Notes: generated from the sequence alone by a model not told the origin. Positions 1-64,000 are shown, numbered from the stretch's first letter. The stretch: DNA of 64,000 nt from an uncultured SAR86 cluster bacterium (GCA_902514295.1 CABXQE010000006.1:1-64000), one strand, 5' to 3'. Program-made: numbers and translations.

Positions 1-309
1 TATTCTAGACGCTAATAGATGAAGACTAGGAACAACGATACCTCTTATATTCTGACTGATTGAAATACCTTGAGCGGTAGAACAAGCAAGTCTAATTCCA
101 GTAAAAGATCCTGGACCACATCCAACTGCAACGACGTCTAAACTTTTAATATCCAATGAAGCTGAATTTAATAAATCGTCTATAACGCTTAATAAACTTT
201 CTGTATGCTGCCTTGGCATTAATTCATGAAATGAATAATCTGAATGGCCGTCAGAAACTGCAACAGAACACGCGTCACTTGATGTCTCTATGGCTAAGAT
301 TTTAGTCAA
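1..309 (-). CDS. tsaB: tRNA threonylcarbamoyladenosine biosynthesis protein TsaB (partial, runs off the left edge)
   Basis: Manual minus-strand translation from a TTG start: LTKILAIETSSDACSVAVSDG...ESLLSVIDDLLN...VAVGCGPGSFTGIRLACSTAQGI, the typical TsaB N-terminus. Not in the ORF track because it is truncated. Confidence 0.9.
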   Translation of the reverse strand, partial: MTKILAIETSSDACSVAVSDGHSDYSFHELMPRQHTESLLSVIDDLLNSASLDIKSLDVVAVGCGPGSFTGIRLACSTAQGISISQNIRGIVVPSLHLLASRI

Positions 310-313
310 GTTA

Positions 314-955
314 CTAGAGCTTACTTAAGATCTCGTTGGAGACTTCCTCAGGCGAAGAAGTCCCTGATACTTTAACGTACTTTAATTTGTCTTGTTCTGA
401 CATCTCTGAATAAAAATTGATTAAAGGCGCCGTCTGTTTTTCATAGACCTTAAGTCTATCTTTTACAGTTTCAGGCTTATCGTCTTCCCTTTGCACTAAG
501 TCTTCTCCAGTTAAGTCGTCTTTACCGTCAATCTGAGGAGGGTTATAAACTACATGGTAATTCCTTCCTGATCCTGGATGCATTCTCCTTCCAGACATTC
601 TCTCTACAATATCTTCATCTGGAACGTGTATTTCTACTACTGCATCTATGAATATATCTCTGTTAACTAAAGCCTGTGCCTGAGGTATAGTTCTTGGGAA
701 TCCATCAAATAAAAAACCCTTCTCACAATCGGCTTTCGATATCCTATCTTCAACTAGTCCAACTATAACTTCATCAGAAACTAAAATACCTGCGTCCATT
801 AAAGCTTTCGCTTCAAGACCAAGATCCGTTTCCTCTTCCACGGCTTCTCTCAACATATTTCCTGTTGAAATATGCGGGATACTAAAGGTTTTGCATAGTG
901 TCTCGGCCTGAGTTCCTTTGCCAGCACCTGGAGGTCCTAGAAGGATAATCTTCAT
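314..955 (-). CDS. adk: adenylate kinase
   Basis: [18 protein letters not shown]-loop, DGFPRT, long LID domain. Confidence 0.98.
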
Positions 956-1338
956 AATGATTCTCCTATAACAAAAGCTATGGATGATTCTTTTGAATCA
1001 GTAATCGATACATGTATGTTATTAATTTCTAGATTCTTAGCCAGTACGGATGCCTCACCATACAGATTAATAAAAGGACCGCCATCTGAGTTCCTTAACA
1101 CCTCAATGTCTTTAAACTTTATTCCATTTGAAAAACCTTTACCTAAAACTTTTGAGCATGCTTCTTTACAAGCAAAATTATTGCTTAGATAGGATATTTT
1201 GTTTGAGTCATTCTTTGCAGATAGTTCTTCAAGCTCTTTTAGAGAAAGTATTTTATTCTCAAATCTAAGACCGTGTTTAAAATATATATCGTTAATCCTC
1301 GATTTATCTACTAGATCTACTCCAATTCCTTTAATCAT
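952..1338 (-). CDS. acpS: holo-[acyl-carrier-protein] synthase
   Basis: [12 protein letters not shown] and F(A/S)[13 protein letters not shown] motifs; downstream of recO as in other gammaproteobacteria. Confidence 0.93.
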
Positions 1339-1341
1339 TTT

Positions 1342-2067
1342 TTATTCTTTTGATAGGTATTTTCTTATATTTAGACTCTTATTGCCAAGGTGATGGTCTA
1401 GCGCTAATCTCATTATCTTCTTTGAAGCCAGCCTAGAATCTTCTTCAGTTAAATCTCCGCTAGAAAAATTTAAGATATCTTTTCCTAAAAAAACTCCATT
1501 AGCTTTAATAGAATCAGTACGCAGTTTAGTGAATCCGAGGCCAGGATCAAACATATACTTATCGTTTGGTTTGATTTTATTCCCACTAATTGATTCAAAA
1601 CTTAAATCTATTCCATATCCAAGTTCCTGTAATAAGACTAATTCAAAACTCCTTAACAAAACCTCTATTTCAACCTTGTCCGTTTTGCCTGATAAGCCCT
1701 CACACAACAACTGATACTGATGAAATATCTCTTCATGAGGGTCTTCTTTCTCAGTAGCTTTCATTAAAAGTTCGTTTACGTAGATTATAGAATTGAATGA
1801 AACTGGCATGGAAAGAGAATAATGATTCATTAATTCGCAAGCATTAAGGTTCTTTAATTCAGTTTTCCCGCTAAAGGAAATTGCGAATAATGAGGTGGGT
1901 GTTAGGACAGATCTTAAAGGGCTTTTAGGTTTCCTAGCACCTTTAGCAACGACGTTAATCCTTCCAAGATTCTTAGTGAATAAATCTATAAGGAGGCTTG
2001 TTTCTTTAAACGCTCTTGTATGGAGAACAAAAGCCGGTTCTAAACTAACTCGATTTACCAAGGTCAT
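1342..2067 (-). CDS. recO: DNA repair protein RecO
   Basis: N-terminal OB fold (AFVLHTRAFKETSLLIDLFTKNLGRINVVAKGARKPKSPLR); position after era. Confidence 0.93.
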   Translation of the reverse strand: MTLVNRVSLEPAFVLHTRAFKETSLLIDLFTKNLGRINVVAKGARKPKSPLRSVLTPTSLFAISFSGKTELKNLNACELMNHYSLSMPVSFNSIIYVNELLMKATEKEDPHEEIFHQYQLLCEGLSGKTDKVEIEVLLRSFELVLLQELGYGIDLSFESISGNKIKPNDKYMFDPGLGFTKLRTDSIKANGVFLGKDILNFSSGDLTEEDSRLASKKIMRLALDHHLGNKSLNIRKYLSKE

Positions 2068-2953
2068 ACCCCATTGTGCTCAACATGGCCTCATCGTCTG
2101 TCCATCCACTCTTCACTTTAACCCAAAGATTCAACATAATCTTAGTTTGCAAAACCTCTTCAAGCTCAAGCCTAGCAGCGGTGCCTATAGATTTCAGTTT
2201 ACTTCCCGATGATCCTATCAACATTCCCTTTTGACTACTCTTTTCAACAAATAAAGTTGCATCTATATGTGTAATCTTGTCTTCTTCTTTAAATTTATCT
2301 ATAGCAACACTTATCCTGTATGGAAGTTCATCTCCCACCCTAGTAATGCATTTTTCTCTTATGATCTCGCTAGCTAAGAATCTTTCGGAAACGTCTACAA
2401 CTTGATCGGAGGGATAAATATGATCTCCTTCTGGAATCTTTAATAGAATTGAATCAACTAGAGAAGATACGTTTTGCTTCTTTAATGCTGAGAGGGGGAT
2501 AATATCTGAAAACTTATTTAACTCTGACATAGATCCTATAAATGGTAACAGATCCTCTTTTTGCTCTATCTTATCTGTCTTATTAATCACTAAGATGGAA
2601 GTCTCATAGCCTTCTGGGATTTGACTCATTAATTCTTGATCTTCTTCTGTCCAGTTTAAACCTTCAATGACGTAAATAAGAACATCAACGCCTTTCATGG
2701 CACTTGAAGCAACTTTGTTCATGTACTGATTTAAAGCTCGCTTGTGACCTTTATGGAACCCTGGAGTATCAATAAAGATCATCTGTGAATCCGCAATGGT
2801 CTTTATGCCTAAAAGTCTATGCCTAGTTGTTTGTGGTTTTCTAGAGGTTATTGCTACCTTTTGGCCCAATATTTCATTCAAAAGCGTAGATTTACCTACA
2901 TTTGTTTTACCAACTATAGAAATATAACCTGATTTCTTATTTTTTAATGACAT
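2045..2953 (-). CDS. era: GTPase Era
   Basis: GKTNVGKSTLLN, DTPGFHKG, NKTD; C-terminal KH domain. Confidence 0.97.
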   Translation of the reverse strand: MSLKNKKSGYISIVGKTNVGKSTLLNEILGQKVAITSRKPQTTRHRLLGIKTIADSQMIFIDTPGFHKGHKRALNQYMNKVASSAMKGVDVLIYVIEGLNWTEEDQELMSQIPEGYETSILVINKTDKIEQKEDLLPFIGSMSELNKFSDIIPLSALKKQNVSSLVDSILLKIPEGDHIYPSDQVVDVSERFLASEIIREKCITRVGDELPYRISVAIDKFKEEDKITHIDATLFVEKSSQKGMLIGSSGSKLKSIGTAARLELEEVLQTKIMLNLWVKVKSGWTDDEAMLSTMGYDLGKSS

Positions 2954-3605
2954 TTGAAACTTCTACTTTATCAAGTATTTTTTGAGCGGCGCTTAATTCA
3001 GCTTTCTTTCTACTCTGACCGGTACCTGTTGCAGTCATGTTAAGATCTTTAACTTCACAAAAAACTTTAAATTCGATTTTCTTCCCTTTAGAGCCATTTC
3101 GCTTCAAAGAATATAAAGGCAATTGAAAGTTTCTTTTTTGAAGGTGCTCCTGAAGCTTCGATTTAGGATCTTTTAGATCTTTGCTCTCCTCTAGTATCAA
3201 AAGATTTTCTTTTAACAATCTGCTTAGGAATTTATTAGTTTTAGAATAGTTGGAATCTAAAAAGACAGCCCCTATTAATGCTTCAACGGTGTTTCCGGGT
3301 ATAGAATTACCTTCTAATTTCTCGCCCTTACCTTTTCGAATAAAATCAGAAAGCCCAATATCTTGAGCTATTTTAGCTAAGCTCTCTCTACTTACTATAG
3401 TTGCTTTGAATTGTGTTAATTTTCCCTCATCTAGCGAATCAAACTTATTGTATAGATATTCTGTAACGTACAAATTTAGTAAAGCATCTCCCAGAAACTC
3501 CAACCTCTCGTTGTGTTGTGAAGAAAGGCTTTTGTGAGTGAGTGCTTTCTTTAGTAAGTCTACATCTTGAAACTGATAGCCCAATTTTGACATTAATTCT
3601 TTCAT
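2937..3605 (-). CDS. rnc: ribonuclease III
   Basis: NERLEFLGDALL signature; C-terminal dsRBD. Confidence 0.97.
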   Translation of the reverse strand: MKELMSKLGYQFQDVDLLKKALTHKSLSSQHNERLEFLGDALLNLYVTEYLYNKFDSLDEGKLTQFKATIVSRESLAKIAQDIGLSDFIRKGKGEKLEGNSIPGNTVEALIGAVFLDSNYSKTNKFLSRLLKENLLILEESKDLKDPKSKLQEHLQKRNFQLPLYSLKRNGSKGKKIEFKVFCEVKDLNMTATGTGQSRKKAELSAAQKILDKVEVSNVIKK

Positions 3606-3609
3606 TAAA

Positions 3610-4590
3610 TTAGTCTATTTTTTGGTTTCTAGAAAAAGTGGGCATTTCAGAGTACGAACCCCAGTGAAGCCAAATGTAATCTGCTTTGCCTATTAAGGTA
3701 TCTTCGGAGAAATATCCCCATGCACGGCTATCCAAACTATTGTCTCTATTATCTCCTATAGCAAGATAACTCCCTTCTGGCACTATCCATTTATGTTGTG
3801 CGTATTCTGTTAGCCCTAAAGACCTAATAACATGAGTTTTGTTATCAATAGTTTCTTTAATTAAAGACTCTCCGTTGATACTGGAAATAAGTTCGTGATT
3901 TAATTTAGTTCCATTAATCCAAATCTCATAACCTTTAACTACAACTTCGTCTCCAGGAACGCCAATGACTCGTTTCACATACTTTATTCCGTTTGCAGTG
4001 CACTTGTCTTTCTGGAGTTTAAGGAATTTACTTAAAAATAATTGGCTCTGAGCTGTGCTTAGAGTTCCTAAATCAGGTCTTGCATCCAATGGAGAAGTAT
4101 CACAAAGAGTGTGTGGGGGCTTAAAAACTGCGACGTCATTTCGCTCAGGTTTCTGCAATTCGGTTAATAAGTAGTTTGTCCCAGGAAATTTAAGCCCGTA
4201 GGCGTGTTTATTAACTAATACAAAATCACCAACTTGTAGTCCTGGCACCATGGATCTACTTGGTATCTGATATGGCTCATAAGCAAAGGACCTTATGCAA
4301 GTGATAGCCAGTAAAATAAAGAAATAAGATTTACTTTCTTTTCTTAATTCATCGATGGTTAATATTGATCCTATGACCCAAGAGATAGCAGCTAAAAGTG
4401 TTGCAACGGATAAAACTAAACCAAAATCTAGATTCAATACAAAAATTCTATAAAGAATAACAAGCGATAATAAAAACATTAAAGTGCTCGTTACATTCCT
4501 ATAAAAAGAATTCTCTTTTTTAGTGAACTGGATCCACAATAAGTACCCAACGCACTCAGATATTAAAAGAAATAGTAAAGCTGTATCCAT
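3610..4590 (-). CDS. lepB: signal peptidase I
   Basis: PSRSMVPGLQVGD catalytic Ser, YVKRVIGVPGDEV catalytic Lys, GDNRDNSLDSR. Confidence 0.96.
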   Translation of the reverse strand: MDTALLFLLISECVGYLLWIQFTKKENSFYRNVTSTLMFLLSLVILYRIFVLNLDFGLVLSVATLLAAISWVIGSILTIDELRKESKSYFFILLAITCIRSFAYEPYQIPSRSMVPGLQVGDFVLVNKHAYGLKFPGTNYLLTELQKPERNDVAVFKPPHTLCDTSPLDARPDLGTLSTAQSQLFLSKFLKLQKDKCTANGIKYVKRVIGVPGDEVVVKGYEIWINGTKLNHELISSINGESLIKETIDNKTHVIRSLGLTEYAQHKWIVPEGSYLAIGDNRDNSLDSRAWGYFSEDTLIGKADYIWLHWGSYSEMPTFSRNQKID

Positions 4591-4592
4591 TC

Positions 4593-6380
4593 TTAATCTT
4601 TTACCCTTAAAACAGAGAGAAATGCATCCTGAGGCACTTCTACCCTGCCTATGTTCTTCATTCTTTTCTTACCAGCTTTTTGTTTCTTCTGTAGTTTCAT
4701 TTTCCGGGTAACGTCTCCTCCGTACAGTTTAGCAGTTACGTCTTTCCTGTAAGCCTTGACCGTTTGTCTAGAAACTATTTTACCGCCTATAGCAGCCTGT
4801 ATAGCTACATCAAACTGTTGTCTTGGTATGACTTCTTTTAAGGCTTCGGTGAACTGTTGGCCTTTTGAGGTAGCAACTGATCTATGAGCCATATACGCGA
4901 GGGCATCAACCTTGTCTCCATTTAAAAGAATATCCAATTTAATAACGTCGGATAATTCATACCTATCCAACGAATAATCTAAAGAAGCATAGCCTCTGCT
5001 TACTGATTTGAGTCTATCAAAGAAATCTACCACTATCTCACTTAATGGTAAGTCGTAAATTAATTCGGCTTGACCAGCAACATAACGCATACTGATTTGC
5101 TTTCCTCTTCTGTCATTACAAAGTTTCATTACTGAGCCTATATATGTCTCAGGAGTTAATATATTCGCTCTAGCTATGGGTTCTTGAATAGATTTCACCT
5201 TACTGTAATCAGGCAAAGCACTTGGGTTCTCTATCCTTTGGGTAACGTCATCCGTACCAGTCACTTCATAAGCAACAGTTGGGGCGGTTGCAATCAGATC
5301 CATTCCATATTCTCTATTTAATCTTTCCGAGATTATCTCCATATGGAGAGTTCCAAGAAATCCGCACCTAAATCCAGCTCCTAGAGCTTCAGAATGTTCA
5401 GGTTCGTAATGAAGAGAAGCATCATTTAGACAAAGCTTCTCTAAGGCCTCTCTAAAGGCTTCAAAATCATCAGCGCTTTGTGGAAATAAGGCTGCATAAA
5501 CTTGTGGATTCACTTCTCTAAATCCATCTAATCGTGGAGTGTTTGAATTGGCTTTTATAATAGTATCGCCTACTGGGGCTCCTCTAATTTCTTTTATACT
5601 TGCACAAATAAAGCCTACTTGACCTGAACAAAGCTCATCAAGGTCTTTAATCTTAGGAGTAAAAACACCTATCTTATCTACACTGTGTTTTTCTTTTCTT
5701 GAAAATATTTCAATACTATCTCCTTTCTTGATCTTTCCTTTCACCACGCGAACTAAAGACACAACTCCAAGGTAATTATCAAACCAAGAGTCTATGATGG
5801 AAGCCTGTACTTCTGACTCAATATCAACTTCAGGTGGCGGTATTAATGCAACAACCTGTTCTAAGACTTCAGATATTCCTGTTCCCATTTTTGCGCTGAT
5901 ACAAGGTGCTTCTGAAGCGTCTACGCCTATTATTTCTTCTATTTCACGTTTTATTTTTTCAGGATCTGATTGATCTAAGTCTATTTTGTTCAGAACCGGA
6001 ATAATGGTTAGTCCTTCTTCAACGGCGTTATAGCAAGTTGAGAGAGTTTGAGCTTCTACTCCCTGAGAGGCATCTACCAAGAGTATGGCGCCTTCACAAG
6101 CAGACAGTGATCTTGAAACTTCATATGCAAAATCTACGTGACCCGGTGTATCTATTAAATTAAATTGATATTCTTGACCATCTTTAGCTTTATAAGAAAG
6201 ACTTACCGTTTGAGATTTTATGGTTATGCCTCTCTCTTGCTCTAATTCAAGCGTATCTAAGACTTGAGAGGTCATCTCCCTGGAGCTTAAACCGCCACAG
6301 AGTTCGATAATCCTGTCCGCAAGTGTGGATTTACCGTGATCGATATGAGCAATGATAGAAAAATTTCTAATATTCATCAA
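4593..6380 (-). CDS. lepA: elongation factor 4
   Basis: [20 protein letters not shown]...; LepA C-terminal domain ([23 protein letters not shown]). Confidence 0.98.
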
Positions 6381-6418
6381 AATTACAACTTTTAGCTTCT
6401 AAAAGGCTAGAAGGATAA

Positions 6419-7804
6419 CTATTTTGACAAATTTAAGCTAAGAATTCTTTTAATTCCGTTTCTTGCTATTCCAATGGTGATATTTCTTTCAGTATTAAGG
6501 CTTTCAAGAATCCCTTTAAACTCTTCAACATTATTTATCTTGGCTCTTCCTAAAGAATAAATGATGTCACCTTGTCTTATGCCAGAAGAATAAGCCACGC
6601 CTTCAGAATCTACTCCAGTTACTAAAATACCAGGAATTGATATCTTGTTTGGACTATTGGATTGATTTTCTACAAGTAGTCCCAGTATATTCTCGTTAGT
6701 GTTGTTAAAAGCTATAGAAGGATCTTTAGGCAATTCTCCTACCTTTACGTTAATAGTTTTTTTCTTTCCATCTCTCAGAATCATTGCATTAACTCTAGAG
6801 TCAGGTTTTATTGCACCTACTGTTAAAGGTAAATCCGAAGAATAAAAAATTTCTTCTCCATCAAAGAATAAAATTACGTCTTCTTCTTTTAAACCAGATT
6901 TCTCAGCTGGGCTGTCTTTTATAATCTGTGATATTAAAGCTCCTTTAGGGACTTCCATATCTAAGGCTTCAGCTAACTCACTTGTCACTTCTTGGATGCT
7001 AACTCCTAGCCAACCTCTGGCCACATAACCTTTTTCTTTTAATTGATCTACAACGTCCATCGCATAATCTATTGGTATAGCAAAAGAAACGCCCATATAG
7101 CCGCCTGACCTTGTATAAATCTGGGAATTAATACCTATAACCTCTCCATCTAGATTAAAAAGAGGTCCTCCTGAGTTACCAGGATTAATTGCAACATCAG
7201 TCTGCAAAAAAGGCACGTAAGTAGAATCTGACCCATTAGGTATACTGCGGCCTTTAGCACTTACTATTCCTGAAGTTACTGAGAAACGAAGTTGAAAAGG
7301 AGAGCCTATAGCCACAACCCATTCACCCACCTTAAGCTCTTTAGAACTTCCAATTTTTAAGGTAGGAAGATTTTTAGCTTCAATCTTTAACAAAGCTACA
7401 TCGGATCTAGCATCAGCTCCAATAACTTCCGCCTTGAATTCTCTTCTATCACCTAAACTGACTGTTATTTCATCTGCGCCTTCAACGACATGATTATTAG
7501 TTAACAAGAAACCATCTTTAGAGATAATAAAACCTGAACCAGTCGAAACTACGGGCCTACTATTTTCTCTAGGGTCTGACGGTCTAGGCTGGCCAAAAAA
7601 TCTCTCGAAGAATTCATCATATCTAGGGTCTCCAAATCCTCCGCCGTAAGAATTTCTATTACTCACCGTTTTAGTGCTAGTAATATTAACTACAGCAGGT
7701 GAAGACTCTTCAGCAAGTTCTGTAAAATTTGGTAAATCTTTAGCTTGCACAAACCCAGTTATTGTGAGAATAGCTACAAACAGGAATCTTTTATATTCAA
7801 ACAT
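6419..7804 (-). CDS. mucD: periplasmic serine protease, DegQ/MucD family
   Basis: Signal peptide; trypsin triad with TNNHVV and NPGNSGGPL; two PDZ domains; beside rpoE-rseA. Confidence 0.92.
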   Translation of the reverse strand: MFEYKRFLFVAILTITGFVQAKDLPNFTELAEESSPAVVNITSTKTVSNRNSYGGGFGDPRYDEFFERFFGQPRPSDPRENSRPVVSTGSGFIISKDGFLLTNNHVVEGADEITVSLGDRREFKAEVIGADARSDVALLKIEAKNLPTLKIGSSKELKVGEWVVAIGSPFQLRFSVTSGIVSAKGRSIPNGSDSTYVPFLQTDVAINPGNSGGPLFNLDGEVIGINSQIYTRSGGYMGVSFAIPIDYAMDVVDQLKEKGYVARGWLGVSIQEVTSELAEALDMEVPKGALISQIIKDSPAEKSGLKEEDVILFFDGEEIFYSSDLPLTVGAIKPDSRVNAMILRDGKKKTINVKVGELPKDPSIAFNNTNENILGLLVENQSNSPNKISIPGILVTGVDSEGVAYSSGIRQGDIIYSLGRAKINNVEEFKGILESLNTERNITIGIARNGIKRILSLNLSK

Positions 7805-7814
7805 TTAAATACCT

Positions 7815-8519
7815 TTATTTATCTAAATTATTAGTAAAAAAGTTTGCATTTTGAAGTATTTCTAATTTTTTTTCAGCTGTAATATTTCCACTAACAGAAA
7901 TTACGTAAACTCCATCTTTAGTTCTAAGATAAGCTATTCTCGAAGCTTCTCTAGAAGAGAGACCTGGAGAAGATTTAATTGGAGACAGGCTTACATTAAA
8001 CGTCTTACCTGTAGAAGGAAGAATATAGTTAGCTCTTAATGACCCCCTTGGATCAGATTGTATTGTCTGTAGTTCTGCATTCAATCCTTTAACTGAACCG
8101 TTTAGGACTTCTATTGCTTGAGGGCTGGCAATTGCTTCAGATATTCTCTTTGAAGCTAATTCAGAAAAAGAATCTGGATTAGGATCTAAAATTTGATAAT
8201 TATAAACAAGAACTAAAAGGCAGCTTGCAACAGCAAAACCTATGTAGTTCTTTTGTTTTGCTAAAAAAGATTCTTTTGAAGCTGACGACGAATTAAATCT
8301 TTTTCCTAATTCTCTACTTACACCATAAGAAACATCCGATCCTTCAAAAGCTAAAGTCTCATTTTGGAAAGCATTTTTTGAGATATGTAATTTCTTCCAA
8401 TACTCTTTTAGTTCGGGATTGCCATTTATTTCCTCTAAAACTCTACGAGTTTCAAAGTCAGATAATTCTCCATCACTAAGAGCCGATATCTTTTCTTTAA
8501 TTCCTTTACTTATTGTCAT
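7815..8519 (-). CDS. rseA: RseA/MucA-like anti-sigma-E factor
   Basis: N-terminal SALSDGELSDFETRRVLEEI, one TM helix (IGFAVASCLLVLVYN), directly after rpoE. Confidence 0.82.
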   Translation of the reverse strand: MTISKGIKEKISALSDGELSDFETRRVLEEINGNPELKEYWKKLHISKNAFQNETLAFEGSDVSYGVSRELGKRFNSSSASKESFLAKQKNYIGFAVASCLLVLVYNYQILDPNPDSFSELASKRISEAIASPQAIEVLNGSVKGLNAELQTIQSDPRGSLRANYILPSTGKTFNVSLSPIKSSPGLSSREASRIAYLRTKDGVYVISVSGNITAEKKLEILQNANFFTNNLDK

Positions 8520-9139
8520 GATATTTTTGTATTTTGATTGATTGAATTATTATCCATGTGTTTACCGACGACATCCTCTATCATCTCCCTGCCCCTAAAA
8601 ATTCTTGATCTAACTGTTCCAACTGGACATTTAACTATTTCAGCAATTTGCTCATAGCTTAATCCGTCAAATTCTCTTAAAGATAATGCTGTTCGTGTTT
8701 CTTCCCCAAGAGAGGATAAAGTTTCAAAAATTAAATCTCTTAATTCGCTTGCTTTTAAAAGGTCTTGAGGCGAATCAACATCCGATTTTTCAGGGTAAAA
8801 AGAATCATCTTCAGATAAGTTGCTAATTACAACCTCATCTCTTCTTTTGGCAGAAACTAAATAATTCTTTGCAGTATTAACTGCAATCCTATAGACCCAC
8901 GTGTAAAAGGAACTTTCTTCCCTAAATGAATCTATTGATTTGTAGGACTTGATGAAAGCTTCTTGAGCAATATCTTCAGCAAGCTGCTTTTCTTTTACAT
9001 ACTTAAAAGCAGTCGCTATCACTCTACTTTGATACTTTAAAACCAGTAGATCAAATGCTCTGTAGTCACCTTTCTTGGCCCTTCTTACTAGAGAAAGGTC
9101 AATTTCTTTATTACTAATTTTCTTTTTTGTATTTTTCAC
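8516..9139 (-). CDS. rpoE: RNA polymerase sigma factor RpoE/AlgU (ECF)
   Basis: RRAKKGDYRAFDLLVLKYQ, AEDIAQEAFIKSYKSIDSFREESSFYTWVYRIAVNTAKNYL, GLSYEQIAEIVKCPVGTVRSRIFRGR; GTG start. Confidence 0.95.
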   Translation of the reverse strand: MKNTKKKISNKEIDLSLVRRAKKGDYRAFDLLVLKYQSRVIATAFKYVKEKQLAEDIAQEAFIKSYKSIDSFREESSFYTWVYRIAVNTAKNYLVSAKRRDEVVISNLSEDDSFYPEKSDVDSPQDLLKASELRDLIFETLSSLGEETRTALSLREFDGLSYEQIAEIVKCPVGTVRSRIFRGREMIEDVVGKHMDNNSINQNTKIS

Positions 9140-9176
9140 TTACTCGATAGACTTAATTAATTAAAAAAAGTTCGTT
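9140..9176 (-). promoter_or_regulatory. candidate sigma-E promoter of rpoE
   Basis: Minus strand cGAACTT (9174-9168), 16-nt spacer, TCTAtc (9151-9146); resembles the GGAACTT/TCTAA sigma-E consensus. Confidence 0.5.
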
Positions 9177-9181
9177 AACAC

Positions 9182-10111
9182 TTATAATTTTTTTGATAGC
9201 TCTAAAGCTCCTCTAAAGCCTATATCGTCAATCGTTACCAGGATTAAGGGTATAGCTTTTAGGAGGTCTTGCATAGTTTCACTGCTTTCAAAGGTTTCTC
9301 TGAAAGTTTGATGTACCTCTTCTGTAATTAAAGTGTTTACTATGGACCCTGCAAGATAAACCCCTCCGGTTGAGCCCCATACTAACGCCACATACCTCAA
9401 ATAAGAGGCAAGTAAATAAACTATTAATTCTTTTGTTTTAGAGCAGTCTTCATTAAGATTTTTATTTTCAAGAATCTCTTTACTTGATAGGTTTGTTCCC
9501 TCATCTTCAGACAAGACTTTATAAATGAATCTGACACCTTTTCCAGATAGGAAATCTTCGTAAGTAGGAGCACGCTTACTTTTTGAGATAAAAGAATCTG
9601 AGATTTTCTTCAAATCATTTTTTATTTCTTTTTGAGGGATATTTAAGTGCCCTGCTTCAGTTGCAACAATCTGTTGATCGACTATTCCAGCCAATCCAAG
9701 CCCAGTTCCTGGAGAAACTAATATTTTTGGCCCTTCTTCAGGTTGCCCCTTGCTTATACCTATGAAAGATAATTCATTCTTTTCTAAGCCTTTAATAGCA
9801 TGAGCCTGTAAAGCTAGGTCATTCACAACTATTAAGCCTTCTTGAAAAAGCTGATTTTTTAGCCCTTTTATGCTGAAGGAGATATTTACATTAACGAAAG
9901 AAACTTCGTCTTTGATTATGGGTGCTGCTACTCCTATTACAGCCTTGCTAACTCTATTTGTTAATTCATATCTCTTTAAATATTTATCACAAAGTTCCTC
10001 CACAGAGCTAGAATCAATAACTTCAAGGCTTTCAGAATGCTCATAATTATAACAGTCGCTCGTGACACAAAACCTAGCGTTAGTTGCCCCTATGTCTGCC
10101 AATAGAATCAT
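9182..10111 (-). CDS. glk: glucokinase
   Basis: LLADIGATNARF, VSPGTGLGLAG, EAGHLNIP. Confidence 0.88.
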   Translation of the reverse strand: MILLADIGATNARFCVTSDCYNYEHSESLEVIDSSSVEELCDKYLKRYELTNRVSKAVIGVAAPIIKDEVSFVNVNISFSIKGLKNQLFQEGLIVVNDLALQAHAIKGLEKNELSFIGISKGQPEEGPKILVSPGTGLGLAGIVDQQIVATEAGHLNIPQKEIKNDLKKISDSFISKSKRAPTYEDFLSGKGVRFIYKVLSEDEGTNLSSKEILENKNLNEDCSKTKELIVYLLASYLRYVALVWGSTGGVYLAGSIVNTLITEEVHQTFRETFESSETMQDLLKAIPLILVTIDDIGFRGALELSKKL

Positions 10112-10371
10112 TAATCCCCTCCTAATGTCTTTTCGTGACAGGATAAGACGATATCTACTAGAGGTTTCATTCTTGCATCCTTAGGTTCTTTTTTATTAAC
10201 TAAAAGATCAAACACCTCAACGTCTTCAAAAGAAACTAATTCCCTGAAAAGATCCTGGTTAATGACATTTAGATCATCAAAATTTGCTTCTACGAAAGGC
10301 ACGAGAATAGCGTCAAGCTCCCAAAGGCCCCTTCTGCATTGCCATAAAATCTTTTTCTTTAAATCAGCCAA
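10111..10371 (-). CDS. sdhE: FAD assembly factor SdhE (YgfY family)
   Basis: WQCRRGLWELDAIL motif; divergent to ygfZ; TTG start. Confidence 0.85.
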   Translation of the reverse strand: MADLKKKILWQCRRGLWELDAILVPFVEANFDDLNVINQDLFRELVSFEDVEVFDLLVNKKEPKDARMKPLVDIVLSCHEKTLGGD

Positions 10372-10395
10372 GCTTAATGTCCTATAATATTAATC

Positions 10396-11259
10396 GTGAA
10401 ATCCAATGAATTAATAGAATTAGACTATTTGAGCACACTTGAAATCATAGGTGAAGGCGCAATTGATCTACTTCAAGGTCAGATTACTGCAGATATGACT
10501 AAAGTAACAGATAGTCAAAACTGTCTAGGGGCCTTATGTAATGTCAAAGGAAGAGTTGAAAGCTCTTTCTTAATTGTAAAAAAGGCTGAATTGAAAGATG
10601 CATTTCTTCTTATAGGCAATAAAGAGGTGATGAAAACCACTCAAGGCATTCTACAAAGGTATGCTCCTTTCTATAAGTTAGAAATGCTTATAAATGATGA
10701 ATATAAATTCGTTGCTATTGATGAAGATTTTCTTTCATTTAATTTCTCTGAAACTGACTTGAACCTGAATGTTCAATACCATAAGGATTTTCTACGCGTG
10801 CACTATTTAGAAAAAAAGTTTCACTTATTGCTTTTAGACAAAGAAGTTGATTGCTTTAAAGGCCTAGAAATGACTAAAGACCTTAACGCATGGGAAAAAG
10901 ACAACATAGTTAATAAAGATTTTAATATAAAGCCTGAAGACGCCAACAAATATACCCCTCACGAACTAGGGTATCATCAAACAAAAAGAATAGACTTTGA
11001 AAAGGGATGTTACACGGGACAAGAAATTGTTGCCAGAATGCACTATAGAGCTAAAAAGTTACCATTCTTATTAGCAGGAAGTTTAGATACCGACGAAAGC
11101 ACGTCACTAGAAGTACTCAATCAAGAAGGTAAAAAAGCAGGCACCCTGCTTTCTACTGCGAAAGAAGAAAACTCAAATTTCTGCTTAATCTCTATGAATA
11201 AAAACTATGAAAATGGAGAGATTAAATTCAAAGACTCCTCCGCTATAAGCATCAAGTAA
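10396..11259 (+). CDS. ygfZ: folate-binding protein YgfZ
   Basis: KGCYTGQEIVARMHYRAKKLPF signature; GTG start. Confidence 0.93.
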   Translation: MKSNELIELDYLSTLEIIGEGAIDLLQGQITADMTKVTDSQNCLGALCNVKGRVESSFLIVKKAELKDAFLLIGNKEVMKTTQGILQRYAPFYKLEMLINDEYKFVAIDEDFLSFNFSETDLNLNVQYHKDFLRVHYLEKKFHLLLLDKEVDCFKGLEMTKDLNAWEKDNIVNKDFNIKPEDANKYTPHELGYHQTKRIDFEKGCYTGQEIVARMHYRAKKLPFLLAGSLDTDESTSLEVLNQEGKKAGTLLSTAKEENSNFCLISMNKNYENGEIKFKDSSAISIK

Positions 11260-11261
11260 AT

Positions 11262-11951
11262 TTATTCAACCCACTTAATAGGGGTTTTTCCTTTCTTAAC
11301 TAAATAATTATTAGTCTTAGAAAAATGCTTACAACCAAAAAACCCTTTATGCGATGAAAGCGGAGAAGGATGAGTAGCTCTAAGAACTAAATGCTTTTTC
11401 GAATCAATCTTATTGCCTTTTACTGATGCATAATTACCCCACAAAATAAAGACGAGATCTCTTCTTTTATTCAGAACTTCTATCAATTTATCTGTAAATA
11501 CTTCCCACCCTTTATTTGCGTGAGAGCCTGGTTTACCTTCCTCAACTGACAAAATTGAATTCAATAGAAGCACTCCTTGATTGGCCCAACTCTGTAGAAA
11601 TCCGTGATTTGGTAATTCACAACCTAAATCATCTTTTAATTCTTTAAATATATTCACTAAAGACGGCGGGATTTTTATTTCAGGATTCACAGAGAAGGAT
11701 AATCCATGTGCTTGGTTAATTTGATGGTAAGGGTCTTGCCCTATAATCACCACTTTAGTGTCATCAAGACTTGTTTCTTTGATCGCTGTAAAGATTTGGT
11801 CAGAAGGAGGGAAGATTCTTGCCCCTCTAGACTTCTCTTGAATAAGAAAAGACCTTAGACTTTCCATGTAGGGCTTTTTAAACTCTTCTTCTATCTCCCT
11901 AAGCCAAGAAAGATGTATTTTGGGTTTTTTTGTAGATGAAATTTCATGCAT
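11262..11951 (-). CDS. ung: uracil-DNA glycosylase
   Basis: VVIIGQDPYHQINQAHGLSFSV, LLLNSILSVEEGKPGSHANKGWE, HPSPLSSHKGFFG. Confidence 0.97.
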   Translation of the reverse strand: MHEISSTKKPKIHLSWLREIEEEFKKPYMESLRSFLIQEKSRGARIFPPSDQIFTAIKETSLDDTKVVIIGQDPYHQINQAHGLSFSVNPEIKIPPSLVNIFKELKDDLGCELPNHGFLQSWANQGVLLLNSILSVEEGKPGSHANKGWEVFTDKLIEVLNKRRDLVFILWGNYASVKGNKIDSKKHLVLRATHPSPLSSHKGFFGCKHFSKTNNYLVKKGKTPIKWVE

Positions 11952-12001
11952 AAATATTCAATAATTTTAACGCTATTTTAAGTGAGCATGAAGCAAGAAT
12001 T

Positions 12002-12036
12002 TTATCCACAATTTCTGTGGATAACTCTTTGGATAA
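12002..12036. promoter_or_regulatory. cluster of three DnaA boxes
   Basis: TTATCCACA (12002-12010, +), TGTGGATAA (12016-12024, i.e. TTATCCACA on -), TTTGGATAA (12028-12036, i.e. TTATCCAAA on -). Confidence 0.72.
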
Positions 12037-12121
12037 CTTGACGCTTTCTCTAAACCACTTAAAAATGAATGAGTTTCAGCAGATTGATCAAAATTTCAAC
12101 ATAAAATAAAATATATAATGA

Positions 12122-12134
12122 AATCAATAACTTA
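12122..12134 (+). promoter_or_regulatory. IHF-like site
   Basis: AATCAATAACTTA fits WATCAANNNNTTR exactly and lies in a very AT-rich tract. Confidence 0.4.
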
Positions 12135-12195
12135 CTAATATTTATCAAATTTAGTATATTTCTATTAATTTTTCTTAACTTTCTAAATCTTCTAT

Positions 12196-12304
12196 ACTTT
12201 AGCCTAAAACGACTGTGCGTAACCGTAGAAGGATAAAGTAAGAAATTAGTACTTTATTTATCGGTATTACGAGATATCTTTTGATAAAACAATAGGTTAA
12301 AAGT
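12196..12304. ncRNA. candidate structured RNA or regulatory element (nested inverted repeats)
   Basis: ACTTTAGCCT(12196)/AGGTTAAAAGT(12294), CGTAACCG(12218)/CGGTATTACG(12262), ATAAAGTA(12233)/TACTTTAT(12250), all nested in one extended hairpin with an internal bubble. Confidence 0.35.
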
Positions 12305-12329
12305 CTTCTTTAAATAAAGAATATTGAGC

Positions 12330-13517
12330 TTATTTAATCAACCTAACGTTTAGGATATTTTCAATCTTCTGCAACTCTGCAATGGCACTCTCTTTAACTT
12401 CGTTTTCTATATCAATTAAGTTGTATGCGATATCCCCTCTACTGACATTCGTCATATCGGCAATATTTAAATCCAGTTCGCCTAAAGAGGTTGCTATTTG
12501 ACCAATCATGGCTGGAACATTTTTATTTGTAACGGTTATTCGATTGACTGTGCTCCTTGCAAGCTGAACATTAGGAAAGTTAACAGAATTTTTTATGTTT
12601 CCTGTTTCTAAAAAATCTACAAGCTGATTCACCGCCATGACTGCACAATTTTCTTCAGCTTGAGATGTACTAGCTCCTATATGTGGTAACAAGATAACAT
12701 CTTTATTCTCATTGGCTCTCATAATTAATTCAGGAGTAGGGAAATCAGTTATAAAGTTCTTAAGATTATCTTGTTGTAAATATTTTAGAACATCCTTGGT
12801 GTTAATTACTTCATGTCTGGCAAAATTTAAAAGAGAAAGGTTATTTGCTTTCTTAAACACCTCCTCATTTATTATCCCTTGGGTGCTATCTATGGCAGGA
12901 ATATGTATTGAGACGAAATCAGAGACCGCAAATAAGTCCTTCATAGATTCGGCAGGGACAACTTGGCTTGGAAGTTTCCAGGCTGCTTCAACGGATAAAG
13001 CTGGATCATAACCAACAACATTCATGTCTAAAGCCACTCCCATATTTGCTACTTTAGAACCTATTGCACCCAGTCCAACTACGCCAAGTGTTGAGCCGGC
13101 TAGCTCTGTTCCCTTGAAAGATTTCTTATTTTCTTCCAGGAAGGGTTCTAGATCTGTCATTTGTTCAAGATGAGAGAGTCCGTTTACGAAATCAATGCTG
13201 GCATAAACATTTCTTGAAGAAAGCATTAATCCTGCTAAAACTAATTCTTTTACAGCATTTGCATTTGCTCCGGGAGTGTTAAAAACAACAATACCTTTGT
13301 CGGTGCATAAGTCTATTGGTATGTTATTTACACCTGCTCCTGCTCTAGAAATAGCCTTAAGTCCGTCCTTTATATGATCTTCAGCTAACTTAGTACTTCT
13401 TATAAGAATTCCGTCAGGCGAATCTGAGCTCTCATCTAAAGAACACTCTGTACCTTCAAGTTTATCAAGGCCTATTTTGGCGATGTTGCTATACGGTTTT
13501 ACCTGATAATTAGTCAT
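12330..13517 (-). CDS. serA: D-3-phosphoglycerate dehydrogenase
   Basis: NAD-binding GVVGLGAIGSKVA; RAGAGVNNIP; C-terminal ACT domain (VPAMIGQIATSLGELDLNIADM). Confidence 0.93.
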   Translation of the reverse strand: MTNYQVKPYSNIAKIGLDKLEGTECSLDESSDSPDGILIRSTKLAEDHIKDGLKAISRAGAGVNNIPIDLCTDKGIVVFNTPGANANAVKELVLAGLMLSSRNVYASIDFVNGLSHLEQMTDLEPFLEENKKSFKGTELAGSTLGVVGLGAIGSKVANMGVALDMNVVGYDPALSVEAAWKLPSQVVPAESMKDLFAVSDFVSIHIPAIDSTQGIINEEVFKKANNLSLLNFARHEVINTKDVLKYLQQDNLKNFITDFPTPELIMRANENKDVILLPHIGASTSQAEENCAVMAVNQLVDFLETGNIKNSVNFPNVQLARSTVNRITVTNKNVPAMIGQIATSLGELDLNIADMTNVSRGDIAYNLIDIENEVKESAIAELQKIENILNVRLIK

Positions 13518-13612
13518 AAAATATTAACTGTTTTTAAAAAAGCGCGAAGCATATCATTAATTGCGTTAATCTTCGATAATCTATATAGTTCTCGACCTTT
13601 TTTACTAAATGC

Positions 13613-14491
13613 ATGAATAAGAACTTTTTAAACTTAAAAGACCTATCTAAAAAAGATTTAGAAAATATCATTGAAAATTCTATATCTTTAAAGAAGTCTA
13701 CGGCAAATGCAGATTTACTTGCCGGAAAATACGTTGCCTTAATTTTTGAGAAATCTTCTACCCGAACTAGAGTGTCCTTTGAGGTTGCCATGAATCAGCT
13801 AGGAGGAAAGGCAAGTTTTCTTTCAGTAGCAGATTTACAGCTAGGCAGAGGCGAGCCTCTTGAAGATACCGCCAAAGTAATAGGCTCAATGGCCGATGGG
13901 GTTGTCTTAAGAACACAAAAGCATGAAACTCAAAATACTTTTGCATCTTTTTCTTCTGCTGCAACCATTAATGGTTTAAGTAACTTATCTCACCCCTGCC
14001 AAGTATTAACTGATCTGCTGACTTATTTTGAAGAAAACGGTTCCATAGAAGGAGAAAAAGTTTGTTGGTCTGGAGACTTTAATAATGTTTGTTATAGCTA
14101 TGCGGAAGCTGCAAATATTTTTAACTTTGAATTGCATGTAGCCTGTCCAAAAGAATTTCAACCTAAGATAAAAGCACTTCCCAATGTAACTTTTACTGAA
14201 TCATTAGATGAAGCCATAGACGGCAGCAGTTTAGTGACTACAGATGTGTGGGTCTCAATGGGAGATGAAAATGAAAAAGAGAAGAGAGAGCAATTATTTA
14301 GTGACTATCAAATAAACCCTTCCGTTATGGATAAGGCAAGTAACAAAGCAATTTTCTTGCATTGTCTTCCCGCTATAAGAGGACAGGAAATATCTGAAGA
14401 TTTATTAGAAGATAAAAGAAGTAAAGTTTGGACCCAAGCGGAAAACAGATTGCATGCCCAAAAAGCTTTGTTGGTAGAACTCCTGAAATAA
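13613..14491 (+). CDS. argF: ornithine carbamoyltransferase
   Basis: EKSSTRTRVSFE, HPCQ, HCLPA. Confidence 0.94.
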   Translation: MNKNFLNLKDLSKKDLENIIENSISLKKSTANADLLAGKYVALIFEKSSTRTRVSFEVAMNQLGGKASFLSVADLQLGRGEPLEDTAKVIGSMADGVVLRTQKHETQNTFASFSSAATINGLSNLSHPCQVLTDLLTYFEENGSIEGEKVCWSGDFNNVCYSYAEAANIFNFELHVACPKEFQPKIKALPNVTFTESLDEAIDGSSLVTTDVWVSMGDENEKEKREQLFSDYQINPSVMDKASNKAIFLHCLPAIRGQEISEDLLEDKRSKVWTQAENRLHAQKALLVELLK

Positions 14492-14492
14492 A

Positions 14493-15950
14493 TTAATCAG
14501 TTAGTACCTTACTGACAGCCTCTTTCCATTCCAAATATCCATTGCTAGACTTCTGAGGTTCAAACTCTTTATCTATAGACCAATTCTCTTTAAGAGAAGA
14601 TAAGGTGTCGAACAAACCTGCATGAAGTCCTGCTAAATAAGCCGCCCCTAAAGAAGTTGTCTCTATGATCTTTGGTCTAGATACTTTTACTTGAAGAACA
14701 TTAGACAATTCTTGAGAAAACCAATTATTTGCAACCATACCGCCATCGATCTTAAGTGAATTAAAGGAAGCATTATCATTTTTCATGGCTTCCAACAAAT
14801 CTTTTGTTTGGTACACAACAGACTCTAAAACTGCCTTTGTTATTTCAGGTATTCCGGTGTCTCTGGTTAAGCCAAAAATAGCTCCCCTGGCATCAGCATC
14901 CCAATAAGGGGCACCTAAACCAGTTAAAGCTGGAACAACCACAATCCTGGAATTATCTTTTGCTTGTAAAGCTAAATCTTCTGATTCACTAGCATTCTCG
15001 AAGAAATTTAGTCCGTCTCGAAGCCATTGTATGGCTGAGCCTGCGACAAAAATACTTCCCTCTAAAGCATAAGTTGTTTTACCTTCAAGCCTATAAGCTA
15101 TCGTGGATAAGAGTTTATTGCTTGATTTAATAATCTCATTACCGGTATTAATCATCATAAAACAACCTGTGCCGTAGGTGCTTTTGACTTCACCTACTTC
15201 AAAACAACATTGCCCTATTAAGGCTGATTGTTGATCGCCGGCAACTCCTCCTATACTAACCTTACCGCCTAACAATTCTGTGTAACCAAAATCATACGCA
15301 TTGTCACAAACAGTGGGTAGCAAATTAGAAGGGATATTAAATAAACTTAATAGCTCCTCGTCCCACTTGTTAGTCTCAATGTTATACAACATGGTTCTTG
15401 ATGCATTAGATACATCGGTTTTATGGTCTCTTCCTTTAGTTAATTTCCATATTAAAAAAGAGTCTATAGTTCCAAATAGCAATTCTCCGTTCTCAGCTCT
15501 TTGCCTTGCTCCGTTTACCTGATCAAGAATCCAGTTCACTTTTGAAGCAGAGAAATAAGGATCCATAGTTAATCCCGTTTTCTGCTGTATTAAGTCTTCA
15601 CTATCTTTTAAGGAATCACAGAAATCACTAGTTCTTCTGTCTTGCCATACAATAGCGTTGTAGATTGGTTTTCCTGTTTTCTTATCCCAAATAACTACCG
15701 TTTCTCTCTGGTTCGTAATTCCAATTGAAGCAATGTCAGAAGAAGACAAATTAAAACGTTTGATAGATAGATTTAAAACCTCGACAACTGATAACCAAAT
15801 CTCTTCTGGATCATGCTCAACCCAACCGTCATTAGGAAAAAATTGTTTAAATTCTAATTGCTCAAAACCAATTAATTCACCTTTATCACTAAAAACAACA
15901 GCCCTTGAACTGGTGGTTCCTTGGTCAATAGAAATAATCCTTTTAGACAT
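14493..15950 (-). CDS. glpK: glycerol kinase
   Basis: IDQGTTSSRAVVF, GWVEHDPEEIW, TYGTGCFMMINTG, ALEGSIFVAGSAIQWLRDGL. Confidence 0.96.
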   Translation of the reverse strand: MSKRIISIDQGTTSSRAVVFSDKGELIGFEQLEFKQFFPNDGWVEHDPEEIWLSVVEVLNLSIKRFNLSSSDIASIGITNQRETVVIWDKKTGKPIYNAIVWQDRRTSDFCDSLKDSEDLIQQKTGLTMDPYFSASKVNWILDQVNGARQRAENGELLFGTIDSFLIWKLTKGRDHKTDVSNASRTMLYNIETNKWDEELLSLFNIPSNLLPTVCDNAYDFGYTELLGGKVSIGGVAGDQQSALIGQCCFEVGEVKSTYGTGCFMMINTGNEIIKSSNKLLSTIAYRLEGKTTYALEGSIFVAGSAIQWLRDGLNFFENASESEDLALQAKDNSRIVVVPALTGLGAPYWDADARGAIFGLTRDTGIPEITKAVLESVVYQTKDLLEAMKNDNASFNSLKIDGGMVANNWFSQELSNVLQVKVSRPKIIETTSLGAAYLAGLHAGLFDTLSSLKENWSIDKEFEPQKSSNGYLEWKEAVSKVLTD

Positions 15951-15998
15951 AAAAATTCGATATTAAGGGCGAGTATACAAAATATTACTTATAAATAC

Positions 15999-16007
15999 TT
16001 ATCCACA
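15999..16007 (+). promoter_or_regulatory. DnaA box upstream of nrdA
   Basis: TTATCCACA, perfect match to consensus TTATNCACA. Confidence 0.5.
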
Positions 16008-16057
16008 TGAAATTCACAGAAAATTTCTGTGTTTATAGTATTGTGTTTTATGTAAAA

Positions 16058-16105
16058 ACACAGTATCTTGTGTTTAGAAACCAAATAAGACACTATATGT
16101 AGGGG
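16058..16105 (+). promoter_or_regulatory. pair of NrdR boxes
   Basis: ACACAGTATCTTGTGT (16058-16073) and ACACTATATGTAGGGG (16090-16105), 32 bp centre to centre, upstream of nrdA. Confidence 0.65.
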
Positions 16106-16145
16106 TATAGGAAAAATACCAAGAAAGACACAGGAAGAGGAAAAA

Positions 16146-19010
16146 ATGGAACCATCTACACAAACTACCGAAAAAACTACAAAAAAAGAAGTAAAACTTG
16201 AAGAAGAGAGATCTGCCATTGCACCGGGCCAAATGAGAGTCATTAAAAGAAATGGATCTGTAGTGTCTTATGATGCAGAGAAGATAGCGATTGCCATTAC
16301 CAAAGCTTTTCTGGCTGTGGAAGGTGGGGCAGCAGCCGCGTCAACTAGGATACATAATGAAGTAAATCAATTGGCAAATTCAGTGACAGGAACATTCTCT
16401 AAAAGGATGCCTTCAGGAGGAACCCTTCATATTGAAGAAATACAAGATCAAGTAGAACTTGAACTCATGCGTTCAGGAGAACAAAAAGTAGCAAGGGCAT
16501 ATGTTTTATATAGAGAAGAAAGAAAACAAATACGAAATAAAGAGGAGCCGAAAAAAGCAAAAGAAAAAGAAGAAGTAAAAATAGTCCTTGAGAATGGTGA
16601 TGAAGATACTCTCGATATGGGCAGGCTCGAAGAAATGGTCAATGAGGCGTGCGAAGGTTTAGAAGGAACTAACCCTCAACAGATTCTAGAAGAGGCAAAC
16701 AAAAACCTATACGACGGAGTATCTATAGAAGACGCAAGAACGTCCTTAGTCATGACTTCACGAACGCTCGTAGAACAAGAACCAAACTATACCTATGTAA
16801 CGGCAAGAATATTGCTAGACAATATAAGAACAGAATCACTGACTTATCTAGGGATGCAAAAACAAGCAACCCAAAAAGAAATGGCGACCCTTTACCCAGA
16901 AGCATTAAGAAACTTTCTAGCGAAGGGAGTAGAAAACGAGATATTAAATCCTGAACTTCTTGAGATGGATGTGGAGAAACTGGGTCAAGCCATGGAATCA
17001 ACAAGAGACAATGACTTTACGTACTTAGGATTGCAAACGCTTTATGATCGATACTTCATTCATGACAATGAAGTGAGGTATGAGCTGCCACAAGTTTTCT
17101 TCATGAGGGTTTCTATGGGGCTCGCTCTAGGAGAAGACCAAAGAGAGGAAAGGGCAATTGAATTCTATAACCTTCTTTCTAGCTTTGATTACATGAGTTC
17201 AACCCCTACCCTATTTAATTCTGGAACAAAGCACTCTCAACTATCTTCTTGCTATCTCACTACAGTACCTGATGACCTACATGGAATTTATGGAGCAATC
17301 CAAGATAACGCCATGCTCTCAAAATGGGCTGGAGGTCTAGGGAATGACTGGACTCCTGTAAGAGGTCTAGGGTCTCAAATAAAAGGAACAAATGGAAAGT
17401 CACAAGGAGTTGTTCCTTTTCTAAAAGTTGTTAACGACACCGCCGTAGCTGTTAATCAGGGTGGCAAGAGAAAAGGAGCCGTATGTTCTTACTTAGAAAC
17501 TTGGCATGTTGATATAGAAGAGTTTGTTGAGCTCAGAAAAAATACAGGAGATGATAGAAGAAGAACCCATGACATGAATACGGCAAACTGGGTTCCTGAC
17601 TTGTTCTTAAAAAGAGTTTCAGAAGATAAGCAATGGACCTTATTCACTCCAAGTGATACTCCTGACCTGCATGATTTGTACGGATTAGATTTTGAGAAGA
17701 GGTATGAAGAATACGAAGCCCAGACAGAAACAGGCGAAATAGAATTCTTCAAGAAAGTAGAGGCAAAGGAGCTGTGGAAAAAGATGCTTTCCATGGTTTT
17801 TGAAACTGGACACCCATGGATCACTTTCAAAGATGTTTGCAATCTTCGATCTCCGCAACAACACACTGGTGTGGTTCACTCTTCCAACCTTTGTACTGAA
17901 ATAACACTAAACACAAACCAGGACGAAATAGCTGTTTGTAATCTTGGATCTGTAAACCTAACTCACCATATCAAAGACGGAAAGATGGATGAGAAAAAAC
18001 TAGAAAAAACAATAAATACAGCTATAAGAATGCTTGATAACGTAATAGATATAAATTATTACGCAGTAAAAGCAGCCGAAACATCAAATATGTTACACCG
18101 ACCAATAGGTCTTGGAATTATGGGATTCCATGATGCTCTATATATGCTTGAAACCCCCTACGCTTCTGAAGAAGCTGTAGAATTTGCTGACCGATCAATG
18201 GAAATGGTTAGTTACTTTGCTATCAAAGCATCGAGCGATCTTGCCAAAGAGAGAGGTGCATACAAGTCCTACGAAGGGTCTCTCTGGAGCCAAGGGATAT
18301 TGCCTATAGACTCAATTAAGCTATTAAAAGAAAGCAGAGGCGAAAACTATCTAGATGTTGATGAAAGCTCAACTATGGATTGGGATGGACTAAGAAAGAC
18401 GGTTAAAAAACAAGGAATGAGGAATTCTAATGTTATGGCCATAGCGCCAACAGCAACGATAGCTAACATAACTGGCGTATCTCAATCCATTGAGCCTACT
18501 TACCAAAATCTCTATGTTAAATCTAACCTGTCGGGAGAATTCACCGTAACCAATATTCCCATGGTAGAAAACCTCAAAAAACTAGGTTTATGGGACTCTG
18601 TAATGATAAATGATCTTAAGTATTACGATGGAAGTGTAAAAGGCATTTCAAGAATTCCAGAAGAAACAAAAGAACTTTATGCCACTGCATTTGATATTGA
18701 ACCAAGATGGTTAATTGATGCAGCAAGCAGAAGACAGAAATGGATAGATCAAAGTCAATCATTAAATCTATATATAGATGAACCAAATGGCAAGAAGCTA
18801 GACATCATGTATCGCATGGCATGGCTCAGAGGTTTAAAAACAACCTATTACTTAAGGTCAAGATCTGCAACAACTGCAGAAAAATCAACTATAGCAACGG
18901 GTGAGTTAAATGCAGTATCAGCATCAGCGCCACCTGAAACACCTCAACCAGCGACAACAGCACCTTCTGCATGCTCTGTGTTAGATCCAGACTGTGATGC
19001 TTGTCAGTAA
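16146..19010 (+). CDS. nrdA: ribonucleoside-diphosphate reductase alpha subunit (class Ia, two ATP-cones)
   Basis: Two N-terminal ATP-cone domains ([46 protein letters not shown]); [15 protein letters not shown]-terminal Cys pair CDACQ. Confidence 0.97.
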
Positions 19011-19024
19011 GAAAAGGAGAAGAA

Positions 19025-20257
19025 ATGTTAAATTGGGACGAATACGACGAAACTAAAGCAGCACCAAAACCTCAACAAGAGGTAAGACAAGAAGTCTCTG
19101 AGTCTGTTAGTGAAGAAACACAAGAACCGGTAGAAGAAAACTTCATGCCTGTTGAATCTGGTGATAGAGCAAAGCAAGCGAAAGACGCCATACAAGATTT
19201 AGATACCAAAGAAGGTGAAGAAGAACTAGAAGTCTTGGCTGGAAGAGTACAAGTAGATGATAAAGCGATGATAAATTGTAGAGCTGACTTGAATCAATTA
19301 GTGCCATTTAAATACGACTGGGCTTGGCAAAAGTACCTAGACGGAAGTGCTAACCACTGGATGCCTCAAGAAATTAACATGACGACAGACATTGCTCTTT
19401 GGAAGTCTGATGATGGCTTAACAGAAGATGAAAGAACGATTGTGATGAGAAACCTTGGGTTCTTTTCAACAGCAGACTCTCTTGTTGCTAATAACTTGGT
19501 GCTGGCCATATATAGATTGATAACGAATCCAGAGTGCAGGCAATACATATTAAGACAAAGCTTTGAAGAAGCTATCCATACACATGCTTACCAATACTGT
19601 ATTGAATCTTTAGGAATGGATGAGGGGGAGATATTTAATATGTACAGAGAAATCCCTAGTGTTGCCAAGAAAGCTTCATGGGGACTGAAATACACAAAAG
19701 AAATATCTGACCCTGGATTTGTAACTGGTACAGACGAAACTGACAAAAAGCTACTAAAAAACTTGATTGCTTTCTATTGCGTTCTTGAAGGTATCTTCTT
19801 CTACTGTGGCTTCACTCAAATTCTCTCTATGGGAAGAAGAAATAAGATGACCGGTACTGCGGAACAATTCCAATACATATTAAGAGATGAGTCTATGCAT
19901 CTAAACTTTGGTATCGATATGATTAACCAAATTAAAATAGAGAATCCTCATCTTTGGGATGAGCAAATGCGCCAAGAAGCAGCGCAAATGATTCTTGAAG
20001 GAACTGAGCTGGAAGTTCAGTATGCGAAAGACACGATGCCAAGAGGTATATTGGGAATGAACGCCAACATGATGGAAGAATACCTCCAATTTATAGCCAA
20101 CAGAAGGCTGGTCCAAATAGGTTTAGAGGAAGAATTTGAAGGAGCGACTAACCCCTTCCCTTGGATGTCAGAAATCATGGACTTAAGAAAAGAAAAAAAC
20201 TTCTTTGAGACTAGAGTTATTGAATACCAAACTGGCGGTGCTCTAAGCTGGGATTAA
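19025..20257 (+). CDS. nrdB: ribonucleoside-diphosphate reductase beta subunit
   Basis: Diiron/radical R2 motifs ([32 protein letters not shown]). Start moved from 19001 to ATG 19025 behind AAAAGGAGAAG. Confidence 0.96.
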
Positions 20258-20994
20258 ACACAAAGATAATTGCTCATCGAGGAGCTTCTGAAGACGCTCC
20301 AGAAAACACCCTTGCATCTGTTAAAGCTGCATTTGATCAAAGTGCTGATGGCGTCGAAGTGGATGTTCGACTAACTAAAGATAATCAGATCGTCTGCCAT
20401 CATGACAAGAGCTGTTTGAGAACCTCGGGAAATTCTATGACTATAAAAGATAGTGATTATGAAGAATTAAGCAAACTAGATATTGGTTCTTGGTTTGGAG
20501 ATGAATGGAAAGAAGAAACCATACCCCTGTTAAGAGAGGTTCTGGATTTAATTCCCAATAAAAAAGAGATATATATAGAAGTAAAAACTGGAACAGAAAT
20601 AATTGAGCATCTTCTTAAAGAGATTTATCAGCATAAAGAAAAAATGAACAAGGTAAGTATTATTTCCTTTTACCCTGAAGTTATTAAAGAAATTAAATCT
20701 TTAGCTCCTGAATTAACTGCCAATTTGTTAGTCAACTTTGAAGGCCCTAAATTAATAGAAGAGAATGAAATTGTAAGCATAATGAAAAAAATAAATGCAG
20801 ACGGTATAGGAGCACAAAACCATAAAGCCCTAGACGTTCATTTCTTTAACAAAATAAAAGGAGAAAATAAGAAAGTCCACGTTTGGACCGTTAACTCCAA
20901 AGAAGAAGCTAAGAGATATCATGAACTTGGCCTAAACTCTATAACGACTAACTGCCCTGGCATAATTAAAGAATATTTATCTAACTCTATTTAA
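20248..20994 (+). CDS. glycerophosphodiester phosphodiesterase (start is non-ATG and uncertain)
   Basis: In-frame upstream extension reads [38 protein letters not shown], so the catalytic HRG lies upstream of the ORF-track Met at 20359. Start shown is an in-frame CTG overlapping the nrdB stop. Confidence 0.82.
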
Positions 20995-21023
20995 TATTTC
21001 TTTTTTTTTGCTTTAGTTCTATA

Positions 21024-21389
21024 GTGATTGTTATGAAAGATCATGATATTGGCTTCTTAGAGCTGGTTCAGAAATCACTAAAAAGCGTACCCGAATACGA
21101 CGTTCACCAAGTTAAAAATAAACTAGATAATTCAGAAGAGTTTTACTTGGTAGATGTCAGAGAAGATAGCGAGTGGATTGAAGGCAACATACCTAACTCT
21201 ATTCATATTGGTAAGGGGGTCATCGAAAGAGATATAACTACAATCATTCCTAATAAAGATGCTGAGATAGTTTTATACTGCCAAGGAGGATTTAGGTCTG
21301 CCCTTGCAGGAGAAAGCATTCAAAAGATGGGTTATAAGAATGTTTTTTCAATGAGGGGGGGCTACAGCGATTGGATCAATAATAATTGA
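21024..21389 (+). CDS. rhodanese-domain sulfurtransferase
   Basis: FYLVDVREDSEWIEGNIPNSIHIGKG, VLYCQGGFRSALAGESIQKMGYKNVFSMRGGYSDW. Confidence 0.92.
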   Translation: MIVMKDHDIGFLELVQKSLKSVPEYDVHQVKNKLDNSEEFYLVDVREDSEWIEGNIPNSIHIGKGVIERDITTIIPNKDAEIVLYCQGGFRSALAGESIQKMGYKNVFSMRGGYSDWINNN

Positions 21390-21413
21390 AATGAGTGGGG
21401 AGACTCATAACAC

Positions 21414-22769
21414 ATGTCATCTTCTAATAAAGTTGGAATTACAGAAGTTGTCTTAAGAGACGGCATTCAATCTCTATTAGCCACTAGAGTCCCCCTAAGG
21501 GACCTAGTTCCGATTATTCCAGTACTGGACAAGATTGGGTATTGGTCAATGGAGACGTGGGGAGGTGCCACTTATGACGCGTGCATAAGATATCTCAATG
21601 AAGACCCTTGGGAAAGGTTAAGGACTTTTGAGGCCTTGATGCCAAATACTCCTCAACAAATGCTTATAAGAGGTCAAAACCTAGTTGGTTATAAGCATTA
21701 TTCACAAAACGTTATTACTAGTTTTTTAGAAAAGTCTTCTGAGAATGGTATTAAGATTTTCAGAACTTTCGACGCCTTAAATGATTTTGAAAACATTGAA
21801 TTTACTATCAAAGAAGTGAAAAGGATTGGAAAACATGCCCAAGGAACAATAGCTTACACAACAAGTCCAGTTCATGACATGTCTACCTGGTTAGACCTTG
21901 GAAAGAAGATTGAGGATAGCGGAGCTGATTCTTTAGCCATAAAAGATATGGCGGGATTATTAAGACCATTTGATGCATTTGATTTGGTCTCTAATTTAAA
22001 ACAGAGCCTATCGATACCTATTCATATGCAAACTCACGCAACCACGGGTATGTCGTCTGCTACCAATATGAAAGCTATTGAAGCTGGAATAGACAACATT
22101 GATACTTCAATCTCTTCTTTGAGTATGACTTACGGACATTCTGCAACGGAGACTATGAATGCAATTTTTGAAGGTCAAGAGAGACAAATTGATCTAGACA
22201 TGGCTGCTTTAGAAGAATCTTCAGACTATTTTAAAGATATAAGAGAAAAGTACTCTGAATTTGAAGGTGATATGAAAGGTGTCGATACGACCATGTTGGT
22301 TAAGCAAGTTCCTGGAGGGATGATATCTAGCCTTGAAACTCAACTTAAATCTAATAAACAAGAAGATAAGATAGATCTTGTAAAAAATGAAATACCTAAA
22401 GTAAGAAAAGATTTTGGGTACCCTCCTCTGGTTACCCCAGCCTCTCAAATTGTAGGAGCTCAAGCACTGTTGAACGTAATGGATGGTCTTAGATATAAAA
22501 ATCTATCCAATGAGTCAATAAATCTCATTAAAGGTAATTACGGAAAATTACCGGGGGAAATAAAAGAAGATCTTAAGAAGCGAGTAGATTCCTTAGACGC
22601 AGTTGGAGAACCTCTGGATCCGGAAGAGCTACAAAGCATGAAGAAAGAATTAACAGAACTGTGTCTAAAAAACTCTTTACCCGATCTTTCAGAAAATGAA
22701 GAAATGCTTCTGACTTATATTTTATTCCCGAACATAGCTTTGAGATTCTTCCGAAGCCTAAATTTTTAA
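21414..22769 (+). CDS. carboxyltransferase subunit (pyruvate carboxylase B / oxaloacetate decarboxylase alpha-like), no biotinyl domain
   Basis: VVLRDGIQSLLATRVPLRDL, ETWGGATYDACIRYLNEDPWERL, FDALNDFENI, QTHATTGM; no C-terminal AMKM biotin motif. Confidence 0.88.
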   Translation: MSSSNKVGITEVVLRDGIQSLLATRVPLRDLVPIIPVLDKIGYWSMETWGGATYDACIRYLNEDPWERLRTFEALMPNTPQQMLIRGQNLVGYKHYSQNVITSFLEKSSENGIKIFRTFDALNDFENIEFTIKEVKRIGKHAQGTIAYTTSPVHDMSTWLDLGKKIEDSGADSLAIKDMAGLLRPFDAFDLVSNLKQSLSIPIHMQTHATTGMSSATNMKAIEAGIDNIDTSISSLSMTYGHSATETMNAIFEGQERQIDLDMAALEESSDYFKDIREKYSEFEGDMKGVDTTMLVKQVPGGMISSLETQLKSNKQEDKIDLVKNEIPKVRKDFGYPPLVTPASQIVGAQALLNVMDGLRYKNLSNESINLIKGNYGKLPGEIKEDLKKRVDSLDAVGEPLDPEELQSMKKELTELCLKNSLPDLSENEEMLLTYILFPNIALRFFRSLNF

Positions 22770-22785
22770 GTGAATAGGAGAAAAA

Positions 22786-23985
22786 ATGAAACTAACAAAT
22801 ATTGAAACTTATGTTATTAAAACTGGTGAACCTAACTTAGGCGGTCTCTTCTGGTTTTTTATTAAACTTGAAACGGATGAAGGTATTGTTGGTTGGGGAG
22901 AGACCGCGGTTCTCTATACCCTACTAGGAGTAGAGGATGGATTTGAACAAAACTTAAAAGATATATTTGAACATTATCTTAAAGATCAAGACCCTCTGAA
23001 TAGAGAAACTCTTTATCACACTCTTTACGCTGGATTAACAGATCAACACCCTGATTACATAACTGTAGGGTTAATTAGCGCTATAGATATAGCCCTTTGG
23101 GATATAACCGGCAAATACTACAACACGCCTGTTTATAACCTGTTAGGAGGTAAATATAGAGATAGGATTAGGACTTATACATATATTTATGAAAGAGAAG
23201 TTAAAACAACTATTCACGAAGCCATAGGTGCATGGACAACAGATCCTCAACGCCTTGGAGAACTAGCATCAGAACTCGCCGATGAAGGCTTTACAGGTCT
23301 TAAATTTGATCCGCTGCCTCAAAAAGTATGGAGAAAAACGCCCTTTCCTCCTTGGGAAATCTCTCAAAAAGAATATGACCATGCGGAACAATCAGTTAAA
23401 GCTATCCGAGAGGCTGTTGGTACAAGAGCAGATATTTTAATAGGCACTCATGGTCAAATCACTCCTTCGGCTGCCAGAAGATTAGCTGCGAGAGTTGAAC
23501 AATATGATCCCCTTTGGCTGGAAGAACCTTGTCCACCAGAAAATTATAAAGAAATGGGAAAAATAGCCAGAAGTACTTCAATTCCTATAGCTTCCGGAGA
23601 AAGGCTCGTTACCTTGCACGAGTTCCAAAATCTATTTGATCAAGGTGGTTGCGCTTTTGCTCAACCGGACCTTGGTAGTTGTGGTGGAATTACTGCTTGC
23701 AAGAAGATTTCTACACTTGCTGAAGCTAATTACGTATTAATGGCGCCCCACGTTTGGGGAGGGCCTATTATTACTGCTGCTGCATTACAGATAGACGCAA
23801 ATATTCCTAACTTTCTAATTCAAGAAAGTATTGGAAAATCAGATGGATTCTTTGATGAAATAATCAAAGAGCCGTTTGTCTGGGAAAATGGAGACCTGAT
23901 TATTTCTGATAAACCAGGTATTGGGATTGAGCTAGATGAAGATAAGCTAGAGAATCACCGAAGTAAATTATCGGATCTACGTTAA
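22786..23985 (+). CDS. enolase superfamily, mandelate racemase/muconate lactonizing-type (sugar-acid dehydratase-like)
   Basis: GLKFDPLPQ, WLEEPCPPENY, IASGERLVTLHEF, QPDLGSCGGIT, APHVWGGPI. Confidence 0.88.
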   Translation: MKLTNIETYVIKTGEPNLGGLFWFFIKLETDEGIVGWGETAVLYTLLGVEDGFEQNLKDIFEHYLKDQDPLNRETLYHTLYAGLTDQHPDYITVGLISAIDIALWDITGKYYNTPVYNLLGGKYRDRIRTYTYIYEREVKTTIHEAIGAWTTDPQRLGELASELADEGFTGLKFDPLPQKVWRKTPFPPWEISQKEYDHAEQSVKAIREAVGTRADILIGTHGQITPSAARRLAARVEQYDPLWLEEPCPPENYKEMGKIARSTSIPIASGERLVTLHEFQNLFDQGGCAFAQPDLGSCGGITACKKISTLAEANYVLMAPHVWGGPIITAAALQIDANIPNFLIQESIGKSDGFFDEIIKEPFVWENGDLIISDKPGIGIELDEDKLENHRSKLSDLR

Positions 23986-23989
23986 GAGT

Positions 23990-24847
23990 TTAAAGATAAT
24001 TTGAGGCTGCTTCAGTAATTGCGTTGCCTTCAAGTCTTGCGTGATACATAGTCCTTGGTTCGGTTAAATCCCATGGACAAGCTTGATGCATTAAACATCT
24101 ATTGTCCCAAATCACTGCATCACCAGATTCCCAAGAATGGTGATAAGTCCAAAACTTGTTCCCTGTGGTGAACTCTTCAAGATCTTTCGCTAATTTCTGT
24201 GCTTCCATATCACTCATACCTGGAATTCTATGTACATGCCTACCTATAGTCAGACACTTAACTCCAGTTTCCGGGTGAGTTTTAACCAAAGGTCTTAAAG
24301 GTTTCGGATCGACATCAAAACCGTAACTATTAAACTCACTTTCTTCTTTAGATTTATGGCCAAAACGATCTTTTTGACTGAACTCATAAGAATGGAATGC
24401 AGATAATTCATCAATTTTATCTTTCATCTCTTGGTCAAGAGCCTCGTATGACGCCCTGCAATCAGCCCAACCAGTCTCACCACCCTTTTTAGGAACTATA
24501 TGGGCTGTAAAAACGGCTCCTTTAGCCTGAATGGGCATATAAGTGCTATCGTGATGCCATTCCATATTGCCTCTCAGGGATTTGACAATGTCATCGTCGT
24601 AAGGATCTCTAACAGTACCGTCTGTTCTAACGTTACTTATTGGGCTTAGATCAAATTCTAAGTTACCAAAGCGTTTAGCAAATTTTACCTGTTCTTCATT
24701 GTTTAAATTCTGACCTGGAAAAATTAAGAGAGCATGCTCCAGCCATAATTGATATAACTCTTGCATTTCATCTTCTTGGATATCTGTTAGAGCTATATCA
24801 AAAACTTTTGCTCCAAAAGATCTATCTAATTTTTCTACTTTGAACAC
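23990..24847 (-). CDS. TauD/TfdA-family Fe(II)/2-oxoglutarate dioxygenase
   Basis: EWHHDSTYMPIQAKGAVFTAHIVPKKGGETGWADCRASYEAL; WDNRCLMHQAC; HARLEG. Confidence 0.92.
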   Translation of the reverse strand: MFKVEKLDRSFGAKVFDIALTDIQEDEMQELYQLWLEHALLIFPGQNLNNEEQVKFAKRFGNLEFDLSPISNVRTDGTVRDPYDDDIVKSLRGNMEWHHDSTYMPIQAKGAVFTAHIVPKKGGETGWADCRASYEALDQEMKDKIDELSAFHSYEFSQKDRFGHKSKEESEFNSYGFDVDPKPLRPLVKTHPETGVKCLTIGRHVHRIPGMSDMEAQKLAKDLEEFTTGNKFWTYHHSWESGDAVIWDNRCLMHQACPWDLTEPRTMYHARLEGNAITEAASNYL

Positions 24848-24912
24848 TTCTATGACTTTACTGATTTATATGGTTGACCTAATATAAATCACTATTACAT
24901 TTAAATAAAGAT

Positions 24913-26070
24913 ATGCCTTACATAGAAAACAGAATAGTTCACGATGCTGACGCCCATACCATGGAGCTTCCTAATTGGTATGAAGAGTTTGGAACTAAAA
25001 GGGTTCAGGATGCGTTTAAAGAGCGTTTTAAGGGCACTAAAGGGCTTGCGCACACCTACTTTGATAATATTGAAGAAGTCCATAAACAGGGCTCTTATCA
25101 AGATTTAAATGAAAAAGATCTTATGGTTAGGAAAAACTATGATGCTTTAGGCTCTTTCAATAAAACTGACCGATCTGAGGCATTAGATCTTCTGGGAGTA
25201 AAAACTCAATTGATATTTCCTACCTCTCCAAATGTTTGGTTAGAAAGCTTAGAACACTCTGATGAAGTAGAGCTTTTATATGAAGTTGCTTCAGCCACCA
25301 ATAGAACACAAATTGATTTTTGCTCTGAAGACAAGAGATTGTTGCCTGTCGCTTATGTTCCTCTGGCTAATCTAGAAAAAGCAAATGAAACAGCTAAAGA
25401 GGCATTGCAAATGGGCGCCAAAGCTCTTTTGATACCTTGGGCTTGCCCTAAACGTCATGCAACTAGCCATGTGAAGCTTGATAAGGTGTGGGCGCAAGCT
25501 CAAGAAGCAGGAGCACCTATCTTATTTCATGTAGGAACAGCAGATTTTGTAATGCCGAAAGCTCATTCATTAAATGGCATGCCAAAAGTAAAAGATTTCC
25601 ATGGAGGGGAGGAAAATTTTAGATCTATTTCTTATATGGCTATTTCTTCTGGCCCTATGCAAGCTTTGTCGTTATTAATTCTTGATGGTGTTTTAGATAG
25701 ATTCCCTTCATTAATGTTCGGAGTAATTGAACTTGGAGCTGTTTGGGTTCCAGGTTTTATGAGACAACTAGATTCTGCTTTTGAAGCCTTTGCTAGGCAT
25801 GAAGAAAGGCTACAACAACTATCCTTAAAACCCAGTGAATATATGTCTCGTCAGGTTAGAGTCACTCCCTACCCTACAGAGCCTACCGATTGGGTCATTG
25901 AACAAGCAGGTACTGATATCTTTATGTTTTCTTCAGACTACCCGCACCTTGAAGGTGGAAGGAATCCTATGGGACGTTTTGAGAAAGCGACCTCCCATCT
26001 AAATAAAACAGAACAAGATAAATTCTATAGAAAAAACTTTGAAGAATTAATGGGCTCTGCATTTAAATAA
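24913..26070 (+). CDS. amidohydrolase family 2 (ACMSD-like) protein
   Basis: HDADAHTMELPNWYEEFG, FHVGTADFVMPK, FSSDYPHLEGGRNPMGRFE. Confidence 0.82.
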   Translation: MPYIENRIVHDADAHTMELPNWYEEFGTKRVQDAFKERFKGTKGLAHTYFDNIEEVHKQGSYQDLNEKDLMVRKNYDALGSFNKTDRSEALDLLGVKTQLIFPTSPNVWLESLEHSDEVELLYEVASATNRTQIDFCSEDKRLLPVAYVPLANLEKANETAKEALQMGAKALLIPWACPKRHATSHVKLDKVWAQAQEAGAPILFHVGTADFVMPKAHSLNGMPKVKDFHGGEENFRSISYMAISSGPMQALSLLILDGVLDRFPSLMFGVIELGAVWVPGFMRQLDSAFEAFARHEERLQQLSLKPSEYMSRQVRVTPYPTEPTDWVIEQAGTDIFMFSSDYPHLEGGRNPMGRFEKATSHLNKTEQDKFYRKNFEELMGSAFK

Positions 26071-26071
26071 A

Positions 26072-27517
26072 GTGAAACTCTCTAATTCATACATCGGATT
26101 ACCCGAGGATTTTTATCAAGTAATCAATCCCCTTCCAGTTAAATCTCCTAAGCTAATAGCTTTTAATGAGGATTTGGCTAAGGATCTTAGTCTTACGATG
26201 GACCTTGATGAAGCGCTGAAATACTTCTCGGGAAATTCAGTCCCAGAAAATACAACGCCTATTGCATTAAATTATGCCGGCCACCAATTTGGAAATTTCG
26301 TTCATGAGCTAGGGGATGGTAGAGCTACGCTTCTAGGTGAAATAGAAGTTGATAAAGAAAGATTTGACGTTCAACTTAAAGGTTCTGGGCCAACAAAATT
26401 TTCTAGACAAGGGGATGGTCGTTCTGCACTGGGCCCGGTGATTAGGGAATATATTATTAGCGAAGCTATGCACCACCTAAATATACCAACAACTAGAGCA
26501 TTGGCCGCTGTTTCAACGGGCGAGCATGTATTCAGAGAACAAATAGAACCAGGCGGCATATTAACGAGAATTGCAAAAAGTCATATAAGAGTAGGCACTT
26601 TTGAATATTTTGCCTCGAGGCAACAATGGGAAAATGTGAAGCTTTTAGCTGATTACACAATTCAGAGACATTTCCCAGAAATTAGAGAATTAGACAACCA
26701 TTACTTAGAACTTCTTAAAGCTGTATCCAATGGGCAGTCCAAATTAATAGCCAAATGGATGAGTGTTGGATTTATTCACGGCGTAATGAACACAGATAAC
26801 TTCACAATTTCGGGTGAAACTTTAGATTATGGCCCATGTGCTTTTATGGATGAATATGATCCTGCAACTGTCTATAGCTCAATAGATCATGGTGGAAGGT
26901 ATGCGTTTGGAAATCAACCTAGCATCGCAGCTTGGAATCTTGCTTCATTAGCAGGATGTTTAATTTCCTTCATAGATAATGATTCTAAAAAAGCTAATGA
27001 GCTTGCAACTAAAGTATTAGATGATTTCTCTATCAACACCAATCAAGAAATATTAAATGTTATGTGTCAAAAAATTGGATTAGACGGGAATTCTGATCAG
27101 CATCAAACTATTTTAAAAGATCTACTGAAGATAATGATTCCTAACCAAGCTGACTATATTCTAAGTTTTAGATATTTAGGACAAGCACTATTGGACAAAG
27201 ATTCTTTATTCCTAGATCAATTTAAAGAAAAAGAAAAAATTAAAGAGTGGCTTAGTAATTGGAAACTAACCGTAAAAGAATTAGATCTAGATGCAGAGGA
27301 ATTGGTTAAGAAAATGGATAGTATTAACCCTATATACATTCCTAGGAATCATAACGTTGATAATGCCATAAAAGCTGCTTATGAAGATAACTTAGAGCCC
27401 ATGCATGAACTTTTAGAGGTTTTAAAGAATCCTTTCAAAGAAAATAAAAAGTATTCGCATTTAACCGTTCCTCCAAAAGAAGAAGAGAAAATACTTCAAA
27501 CTTTCTGCGGCACTTAA
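26072..27517 (+). CDS. selO: protein adenylyltransferase SelO (YdiU family)
   Basis: YAGHQFGNFVHELGDGRATLLGEI, QLKGSGPTKFSRQGDGRSALGPVIREYI, HGVMNTDNFTISGETLDYGPCAFMDEYDP; C-terminal Cys (FCGT); GTG start. Confidence 0.93.
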   Translation: MKLSNSYIGLPEDFYQVINPLPVKSPKLIAFNEDLAKDLSLTMDLDEALKYFSGNSVPENTTPIALNYAGHQFGNFVHELGDGRATLLGEIEVDKERFDVQLKGSGPTKFSRQGDGRSALGPVIREYIISEAMHHLNIPTTRALAAVSTGEHVFREQIEPGGILTRIAKSHIRVGTFEYFASRQQWENVKLLADYTIQRHFPEIRELDNHYLELLKAVSNGQSKLIAKWMSVGFIHGVMNTDNFTISGETLDYGPCAFMDEYDPATVYSSIDHGGRYAFGNQPSIAAWNLASLAGCLISFIDNDSKKANELATKVLDDFSINTNQEILNVMCQKIGLDGNSDQHQTILKDLLKIMIPNQADYILSFRYLGQALLDKDSLFLDQFKEKEKIKEWLSNWKLTVKELDLDAEELVKKMDSINPIYIPRNHNVDNAIKAAYEDNLEPMHELLEVLKNPFKENKKYSHLTVPPKEEEKILQTFCGT

Positions 27518-28470
27518 TCTTTTAGTTTTTCTGTTCTAAGAAATTTAAAGAAACACCAAGTTGCTACAGCACTTAAGACGTGCCAAATTCCATGAGCTTG
27601 GAAGAATCTATCCGGATCACAATAAGGGCTATCAGGTACTCCTGTTAGCCAAATAGAGAAAGCCAAGAGGTAGGTAAACATCCCTGCAAAAAACCAAGGA
27701 TTATAAGTTCTAGAATATCTAGGTGGTTCTTTAGCTAAGAAGCCTGGTATCCAAAAAGTTGCTATCCACCAGTAATCAGCAAGATTGTTCCAAATTTCCC
27801 AAGGAAATATTCCAAACACTGCGCACACAAAGAATCCTATGAAGCCTGATAACCATCTAAAGTTAGGTGTCCAATATCTATATAGGCATTCTGAGATGAA
27901 CCATAACCCTATAGAGACTGAGAAAAGATTAAATCCAAACCCTGTTCCTAAACCATCAGTCCATCTAAATATTCCATCGATGATTACAATGAATAAATAA
28001 ACAGAGAAAATCTTTTTAACTGACCACCTTCCCATTTCTCCAACATTAATCAACCAAGGAATGAGTATGTACATCACCATGCTTAAGTTATCCGCCCATT
28101 GACCCCAACCCGTATGAGTTCCATGCATAAGCATTGATCCAGGCCCCAAATAGATGACAGCTCCGGCGTAAAGCATTGATATAGGCGTTAGCCCTGTGAA
28201 TTGATTCCTAGGGTCTCTCTCTTCTCTAGAGAGAACCCAGTACATGGTTAAACCGGCAACCATAAAACCTAAATTACTGAGGGCATTGACTGGTTCTCTA
28301 AATATAGAAGAACTGACCCTTTCGCACCAACGCCAAGCTTCTCCTATAACGGCTCCAGGTTCTAAAGAAGGAATCACACCGAAATACCCTAAAATGATAT
28401 AAGTAGCCATAAAGCCAAAGCTCAATGAAAGTGCTATTGGAAATACCTTGTTTTCCCAGTTTGATGTCAT
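27514..28470 (-). CDS. alkaline-ceramidase-like (CREST superfamily) membrane protein
   Basis: Multi-TM; WCERVSSSIFREPVNALSNLGF, HGTHTGWGQWADNLSM, QAHGIWHVLSA match the conserved Glu/Ser/His/Asp motifs of that family. Confidence 0.68.
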   Translation of the reverse strand: MTSNWENKVFPIALSLSFGFMATYIILGYFGVIPSLEPGAVIGEAWRWCERVSSSIFREPVNALSNLGFMVAGLTMYWVLSREERDPRNQFTGLTPISMLYAGAVIYLGPGSMLMHGTHTGWGQWADNLSMVMYILIPWLINVGEMGRWSVKKIFSVYLFIVIIDGIFRWTDGLGTGFGFNLFSVSIGLWFISECLYRYWTPNFRWLSGFIGFFVCAVFGIFPWEIWNNLADYWWIATFWIPGFLAKEPPRYSRTYNPWFFAGMFTYLLAFSIWLTGVPDSPYCDPDRFFQAHGIWHVLSAVATWCFFKFLRTEKLKD

Positions 28471-28474
28471 GTGT

Positions 28475-29506
28475 TTATTTTACTAGTTCCATTTGAGATT
28501 TGGCGTATTGAATAGCTTCATTAAAATTATCTGGGAATTGAAATTTATATCTTTTAGCAATCTTTTGAGCCCTTGCAAAACTAGATACTGAAGTACACCA
28601 ATTTTTTAAAGTATAGCTTGCTATACCTAACTGCATGTAAGGAGCATAATACCTTTCTCTTAAAGATTCACTTCTTGTCATTGAGTTTACGACTTCGAGC
28701 ATTTCATGTTCTAGTTTCTCCCAATCCTCTTCTTCAAAATAGATCTGTACTAGCCCCAAACCACCGAAAGTATGTAATTTACTGCTGATAACACCCCTCG
28801 CCTGGACACCTCCTCGTATAGTATCTACGTAGCCATCTTGATAATAAAATTTGCTTTCTAACAAGGTTTTTTTAATTTCCTCTCTCGGTTTATTTAATTT
28901 AAACAATGCCTTACCTTTCGTGTACAAAAAAGACGCACGTTCAATATCTGAAAGCTTTTCGTTTTGCAATTGCTTATCTATCTGCGATATAGCTTTTTCC
29001 AGTCTAATAACATTTTTAGAAGAAAGGTTTTTTACTTTTATTTTTTTTAATATTCTTGCAAGCTCAGAGTTACGGAGCATTAAATTATCTTCTAGTCCTT
29101 CAATCCTAAACTTAATAATGACCCTTTCCCCTTTTGTAGAAATAGCTTCGCCTTTCTCATCCTTTCCAGGTATATATTCATAAGAATACACAGAATTCAA
29201 AGCACTTCGAGAAAACAGGTCTTTCTTTTTTTCGGAGGTATGATCTATCCAAATAGTTCTAGGATCTTCAACTTCTCCTTTTTCATTAACAGTAAATTCA
29301 ATTAGTAAATTTGCTTCTATAGATTGTCTAAGTGCCCCAATCGGATAAGTAGGTACAGATTGTTTTATAGGAACAGGTTTTAATAAATCTTTAGCTTCTC
29401 TACATTCTTCAAGGTTATGATACTTCGATTCATGTGAAGAAATAAGATTGAAAAATAACAACAATAAACTTAAGACTATAATTTTTATAAATTTATTGCT
29501 AATCAA
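28475..29506 (-). CDS. secreted/periplasmic protein with TonB C-terminal-like domain and TPR-like C-terminus
   Basis: N-terminal hydrophobic segment; PVPIKQSVPTYPIGALRQSIEANLLIEFTVNEKGEVEDPRTIW resembles TonB_C; helical repeat region follows. Confidence 0.55.
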   Translation of the reverse strand: MISNKFIKIIVLSLLLLFFNLISSHESKYHNLEECREAKDLLKPVPIKQSVPTYPIGALRQSIEANLLIEFTVNEKGEVEDPRTIWIDHTSEKKKDLFSRSALNSVYSYEYIPGKDEKGEAISTKGERVIIKFRIEGLEDNLMLRNSELARILKKIKVKNLSSKNVIRLEKAISQIDKQLQNEKLSDIERASFLYTKGKALFKLNKPREEIKKTLLESKFYYQDGYVDTIRGGVQARGVISSKLHTFGGLGLVQIYFEEEDWEKLEHEMLEVVNSMTRSESLRERYYAPYMQLGIASYTLKNWCTSVSSFARAQKIAKRYKFQFPDNFNEAIQYAKSQMELVK

Positions 29507-30905
29507 TGTAAATGCTACCTTTTGAAATTACTGTGACTATATCTCTAGTGTGTTTAATGTTAAGGCTTGGATTGTTATTTAGAATAAGAAGATCAGCCCT
29601 CTTTCCAACCTCTATACTTCCCATCTTACCATCTAAATTAAAGAACTCAGCCGGCGTTATAGTAGCTGCTTTTATAGCCTCAATGGGGGTTAAGCCAGCT
29701 TCGACTAATAACTCTAGCTCTTTATGAAGACTAAAACCTGGGGTTAGAAAGCCTATAGGGGTATCGGTACCCGCAATTACCTTTACTTTATGTTTATTGA
29801 ATAAATTAACAATATTAAAACTCCACTTCTCATAGTTCTTATAACTCTCATTTATAGGTTGCTCGGCTAAGTTATTAGAGTTCTGCAACCATTCTGTTTT
29901 TACCTCTTTAGGTAAGAAATTGTATGTTTCTTGCCACTCTTTATTAGCAAAGAACCTTTTGGAACCAACAGTATTAATGGTTAAGGTTGGAGTTTGATAA
30001 ACATTGTTTGAAGCTAAATACTTAATAACCTCATCACATCTTTGTTCATTTATATTCATTAGAGCTTTGGGTCTTTGTAGCCCATGAATCTTAGATCTAA
30101 GAGAAGACCCGGGAAGCAAATCTTCATTCTCTAATAACTTCTTTCTCTTAGTAAGCATGTCCCTTGCTTCCTCTGCACAAGCTAACTCTAAATTTCTAAT
30201 GTGCTGCATGCCATCTAAACCTGCATCTACTGCATCAATTAAATCCATACTTAGTGGTATATGACTAGTAACACGAAGATTTCTTTGCTCAGCTATTTCT
30301 TGAAGTTCTTTAAAGTCTTCAGGAGTTAACATTTCGTATGTTTTAAGAAAAGACACTCCTTCTTGAATTAGATTATCCACTAGCAAGTTTTTATCTGTAT
30401 CTTTACTTACTCCAACTGAGAGTTCAGGGAATCCTGGTTCAGAACCCTTATACACTCTTGGCATTCCATCAATTAACGGGCCGGAATAAAAAAGTCTTGG
30501 TGCCTTTAAAGGATTGTCTTCAGCAAATTCTATAGCAGGTCTAAGTTTCTCTATAACAGCTCCCGTATCTCGAATGCTAGTAATTCCGTTTTTAAGAAAT
30601 AATTTATAAGCGGTTTGGTAATCTAGTTCTGGAATAAAAGTTAAATGCACATGAGCATCCCAAAGGCCTGGGATTATGAACTTTCCCGTCGCATCTATTA
30701 CCGTGTCGTCTTCTTGGAAAGCTACTTCTTTTAATCTTGTTTTGCCTATATAGACGATTTCATCTTCCTGCAAAACAAGAGTCATGTTTATTCTTTTTGG
30801 GTTCTCTGCATCAATTAAGGTAGCATTTTCTATAATAACCCTAGACGAAACATGAAAGCTAAATAGAAGTAGGAAGAAGGTTTTTACGAAGATGGATAAT
30901 CTCAT
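29499..30905 (-). CDS. exported amidohydrolase (imidazolonepropionase-like)
   Basis: Signal peptide; GKFIIPGLWDAHVHL, AGTDTPIGFLTPGFSLHKELELLVEAGLTPIEAIKAATITPAEF, GKRADLLILN. Confidence 0.88.
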   Translation of the reverse strand: MRLSIFVKTFFLLLFSFHVSSRVIIENATLIDAENPKRINMTLVLQEDEIVYIGKTRLKEVAFQEDDTVIDATGKFIIPGLWDAHVHLTFIPELDYQTAYKLFLKNGITSIRDTGAVIEKLRPAIEFAEDNPLKAPRLFYSGPLIDGMPRVYKGSEPGFPELSVGVSKDTDKNLLVDNLIQEGVSFLKTYEMLTPEDFKELQEIAEQRNLRVTSHIPLSMDLIDAVDAGLDGMQHIRNLELACAEEARDMLTKRKKLLENEDLLPGSSLRSKIHGLQRPKALMNINEQRCDEVIKYLASNNVYQTPTLTINTVGSKRFFANKEWQETYNFLPKEVKTEWLQNSNNLAEQPINESYKNYEKWSFNIVNLFNKHKVKVIAGTDTPIGFLTPGFSLHKELELLVEAGLTPIEAIKAATITPAEFFNLDGKMGSIEVGKRADLLILNNNPSLNIKHTRDIVTVISKGSIYID

Positions 30906-31079
30906 TTAGTTATAACCTTACAGATGGTTGGTCTAAAGAATTTTAATAATTAACCTATTAAATCACTTATCGACATTTGTTTCATCTGGTTCTCAGTACC
31001 TTAAATCAATAAGCTGCTTTTGCTTACCTATAATTAGTATAGGTGGGGCACATAATCTGAGCCTATCGAGGCTATAAAT

Positions 31080-31310
31080 TTAAGAATTGCTGTTTATGTA
31101 ATCTACAGCGTTTTTTACAGTTTGGATATTTTCTGCTTCTTCGTCTGGAATTTCTATTTCAAATTCTTCTTCAAAAGCCATAACCAATTCCACGGTATCT
31201 AATGAATCTGCACCTAGATCGTCTATAAATGAAGCTTCTAACTTTACTTCTTCAGCAGAAACACCAAGTTGTTCACAAACAATTTTTTGTACTTTTTCTT
31301 CAATACTCAT
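31080..31310 (-). CDS. acpP: acyl carrier protein
   Basis: 76 aa; [33 protein letters not shown] phosphopantetheine site DSL. Confidence 0.98.
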
Positions 31311-31366
31311 AATTTTTCCTTATTTAATTTTGTATAAAATTACTGAAATAAGTTCTTCAATTTATC

Positions 31367-31393
31367 AAAAGCCCGATAAAAAAACCGGGCTTT
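31367..31393 (-). terminator. putative terminator downstream of the DUF1302-DUF1329 operon
   Basis: AAAGCCCG/CGGGCTTT perfect 8-bp stem (31368-31375 / 31386-31393), T-run on the minus strand. Confidence 0.65.
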
Positions 31394-31412
31394 CTCGGGG
31401 AAAAATAATACT

Positions 31413-32822
31413 TTATCTACGATCTCGTAACTGATCAATATTGAAAATAGAATTTGTCATCGTATCTAGCTTATCCCATGCAGAGTCCACCGTAATAATA
31501 GTTGCACGCTCATCTCTAACATTGGCAATTATTGCTGATCTCCACATAAATCTACCGGTTGTTGGTTCCCAGTCACGTGTATCATCCCAGATACGCCATA
31601 TATCTCCATTCCTATCAACCATTTCCAAGTATTGTGCATAATATGTCTCTTTATCTACATGAACTCGTTTTACAGAATATTGATAAGTTTCTGTAAGATC
31701 AGTAATTTCATAAAGCCAAGTTGGGCGCAACTCCATGTCGACAATCCCTGATAAATTACAAGCATCATCTGAAATTCTGAGTGGGTCATAAACATTGCCA
31801 ACCTCTGGGCCTGCAAGAATGATACCTTCCTTGATTAAAGTGTATTTAAACTTACGTCTATCAGTTTTGAACCAATTTGAACGCCATTCGTCCCAAGTGA
31901 GTTCAAGCCCTGGAGCTATAGGATCTTGACCATTTGTTCCCGTAAGCGCTCTCGTACGACGAAGCGAAGGAATGTAAAGCTTAAAATCATCGTCTTTGTC
32001 GGCATCAGCAAACCTAAGTCTTACTCCCGCCAGACCACGAACATCACGCGGAGATTTGATTAACAGTGCCCCCGCTTCAGTTATGCCTTCAAAGCCTTCA
32101 ACATTCCCTAAAGGTGGTGCACTCACACGTCCAGCCATTCGGCGCCAAAAAATATTCGCTTTATAAATTCTTTCGAGGTTATTTTCGCTATTACACGCTG
32201 CCATATCTATCGTATCAAAGTACAAATCATCAGTACCGACACCATGAGCATTAAAAAGCCAGTTAAGTTCTTCACCATTTTGAGGGTTAATAAATGGTAG
32301 ACCAGCTTCGCTTATAAAACCATGTTCACCATTCTTATCACGGAGCTCCCCCTTTTCATTAATTCTAAAATGATCTGGTTCAAGCGCCTTAGTTGCATCC
32401 AATCGCGCTCGTTGCATGTAATAATGATTAGTTGGAACAATACGTATACCTTTGATCGGCGTCCATTCAGAAGTTAATCGATCTATCCAATACTGCGGCA
32501 GGTAGTCATTCACCCAAGGCAATGAATCTATATTTTCTTTCGTGATAATAAAACCAGGTTTCAATTCAGCGGGAAGTGTTTCTTTCGCTAACAAAGATGA
32601 CGCTGTATATCCACGGAAATCTGCCCAATCTTTAGCAAGTGCCCTCACTTCTGCATTATCTATTGCGGCAACCCATGCTGCATGTTCGGGCAGTCCAGTT
32701 TCAGCAGCAAAAGATTTCCAATTATCAATCCACTCATCACTAGCCTTAATGGTTAATGCTATTAAGCACAAAGATACCAGGGTTAGATTGGTTAAAAATG
32801 TTTTTAGTTTATAAATTTTCAT
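31413..32822 (-). CDS. DUF1329-family outer-membrane/periplasmic protein
   Basis: Signal peptide; GRVSAPPLGNVEGFEGITEAGALLIKSPRDVRGLAGVRLRFADADKDDDFKLYIPSLRRTRALTGTNGQDPIAPG. Confidence 0.85.
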   Translation of the reverse strand: MKIYKLKTFLTNLTLVSLCLIALTIKASDEWIDNWKSFAAETGLPEHAAWVAAIDNAEVRALAKDWADFRGYTASSLLAKETLPAELKPGFIITKENIDSLPWVNDYLPQYWIDRLTSEWTPIKGIRIVPTNHYYMQRARLDATKALEPDHFRINEKGELRDKNGEHGFISEAGLPFINPQNGEELNWLFNAHGVGTDDLYFDTIDMAACNSENNLERIYKANIFWRRMAGRVSAPPLGNVEGFEGITEAGALLIKSPRDVRGLAGVRLRFADADKDDDFKLYIPSLRRTRALTGTNGQDPIAPGLELTWDEWRSNWFKTDRRKFKYTLIKEGIILAGPEVGNVYDPLRISDDACNLSGIVDMELRPTWLYEITDLTETYQYSVKRVHVDKETYYAQYLEMVDRNGDIWRIWDDTRDWEPTTGRFMWRSAIIANVRDERATIITVDSAWDKLDTMTNSIFNIDQLRDRR

Positions 32823-32837
32823 CAGTATTCTCCTAAG

Positions 32838-34706
32838 TTAAAATTGATAAGTTAATGAAAACTCAACATAGTCAGATTGTCTGTACAATGCGAGCAGTCC
32901 TTCTTCTTCGTCACCATCAAATATTCCCACTTCAATTCTTGGAATTAATTTGTTTCCCAAAGCTGAAAAAGTAAATCGTTGGCGATAAGCAAAGCTATCC
33001 TTGCTAAGGTCCCAAACGGCTAAACCATCAAGGATCACATTGTCGTTACGCAACCCGAATGTATAGGTTTGTGTAAAATATTGCTGGTTTTCTTCAACAT
33101 CTAACATTGCGTATGGCGCTTGGAACATCAAATTTTTATGATCCTTCGTCTTAATGTTAAAAAATTGTGAAGTTATAAAAATTGAACTACGTTGATTTTT
33201 CCAAGCAGATAACCAAAGATTATAATCAAATCCGATTAAGGTAGAAATTTGATCACGATAAGTGACCATATCTGCCTTGGTTCCAATTAACGCTGGTGTT
33301 CCCTTTGCTGACAGTCCAGGTATAAAAGGGTCATTTATAACTTGACGGTTAAATGCTTTGTCGAATTCATGAGCCACCTCTAGTCGAAGAACTGGCGATA
33401 CACTTTTAGGTCCAAACTTCAGCTCGCTCATATCTCGAGTAAACGAAAAACCAACTGTTTTTTGGCGTTCTGTGAAATCCATATCAAAATCGGCGGTAAC
33501 TGAGCAAGGAAATCCACCAGCAGCAGGATTTAGAATATCTAAACAACCAAAAGGAATAAGTGGAAAATCTCCGGGCGCTGCTGTCCCGCCTGCAAGAGAC
33601 TGCAAGAAATCAACATATTGACCTGGTGCATGAATAGCACCGATGGTCGTTGGAACATCTAGTGGCACATTTGCAACAGAAGCTGCTGGATCGTTGATAA
33701 ATGACCCAACATGAAGAGTAGCGCCTGTGAGCACAACAACTGGTAAATCTTGATATCCATGGAATGCATTCAGTGTTGCCTCACCACCAAATGCGCCAAA
33801 TTTCAAACGTAAACCTATTTCTTGATTTTTCCAATCTTCCACTTCTTTTTCGTTAAGACGAGCACCTAGTAAAGGCATTCCAAATCCAGTTTGGCCTTCA
33901 ATTAGTCGTGGAAAAGGAAACCCAAAGGCGCCTCCCGAAGACTGATCATTTGGAGTCGGATTGTTGATAACGAATTCTGAATGCCTAACTTCCGGTATAT
34001 AAATAAGCTCCAGTGCAACATCATTTGATATGTCTACGTTAATTGCTACCGTCCAAGCTGGTATTCTAATTTCATCGGTATCCGCCAAAAGAGTCCTTTG
34101 ACGCAAATCTTGTGCATTTAAAATATCTAAGAGCCTAAGGCCATCTGCCTGCCCCCATCCTCTTTGAAATTTACCTATTTTTACAGAAGCCGAACCATCG
34201 TCGTTAGTAAACCTTATAGATAACTCACGCAATATTTCATCATCAAAATCGTCTAGAAGCTCATTTTCTTTTCCTGAAGCCCCAAAAGGATCAGGAAGTT
34301 GATATGTCCCATCGCTAGAAGTTGACATACTAAAGCGGTCTAGAAAGGCACTCTGCGGAGATGTGAAGTTCTGCATCGCTGGTGCCCTAAACTCACCGTC
34401 ATCTAAATCGTAAAACCTATCTCCCCTCAGCCAAACATCACCAACAACTGTAACGTTATTATTAGGAGACCACTCAGCCTGTAATTCTAAGAGAAACTGT
34501 GAAGGTCCCTGCCCTCTGGATGAATCATCAAGTCTATCAATATAAGCACCTGTACCGGCCTTTAAGCGACCTCCAAACCAAAAGTCTTCTGCATAGGCAG
34601 GGGGGGCTACTAAGAACAAAGACAACAAAGAGGCTGAGACTATTGAGGTTAACCTCTTTAATCTAGTTTTTGTTTCTAAGGTTATTTTTATAATTATATT
34701 ATTCAT
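32838..34706 (-). CDS. DUF1302-family outer-membrane beta-barrel protein
   Basis: Signal peptide; WFGGRLKAGTGAYIDRLDD; KIGKFQRGWGQADGLRLLDILNAQDLRQRTLLADTDEIRIPAW; C-terminal aromatic ending FSLTYQF. Confidence 0.85.
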   Translation of the reverse strand: MNNIIIKITLETKTRLKRLTSIVSASLLSLFLVAPPAYAEDFWFGGRLKAGTGAYIDRLDDSSRGQGPSQFLLELQAEWSPNNNVTVVGDVWLRGDRFYDLDDGEFRAPAMQNFTSPQSAFLDRFSMSTSSDGTYQLPDPFGASGKENELLDDFDDEILRELSIRFTNDDGSASVKIGKFQRGWGQADGLRLLDILNAQDLRQRTLLADTDEIRIPAWTVAINVDISNDVALELIYIPEVRHSEFVINNPTPNDQSSGGAFGFPFPRLIEGQTGFGMPLLGARLNEKEVEDWKNQEIGLRLKFGAFGGEATLNAFHGYQDLPVVVLTGATLHVGSFINDPAASVANVPLDVPTTIGAIHAPGQYVDFLQSLAGGTAAPGDFPLIPFGCLDILNPAAGGFPCSVTADFDMDFTERQKTVGFSFTRDMSELKFGPKSVSPVLRLEVAHEFDKAFNRQVINDPFIPGLSAKGTPALIGTKADMVTYRDQISTLIGFDYNLWLSAWKNQRSSIFITSQFFNIKTKDHKNLMFQAPYAMLDVEENQQYFTQTYTFGLRNDNVILDGLAVWDLSKDSFAYRQRFTFSALGNKLIPRIEVGIFDGDEEEGLLALYRQSDYVEFSLTYQF

Positions 34707-34773
34707 TTAGATTTCCTCCTTTTTTTAATGTTATTCGTTAATTTTTGATAAATCTTTATCGAATTCTTGATGG

Positions 34774-35688
34774 TCATTTAGTACCTCCTATTTCAATGGT
34801 ATTGGCGTTCTTTCCTGTCTTGGCGGGTCGTGGATAGAGACCTAGAGTAGGGACAATCGCAGGGTCGTGTGAAAGATGCTTATCCAATCTGGAATTCCAA
34901 ATTCTGACCAAACGATAAAAGGGAACATTCGGGTAAAGATGGTGCACAAGGTGATAGTTTTGATACATCATCAATGGTGAAAGAAGCCATTCCATACCTT
35001 CTCGAATGCTAGTAGCTCTGTAAGCATCTTCCCTTTCTGATATTTCATTTGGTACGTGAGGTAGGTAGACAAAAATAAACGAAATAAAGAAAAATGAAAT
35101 GCGCTGCGGTATTATCCAAAACATGAGTAATTCCGTTAAATAACCATTAATGATTAACCAGGGCCATGCAATTAGGGTTGCAAAAAACATTATTATGACG
35201 TTTCGTTTTTCAGATTTTGGGCGATCTTTCCAATACCCAAAATACTTCCAACCGTATATCAAATCTATAAAAGGCCATTTAAGCGGGCGCAGCCAAGCAG
35301 GCCCACTTTGTACAACTCGATCAGCCTCATCCCCTTCACCATTCGCATTGCGGTGATGGCGAAAATGGATGAAACGCATTAATTCAAACGCTACAAGTGA
35401 AGAGAAGTACAAAAATGTAATACGCCCAATCCAAAGATTGAGTTGTTTACTCCTCCCGAGAGAAGAGTGAATAGCGTCATGCATAGGTGAAAACAGAAAA
35501 TATCCAGATGTTCCATTTATCAAGCAGGCTGCTAAATAAGAAATGTGTCCATAAATCGCTGCCCAAGTTGCTCCGAACATGAACCCTGCACATATAAAAA
35601 ATAGAATAATCGTGGGCCATGCAAATTCAGGCTCTTCCTTTAGGGCATTAAATAGATCTTCATTGTTAATTAAGTCATTACTGTCCAC
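34774..35688 (-). CDS. membrane fatty-acid desaturase/hydroxylase superfamily (di-iron)
   Basis: Histidine boxes HDAIH, HFRHH, HLVHH; multi-TM. Confidence 0.85.
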   Translation of the reverse strand: MDSNDLINNEDLFNALKEEPEFAWPTIILFFICAGFMFGATWAAIYGHISYLAACLINGTSGYFLFSPMHDAIHSSLGRSKQLNLWIGRITFLYFSSLVAFELMRFIHFRHHRNANGEGDEADRVVQSGPAWLRPLKWPFIDLIYGWKYFGYWKDRPKSEKRNVIIMFFATLIAWPWLIINGYLTELLMFWIIPQRISFFFISFIFVYLPHVPNEISEREDAYRATSIREGMEWLLSPLMMYQNYHLVHHLYPNVPFYRLVRIWNSRLDKHLSHDPAIVPTLGLYPRPAKTGKNANTIEIGGTK

Positions 35689-35692
35689 AACT

Positions 35693-37333
35693 TTATGCCT
35701 CCATTAGATAATTTTCGTATGTAATTCTTAAGGGTTTCTTATCAATCTTTCCGGTTGCCGTCAGTGGCATTTCGTCGATAAACACCACATCATCCGGAAG
35801 TTGCCATTTTGCGTGTTCACTACTAATGATATCCAGTATGCTGGCCTTACTGGGATCGCAACCCTCTTTCTTGACCACGATTAATAAAGGCCGCTCTTCC
35901 CATTTCACGTGCTTAACACCCAGGCATGCAGCAATTTGCACTTCGGGATGCCCAACCGCGGTATTTTCAATATCAACCGAAGAAATCCACTCACCGCCAG
36001 ATTTGATAATGTCTTTAGCACGATCAGTAATTTGCATAAATCCATGTTTATCAATAGTCGACACATCACCTGTGTCGAACCAGCCTTCACTGTCCAGAGC
36101 ACTTTCTTCTGCCTTATAATAACGTTCAACTACCCTAAGACCACGTACCATCAATTTTCCAAATGCTTCTCCATCGTGTGGAAGAGAATTTCCTTCGTCA
36201 TCAACAATCTTCATCTCCAAACCAAAAGGTGGTCGCCCTTGTTTGCATCTGACTTTTATTCGCTCTTCAAAACTTAGTTCATCCATGAAAGGTAAAGAGC
36301 AATTAAAAGTACCCACAACAGTCTCAGTCATTCCCCACCCGTGCATAACTTCCGCATCATACTTTTCTTCAAAACTCTCGATCATTGATTGTGGAACCGC
36401 AGAGCCTCCTATAAAAATTTTAGTCATACTTGGAATTTGCAGAGTATTGTTATCTAAATGATCTAGTAAAACTGTCATCACAGTAGGAACAGCACAGGTC
36501 TTATTGCAAGACTCTGCCAGAATAATGTCATAAATACTTTTACCGTCCATATGAGGACCAGGAAGAACTAATTTACCTCCAACCATAGGGATGCTGTGAG
36601 GCAGCCCCCATCCATTAGCATGGAACATAGGAACAATTAACAAAAAAGAATCTCTAGCACTCAGGTCCATTACATCTACATGGGCTGTTACCATGGCATG
36701 ATTAAGATTAGATTGGTGTGAATAGAGCACACCTTTAGGGTTTCCTGTAGTGCCAGACGTGTAACACAAAGAAGATGCTGTATCAGCATTAAATAAGGGC
36801 CAGTCGAAATCACACTCTTCCCTTCCTAGCAATTCTTCATAACAATAAACTGGAACTCCTATCTTTTCCATATCATCTGTCATATGTTCTTTGTCTGTCA
36901 TTACAACTAGACCTTCAAGCATAGGTAATCTATCAAGGACATTAGCAATTACGCTAACAAAGCTTGTGTCGACAAATATAAATCGATCTTCAGCATGATT
37001 AACAATATATTCAATTTGATCAGGGAAAAGGCGAGGATTTAAGGTATGGCAAATTGCTCCTATGCCGCTCAATCCATACCAACATTCCAAATGACGCCAA
37101 GTATTCCATGCCATAGTGCCAATACAGTCTCCAGCCTTTATATCTAGACCCGTCAAAGCATTGGCTAATTGAGAAGTTCGATCATAAAGTTTGGCATATC
37201 CAATTCGATGGACCCCACCCTCAACTGAATTTGTTACCACCTCTACATCGCCATTCCATGTCGCAGCATGCTGCAATATTTCAATAACACTGAATTTCTT
37301 TTTTTGCATTAACCCTTTAATTGCAGAAGTCAT
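35693..37333 (-). CDS. acyl-CoA synthetase (AMP-binding; AlkK/medium-chain-like)
   Basis: YTSGTTGNPKGVLYSHQS, GWGMTET, GWFDTGDV, ITDRAKDIIKSGGEWISSVDIEN. Start moved from 37396 to MTSAIKGLMQKKKFS. Confidence 0.92.
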   Translation of the reverse strand: MTSAIKGLMQKKKFSVIEILQHAATWNGDVEVVTNSVEGGVHRIGYAKLYDRTSQLANALTGLDIKAGDCIGTMAWNTWRHLECWYGLSGIGAICHTLNPRLFPDQIEYIVNHAEDRFIFVDTSFVSVIANVLDRLPMLEGLVVMTDKEHMTDDMEKIGVPVYCYEELLGREECDFDWPLFNADTASSLCYTSGTTGNPKGVLYSHQSNLNHAMVTAHVDVMDLSARDSFLLIVPMFHANGWGLPHSIPMVGGKLVLPGPHMDGKSIYDIILAESCNKTCAVPTVMTVLLDHLDNNTLQIPSMTKIFIGGSAVPQSMIESFEEKYDAEVMHGWGMTETVVGTFNCSLPFMDELSFEERIKVRCKQGRPPFGLEMKIVDDEGNSLPHDGEAFGKLMVRGLRVVERYYKAEESALDSEGWFDTGDVSTIDKHGFMQITDRAKDIIKSGGEWISSVDIENTAVGHPEVQIAACLGVKHVKWEERPLLIVVKKEGCDPSKASILDIISSEHAKWQLPDDVVFIDEMPLTATGKIDKKPLRITYENYLMEA

Positions 37334-37399
37334 TTTTCGTTTACGAAATAAATCTTGATTTATATAAACTTTATCCCTTATTATATATTTATGCAATAA

Positions 37400-37456
37400 C
37401 TATTATATAAATATATAATTTAATTGTATGTTTACTCAAATCTACTGTATAAACAC
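37400..37456. promoter_or_regulatory. candidate operator in the divergent ligase/Ycf48 promoter
   Basis: Shares CTATTATATAAATA (37400-37413) and ATGTTTA-N15-TATAAACAC-like 29-mer (37428-37456) with the ADH/TetR intergenic region. Confidence 0.4.
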
Positions 37457-37476
37457 TTAATAGCAATCAAATAATT

Positions 37477-38562
37477 ATGAAATCAATTTTTAATAAGTAC
37501 GTAATTTTGCTCTTATTAATTACTGAAATTTCTCCAGGATGGGCCTTAGATAGTGATCAGGATAAATTAAGCACCGAATTAAAGTTATCGCAATCTAGTA
37601 CTAATATAGTCGATAATAAAAAAGATCGCGTTCGTTTTATTCCTGATAACTTATTCAGCGTTGATTTTGTTGACGAATCGCATGGATGGGCTTCTGGATA
37701 TTACGGCACTATTCTAAAAACAATGGATGGAGGGAGAAGTTGGACCCACATCTCTCTTCCTCATACTGATTTAATTAGACGTATACAATTTTTAGATAAA
37801 GAATCTGGATGGCTTGTTACACATCGTGGCCGTATTATGAGTAGTAATGACGGCGGAGATACTTGGGAAACTAACTACTTAGAGGATGAACAAACCAATC
37901 TTAGAAATATTAAATTTATAGATAGAGATGTTGGTTGGGCTGTTGGGCATGAAGGAACTATTCTCTATACAAATGACGGCGGCAAAAATTGGACCAATCA
38001 ATCTTTAAGTAATTATAAAGGTAGGGATCTGCCTCGGCTAAATGGCTTAACTATTTTGAGTAAAACAAGAGCTATGTTAGCCGGAGAATTCGGTGTAATT
38101 GCTGAAACTACAGATGCAGGTAAAACTTGGAAGATAATTTCTTCATCAGATATCACAGCTACATTCACTGAAATTGAACAAGTAAACAACTCCATATTGG
38201 CAGTAGGGCTCGACGGAGTCGTGGTACAAGTTAATACCAACAGCATTGATATGCTTAACTCAACTAAGGATGGAAAATCAACACAAATAAAGGTCTTAGA
38301 TTCGGGTGTAAACAATCATCTCTTCGATATTGTATCCAATAAGAAAGGTGAAGGTATTGTAGTAGGTTTAGCAAACATCCTTAAAATTAAGAACGGAAAT
38401 CAATTGAATAAGATTGAAATCAACCTACCAGATCGAAATTATATGTATTTCATGGGAGCCGCACCTATTTCACAATCGAAGTATGTTTTAGTGGGAGCCC
38501 AAGGATTAGTAGTTACCCTAGATACAGAAAATTCAGAAATTAAGGGGCTGGTTAAGTGGTAG
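37477..38562 (+). CDS. Ycf48-like beta-propeller exported protein
   Basis: Signal peptide; repeats SVDFVDESHGWASGYYGTILKTMDGGRSWTHI, FIDRDVGWAVGHEGTILYTNDGGKNW. Confidence 0.85.
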   Translation: MKSIFNKYVILLLLITEISPGWALDSDQDKLSTELKLSQSSTNIVDNKKDRVRFIPDNLFSVDFVDESHGWASGYYGTILKTMDGGRSWTHISLPHTDLIRRIQFLDKESGWLVTHRGRIMSSNDGGDTWETNYLEDEQTNLRNIKFIDRDVGWAVGHEGTILYTNDGGKNWTNQSLSNYKGRDLPRLNGLTILSKTRAMLAGEFGVIAETTDAGKTWKIISSSDITATFTEIEQVNNSILAVGLDGVVVQVNTNSIDMLNSTKDGKSTQIKVLDSGVNNHLFDIVSNKKGEGIVVGLANILKIKNGNQLNKIEINLPDRNYMYFMGAAPISQSKYVLVGAQGLVVTLDTENSEIKGLVKW

Positions 38563-38625
38563 TTTTAGTGATTTATACTACTAATATAGCCTTCCATCTA
38601 CAGGTTTTTATAAAAGGGTTTTGAG

Positions 38626-40938
38626 ATGGTTAAAACAATAGCAAATACCGTCATACAATACAGGGTTGCTATATTAATTATAGCCTTCGTCATTACATCA
38701 ATAGCGGGTTATTTCGCCCTCACAGGTGTAACCTTACGTGCTTCTTTAAATGAGATGCTTCCTTCAAACCATCAAAATGTGAAATTGTATGAAGAGTTTA
38801 GTGACAAGTTTGGTGGTGTAAACACAGTCCTAGTAATGGTAGAAAACCAAAGAGGTACAGTATATAACAGAGAATTTTTAGAAAAATACAAACACATTTC
38901 AGATGCTTTTTACTTCCATGAAGCAAATCGTAAAGCATTATTTGAAGCAGTTAATCTGAGAAAAACTAGAGCGGTTGCAGGTTCGCAAGGTCAAATTTTT
39001 GTTAAACCAATCATGTGGCCGAATCTCCCTAAAACAGAAGCTGAAATGGATCAGTTCAGATTACTGATACGTGGACAGTTTAATGGGTATTTAATTTCAT
39101 TAGATGAAAGATCGCTGATGATCGCTGCAGAGTTTAAAGACAATGTAGACACGGCAGCACTAGTGAATTTTGTTGAAGATATACGTGCTGAATATGAAGA
39201 TGGTACTGTCAAATTATCTATAGTTGGTAGGCCCATTTTACTGGGTGAAGTAAAACAAGAGTTACCTAAAATGATCTCAATTTTTGCTGTTTCTGTTCTT
39301 GTTATCTCTGTCTTTCTCTATTTATTTTTTCGTACATGGGTAGGTGTAGTAGTGCCTATGCTTGTTGCCTTCTCAGTAACAGTTTTAGGATTCGGCGTAA
39401 TTGGCTTCTCTGGCTATAACATGGATCCATTGCTGTTGTTACTACCATTCTTTGTTTTCGCCACCGTACTGTCACATTCGGTTCAATTTGTTTCTAGAGT
39501 ATTTGATGAATTAGCTAAAGATAAAAAAATGAAAGACGCTGTAAAGACAGGTTTGGAGCGGTTGTTGTTTCCAAGTACAGCAGCCGTAATAACTTCTGCA
39601 GCAGGTTTCACTGTCTTAGCGCTGATTGCAATTCCATCCATCCAATTATTAGCCGTCATATGTACAATTTGGTTGCTAACACTAACCCCTGGAATGATAG
39701 TAGCTGCGGCATTTATGAGTTTCTTTAAGAAACCCACTAAATATGAAACAACCCTTCCTTTCCAACCATTCTTGGTCAATTTCTTTGGTGAAAGAATATC
39801 CCGCAATATCTTTTTACCTAGTTTTATTATCCTATTAATTGGAGGTTTCATCATCTCCCAAAATTTAAAGATTGGTGATGCTGTTGGAAGCCCTATTTTG
39901 TGGCCTGACTCCCGATACAACAATGACGTTAGCTCTATCAATTCAAACTATGACCGAATAGGAACAGATGTTTTACAGGCGTATTTTTCAGGAAAAGAAG
40001 AAATCATGCTTAACCCTGATCTTTATCATCAATCTGAAGCTTTTGGCAGGTATATTTATGAACGGGTATTGCCTGCAACTCCAGCATCCAGCCTGACTCC
40101 GATAATAAAAAATATCAATATGGTGTTATGGGAAGGCGACCCTTCCTATCAATTTCTTCCTGATACCAGTGCTGAAGTAGGTTTTAATATTTATATGTTC
40201 AGGTCTAATGGCGAGCCAGGTGACTTTGCTGCATATACGAATACTGACTGGAACATAGGCAAGCTGTCTATTTTCACAAGCGAACATAGCTCGGAAACAG
40301 TGAACGAACTGATGAAATTTGGGAATGAGTTTGTTAATAATTATGACTTTAAAGATGATGAACCAGTCATTAAATTTGCTGGTGGCCAAATAGGGATTAT
40401 TAAAGCAACTAATGATGAAATCGAGCTAAAAGAAAATATTCTATTAATTGCAATTATGATTATTATCATACTCAATCTTATTTGGCTTTACAGATCAGTG
40501 AAGTTAGGTGTCATAATAACTTTTGTTTTAATAACATCTCATTTTATAACTATGAGTGTTATGACGCTTTTAGATGTTGGAATGAATCTTAATACCCTTC
40601 CTCTTGCCGCCTTGGGATTGGGGCGAGGTGTAGATTACAGTATTTACATGGCTGATCGTATACGTGATGAAATGCGCAGAGGGTTAGATTTTTCTAGAGC
40701 TTCAACCCTAGCTTTTAATACCTCAGGTATTGCTATTATTGTTACTGCAATGACAATGATATTACCACTCTTGTCATGGTATTTTCTGTCTCCTATTCGT
40801 TTTCAGGCAGAGATGGGGCTGCTTTTAGCCATAATCTTGGCCTTCAACATGCTAGGTGCTATCACTATCGTGCCAGCAGCAATTAAAATCCTTGAACCAA
40901 AAGGGTTTAATTTTTATCCAAAGGCATCAACAACTTAA
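38626..40938 (+). CDS. MMPL/RND-superfamily transporter
   Basis: 770 aa with 12-TM pattern; ASLNEMLPSNHQNVKLYEEFSDKFGG; AALGLGRGVDYSIYMADRIRDEM. Confidence 0.9.
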   Translation: MVKTIANTVIQYRVAILIIAFVITSIAGYFALTGVTLRASLNEMLPSNHQNVKLYEEFSDKFGGVNTVLVMVENQRGTVYNREFLEKYKHISDAFYFHEANRKALFEAVNLRKTRAVAGSQGQIFVKPIMWPNLPKTEAEMDQFRLLIRGQFNGYLISLDERSLMIAAEFKDNVDTAALVNFVEDIRAEYEDGTVKLSIVGRPILLGEVKQELPKMISIFAVSVLVISVFLYLFFRTWVGVVVPMLVAFSVTVLGFGVIGFSGYNMDPLLLLLPFFVFATVLSHSVQFVSRVFDELAKDKKMKDAVKTGLERLLFPSTAAVITSAAGFTVLALIAIPSIQLLAVICTIWLLTLTPGMIVAAAFMSFFKKPTKYETTLPFQPFLVNFFGERISRNIFLPSFIILLIGGFIISQNLKIGDAVGSPILWPDSRYNNDVSSINSNYDRIGTDVLQAYFSGKEEIMLNPDLYHQSEAFGRYIYERVLPATPASSLTPIIKNINMVLWEGDPSYQFLPDTSAEVGFNIYMFRSNGEPGDFAAYTNTDWNIGKLSIFTSEHSSETVNELMKFGNEFVNNYDFKDDEPVIKFAGGQIGIIKATNDEIELKENILLIAIMIIIILNLIWLYRSVKLGVIITFVLITSHFITMSVMTLLDVGMNLNTLPLAALGLGRGVDYSIYMADRIRDEMRRGLDFSRASTLAFNTSGIAIIVTAMTMILPLLSWYFLSPIRFQAEMGLLLAIILAFNMLGAITIVPAAIKILEPKGFNFYPKASTT

Positions 40939-40975
40939 GTTGTTTTACGTTTCTTGATTAATTCTCTGCAGAGAA
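40929..40975 (+). terminator. two adjacent palindromes in the MMPL/ALDH convergent spacer (possible terminator)
   Basis: AACAACTTAAGTTGTT (40929-40944) and TTCTCTGCAGAGAA (40962-40975), both perfect. Confidence 0.35.
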
Positions 40976-40997
40976 GGTAACTTATAGAGCTGTTAAA

Positions 40998-42437
40998 TTA
41001 GTTCATAATATAAGTTGATTTAAAGCTTTGATAACTATCTACAGCTTCTGGGCCTAACTCTCGCCCTATTCCACTTCCTTTAACACCACCAAACGGTGCT
41101 CCTATAGAAGGCACGTAGCCATTAACTCCAACTGTGCCGCAATTAACTTTCTTAGCTACTTTTAAGGCATGTTCATTATTAGAGCTCCAAACAGACCCAC
41201 CAAGACCGAATTGAGAATCATTGGCCAAAGAAATTGCTTCTTCTTCTCCTTCGTAAGGAATAATAGACAATACTGGGCCAAATATTTCTTCTCTTGAAAT
41301 AACCGCATCATTAGCAACATCAGTAAACACTGTTGGTTCAACAAACCAGCCTCCCGGAGTATTTTTGGGACGCCCACCTCCTGCTATGAGCTTTGCTTCT
41401 TTTTTTCCAGTGGTGATATAAGCCTCAACACGTTCACGATGAGGCTCTGAAGCTAAAGGACCCATTTGAGTTTCTGGATCCATAGCATCTCCAATTACCA
41501 TAGCAGATGCTAATTCAGCAACGGCTTCAGAGATCAGCTTATATTGACTCTTTGGTGCTAATATTCGTGTCCCGTTGAAACAGGTTTGTCCATTATTAAG
41601 AAGACAGGCTGTTGGAACACCTTCAATAAAAGTATCAATATCTGCATCTTCAAGTACTATAGCAGCCGATTTTCCTCCTAACTCTAAAGTTACAGGTCTT
41701 AATAAACCTCCACAAGTTTCTGCAACCGACCTGCCTGCAGCACAAGATCCTGTAAAGGCAACTTTATCAACGTCTGGGTGAGACACGAGATAAGCACCTA
41801 CATCACGGTCAGCAGCTACCCAATTAAGGACCCCTGCCGGAACACCGGCTTCAAGTGCAGCCTCAGCCAGAATATAACTATCTAAAACCGTACCTGGAGA
41901 CGGCTTAATAACAAGAGTACAACCAGCAGCCATCGCAGGAGCAATTTTACTAATAGCCAAGGTAACAGGGAAATTCCATGGGACAATTGCAGCCACTACT
42001 CCGAAAGGAACTTTTTCAACCAAAGTTTCCTTACCCATTTGTGAAGGGCGTATATCCAAGTTGGTTTCAATATTATTTGCCTCTTCAACATAATACTGCA
42101 ATAAACCAGCAGAATATTGAGATTCAAATGCTGTACTCAGTCCAATCGGCATCCCATTTTGTGTACTAACCGTCTGAGCTAACTCATCACCGCGTTTCGC
42201 TAAAGCAGTGAGAAAACGTTTCATAATTTCAGCACGTTCACTAGCTTTGCTATTTGCCCATTCTCCACAATCAAAAGCAGCACGTGCAGCGAATACGGCA
42301 GCATCTATATCTGCATTAGATCCTTCTGGTGCCGTTGCTACGAATTCACCAGTTGATGCATTCATAACTTCAAATGTTTGAGCGGTTGATGGAGACACCC
42401 ATTCATTTCCAATAAAAAATTTATCTCTACTTTTCAT
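40998..42437 (-). CDS. aldehyde dehydrogenase (NAD(P)+)
   Basis: VPWNFPVTLAISKIAPAMAAGCTLVIKPSPGT, VTLELGGKSAAIV, NNGQTCFNGTRI, EEIFGPVLSI. Confidence 0.96.
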   Translation of the reverse strand: MKSRDKFFIGNEWVSPSTAQTFEVMNASTGEFVATAPEGSNADIDAAVFAARAAFDCGEWANSKASERAEIMKRFLTALAKRGDELAQTVSTQNGMPIGLSTAFESQYSAGLLQYYVEEANNIETNLDIRPSQMGKETLVEKVPFGVVAAIVPWNFPVTLAISKIAPAMAAGCTLVIKPSPGTVLDSYILAEAALEAGVPAGVLNWVAADRDVGAYLVSHPDVDKVAFTGSCAAGRSVAETCGGLLRPVTLELGGKSAAIVLEDADIDTFIEGVPTACLLNNGQTCFNGTRILAPKSQYKLISEAVAELASAMVIGDAMDPETQMGPLASEPHRERVEAYITTGKKEAKLIAGGGRPKNTPGGWFVEPTVFTDVANDAVISREEIFGPVLSIIPYEGEEEAISLANDSQFGLGGSVWSSNNEHALKVAKKVNCGTVGVNGYVPSIGAPFGGVKGSGIGRELGPEAVDSYQSFKSTYIMN

Positions 42438-42524
42438 TTTTTCTCCTTTTTTTCTCTTATTATAAAGTTCTATATTTATAGAAATTCTCTTAAAAATTAT
42501 GAATAATCTTAAGAAAAACTATAT

Positions 42525-43625
42525 TTACATTCGAACAATGGCTTTAATAGTTCTGCCTTTTTCTGAATCCTCGATAGCTTGATTAATATTTTCAAAATCG
42601 TAGAACTTAATTAAGCGATCAAAGGGAAACAGACCTTCTTCAAAATAGTTAATTAACTTAGGGATAAGGGTGTCTGGATAAGCAGACCCTTCAACAATCC
42701 CTATTAGTTTTCTCCCTCCGGTAAAGAAATGTAATTCGTTAAGCTCGATCTCAAAATCAGGTGGGCAAGCACCAAGGATTCCACAGGTGCCTCGTGGAGC
42801 CAGACATAAAACAGCATCACGAATTACATCTGGCAATCCAGTTGTGTCTAGAGCAGACATTACTCCGTGAGTAGTTAATTCAATTATTTTTTCTATTAAA
42901 TTTGTAGTCTTGTTTGGATTAAAGGCGTGTGTTGCTCCCAGTTCTAGAGCCATCTCTAGGCGATCATCATTTAAATCAACGGCAATAATAGTAGTGGCTC
43001 CTTGCATTTTCGCAGCCATTACTGACGACAATCCAACAGACCCAGTTCCAAAAACTAAAAAAGAGGACCTCTCTTTAACAGGAAGTGCATTAATAACGGC
43101 TCCAGCTCCGGTTAAGATGCCGCAACCAAGAGGCCCAAGCAAACTTAAATCTACATCTTTAGACACCTTTACAATATTTAACTCACGACAAAGAGAAAAG
43201 GTTGCGAAAGATGATTGCCCAAAAAAGTTACCATGTACTGGACTATTATCATTTGATAATGAGGTAGATCCATCTTCTCTTACAGCACCAAAGTTACGGG
43301 CCATAAATTCATAACAATAGGCAGGTTCTTTCTCAATACAGCTCTCACATGAACCACATGAATTGAAAGATAAAACCACATGGTCACCTGGTTTTACTTT
43401 AGAAACTTTAGACCCAATTTTCTCTACAACCCCCGCCCCTTCATGCCCTAAAGTAACAGGCAAAGGCACTGGAAGCATGCCAGCCTGGACTACGAGATCC
43501 GTATGACAGACACCAGAAGCAACTATGCGTACTAGAATTTCATCATCTCTAGGGTCTTCAATATCTAACTCCATCAATGATAATGGCTTTCCAATTTCAG
43601 TTACAACCGCTGCAAGAGTTTTCAT
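42525..43625 (-). CDS. zinc-dependent alcohol dehydrogenase (aryl/long-chain alcohol type)
   Basis: GVCHTDLVVQAGMLPVPLPVTLGHEGAGVVEKIG; structural Zn CGSCESC; GTGSVGLSSVMAAK. Confidence 0.94.
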   Translation of the reverse strand: MKTLAAVVTEIGKPLSLMELDIEDPRDDEILVRIVASGVCHTDLVVQAGMLPVPLPVTLGHEGAGVVEKIGSKVSKVKPGDHVVLSFNSCGSCESCIEKEPAYCYEFMARNFGAVREDGSTSLSNDNSPVHGNFFGQSSFATFSLCRELNIVKVSKDVDLSLLGPLGCGILTGAGAVINALPVKERSSFLVFGTGSVGLSSVMAAKMQGATTIIAVDLNDDRLEMALELGATHAFNPNKTTNLIEKIIELTTHGVMSALDTTGLPDVIRDAVLCLAPRGTCGILGACPPDFEIELNELHFFTGGRKLIGIVEGSAYPDTLIPKLINYFEEGLFPFDRLIKFYDFENINQAIEDSEKGRTIKAIVRM

Positions 43626-43688
43626 TAACGACCTCCGTATTAAATTAACAATCTATAGAAATTTTTATAATCTTTAGATTGCTATTAT

Positions 43689-43717
43689 ATGTTTATACTA
43701 TACTATTATATAAATAC
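43689..43717. promoter_or_regulatory. candidate TetR-family operator between ADH and tetR
   Basis: ATGTTTATACTATACTATTATATAAATAC, imperfect dyad; aligns without gaps to 37428-37456. Confidence 0.4.
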
Positions 43718-43864
43718 ATAGTAATAATTAAAATTCTATTACTATTTTCTTTAATAAAAAGTAATTTAATAAAAACAGGTTGAAAAGAATCCTGATATCC
43801 TTAGGTTTAGTTTTTAATTTCTTACTATTTCTTCACACTATAGAGATATAATAAAATTATATTA

Positions 43865-44479
43865 ATGAACAAAAATAGAAGATTACATCCAAAAGAGCGT
43901 CATGAGGAATTAGAAAAAATAATAATTGCTGCAGTTGCGCAGCATGGCATTTCAAGAGTAACTCACTCGCACGTAGCTGAATTAGCCAACGTTTCAGTAT
44001 CAACTGTACATTACTATTTTCACAAACGTAAACACCTTGTCGAATCAGCTATAAATCAAGTAGAAAAAATGCTTATTGATATGTTTGTAGTAAATCTTGA
44101 ACAAGAATCAATTCAAGCTGCTTTAACTGATTTAGCAGCTGCTTTTGTTAAAGAAGGCTTTGAGAACTCTGAATTGATAAAGGTATGGATGGATTGGAGC
44201 TCGGGTATTAATCAAGATGTCTGGCGAGACTATCAAGCTTTGCTTGTAAATCTTCATGGAATGGTTCGTAAAGTACTTGCAAGAGGTAAAAGAGAAAAAA
44301 TGCTACCAAAGGATTTTAATACTATGGCTGCAACTAGGCTTTATATAGGATCAGGACATACATTACAATTGATGATATTTGATGGGGCTAGTAAACGAGA
44401 TTTAGCTATCTTTCAGAATAATATGTTACGTGCAGTTTTTCATTCTGCTGATGTGATCCCAAGCAGCCCTTCAAACTAA
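43865..44479 (+). CDS. TetR-family transcriptional regulator
   Basis: N-terminal HTH IIAAVAQHGISRVTHSHVAELANVSVSTVHYYFHKRKHLVESAI; BetI-like C-terminus. Confidence 0.9.
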   Translation: MNKNRRLHPKERHEELEKIIIAAVAQHGISRVTHSHVAELANVSVSTVHYYFHKRKHLVESAINQVEKMLIDMFVVNLEQESIQAALTDLAAAFVKEGFENSELIKVWMDWSSGINQDVWRDYQALLVNLHGMVRKVLARGKREKMLPKDFNTMAATRLYIGSGHTLQLMIFDGASKRDLAIFQNNMLRAVFHSADVIPSSPSN

Positions 44480-44494
44480 AAAAAGTAGCGTTAG

Positions 44495-45703
44495 TTAATT
44501 TGATTCAGGTTCGAGTGCTGAATAAATTAAAGACCTTAGCTCTCTCCTTACTTGATAGGTAGAAGAAGGTAATAATTGCGTTAAAAAGATAACCAGCATG
44601 TCTTCTTTGGGGTTAATAAAGAAAACGGTGCTTGCGGCCCCACCCCAACCGTATTCTCCAATATCGCTCAAGGATTGAGACTTTGCAGGATCAAGCATTA
44701 CAGAAAACCCTAAACCGAAGCCAACACCAGCATAAGGTGTCTCACTAAAAGAAGATTCACTCATCTCTGTTAAGTCTTTTCCATCAGGGAGGTGGTTGGT
44801 AGCCATTAGCTCAATAGTTTTTCTACCTATTAGTCTTTTTCCATTAAACTCACCTTGATTAAGGATCATGGAAGTAAAGTTATAATAATCGGACATGGTT
44901 GAGAATAGCCCTCCTCCTCCAGAAAACATTTTGGTGCTTAAAAAGGGAGTCTTAAGCAATCTAGGTTCACCTTTAGAGTTATGCTCATAAAGAGACGCTA
45001 ATCTATCTAATTTATCTTCTGGGCAATTAAATCCTGTATCCACCATATCTAGAGGTTCAAAAATATTCTTTGCAAAGTATTCATCAAGTGGCATCCCAGA
45101 CATAACTTCCACTAAATGGCCTAGAACATCTGTCGCTACTGAATAATTCCATTTATCTCCCGGAGAAAACTCTAACGGTAGTTCTGACAATATATCGACG
45201 AATTCTTGCAGGTTGTTAGCTTGTTGAACTTTGGTTTTTCTGTAAGCAGCATCTACATTAGTTCTGTACATAAAATCATAAGTTAACCCGGACATATGAC
45301 TTAATAAATCTCTAATCGTCATGTGTCGCTTAGGCCTAGAAGTTAAAAAATTTGGATAGATTCCAGACTTATAAACCCTTAATTTCTTCCATGACGGTAT
45401 ATACCAGTGGACTGGATCATCTAACCTGAATTTACTTTTTTCATAAAGTTGCATGATAGAAATGCTAGTGACGGCCTTAGTCATGGAATAAATCCTAAAT
45501 ATTGCGTCTTCTTGCATAGGCTTCTTATTTTCTCTATCCATCAAGCCCAAGGAATCTAGATAAGCCACTTTTCCCTTTCTAGCAACTAATGTCATCGTAC
45601 CTATGTACTTTCCGTCTTTTACATAAGTCTCATCTAGATATGATCTAACGTTTTCTAAAACTGAAGAATCCAATCCAACAGATTCAGGGCTTACTACTTT
45701 CAT
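44495..45703 (-). CDS. serine hydrolase, beta-lactamase class C/esterase-like
   Basis: SMTKAVTS (SxxK), WNYSVATDVLG (YxN-type), GWGGAAST. Start moved from 45841 to ATG 45703. Confidence 0.88.
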   Translation of the reverse strand: MKVVSPESVGLDSSVLENVRSYLDETYVKDGKYIGTMTLVARKGKVAYLDSLGLMDRENKKPMQEDAIFRIYSMTKAVTSISIMQLYEKSKFRLDDPVHWYIPSWKKLRVYKSGIYPNFLTSRPKRHMTIRDLLSHMSGLTYDFMYRTNVDAAYRKTKVQQANNLQEFVDILSELPLEFSPGDKWNYSVATDVLGHLVEVMSGMPLDEYFAKNIFEPLDMVDTGFNCPEDKLDRLASLYEHNSKGEPRLLKTPFLSTKMFSGGGGLFSTMSDYYNFTSMILNQGEFNGKRLIGRKTIELMATNHLPDGKDLTEMSESSFSETPYAGVGFGLGFSVMLDPAKSQSLSDIGEYGWGGAASTVFFINPKEDMLVIFLTQLLPSSTYQVRRELRSLIYSALEPESN

Positions 45704-45835
45704 TTTTACTCTCCTAGATAAATAAGAATTTGATAAAGAAGTATTAAAACAGACACGCAAGAAACTGCAATTAAGTTTTAAGTGGATTAAAAAAAGATTA
45801 TTATTATGTAAGAGATAAATATACAAGGTATCAAA

Positions 45836-47548
45836 ATGCATGATTTAGTCATAAGAAACGGAAAAGTAGTAGACGGAAGCGGTGAAGAATCCTTTATGGG
45901 TGATATAGCTATAGATGGCGACCGAATTACTAAAGTGGGTCTAGTAGAGGATCAAGGGAAAGAAGAGATAGATGCAAAAGGACATCTAGTAACGCCAGGC
46001 TGGGTAGACATACATACTCACTACGATGGCCAAGTATGCTGGGACTCTTATTTAACTCCATCTTGCTGGCACGGCGTTACCACAGTGGTAATGGGTAATT
46101 GCGGAGTTGGCTTTGCTCCTGTTAAACCTGGAACCGAGGAGTTTCTTGTTCAATTAATGGAAGGTGTAGAGGACATACCTGGAACAGCACTACATGAAGG
46201 GGTAACTTGGGACTGGGAAAGCTTCCCAGAGTATCTTGATTCTATAGGTAAAAGGAATTACGCCATAGATGTAGGTGCCATGATCGGACATGGGCCAATT
46301 AGATCTTATGTCATGGGATACGATAGATGCCAAGGCAAAGAAGAGGCTACAGATATTGAGATAGAAAAAATGGCAGAGATAACCAAAGAAGCTATAGAAG
46401 CGGGTGCTCTTGGTTTTAGCACGTCTAGAACATACCTGCATAGAGACAAATTTGGTGAATACGTGCCAGGTACAGAAGCCAGCGCTAAAGAAATGAGAAA
46501 AATAGCCAATGCCATTGCTGATCTTGGAAAAGGCACTTTAGAAATTGTTTCAGACTGGATGGATAAAGATATTGAATTAGACTGGGTTAAAGAGTTCGTA
46601 GAAGAATCAGATAGAACTTTAACTTACGCTCAAACAAGCGGTGATCCCTTTGAAACCTGGAAATATTGTGAAGAAAATTTCTCAAAAGGAGTAAAGATTA
46701 GACCTCAATATAGCGGCAGACCTACGGGAATGCTATTTAGCCTAGAATCAACCGTACATCCTTTCATTGCGCATCCTAGTTATGCAGAAATTGCTGACAA
46801 GTCACTAGAAGAAAAAGTATCTAAGATGAGAGATGAGTCTTTTAAACAAAAAATCTTATCTGAAGAGCCTGCAGTTGATAAAAATCATATGATCTACACG
46901 CTAATGACATCGTTCGACAAACAGTTCCCTATGGACCATGTTCCTAACTATGAACCTCCAATTGAAGCCAGTATTGTGGGTATTGCAGAAAGCTCTGATA
47001 AACCAGTAATGGAAGTACTCTATGAAGAGCTTCTTAAAAACGATGGGAAGACTTTTATATGGGCTCCGTTTGGACCTTACCCAAATCATAACTTAGATTT
47101 TTATAAGATGATTATTGAATTTGAAAGTTCTGTTGCAGGACTTAGTGATGGAGGAGCGCATTGTGGCCTTATATGTGATGCCAGTATGCCAACATGGAAT
47201 ATATCTCATTGGAGTAAAGATAGAGAAAAAGGAGAAAAAATACCTTTGGAATTTGTTGTTAGAAAACAAACTAAAGAGACGGCAGAAACTTTTGGCTTAA
47301 TGGATAGAGGGCAAATTAAAGAAGGTTATATGGCTGATATAAACGTCATTGATTATGATAATTTGTGTGTTTTTAAACCTGAGATGGTCCATGATTTACC
47401 TACTGGAAGTAGAAGAATTATCCAAAAAGCTCAAGGCTATAAGGCCACAATTAAAAGTGGTGTTGTGACCTTTAAAGATGATGAAGCTACAGGAGCAATG
47501 CCTGGGTCTTTAATAAGAGGAGAACAAAGCCTACAAGCATCAGCTTAA
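45836..47548 (+). CDS. N-acyl-D-amino-acid deacylase-like amidohydrolase
   Basis: LVIRNGKVVDGSGEESFMGDIAIDGDRI, TPGWVDIHTHYDGQVCWD, GNCGVGFAPV, GLSDGGAHCG. Confidence 0.9.
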   Translation: MHDLVIRNGKVVDGSGEESFMGDIAIDGDRITKVGLVEDQGKEEIDAKGHLVTPGWVDIHTHYDGQVCWDSYLTPSCWHGVTTVVMGNCGVGFAPVKPGTEEFLVQLMEGVEDIPGTALHEGVTWDWESFPEYLDSIGKRNYAIDVGAMIGHGPIRSYVMGYDRCQGKEEATDIEIEKMAEITKEAIEAGALGFSTSRTYLHRDKFGEYVPGTEASAKEMRKIANAIADLGKGTLEIVSDWMDKDIELDWVKEFVEESDRTLTYAQTSGDPFETWKYCEENFSKGVKIRPQYSGRPTGMLFSLESTVHPFIAHPSYAEIADKSLEEKVSKMRDESFKQKILSEEPAVDKNHMIYTLMTSFDKQFPMDHVPNYEPPIEASIVGIAESSDKPVMEVLYEELLKNDGKTFIWAPFGPYPNHNLDFYKMIIEFESSVAGLSDGGAHCGLICDASMPTWNISHWSKDREKGEKIPLEFVVRKQTKETAETFGLMDRGQIKEGYMADINVIDYDNLCVFKPEMVHDLPTGSRRIIQKAQGYKATIKSGVVTFKDDEATGAMPGSLIRGEQSLQASA

Positions 47549-47553
47549 TTGAA

Positions 47554-48036
47554 ATGGATTTTACGACCCCAGACCTATCAGATGAAAACCCTGAGGCTTT
47601 AGCTTTAGAGCCTATTCTTTCAAATCTAGGTGGAAGGAAATCTTTTTACGGTCAAATTGAAACCCTCAAATGCCCTGATGATAATTCCTTTGTAAAAGAG
47701 CTTCTTAACTCAGAAGGTAACGGTAAAGTTCTGGTGGTTGATGCCAGTGCCATAAACACGGTCGCATTGCTTGGAGATATGATTGCAGAAGCGGGAGTAA
47801 ATAATAATTGGAGCGGTGTTGTTATCAACGGATACATAAGAGACGTGAATATTATTGGAACTTTAGATATAGGAGTTCAAGCCTTAGGCACTATGCCAGT
47901 TAGAAGCGCAAAGAAAAACCAGGGCGAGGTAGGGATAGATATTTCTTTTGGAGGACTAACCTTCCAGTCAGGTGATTACGTCTATGCTGACAGTAACGGT
48001 TTATTATTGAGTAAAAAAGAATTAGATCTCTCTTAA
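47554..48036 (+). CDS. RraA-like protein
   Basis: VLVVDASAINTVALLGDMIAEAGVNNNWSGVVINGYIRDVNII; VGIDISFGGLTFQSGDYVYADSNGLLL. Confidence 0.88.
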   Translation: MDFTTPDLSDENPEALALEPILSNLGGRKSFYGQIETLKCPDDNSFVKELLNSEGNGKVLVVDASAINTVALLGDMIAEAGVNNNWSGVVINGYIRDVNIIGTLDIGVQALGTMPVRSAKKNQGEVGIDISFGGLTFQSGDYVYADSNGLLLSKKELDLS

Positions 48037-49217
48037 ATAGATCTTAGTGCTTCCGTTATATCTCTTCTAGCAGCGTTCCAAGCAGGAAATACTCCGCCTA
48101 TTAATCCAACTATAAGAGCTAAACTCATTCCTTGCTGTACAACTTCTCCAGTAACTGCAAAAGCAAAAGCAGTTTGCGTAAATGAACCTCCGGCTAAGGT
48201 TGAGACGGTATAACCATTAAACAAGACAAAAGCTATACCTGCACCAAGTAGACCCCCTATTATTGCCAAGATCATTGCTTCGATCATCAAAGAGACAAGT
48301 ACTGTTGAACCTTTAAAGCCCAAAGCTCTTAATGTGCCTATTTCCACCAACCTAGTGGATACAGCGCTGTACATGGTGTTTAAGGCAGCAAATATAGCCC
48401 CTACTGCCATTATGTAACCCACCACTTGTCCAAATATCTTAATTAAATCTGAACCTGAAGCTTGGCTATCAAAAAAATCTAATTCAGTAAGAACTCGTAA
48501 CTCTAAACTTGGATAATTCTCTATATAAATACCAAGGTCATCAAAAGTGTCTTTATTTTCCAATCTAACGATGGCACTAGAAACACTACCTTCTCTCCTG
48601 AAAATGTTTTGAGTTATGGGTAGATCACCCCAAATCTCAGATTCGTGAACGTCTCCTCCTGTGCTGAAAATGCCAACCACAGTAACAAAGCCATCCCTTA
48701 CTTTTATTTGATCTCCTATTTCTACTCCATCATATTGATCATAAGCTCCTTTGCCTATAATCACTTCAGCCGTACCTGTATTAAAATTTCTTCCGTCTAT
48801 GATCTCCAGTTCAGGTCGAATTCTAAAACTGGTTGGTTGCACTCCTCTGAATGGAAGGTTGGAAGTTGATTCAGCCTCTTTCTTCTTTAAATCTATGATT
48901 GCATAAATTTCACCTGCAACAAGCGGATCTCCATTCTCTTCTTTTACTCCGGGAGAGTTTAGAATAATGTCTACTTCCTGCATTCCTAATCCACTACTTA
49001 GCTCAGAGCTAGAGCCATCTCTAAGGATGATAACCCTATCCTCTTGACCAGTATTTGAAATGGTTGAACTCAGCCCTTCCCCCATGGCTAAAAGCGAGAC
49101 CATTACTGCCACCGAACCTGCTATACCAACAATAATGACTATTGAAGCCCCTGAACGTTGGAGCACGCTCTGTAGATTCATTCTTGTTATGGATAAGACT
49201 TGTCTAATAAAACTCAT
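48033..49217 (-). CDS. ABC transporter permease (MacB/FtsX-type), paralogue 3
   Basis: N-terminal TM, periplasmic core domain, three C-terminal TMs (VEIGTLRALGFKGSTVLVSLMIEAMILAIIGGLLGAG). Confidence 0.9.
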   Translation of the reverse strand: MSFIRQVLSITRMNLQSVLQRSGASIVIIVGIAGSVAVMVSLLAMGEGLSSTISNTGQEDRVIILRDGSSSELSSGLGMQEVDIILNSPGVKEENGDPLVAGEIYAIIDLKKKEAESTSNLPFRGVQPTSFRIRPELEIIDGRNFNTGTAEVIIGKGAYDQYDGVEIGDQIKVRDGFVTVVGIFSTGGDVHESEIWGDLPITQNIFRREGSVSSAIVRLENKDTFDDLGIYIENYPSLELRVLTELDFFDSQASGSDLIKIFGQVVGYIMAVGAIFAALNTMYSAVSTRLVEIGTLRALGFKGSTVLVSLMIEAMILAIIGGLLGAGIAFVLFNGYTVSTLAGGSFTQTAFAFAVTGEVVQQGMSLALIVGLIGGVFPAWNAARRDITEALRSI

Positions 49218-49218
49218 A

Positions 49219-50370
49219 TTAATTTTTCCTTAAAGCATCTACTACGTTTAATCTCATGGCTGAGTAAGCTGGTAACAATCCAGAGATCGTAGCTGTTAAT
49301 AAAGCCAAAGCTATGGAACTTAAGACTATTGAAAATGGAAACTCTAACTGTCCGGCAAACGCGTAAGCCACGCCAGAGAAGAATGGGAATAAAGCGAAGG
49401 CAATCAACACTCCAATAGCAGCTCCTATCAGACAAAGGAATATGGATTCCATTAAAACAAATACCATTATTAGTGTATCTGGATATCCTATTGATTTGAG
49501 TACTCCTAATTCATTTGTTCTTTCTCGGACTGCCTGGCTCATTGTGTTTGCTGTTAATAAAAGAATAGTAAAAAAAGAGGCAGCCAAAACAGAATTAATG
49601 ATGAATCCAATATCTCCTACCTGTTCCGCAAACATTCTACTGAATGCCTCTTCTGTAGAAGTTTTAGTTTCATCAGGTGAATTAGCAAACAAAGCATCAA
49701 TATCTTTTGCAATATCTCCTGCTTCACTTGGGTCTCTTATTTTCACAGCAAATTGCCCTACTAAGCCTTTTTCAAAAGCTCTAGATTCATCAAAATATTT
49801 CCAATTGATGTAAGCTTCATCCTGCGCTCCACCGTTCGCATTAGTGAATGTTCCTACCAAATCAAACTCCCAGTTATTTGAGTTATCACTCTTGACCCAA
49901 ATATCTCCGATAATGGGTATTCTGTCTCCTATCTTCCATCCGTATTTCTCTGCTAAATCAGCCCCAGCAATCATTCCTTGTATATTTCGAGAAAAAGCCT
50001 CTCTACCGCCTTCACTTACAATATATTCAGGAAAAATATCAAAATAGCTTTCAGGCACAGGCCATTTTGGAAAGAAATTAGACCTATCAATGTAAGTTCC
50101 TCCAAACCATTGACGCCAAGCTACCTTATCAACACCTTCTAGTGCCTGTATTCTATTGGCATAAGCCATAGGCATGGCTTGTGTAAAAGAGAGCTTAGAA
50201 GAGACAACAAGTCTATCTTTTCCTGCGTAGTCAACTTCATTGGTAAAAGCTACAGCAACTGATCGTCCTAAAGAAAATAATAAAAAGGCAGTTGCAATAG
50301 AAGCAATGGTCATGAATGTTCTTATCCTCTTTCGAGTTAATGCAGCTCTTACTATTGTCCAATATTTCAT
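49219..50370 (-). CDS. ABC transporter permease (FtsX-type), paralogue 2
   Basis: RTNELGVLKSIGYPDTLIMVFVLMESIFLCLIGAAIGV; 383 aa like paralogue 1. Confidence 0.9.
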   Translation of the reverse strand: MKYWTIVRAALTRKRIRTFMTIASIATAFLLFSLGRSVAVAFTNEVDYAGKDRLVVSSKLSFTQAMPMAYANRIQALEGVDKVAWRQWFGGTYIDRSNFFPKWPVPESYFDIFPEYIVSEGGREAFSRNIQGMIAGADLAEKYGWKIGDRIPIIGDIWVKSDNSNNWEFDLVGTFTNANGGAQDEAYINWKYFDESRAFEKGLVGQFAVKIRDPSEAGDIAKDIDALFANSPDETKTSTEEAFSRMFAEQVGDIGFIINSVLAASFFTILLLTANTMSQAVRERTNELGVLKSIGYPDTLIMVFVLMESIFLCLIGAAIGVLIAFALFPFFSGVAYAFAGQLEFPFSIVLSSIALALLTATISGLLPAYSAMRLNVVDALRKN

Positions 50371-50372
50371 AA

Positions 50373-51524
50373 CTAACCTTGTCTCAAGGCATCTACTACC
50401 TTTAACCTAAGTGATTGATAGGCTGGAACTGCCGCTGCCATAAAAGCAATTACTAAACCTGCCAAAGAAGCTCCATAAACTGTTGAAGCGCTTAAAGATA
50501 TAGCATCTTCTGTTAAACCTCCACTGGCTACACCAATTACTGGGATTAAGATCAAAGTAAAAAGCATACCGCTAATAACGGCAGCGAAACAGATAACTAT
50601 CGCCTCTAAGACAACGGAAAAGAAAATGGTCTTATCTTTATAACCTAGACACTTTAAGACTCCTATATCATTGGTTCTTTCTCTTATGGACTGAGCCATG
50701 GTATTGCCTGAGACCAGCAAAATCGTAAAGAATACCGCTAGCATTATTGCATTAACTATTAATTCAACATCAGCAATTTCTCCAGCCATTTCAACTGCTA
50801 TTGCTGATTCAGGACCACTCCTAGTTGCATAATCAGAATTCAAATACCTTTCATCAATAATGTCGCCAATCTCATTAGCTAAAGAAGCATCTGAAGCCTT
50901 AGCTATAATGTAACCTATCGTTCCTTTCTGACTTATTCTAGCTTCGTCAAAACTATCCCAGTTGATGATGGCACCCATTTCATCGCCTTTTATTTGTTTA
51001 GCGGTATAAAACCCCACAACTTGAAAAGACCAATTGTATGTTCCATCAGAATTCATTGAATTAGACTTTATGGCTAAGATATCTCCAATTTCTAGCCCTT
51101 TATTTTCAGCCATAAGTTTTCCCACTATGGTCGCATTCGGGTTGCTAATCATTTCAGCAAGAGCTTCTTCATCGGTCACAAAACGATCGTATACGTCAAA
51201 AAAGTTTGGACTAACTGCATAAACAACACCATCCATCATGCTCGATATGGAATCTGACATTAGAAAATCCATGAACATGACTTGTTCAACGCCTTCAATT
51301 TCTTTAATAAAAGATGCATGGGAAAGGGGTAGTTTTCCAAACATATCGTATCTGGGCATAACCATAATATTTTCATTACTCAAGCCATCCATACTGCCAG
51401 TAAATACCGCTGCAAAAGTGTTTAGTGTCCCGTATAGCCAAAAGGCTATGAACATAGACATGATCGTAAGAAAAGTTCTTAGCCTTTTCCTTATAAGCCC
51501 GATTTTGACTAGGGTCCAGTACAT
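50373..51524 (-). CDS. ABC transporter permease (FtsX-type), paralogue 1
   Basis: RTNDIGVLKCLGYKDKTIFFSVVLEAIVICF; 383 aa. Confidence 0.9.
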   Translation of the reverse strand: MYWTLVKIGLIRKRLRTFLTIMSMFIAFWLYGTLNTFAAVFTGSMDGLSNENIMVMPRYDMFGKLPLSHASFIKEIEGVEQVMFMDFLMSDSISSMMDGVVYAVSPNFFDVYDRFVTDEEALAEMISNPNATIVGKLMAENKGLEIGDILAIKSNSMNSDGTYNWSFQVVGFYTAKQIKGDEMGAIINWDSFDEARISQKGTIGYIIAKASDASLANEIGDIIDERYLNSDYATRSGPESAIAVEMAGEIADVELIVNAIMLAVFFTILLVSGNTMAQSIRERTNDIGVLKCLGYKDKTIFFSVVLEAIVICFAAVISGMLFTLILIPVIGVASGGLTEDAISLSASTVYGASLAGLVIAFMAAAVPAYQSLRLKVVDALRQG

Positions 51525-52198
51525 TAGTGAGTAAGCTTTCCTTTATCTAAATGAAGGGTTCTTTTAGAAAATTCTGCTGCTACTGGATCGTGAGTTACCA
51601 TAAGAATTGTTTTGCCATGATCTCGATTAAGTATTTGAAGAAGATCCAAAATTTCAGTAGCTGTGTTCCTATCTAAATCACCAGTCGGCTCGTCACAAAC
51701 CAATATGTCAGGATCCGAAACAAGCGCTCTAGCGATAGCAACTCTTTGTTGTTGACCACCAGAAAGTTCATTCGGTTTATGGCCTCCTCTGTCGGATAAG
51801 CCTACAACGTTTAATGCAGTGGATACGTGTTCCTTTCTTTGAGAGCCAGATAAGCCGGTTAAGAGAAGTGGTATCTCCACGTTCTTGTGAGCAGTGAGTA
51901 CCGGTAATAAGTTATAAAACTGGAATATAAAGCCAACGTTATTGGCTCTCCATGTGCTTAAAGACGAAGCGTTCATGGTCTCTAAGTGTTGTTCATTAAC
52001 CACTATCTGACCTGATGTTGGGGTGTCCAGTCCTCCGATTAAGTTCAATAAGGTAGACTTTCCTGACCCTGAAGGACCCATTAAAGCTAAGAAATCTCCT
52101 TTTTGCACTTCAAGGCTTAAGTCATCTAACACGACTAAAGTCTCTTCTCCTCTTTTGTATGTTTTATTGACTGATTGAACTTCTATGAGGTTACTCAT
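51524..52198 (-). CDS. ABC transporter ATPase (LolD/MacB type)
   Basis: GPSGSGKSTLLNLIGGLD Walker A, LSGGQQQRVAIARAL signature, ILVCDEPTGDLD Walker B. Confidence 0.96.
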   Translation of the reverse strand: MSNLIEVQSVNKTYKRGEETLVVLDDLSLEVQKGDFLALMGPSGSGKSTLLNLIGGLDTPTSGQIVVNEQHLETMNASSLSTWRANNVGFIFQFYNLLPVLTAHKNVEIPLLLTGLSGSQRKEHVSTALNVVGLSDRGGHKPNELSGGQQQRVAIARALVSDPDILVCDEPTGDLDRNTATEILDLLQILNRDHGKTILMVTHDPVAAEFSKRTLHLDKGKLTH

Positions 52199-52209
52199 AT
52201 ATAACTCCT

Positions 52210-53355
52210 TTAATTTATTGTTACTTTTTGATTGTCTTCTAACTCGTAATCAAACCTTGCTACCACTTTTAAACCAGAAGAGAGTCCAGAAATTATTCTA
52301 GCGTAATTACTAGTCTCCTCTGCAACCTCCACTTCGTTAAGCTTTACTTTTCCTTTGGAGACTATAAGCACATAACTAGTGCCATCCATCTCTCCTACTG
52401 CGTTAAGAGGCACCATGACACCTTCTTTCTTAACTTGATTTTCTGTTTCTTCTACTTTTCGTAAAAAAGAAACTCTCGCACCCATATCAGGCAAGACTCG
52501 TTCGTCTTTTTCTATCAAACCTATTCTTACTTTTACTGTTGCTTTATTTCTATCCGCTGTAGGAATAATAGCAATGACATTTGCAGGTATGTCCCATTTT
52601 GGATAAGCATTTAGATTAGCAACAGCTGGTTGTCCAGGCACGACTCTATTTATAAAAGCCTCATTTACATCTACCTCAACTTCCAGAGAATCCATATCAA
52701 CAATTGAACAAATGCCTGTTTTAGTGAAGCCACCTCCTGCAGATACAGGTGATACCATCTCGCCTGGTTGTGCGGCTTTAAAGACAACAACTCCTCCAAA
52801 GGGAGCTCGTATTTTCATATCAGAGACTAATTGTTTTCTGACATTTAAAAGAGCTTCCAAAGCATCCATGTTAGCTCTTGCTGCGTCCAATGATGCTTGG
52901 CTAGCCAATTGTCCTTCCATCAATTCATTGGTTCTGTCGAATATCCTTTTAGCTTCTTTAAACTGAGCTTCAGCGTAATTCAATTCAGCTACGTAAGTAC
53001 TATCGTCTAATTGAGCTAAAAGCTGACCTTCTTCAACCAAATCACCTTCTTCTATATAAACTTTTAGAACCTTACCAGTGATCTTAGAAGAAACGGTTGC
53101 TTGCCTTCTTGCGGTAACATAACCTGAAGCATCAAGAATACTTGAAGTGGAAATGTTATTTTGATTTACCTCTTTAACGGTAAAGGTTGTAACCTCTACA
53201 GGTTCTTCACTAGTAAAAAATAGCCATCCGAATACTATTAAAACTGATATAGCTCCTAATATTCCGTATCTAACTTGAGGACTCATGGGGTCCTCGGTGG
53301 GTGGAGCGCTTCTATCTATTTTAAGATTATTTAATAAATCTTCTTTATCGCTCAT
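52210..53355 (-). CDS. HlyD/MacA-type periplasmic adaptor subunit
   Basis: SKITGKVLKVYIEEGDLVEEGQLLAQLDDSTYVAEL; coiled-coil; barrel-sandwich hybrid. Confidence 0.93.
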   Translation of the reverse strand: MSDKEDLLNNLKIDRSAPPTEDPMSPQVRYGILGAISVLIVFGWLFFTSEEPVEVTTFTVKEVNQNNISTSSILDASGYVTARRQATVSSKITGKVLKVYIEEGDLVEEGQLLAQLDDSTYVAELNYAEAQFKEAKRIFDRTNELMEGQLASQASLDAARANMDALEALLNVRKQLVSDMKIRAPFGGVVVFKAAQPGEMVSPVSAGGGFTKTGICSIVDMDSLEVEVDVNEAFINRVVPGQPAVANLNAYPKWDIPANVIAIIPTADRNKATVKVRIGLIEKDERVLPDMGARVSFLRKVEETENQVKKEGVMVPLNAVGEMDGTSYVLIVSKGKVKLNEVEVAEETSNYARIISGLSSGLKVVARFDYELEDNQKVTIN

Positions 53356-54392
53356 CTTTTATCCATTTGTTTAATCCAATCTCTTATCATCACTATAGCT
53401 TCTTGATGCGTTAAGGACCTTCCTGACTCGGGCATCATGATTCCAGGGTCTTTTGAGATCATCCTGTATAGCATTATAGATTCTTCTGGCTTTCCTGGCA
53501 CTAAAGAATACAAATTTCCTCCGCTTCCTCTACCTGTCGCTACCGGCTTCTTATAAATACCTAAATGCGTGTCCCTATCTTCATTTAAATGTAGATACAG
53601 GCCAGTTGAATTGGCAACACCCGTAGTTGCATGACAGTGACCGCAATTTATATCTAAATAAGACCTGACTCTGCTATCTAAATCTAAATCTTCATTAGTC
53701 CAATCCACTGGTGATTTAATATTCAAAGGAACGGAATCTATAAAGTCCTTTTTAATCCAATAAGTAAGCTGATTAAACGATCCATCATCATATTTATAAT
53801 TTTTATTTAGGTTTCTAGCTTTAGGTCCTATTGGAGTTATCAAATCATTGGCCGCATGGCATTCTTTGCATTGATTCTTATTGGGGACTCTATACCTTAC
53901 TTGATTTTCTTCACCAAACTCGTCTATCCATGAAGTTTTGATGGTTTTTCCAGCTTTCTTAATAAAAGCTTCATTTTGTTGTTCATTCCAAGCGTAAGAA
54001 ACTGCATGCCACTGATCTTCTTTTCGTATTAGCAATCTTGTTTCTAAAAGGTTTTTCCCCAACTCTGGGTTCCTTTCATCATGCAGATAATAGAACGTCT
54101 TGATGAGAACAGATCCTACTGGGAAATCGAAAACCCAATCTTCTCTATATTCGGCTTTCTTATTTTTAGGTACGTATACCCATCTTTGTTTGTAAGAGTA
54201 GTCTGAGAAAAGAGTAGAAATTAAATCGTAAGGAATGACTCCTTCGGCTGGAACTTGTGCGGATTTGTCATTAAAAAAAGTAAAATCAGATAATTTTGTT
54301 GGGAAGTCTTCAGCCAGTATAAGTTCATCGTTTACAGCTAATACATGCAATGACATGAAAGCATAAAAAAACCCTAATAATGCTTTCTTCAT
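53352..54392 (-). CDS. exported di-heme c-type protein (resembles HNE_0200 / TIGR03806 family)
   Basis: Signal peptide; two CxxCH motifs (CKECH, CGHCH); C-terminal PGKPEESIMLYRMISKDPGIMMPESG...IRDWI. Confidence 0.75.
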   Translation of the reverse strand: MKKALLGFFYAFMSLHVLAVNDELILAEDFPTKLSDFTFFNDKSAQVPAEGVIPYDLISTLFSDYSYKQRWVYVPKNKKAEYREDWVFDFPVGSVLIKTFYYLHDERNPELGKNLLETRLLIRKEDQWHAVSYAWNEQQNEAFIKKAGKTIKTSWIDEFGEENQVRYRVPNKNQCKECHAANDLITPIGPKARNLNKNYKYDDGSFNQLTYWIKKDFIDSVPLNIKSPVDWTNEDLDLDSRVRSYLDINCGHCHATTGVANSTGLYLHLNEDRDTHLGIYKKPVATGRGSGGNLYSLVPGKPEESIMLYRMISKDPGIMMPESGRSLTHQEAIVMIRDWIKQMDKR

Positions 54393-54401
54393 TAAGAAAT
54401 T

Positions 54402-55628
54402 CTAAAAACTATTGATAGTAATTTCTGCTAATGGCCTAACTTCTCCTTCGTATTCACTGATATCAGTTTCTACAGGATCAAAGAAAGGTAATAAATATTT
54501 AAGCGGGTTTATAGTTAAAAAGGTTGCATCTCCATTATTACTTAAGACTAGTCTTTCTCCATCAGGTTGCCCAAAAATTATCTGAGAAGTTGGCAAGATA
54601 CCATCCCAAAAAATATCAGGCATGTTACCGCCAGATAACTCAAATAAGATTGCGGCAAGCTCCCCAGTTTCAACATCTGGATCAAAGCCCCCTTCCCCGA
54701 ATCTATTTCCATGGATTTGAATTGATTTAGGATGAGGATTGTAATTCTCATCTTGCGTTTCATTTGAGTAAGTAACAATGGAAACATTAACTGTACCGTT
54801 TCCAGATATATCGTTATCAAAAACTTCTACGTCTGAATTGGCTTGGATAATAATCCCAGTACCTCTTGGAACCTCTCCAACGATATTTCCTTCAGGAGCA
54901 AAGTTATCTGTATCATTATCTATAACTTTATTCCTAAACACGCGAACATGATGTCCGCCTTGCTGAGGAAGATCAGGAAGATCAAAAACTAATATCCCTC
55001 CAGTATTATGAGAAGACAAATTGTCATACACATCTGCGTAATATGAATTCTCTATTTCTATTCCAGCTACGTTGTATTGCGCCACGCTATTTCTAACAAT
55101 AATGTTCTTTGACTGACCTACATAAATGCCAGCATCAGAAGCACCGATAGCTACACAGCCATCAATTAATACATCAGTCGACTCAACAGGATAGAGTCCG
55201 TAGGCTCCATTGGTACTCTTTGGGCCTCCAGTCCATTCTGTTTTAAGGTTAATCATATTAATCCCTTCAGCCCCAATAACTTTTATTGCATCTCCTTTAG
55301 CGTCAGCTACAGCGAAGTCTTTTAAAGTTACTCGGTCAGAAGTCACTAGCAGTCCTTGGGCTCCAGACATCTGATTCTTAAAATCAAGAATAGTTTCATT
55401 TATTCCAGAACCTCTTACGATAACTTCATCAACGTCTAAAGATAAACCATCTTCAAAAACAAAAGTTCCTGGAGATAATGTAAGAATATCGCCAGAAGAA
55501 AGTTCTATAAGTGCTGTTTGAACTTCCTCTTGTGAATTATCACTAGGCTCAATAAATATCTCTTTAGCAGACACAGTAAGGCTGGTTAATAAAATTAAAG
55601 ACCAAAAGAATATTATTTTTTTCATCAT
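54402..55628 (-). CDS. exported parallel beta-helix repeat protein (resembles TIGR03805; NosD/CASH-like)
   Basis: Signal peptide; stacked repeats such as GINMINLKTEWTGG, DVLIDGCVAIGASDAGIYVGQSKNIIVRNSVAQYNVAGIEIENSYYADVYDNLSSHNTGGILVFD. Confidence 0.8.
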   Translation of the reverse strand: MMKKIIFFWSLILLTSLTVSAKEIFIEPSDNSQEEVQTALIELSSGDILTLSPGTFVFEDGLSLDVDEVIVRGSGINETILDFKNQMSGAQGLLVTSDRVTLKDFAVADAKGDAIKVIGAEGINMINLKTEWTGGPKSTNGAYGLYPVESTDVLIDGCVAIGASDAGIYVGQSKNIIVRNSVAQYNVAGIEIENSYYADVYDNLSSHNTGGILVFDLPDLPQQGGHHVRVFRNKVIDNDTDNFAPEGNIVGEVPRGTGIIIQANSDVEVFDNDISGNGTVNVSIVTYSNETQDENYNPHPKSIQIHGNRFGEGGFDPDVETGELAAILFELSGGNMPDIFWDGILPTSQIIFGQPDGERLVLSNNGDATFLTINPLKYLLPFFDPVETDISEYEGEVRPLAEITINSF

Positions 55629-55674
55629 TTCCTCTGAAAAAGGTTATTTTTTGTAATTATAATAGATTTAAGGC

Positions 55675-56574
55675 ATGAAATTAAAAACTCTATCATTATT
55701 ACTAATCCTGTTTTCTGTATATTCCTTTTCTGAAACAAAATTGGCTATTCTTGGATCTGGTACTCCAAACCCAGATCCAAATAGAAACGGTTCGTCTTAT
55801 GCAGTTATAACTAATGGAACTGCCTACTTAGTTGATTTCGGTCCAGGTGTGGTTAGAAACGCTTCTGCCCTATCGCCAACATGGGGAGGAAGTTTAGAGG
55901 CGATGGAAATACAGAATCTAAATTACGCCTTCCTTACGCATATACATTCAGACCATTCCGCTGGTTTGAGCGACTTAATACTCTCTCCTTGGGTATTAGG
56001 TAGGGATGAAACCTTAAAGCTCTTTGGTCCTAAGGGTCTAGAAGACATGGCGAAATATATAACAAAGGCCTACAGCCAAGATATAGATTACAGAATAAAT
56101 GGCTCTCAACCCGCTAACCTGGAAGGTTACAAGACTGAGGTTACTGAAATCTCGGAAGGTAAGATTTATGAAGATAAAAACGTTAAGGTTGAAGCTTTTA
56201 GTATTAACCACGGAAGTTTAGACAATTCATTCGGATTTGTTTTTACAACCGAAGATAAAAAGATTGTTTTTTCAGGAGACACTGCGTTTTCTAAAAAATT
56301 AATTAAAAAAGCAAGGAACGCAGACATATTAGTTCATGAAGTTTATTCCGAAGAAGGATTCAAGAAAAAAACTAAAGATTGGCAAATCTATCATAAAGCT
56401 CACCACACCTCCTCAGTGGACGTTGGGATAATTGCTAAAAAAAGCCAACCCAAAAAACTTGTTCTCTCTCATATCTTATTTTGGGGTAGTGATGAAGAAT
56501 CTTTACTGACTGACGTAAAGAAAAATTTTGATGGAGAGGTAATTGTTGCAAAAGATCTAATGATCTTGGAATAG
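55675..56574 (+). CDS. exported metallo-beta-lactamase-fold hydrolase (RNase Z/arylsulfatase-like)
   Basis: Signal peptide; LTHIHSDHSAGLSDL, FSGDTAFSKKL, HHTSSVDVG, HILFWG. Confidence 0.9.
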   Translation: MKLKTLSLLLILFSVYSFSETKLAILGSGTPNPDPNRNGSSYAVITNGTAYLVDFGPGVVRNASALSPTWGGSLEAMEIQNLNYAFLTHIHSDHSAGLSDLILSPWVLGRDETLKLFGPKGLEDMAKYITKAYSQDIDYRINGSQPANLEGYKTEVTEISEGKIYEDKNVKVEAFSINHGSLDNSFGFVFTTEDKKIVFSGDTAFSKKLIKKARNADILVHEVYSEEGFKKKTKDWQIYHKAHHTSSVDVGIIAKKSQPKKLVLSHILFWGSDEESLLTDVKKNFDGEVIVAKDLMILE

Positions 56575-56582
56575 AAATTTTT

Positions 56583-57728
56583 CTACCTAAATCGAAGATT
56601 GTTTTTAGATAATTCTGAGATAGAACTCACTCCCATTAGCCTCATGTCTCTTTCTATTTCTTGTTTCATGAGTTCTAAAGCTCGCTCTACACCTTGCTGT
56701 CCTGCTGCTGCCAAAGCATAAAGATAGAATCTACCTCCCCCTACGGCTTTAGCTCCAAGAGATAGAGCCTTTAAAACGTGACTACCTCTTTGAATACCAC
56801 TATCCATAATTACATCAATCTGATCTCCTACGGCATCAACTATTTCAGATAATTGGTCGAAGGGAGATCTGCTTCCATCAAGCTGTCTGCCGCCATGATT
56901 AGAAACAACAATTCCTGTGCATCCTATTTCAACCGCTTTCTTCGCATCTTCTACACTCATGATTCCTTTTAAACAAAATTCGCCATCCCAATACTCAACC
57001 ATCTTCGCAACATCGTCCCAGTTCATGCACGGGTCCATCATTTCGGTGAAGTATCTACCAATAGAAATTGGTCCGTCGGACATGTCTACGAAATCATCAA
57101 GTTGAGGTAGTGCAAATTTCTTATGGGTGAGGTAATTGATGGCCCACATGGGCTTAATAGCAAATTGAAAGATTCCGCCTAAACTAAGTTGAAAAGGAAT
57201 GGAAAATCCAGTTCTTAGATCTCTTTCTCTATTCCCACCAGTAATGGTATCAACCGTCAGCATCATTACATCTACATTTGCGTTTTTAGCACTTTCAAGC
57301 ATTGATTGATTAAGTTCACGATCTTTGTGGAAATAGAATTGATAACATTGCGGTCCTTTGTACTGTTCTCTTATTTCAGACAAACTAGCTGTTCCAAGAG
57401 AAGAAACTCCAAATAAAGTTCCGTATTTATCCGCTGCTGCTGCCACAGCATTCTCTCCTTGATGATGAAATACTCTCTGTATGGCAGTAGGAGAACAATA
57501 AATAGGCATTTCTAGCTTTTGACCCATTATGTTCACCGACATGTCTATGTCTTCAGTGCCCCTAAGAACGTTTGGAACTAAATCACATTTTTCAAAACTC
57601 TTAGTATTGCGTTCATAGGTTGTCTCATCATCTGCCGCTCCATCAATATAATTAAATATAGGACTTGGAAGGCGTCTTCTCGCAAGCTCACGGAAGTCAC
57701 TGAAACCGTGGCAATCTTTTAAACGCAT
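56583..57728 (-). CDS. FMN-dependent alpha-hydroxy-acid dehydrogenase (LldD-like)
   Basis: FNYIDGAADDETTYERN, GIVVSNHGGRQLDGSRSPFDQL, DSGIQRGSHVLKALSLGAKAVGGGR. Confidence 0.93.
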   Translation of the reverse strand: MRLKDCHGFSDFRELARRRLPSPIFNYIDGAADDETTYERNTKSFEKCDLVPNVLRGTEDIDMSVNIMGQKLEMPIYCSPTAIQRVFHHQGENAVAAAADKYGTLFGVSSLGTASLSEIREQYKGPQCYQFYFHKDRELNQSMLESAKNANVDVMMLTVDTITGGNRERDLRTGFSIPFQLSLGGIFQFAIKPMWAINYLTHKKFALPQLDDFVDMSDGPISIGRYFTEMMDPCMNWDDVAKMVEYWDGEFCLKGIMSVEDAKKAVEIGCTGIVVSNHGGRQLDGSRSPFDQLSEIVDAVGDQIDVIMDSGIQRGSHVLKALSLGAKAVGGGRFYLYALAAAGQQGVERALELMKQEIERDMRLMGVSSISELSKNNLRFR

Positions 57729-57770
57729 GATCTTTATAAGTGAGAGTCAGAGAAAATTAGTTATAAATAC

Positions 57771-58685
57771 TTACTTTTCGCTTTCTTGTATAAGACTAAA
57801 TACTTTCATGGACTGATCTCCGCCTTGATAACACAAAGTAGCATCAGTCATATCAGAGATCTGATCCCAATTAGCTTCAATATTCTCAGCGGTCATGTCT
57901 TCACCAGTTCCAAGATAGATTCCTTTAGTTTCATGAACCATGACTCTTGTAAACACTCCTGCGCCCGCAGCTATGATTACCCCAGTCGGTGCATCTTCCG
58001 AAACCATGTAAGTCACTGCTGGAGTAACGTAATCAGGTTTGATCTGTTCGATAACCTCTCCAGGCATCAAACTCTCAGTCATTCTCGTTCCCGCCAACGG
58101 GGCTAAAGTATTGCATTTAATATTGTATTTAGCGCCTTCTAATTTAAGTGTGTTCATCAAACCAACAACACCCATTTTAGCCGCACCATAATTAGTCTGA
58201 CCGAAATTACCGTACAACCCGCTAGAAGAAGAAGTCATGACTATTCTTCCGTAATTTTGTTCTTTCATTATCTCCCATACGGCTTTCGTGCAATTCACGC
58301 TGCCCATTAAATGAACTTCAAGAACCATTCTAAAATCTTCATCTTCTACCTTAGAAAAACTTTTATCTCTTAAGATTCCTGCGTTATTTACCAGAATATC
58401 TATCTGACCATATTTGCTCATGACTTCTTCAACCATGGCATTAACTTGGTCTCTGTCTGTAACACTAGCCCCATTAGCCATTGCTTCTCCACCTGCTGCT
58501 TTTATTTCTTCTACAACAGCCTCAGCAGCTGACACTGAACCGTCATCTGATCCATCTACATTTCCACCTAAGTCATTTACAACAACTTTGGCACCTCTTT
58601 TGGCTAAATCCAGAGCATGGCATCTTCCCAAGCCTCCACCTGCTCCAGTGACAATAGCTACACGATCATTAAAAGTAATAGACAT
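57771..58685 (-). CDS. short-chain dehydrogenase (MFE-2/3-hydroxyacyl-CoA dehydrogenase-like)
   Basis: VAIVTGAGGGLGRCHALDLAKRGAKVVVNDLGG, NNAGILRDKSF, YGAAK. Start moved from 58712 to MSITFNDR. Confidence 0.9.
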   Translation of the reverse strand: MSITFNDRVAIVTGAGGGLGRCHALDLAKRGAKVVVNDLGGNVDGSDDGSVSAAEAVVEEIKAAGGEAMANGASVTDRDQVNAMVEEVMSKYGQIDILVNNAGILRDKSFSKVEDEDFRMVLEVHLMGSVNCTKAVWEIMKEQNYGRIVMTSSSSGLYGNFGQTNYGAAKMGVVGLMNTLKLEGAKYNIKCNTLAPLAGTRMTESLMPGEVIEQIKPDYVTPAVTYMVSEDAPTGVIIAAGAGVFTRVMVHETKGIYLGTGEDMTAENIEANWDQISDMTDATLCYQGGDQSMKVFSLIQESEK

Positions 58686-58727
58686 AATCTCTCCTACGTA
58701 ATTTTTAGGCAAACATATTACAGTAAC

Positions 58728-59876
58728 CTAGTTTCTTTGTGAAAAAGCTTTTTGTATTCTTTCTATGGATTCTTCTAAAACAGACCTAGGGCAGCCAAAA
58801 TTTAATCTTATGTACCCTTCTCTTCCAAACCAACTTCCGTCGTAAACACCTACTCCGGCATGGTTAATAAAAAAATCACCCGGGGCATCTAATCCAGTCT
58901 CCCTACAATCCACCCAGGCTAAAAATCCTGCTTCCGGACCTGAAAGAGATAGGCCATCTATTTTATTTAAACCTTCTATTAATTTGTTTTTATTTTCTTT
59001 GAGGTATTCAATCAGTTCCTTGTGCCATTCTCCAGCGTACTTATACGCTGAAGTAGAAGCTACAAAAGCTAAATTATCTATATGTGAAACAATGCCTTTA
59101 GTATTTCGAATAAAATCTTCTCTTAATTCCTTGTTAGGAATAATTGAAGCTGCCAAAGGAAATCCGGCTAAATTGAAAGTTTTACAAGGGCCTAAAATAG
59201 TGATGGAATTCTGCTTTGCGTATTCGTTTAAGTTTGCTAAATGAAAGTGCTCCAAGTCATCTTGAAGAATTAAATCACAATGAATTTCGTCGCTGCAGAT
59301 GGTTATATTATGTTTCTCACATATCTCTACTAGTTTTGTAATTTCCTTTTGATTGAAAACTGTCCCTCCAGGGTTATGAGGATTGCAAAAGAACAACATT
59401 TTAGTGTCCTTACATAAGAGCTCTTCCGTTGCATCAAAATCTAACTCCATCCTTCCGTTATTGTCTATTAGAAAGTTCTTTACCATGCCTCTAGCCATGT
59501 TTTCAGAAGCATCGTCAAAAGGAGCATAAATAGGAGATGGTGTAACAACTATCTCGCCAGGTGCTAAAGCCGTTTTACATGCTAAATTTAATGCAACCAC
59601 AGCCCCTGGCACCCAAACAACCCACTCTTCTTCAATGTCCCACCCAGAACGCAATTTAATTCTGTCTTTTAATATTTGAGTTAATTCATCTGGCGTGTCT
59701 GTATAACCAAATATGCCTTGGTCAACTCTTTCACGCATAGGGTCAGTTATCTCTTTAGGGCAAGCAAAATCCATATCCGCTATCCACATAGGAATAATGT
59801 TAGGGTCAGAAAACTTTAACCACTTTGTACTATGGGTATGTTTCCTTTCTACGATTGAGTCAAAGTCGTATTTCAT
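58728..59876 (-). CDS. PLP-dependent aminotransferase/C-S lyase, PatB/MalY type
   Basis: KWLKFSDPNIIPMWIADMDF, FCNPHNPGGTVF, CSDEIHCDL, GPCKTFNLAG PLP-lysine. Confidence 0.9.
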   Translation of the reverse strand: MKYDFDSIVERKHTHSTKWLKFSDPNIIPMWIADMDFACPKEITDPMRERVDQGIFGYTDTPDELTQILKDRIKLRSGWDIEEEWVVWVPGAVVALNLACKTALAPGEIVVTPSPIYAPFDDASENMARGMVKNFLIDNNGRMELDFDATEELLCKDTKMLFFCNPHNPGGTVFNQKEITKLVEICEKHNITICSDEIHCDLILQDDLEHFHLANLNEYAKQNSITILGPCKTFNLAGFPLAASIIPNKELREDFIRNTKGIVSHIDNLAFVASTSAYKYAGEWHKELIEYLKENKNKLIEGLNKIDGLSLSGPEAGFLAWVDCRETGLDAPGDFFINHAGVGVYDGSWFGREGYIRLNFGCPRSVLEESIERIQKAFSQRN

Positions 59877-59973
59877 AAAGGCATTTTACTCTATAAAGGC
59901 CTTGGCATCTTGGCTATTGCTCATCTGCCGCAGTGAAGTTAGACTTCACGACCCTATAGTTTTAGATAAAAAT

Positions 59974-61533
59974 ATGACTGAAAGTTCATACAGCAATGTA
60001 AACGACAATACTCCTGTATTAGTAGGATGCGCTCAGTATTTAGGGAAAAAAGGCCTAGATGGGCCTAATTATCTTGATATCCTTTCCGTTGCGACAAAAG
60101 CAGCAATAGCTGATTGTGAAGCGAAGAATGATCTCACTGCTCATTTAGATACGATTTCTGTTATTCGCTTTACAGCAGATACACCAAATAGAGATTCAGC
60201 AACAACTGACCTTTGGGGATACCCTAATATGCCTCGCAGCATTGGAAATGTCCTTGGAATTGCAGTTCCTAATGAAATTTATACAACAACTGGAGGAAAT
60301 TCTCCTCAATTACTGCTCAATGAACTTTGTAATCGAATTAAAGACGGTGAATCAAACTGTGCTGTATTAACAGGTGGCGAAGCCTTAGATACTTTTGTTT
60401 CAAGATTGAAGTCGGGAGCTGAAATGGACTGGGAAGATGATCCAGGTGGAGAACCAGAATCATTAGGAAGCTTAAAAGAGTTAGGAAGTGAGTTTGAAAT
60501 GAGACACGGTATATTCGACCCCTCCTCGGTTTACCCACTCTTTGCTAACAGCATTAGAAAAAGTGAAGGAAAATCTTCCCTTCAACATATGCAAGATATT
60601 GGTAATCTTTTTAGTGGATTTTCAAAAGTTGCTGCAGAAAACGAACATGCCTGGTTTAAGGTCCATCGATCACCCGAAGAAATAGTAGAAGTTTCTCCTC
60701 AAAATAGGATGGTTGGGTTTCCTTACACTAAGTACATGAACTCAATCATGAGAGTTAATCAATCTGCTGCGTTGGTAGTAACCTCAGCAAAGAAAGCTAG
60801 AGAATTAGGCATTCCTGAATCCAAATGGATATTTATGTATGGTGGTGCCTCGCTTAATGATGTGTGGAATATTACTGATAGAGACAATTTGCACTCTTCG
60901 CCTGCCATTAATAAATGCAGTGAAGCCGTGTTCAGTAAGTCCGGACTTAAAGTCTCCGATGTAAGTCATTTCGATTTATATTCTTGTTTCCCGAGCGCGG
61001 TTCAGATAGCTAAAAAAGAAATCGGCATACCAAACGATGATAAAAGGAGTTTAACCGTAACAGGGGGTCTGCCTTATTACGGAGGACCTGGTAGCGCTTA
61101 TGTCGTTAACTCTATAGCAGGCATGATGAATAAATTAAGAGAGGACTGTGGAAGTTTTGGTTTACTGAACGCCAATGGATGGTTTCTAACCAAGCATGCT
61201 TTAGGTTTATTCTCCTCTAAACCGTTTGAAGGAGAGTGGGATCAAGTTGCAGATTCTTCGCACACTCAAATTGAAATAGATAATTCCGCATCTTCACAAT
61301 TCATTGAAGAAGCGAATGGACGTGGATCGATAGAAACCTATACCGTTATTAATTCAAGAGAAGCACCTACAAAAGCAATAATTATTGGCAAATTAGAAGA
61401 TGGTAAAAGGTTTGTAGCGAATACAAGAAAAGGAGATGAAGACCTTTTAAATAAAATGATGTCTAATGAGATGTTAGACGCTAAAGGAACAGTAAAGTTT
61501 GAGAATTCAAGAAATGTCTTTCAACCAGATTAA
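59974..61533 (+). CDS. thiolase-like / acetyl-CoA acetyltransferase family protein
   Basis: DNTPVLVGCAQYLGKKG, HFDLYSCFPSAVQIAKKEIGI, TGGLPYYGGPGSAYVVNSIAGM. Start moved from 59713 to ATG 59974, removing overlap with the divergent gene. Confidence 0.85.
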   Translation: MTESSYSNVNDNTPVLVGCAQYLGKKGLDGPNYLDILSVATKAAIADCEAKNDLTAHLDTISVIRFTADTPNRDSATTDLWGYPNMPRSIGNVLGIAVPNEIYTTTGGNSPQLLLNELCNRIKDGESNCAVLTGGEALDTFVSRLKSGAEMDWEDDPGGEPESLGSLKELGSEFEMRHGIFDPSSVYPLFANSIRKSEGKSSLQHMQDIGNLFSGFSKVAAENEHAWFKVHRSPEEIVEVSPQNRMVGFPYTKYMNSIMRVNQSAALVVTSAKKARELGIPESKWIFMYGGASLNDVWNITDRDNLHSSPAINKCSEAVFSKSGLKVSDVSHFDLYSCFPSAVQIAKKEIGIPNDDKRSLTVTGGLPYYGGPGSAYVVNSIAGMMNKLREDCGSFGLLNANGWFLTKHALGLFSSKPFEGEWDQVADSSHTQIEIDNSASSQFIEEANGRGSIETYTVINSREAPTKAIIIGKLEDGKRFVANTRKGDEDLLNKMMSNEMLDAKGTVKFENSRNVFQPD

Positions 61534-61545
61534 AAGGAGAAAATG

Positions 61546-62541
61546 ATGAAAGAAATTAATGTGGCAGTAACAGGCGGAGCAGGACAAATATCTTATTCCT
61601 TGTTACCTAGATTAATTAGTGGAGAAACTTTTGGACCTGATACTAAAGTTAATCTTAGACTGGTAGAAATACCTCAAGTAGTGGATAAACTCGAAGGAAC
61701 AATAATGGAGTTAGTTGACTGCGGTTTTGATCAAACTGGTTCTATGTTAGCAACTGCAGACATTAAAGAAGGTGTAGACGGAGCTGATTGGGTTCTGTTG
61801 GTTGGCAGTATACCGAGAGGCATAGTAATAGATGGGAAAAAAATAGAAGAAAGAAGTGATTTATTGAAAATAAATGGGGGAATATTCACAGACCAAGGCT
61901 CAGCCATTGGAGAGTTAGCTAGTAAAGAAGCAAATATATTAGTTGTAGGAAATCCCGCTAACACCAACGCTCTAATTGGAAAGCAACATGCGAATAATGA
62001 TTCTCAGCAATGGTTTGCTATGACTGCTTTAGACGCTAACAGGGCTAAAGCTCAACTGGCTCTAAAAGCTGGATCGGACATAACTTCAGTTAGTAATATG
62101 ACCATTTGGGGTAATCACAGTCCTACCATGTACCCTGATCCTTACAACGCTAAGATCAATGGAATCAGTGCAGCGGAAGTAATCAATGATGATAAATGGA
62201 TTGAAAACGAATATCTGCCTCTTGTACAACAACGAGGCAAAGCGGTTATCGATGCAAGAGGCGCATCTTCTGCAGCTTCTGCAGCTAATGCTGCAATTGA
62301 TACCGTAAAAGCTGTTGACAATGTAACCCCTGAAAATGATTCTTTCAGTGCGGCCATTGCGAGTGATGGAAGTTATGGAGTTCCTGAAGGATTAATTTTT
62401 GGATACCCGCTAAGAACGACTTCGCCGGGAAAAATAGAAATTATTCAGGGTCTAGAATTAAATGATTTTGCTAAATCCAAGATAAAGGTAACAACAGAAG
62501 AACTTCTTTCCGAGAAAGAAGCTGTTTCAGACCTCTTATAA
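61546..62541 (+). CDS. mdh: malate dehydrogenase (cytosolic/type-2 MDH)
   Basis: VAVTGGAGQISYSLLPRL, VVGNPANTNALI, MTALDANRAKAQLA, IWGNHSPTMYPDP. Confidence 0.95.
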   Translation: MKEINVAVTGGAGQISYSLLPRLISGETFGPDTKVNLRLVEIPQVVDKLEGTIMELVDCGFDQTGSMLATADIKEGVDGADWVLLVGSIPRGIVIDGKKIEERSDLLKINGGIFTDQGSAIGELASKEANILVVGNPANTNALIGKQHANNDSQQWFAMTALDANRAKAQLALKAGSDITSVSNMTIWGNHSPTMYPDPYNAKINGISAAEVINDDKWIENEYLPLVQQRGKAVIDARGASSAASAANAAIDTVKAVDNVTPENDSFSAAIASDGSYGVPEGLIFGYPLRTTSPGKIEIIQGLELNDFAKSKIKVTTEELLSEKEAVSDLL

Positions 62542-62547
62542 GCCTTT

Positions 62548-64000
62548 TTAGGACTTTGGTTTCATTTGGGGGAATAGCAAGACATCTCGGATAGACTCCG
62601 CCCCAGTAAATAACATCACTAATCTATCTATTCCAATACCGACACCTGCACAAGGTGGTAGCCCATACTCAAGCGCTTCGATGTAGTCCGCATCGTATTC
62701 CATGGCCTCTTCGTCACCTGAAGCTTTTTGTTCAACTTGTGATTTAAATCTTTCAGCTTGATCTTCAGGGTCGTTTAACTCAGAGAAACCATTGGCAATC
62801 TCGTTACCACCGATGAAAAGTTCAAACCTATCAACTAAGCCCTCTTTATCATCAGAAAGCCTTGAAAGTGGAGATACTTCTACCGGGTAATCGATAATAA
62901 AAGTTGGTTCAATTAAGTCGTCTTCAACAACTTTTTCAAATAATTCAAATTGTAATTTTCCATTAGAATAAGACTTATAGTCTTCAATCTTATGTTTTTT
63001 AGATAACTCTTCCAGTTTCTTCCTGTCAGAAAGATCTGCCACTGGTATAGAAAGTTTTGTTGCAACTGACTCGAGCAACCCTATTCTCTTAAAGGGCTTA
63101 GATAGATCATAATCTTTGCCTTTGATTGAGATCTTAGAAGTGCCATTCAGTTCGCTAGAAAGATGTGCAAACAATTTCTCTAGAAACGACATCTGGTCAT
63201 TGAAATCAGCGTATGCTGTGTAATACTCCAACATTGTGAATTCTGGATTGTGTTTAGTAGACAAGCCTTCGTTTCTAAAATTTCTGTTTATCTCAAAGAC
63301 TTTCTCAATGCCCCCAACAACCAACCTCTTTAAATACAATTCAGGTGCAATCCGAAGATATAGATCTAAATCAAGAGTGTTGTGGTGTGTAACAAAAGGT
63401 TTAGCAGCAGCGCCCCCTAAAGTAGAGTGCATCATTGGAGTTTCTACTTCCATAAAGCCCTCATCATCAAAGAAACTTCTTATCTCTTTAATTAAAAAAC
63501 TTCTTTGTTTAAATATCTCACGACTGTCTTCATTGGTTATTAGATCCAAGTACCTTTTTCTATACCTTTGTTCAGTGTCAACTAATCCAGCATGTTTTTC
63601 AGGTAAAGGTTTTAAAGACTTAGTCAGTAGTTCTATTTCATCAGAATGAATGGTTAGTTCGCCTGTCCTGGTTTTAAAGAGCTTTCCTTTAATGCCAACA
63701 ATGTCACCCAGATCCCAAGTCTTAAAAGAATCGTAAACCCCTTCTGGTAAATCATTTTTGGTTAAATAGGCTTGTATCTGACCTGACATGTCCTGAATAG
63801 TCATAAAGCTTGCCTTGCCCATTATTCTTTGGAGCATAATTCTCCCAGCTACAGAAAAAACATCTTTTTTCTTCTCTAGGTCTTCATTTTCCAATTCTCC
63901 ATAAGAAGAATGTAAATCATTGGCTAATGAATCTCTTTTAAATTGATTGGGGAAAGCATTTCCTGAAGATCTAAGCTCATCAAGCTTAGCTTTTCTTAAT
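62548..64000 (-). CDS. lysS: lysyl-tRNA synthetase (N-terminus runs off the right edge)
   Basis: Frame open to the window end: LRKAKLDELRSSGNAFPNQFKRDSLANDLHSSYGELENEDLEKKKD. Motifs FRNEGLSTKHNPEFTMLEYY, GGNEIANGFSELNDP, GVGIGIDRLVMLFT. Confidence 0.97.
   Translation of the reverse strand, partial: LRKAKLDELRSSGNAFPNQFKRDSLANDLHSSYGELENEDLEKKKDVFSVAGRIMLQRIMGKASFMTIQDMSGQIQAYLTKNDLPEGVYDSFKTWDLGDIVGIKGKLFKTRTGELTIHSDEIELLTKSLKPLPEKHAGLVDTEQRYRKRYLDLITNEDSREIFKQRSFLIKEIRSFFDDEGFMEVETPMMHSTLGGAAAKPFVTHHNTLDLDLYLRIAPELYLKRLVVGGIEKVFEINRNFRNEGLSTKHNPEFTMLEYYTAYADFNDQMSFLEKLFAHLSSELNGTSKISIKGKDYDLSKPFKRIGLLESVATKLSIPVADLSDRKKLEELSKKHKIEDYKSYSNGKLQFELFEKVVEDDLIEPTFIIDYPVEVSPLSRLSDDKEGLVDRFELFIGGNEIANGFSELNDPEDQAERFKSQVEQKASGDEEAMEYDADYIEALEYGLPPCAGVGIGIDRLVMLFTGAESIRDVLLFPQMKPKS

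Follow-up and report, generated by a model that had tools for sequence, protein, structure and literature searches.

The TOL upper pathway, xylMABC, comprises a membrane di-iron methyl hydroxylase, a benzyl-alcohol-type Zn alcohol dehydrogenase (ADH) and an aldehyde dehydrogenase (ALDH). The alkBGHJKL system brings together a hydroxylase, alcohol and aldehyde oxidation, a CoA ligase and outer-membrane passage. In Castellaniella defragrans, AmeABCD, made up of DUF1302, DUF1329/LolA-like, Ycf48-like and HAE3 RND proteins, is encoded on a laterally acquired monoterpene island with GeoA, GeoB and the ligase GeoC (PMC4109377, PMC6394551). It is the closest studied relative of the transporter described here; its deletion lowered monoterpene tolerance and altered Nile Red accumulation, and it has been interpreted as an efflux or tolerance system (PMC6394551). 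In P. putida, PP_0765, PP_0766, PP_2018 and PP_2019 form a comparable set, in which DUF1302 and DUF1329 proteins work alongside a periplasmic protein and a transporter of the efflux type; growth on Tween20 depends on the DUF1302/DUF1329 homologues (PMC10866462).

The locus analysed here lies in a 64,000-nucleotide stretch of DNA from an uncultured SAR86 cluster bacterium (the window). It shares with the Castellaniella island the four transporter families, an allyl-alcohol-type ADH, an ALDH, a CoA ligase and lateral acquisition, but its first step would be taken by a FADS-fold di-iron oxygenase instead of CtmAB or LDI, its transporter genes form two divergent pairs instead of an ABCD run, the cassette is without ring-cleavage genes and the host genome is about 1.2 Mb. 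The P. putida set, unlike that of the window, is split over two loci, and the excerpted text describes no FADS enzyme alongside it (PMC10866462). As in xylMABC, a proposed di-iron methyl hydroxylase is followed by a benzyl-type Zn ADH and an ALDH; unlike xylMABC, the FADS enzyme belongs to another subfamily, there is no XylA reductase, and a CoA ligase and an Ame-type transporter are added. The earlier note had drawn the analogy with alkBGHJKL. The overall logic is indeed the same, from hydroxylase through CoA ligase and outer-membrane passage, but the analogy is weak: the nine genes include neither an AlkB match nor a rubredoxin, a Zn ADH stands where alk has the FAD-dependent AlkJ, and DUF1302 where it has AlkL. 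As the ADH is of the benzyl/allyl type, ame plus geoABC or xylMBC are better analogues. We propose, with a probability of roughly 0.6, that the laterally acquired segment 31363-44479 encodes an Ame-type transporter together with the peripheral oxidation of a terpenoid or alkyl-aromatic.

Gene content

The earlier note had placed nine genes between 31413 and 44479. All nine open reading frames were found at these positions, and each product scored above the Pfam cut-off for the family assigned to it. The inventory was nevertheless incomplete, since a 76-amino-acid acyl carrier protein gene, acpP (about 31083-31310, minus strand), had been overlooked beside the cassette; the same arrangement is found in congener G002 (contig C77). 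The conserved 270-bp stretch 31050-31320 was considered as an RNA gene and rejected, as Rfam gave no match and the stretch corresponds to acpP. In the host genome, a metagenome-assembled genome (MAG) of 1.23 Mb in 58 contigs (79% complete), the contigs with fabG and fabF are interrupted near the household acpP, and likewise in G002, from which we infer that the window copy is a duplicate. It is a host-type extra copy that lies outside the transferred block. Duplicated acpP genes break assemblies.

Enzymes and proposed pathway

The putative membrane di-iron oxygenase or hydroxylase (34774-35688, minus strand) matches the Pfam FA_desaturase profile and carries the motifs HDAIH, HFRHH and HLVHH. 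These correspond to the HxxxH, HxxHH and HxxHH boxes of FADS-fold di-iron enzymes, and all three are invariant in 10 aligned sequences. Its predicted fold is near those of FADS and AlkB; the nearest PDB entries to the structure model (pLDDT 80) are a chloroplast motor complex subunit and then AlkB. The likeness to AlkB lies in the fold only, since no AlkB match by sequence was obtained in Pfam, NCBIfam or the PDB, and a PDB sequence search with the enzyme returned no match. In NCBIfam every match of the enzyme was far under the curated cut-off; the best were to CrtR and GntB, both hydroxylases (72 bits against 475 and 50 against 380), and to the ketolase CrtW (41 against 350). One distant relative carries FAD and 2Fe-2S domains as a fusion, which points to reductase-fed oxygenation, and relatives occur in aromatic catabolic settings, for instance near ring-hydroxylating dioxygenase genes in G521. 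Their neighbours in other genomes include an AraC-type regulator at several loci and no shared pathway, and there was no TOL-type record among the plasmid matches of the enzyme. The nine genes include no rubredoxin, and the cassette offers no gene for a ferredoxin, a rubredoxin or a reductase that could supply the di-iron enzyme with electrons.

The Zn ADH (42525-43625, minus strand; Pfam ADH_N and ADH_zinc_N) scored 388 bits to PDB 5TNX and 369 to 1F8F, whereas liver-type ADH reached no more than 221; it is thus closer to benzyl alcohol dehydrogenases of the AreB/XylB/GeoA kind than to class I/III ADH. Its 62% identical relative in Rhizobium adjoins a benzaldehyde dehydrogenase. The ALDH (40998-42437, minus strand; Pfam Aldedh) has relatives of 67% and 63% identity on sphingomonad plasmids; the region around the second of these also holds a gene for an alkane 1-monooxygenase. 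The acyl-CoA ligase (35693-37396, minus strand; Pfam AMP-binding) is DmdB/PRK06018-like and belongs to the long-chain acyl-CoA ligase family; the DmdB-type 3-(methylthio)propionyl-CoA ligase ranks second among its NCBIfam models, and its nearest solved structure is 6IHK, which we take to be DmdB. Downstream ring- or chain-degradation genes are missing from the cassette. A TetR-family regulator (43865-44479, plus strand; Pfam TetR_N) is the last of the nine genes.

From these subfamily memberships we infer what the di-iron enzyme does, how the steps follow one another and which class of substrate is used. Most likely, the FADS-fold enzyme would hydroxylate a hydrophobic terpenoid or alkyl-aromatic on a methyl group in allylic or benzylic position, the ADH would convert the resulting alcohol to the aldehyde and the ALDH the aldehyde to the acid, which the ligase would activate as a CoA thioester for central degradation. 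TetR would regulate the cassette, while the electron donor and downstream degradation would be supplied by the host.

The same proteins could instead form a lipid or fatty-acid module. The FADS enzyme would then be a desaturase or hydroxylase of acyl chains (perhaps bound to the extra ACP) and the ligase a fatty-acid-activating enzyme, the cargo of the transporter would be membrane lipids or long-chain fatty acids, and the ADH and ALDH would act on fatty alcohols and aldehydes. The FA_desaturase fold, the family of the ligase and the adjoining acpP would fit such a module, as would the need for the P. putida DUF1302/DUF1329 genes on Tween20 (PMC10866462). However, the ACP is of host type, outside the transferred block and missing from the copy of the cassette in the alphaproteobacterial MAG NP1070 (see below), the families closest to the FADS enzyme are hydroxylases and a ketolase, its relatives are found in aromatic settings and the ADH is of the benzyl/allyl type. 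We therefore consider a lipid module unlikely, and favour the oxidation of a terpenoid or alkyl-aromatic.

Transporter

All four Ame-type families are encoded together in the window. On the minus strand lie the genes for a DUF1329, LolA-like periplasmic carrier resembling AmeB (31413-32822), which also matches LolA_like above the Pfam cut-off, and for an AmeA-like DUF1302 outer-membrane barrel (32838-34706). On the plus strand lie those for an AmeC-like exported beta-propeller (37477-38562; Pfam PSII_BNR/Ycf48) and for a putatively AmeD-like MMPL/HAE3-type RND inner-membrane transporter (38626-40938; Pfam MMPL), whose best NCBIfam match, HAE3 TIGR00921, reached 126 bits, below the cut-off of 352. 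The FADS and ligase genes lie between the two pairs. Because the four genes are not on a single strand, we call the set Ame-like and not a strict Ame-type member.

The same four-gene set is present on plasmids of Aromatoleum, Vibrio, Methylibium and Pseudomonas. These cassettes were found with the MMPL query and taken into the MMPL tree; a plasmid search with DUF1302 and DUF1329 gave no match at the sensitivity used. Among viral contigs, no relatives of DUF1302 or the ligase were found, and only two of the FADS enzyme, at 37%. As the earlier note had stated, such sets recur beside catabolic genes, here of beta-oxidation, meta-cleavage or ring hydroxylation: in G755 a DUF1329 relative is near genes for catechol 2,3-dioxygenase, a hydratase, a decarboxylase and a BphD/HsaD-like hydrolase, and in G564 the four-gene transporter is near ring-hydroxylating dioxygenase genes. 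Among 369 genomes of the class, both of the two others with this DUF1329 type also carry a FADS relative, a coincidence with a chance probability of about 5e-4 by a hand calculation that assumes that both searches drew on the same genomes.

The transporter probably moves a hydrophobic substrate across the membranes, by import or by protective efflux; the published data point both ways, to efflux (PMC6394551) and to growth on Tween20 (PMC10866462). Of the uptake and oxidation suggested earlier, the oxidation is well motivated, as a deduction from the enzymes, but uptake is not established, AmeABCD being read as efflux. Detoxification instead of growth, with the transporter exporting a toxic hydrophobe and the enzymes merely inactivating it, would agree with the phenotype of the AmeABCD deletion (PMC6394551) and with a cassette lacking downstream degradation genes. 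We find it quite improbable, since the CoA ligase yields a catabolic intermediate and P. putida cannot do without its homologues when growing on Tween20 (PMC10866462).

Lateral acquisition

The richer use of CGN arginine codons in the cassette, remarked on earlier without a count, proved to be a strong effect. The nine genes pooled have a CGN:AGR ratio of 110:76, a CGN share of 59% (110/186), compared with 14% to the left of the cassette, 17% to its right and a genome background of 12.5% (pooled, 348 genes) or 13.8% (685 genes, about 1.07 Mb); the binomial probability of this excess over 13.8% is about 1e-46. Each of the nine genes is at or above the 99th percentile of the 348 genome genes, and the neighbouring genes are not foreign. 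GC content is only mildly raised (0.36-0.42 versus 0.365) and by itself would have missed this. To the left, a TonB_C-domain protein (28475-29506, minus strand) and an amidohydrolase (29499-30905, minus strand), whose homologues adjoin ACP in G002 and are near BlaC in G012, have host-type arginine codons, so that the foreign block begins between acpP and DUF1329. The cassette proper spans 31363-44479.

In G005, a sister genome of the same genus, the positions corresponding to window 28488 and 44517 are 26 bp apart (locus L070; DNA identity 88% and 89% on the two sides). In the window the segment separates a ceramidase gene from a beta-lactamase-fold gene; in G005 these two are adjacent, and in G001 another small gene occupies the site. 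The nine genes thus lie in a wider inserted segment than 31413-44479, namely 28489-44516 (about 16 kb), whose leftmost 3 kb are host-type DNA (TonB_C protein, amidohydrolase and acpP). Foreign composition together with absence at the sister site marks it as a genomic island; there are no repeats within either boundary stretch and no integrase among the window ORFs scanned. DUF1302 is present in 2 of the 203 genomes of the host's order. Congener G002, an independent MAG, carries AmidoH1-ACP-DUF1329-DUF1302-FADS on one contig, with 93% (DUF1302) and 98.5% (DUF1329) identity to the window. Ancestral presence in the order fits poorly. Gain before the split of the host and G002, and gain followed by loss in sisters, both fit, and the cassette was probably acquired by lateral transfer in an ancestor common to these two.

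The only near-copy found in another, distant lineage is at locus L003 of NP1070, an alphaproteobacterial MAG named Rhodobiaceae, in the same order (MMPL-Ycf48-ligase-FADS-DUF1302-DUF1329). Protein identity is 69-87% (DUF1329 87%, ligase 85%, MMPL 82% over the part present, DUF1302 79%, Ycf48 71%), against a median of 43% and a 90th percentile of 59% for reciprocal best hits between the two genomes, and at the DNA level the copies are 78-85% identical across about 8 kb. RpoB, by contrast, is only 58% identical between the host and NP1070; host RpoB is 66% identical to that of a gammaproteobacterium and 58-59% to two alphaproteobacterial ones. Together, genome size, GC and gene content point to a SAR86-like gammaproteobacterium, probably marine, as the host. 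Homology stops at window 31363 (L003 8028); in NP1070 a tRNA-Arg(TCT) gene lies 76 bp from this point. On the other side the NP1070 contig ends inside MMPL, so that counterparts of the window's ALDH, ADH and TetR are not seen on it. The DUF1329 and MMPL trees group the window with NP1070 at 100/100, other alpha- and gammaproteobacterial relatives being about 40-47% identical. With codon use, the empty site and the order-wide absence, trees and near-copy uphold the lateral acquisition proposed earlier.

The NP1070 contig is of mixed character: the tRNA-Arg and ADH genes on it find their matches in other alphaproteobacteria of the same order, the kinase, amidohydrolase and RPE65 genes in the family of the host, which makes it a mosaic. 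We rejected a plain mis-binned host contig because the former genes resemble its own order; the contig may be a chimaera. That the cassette was inherited vertically and lost in parallel on a massive scale, or that it results from faulty assembly, is highly improbable even though both assemblies are MAGs, the NP1070 contig resembles both lineages and duplicated acpP breaks assemblies, given native flanks on the host contig (93-97% identical to sister proteins), the repeated gene arrangement in G002, the absence of DUF1302 from 201 of 203 genomes and nine of nine codon-foreign genes.

Discussion

The type of transporter encoded here is already known from AmeABCD; of greatest interest is the transfer between classes. 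The cassette genes are codon-foreign in NP1070 also (97th-100th percentile), and DUF1302 is present in 1 of 18 genomes of its order. As the cassette is foreign to both hosts, a third-party donor is likely and the simplest reading; the 62-67% ADH and ALDH relatives on alphaproteobacterial plasmids hint, by sequence similarity, at an alphaproteobacterial source. Tentatively, and with somewhat less than even confidence, we suggest that a cassette centred on a FADS-fold hydroxylase of an uncharacterised subfamily moved whole from this third donor into two lineages of bacterioplankton that have small genomes and belong to different classes, where it would allow uptake and oxidation of an otherwise unusable terpenoid or alkyl-aromatic.

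In summary, an intact catabolic-plus-transport cassette entered lineages with small genomes, probably marine and streamlined, in which gene gain is usually regarded as rare. A DUF1302/DUF1329/Ycf48/MMPL transporter, of a type that is poorly understood, is here paired with a defined set of oxidation enzymes, and nine genes suffice to make both its substrate and the direction of transport testable in a laboratory host.

On the window's contig, an additional acpP of host type (31083-31310) immediately adjoins the foreign cassette, and the household acpP of this genome (G000) seems to be missing through an assembly gap. The congener MAG G002 likewise carries an extra host-type acpP next to its cassette. 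In the FADS enzyme of G002 (L072 3-143), the C-terminal 48 residues are just 65% identical to the window counterpart; the adjoining DUF1302 and DUF1329 genes are 93% and 98.5% identical to those of the window. In another gammaproteobacterium (L146 8376-10244), FAD-binding and 2Fe-2S domains are fused to a FADS-type enzyme.

Past the cassette on the contig of the alphaproteobacterial MAG NP1070, L003 8028-14548 is a mosaic of two affinities: its tRNA-Arg and ADHs resemble NP1070's own order, and its kinase, amidohydrolases and RPE65-type oxygenase the family of the window's host.

Elsewhere in G000, two CGN-rich genes (L153, G000:C33:3436-5775) encode a 3-hydroxyacyl-CoA dehydrogenase-thioesterase fusion and a beta-keto acid cleavage enzyme; the pair may be of foreign origin and serve carnitine-type catabolism. 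The genome's second CGN-rich block after the cassette, containing genes for a polysaccharide-synthesis epimerase, a DegT aminotransferase, an amidotransferase-domain protein and an ABC transporter (L189, G000:C10, about 20.6-34.4 kb), is probably another acquired island.
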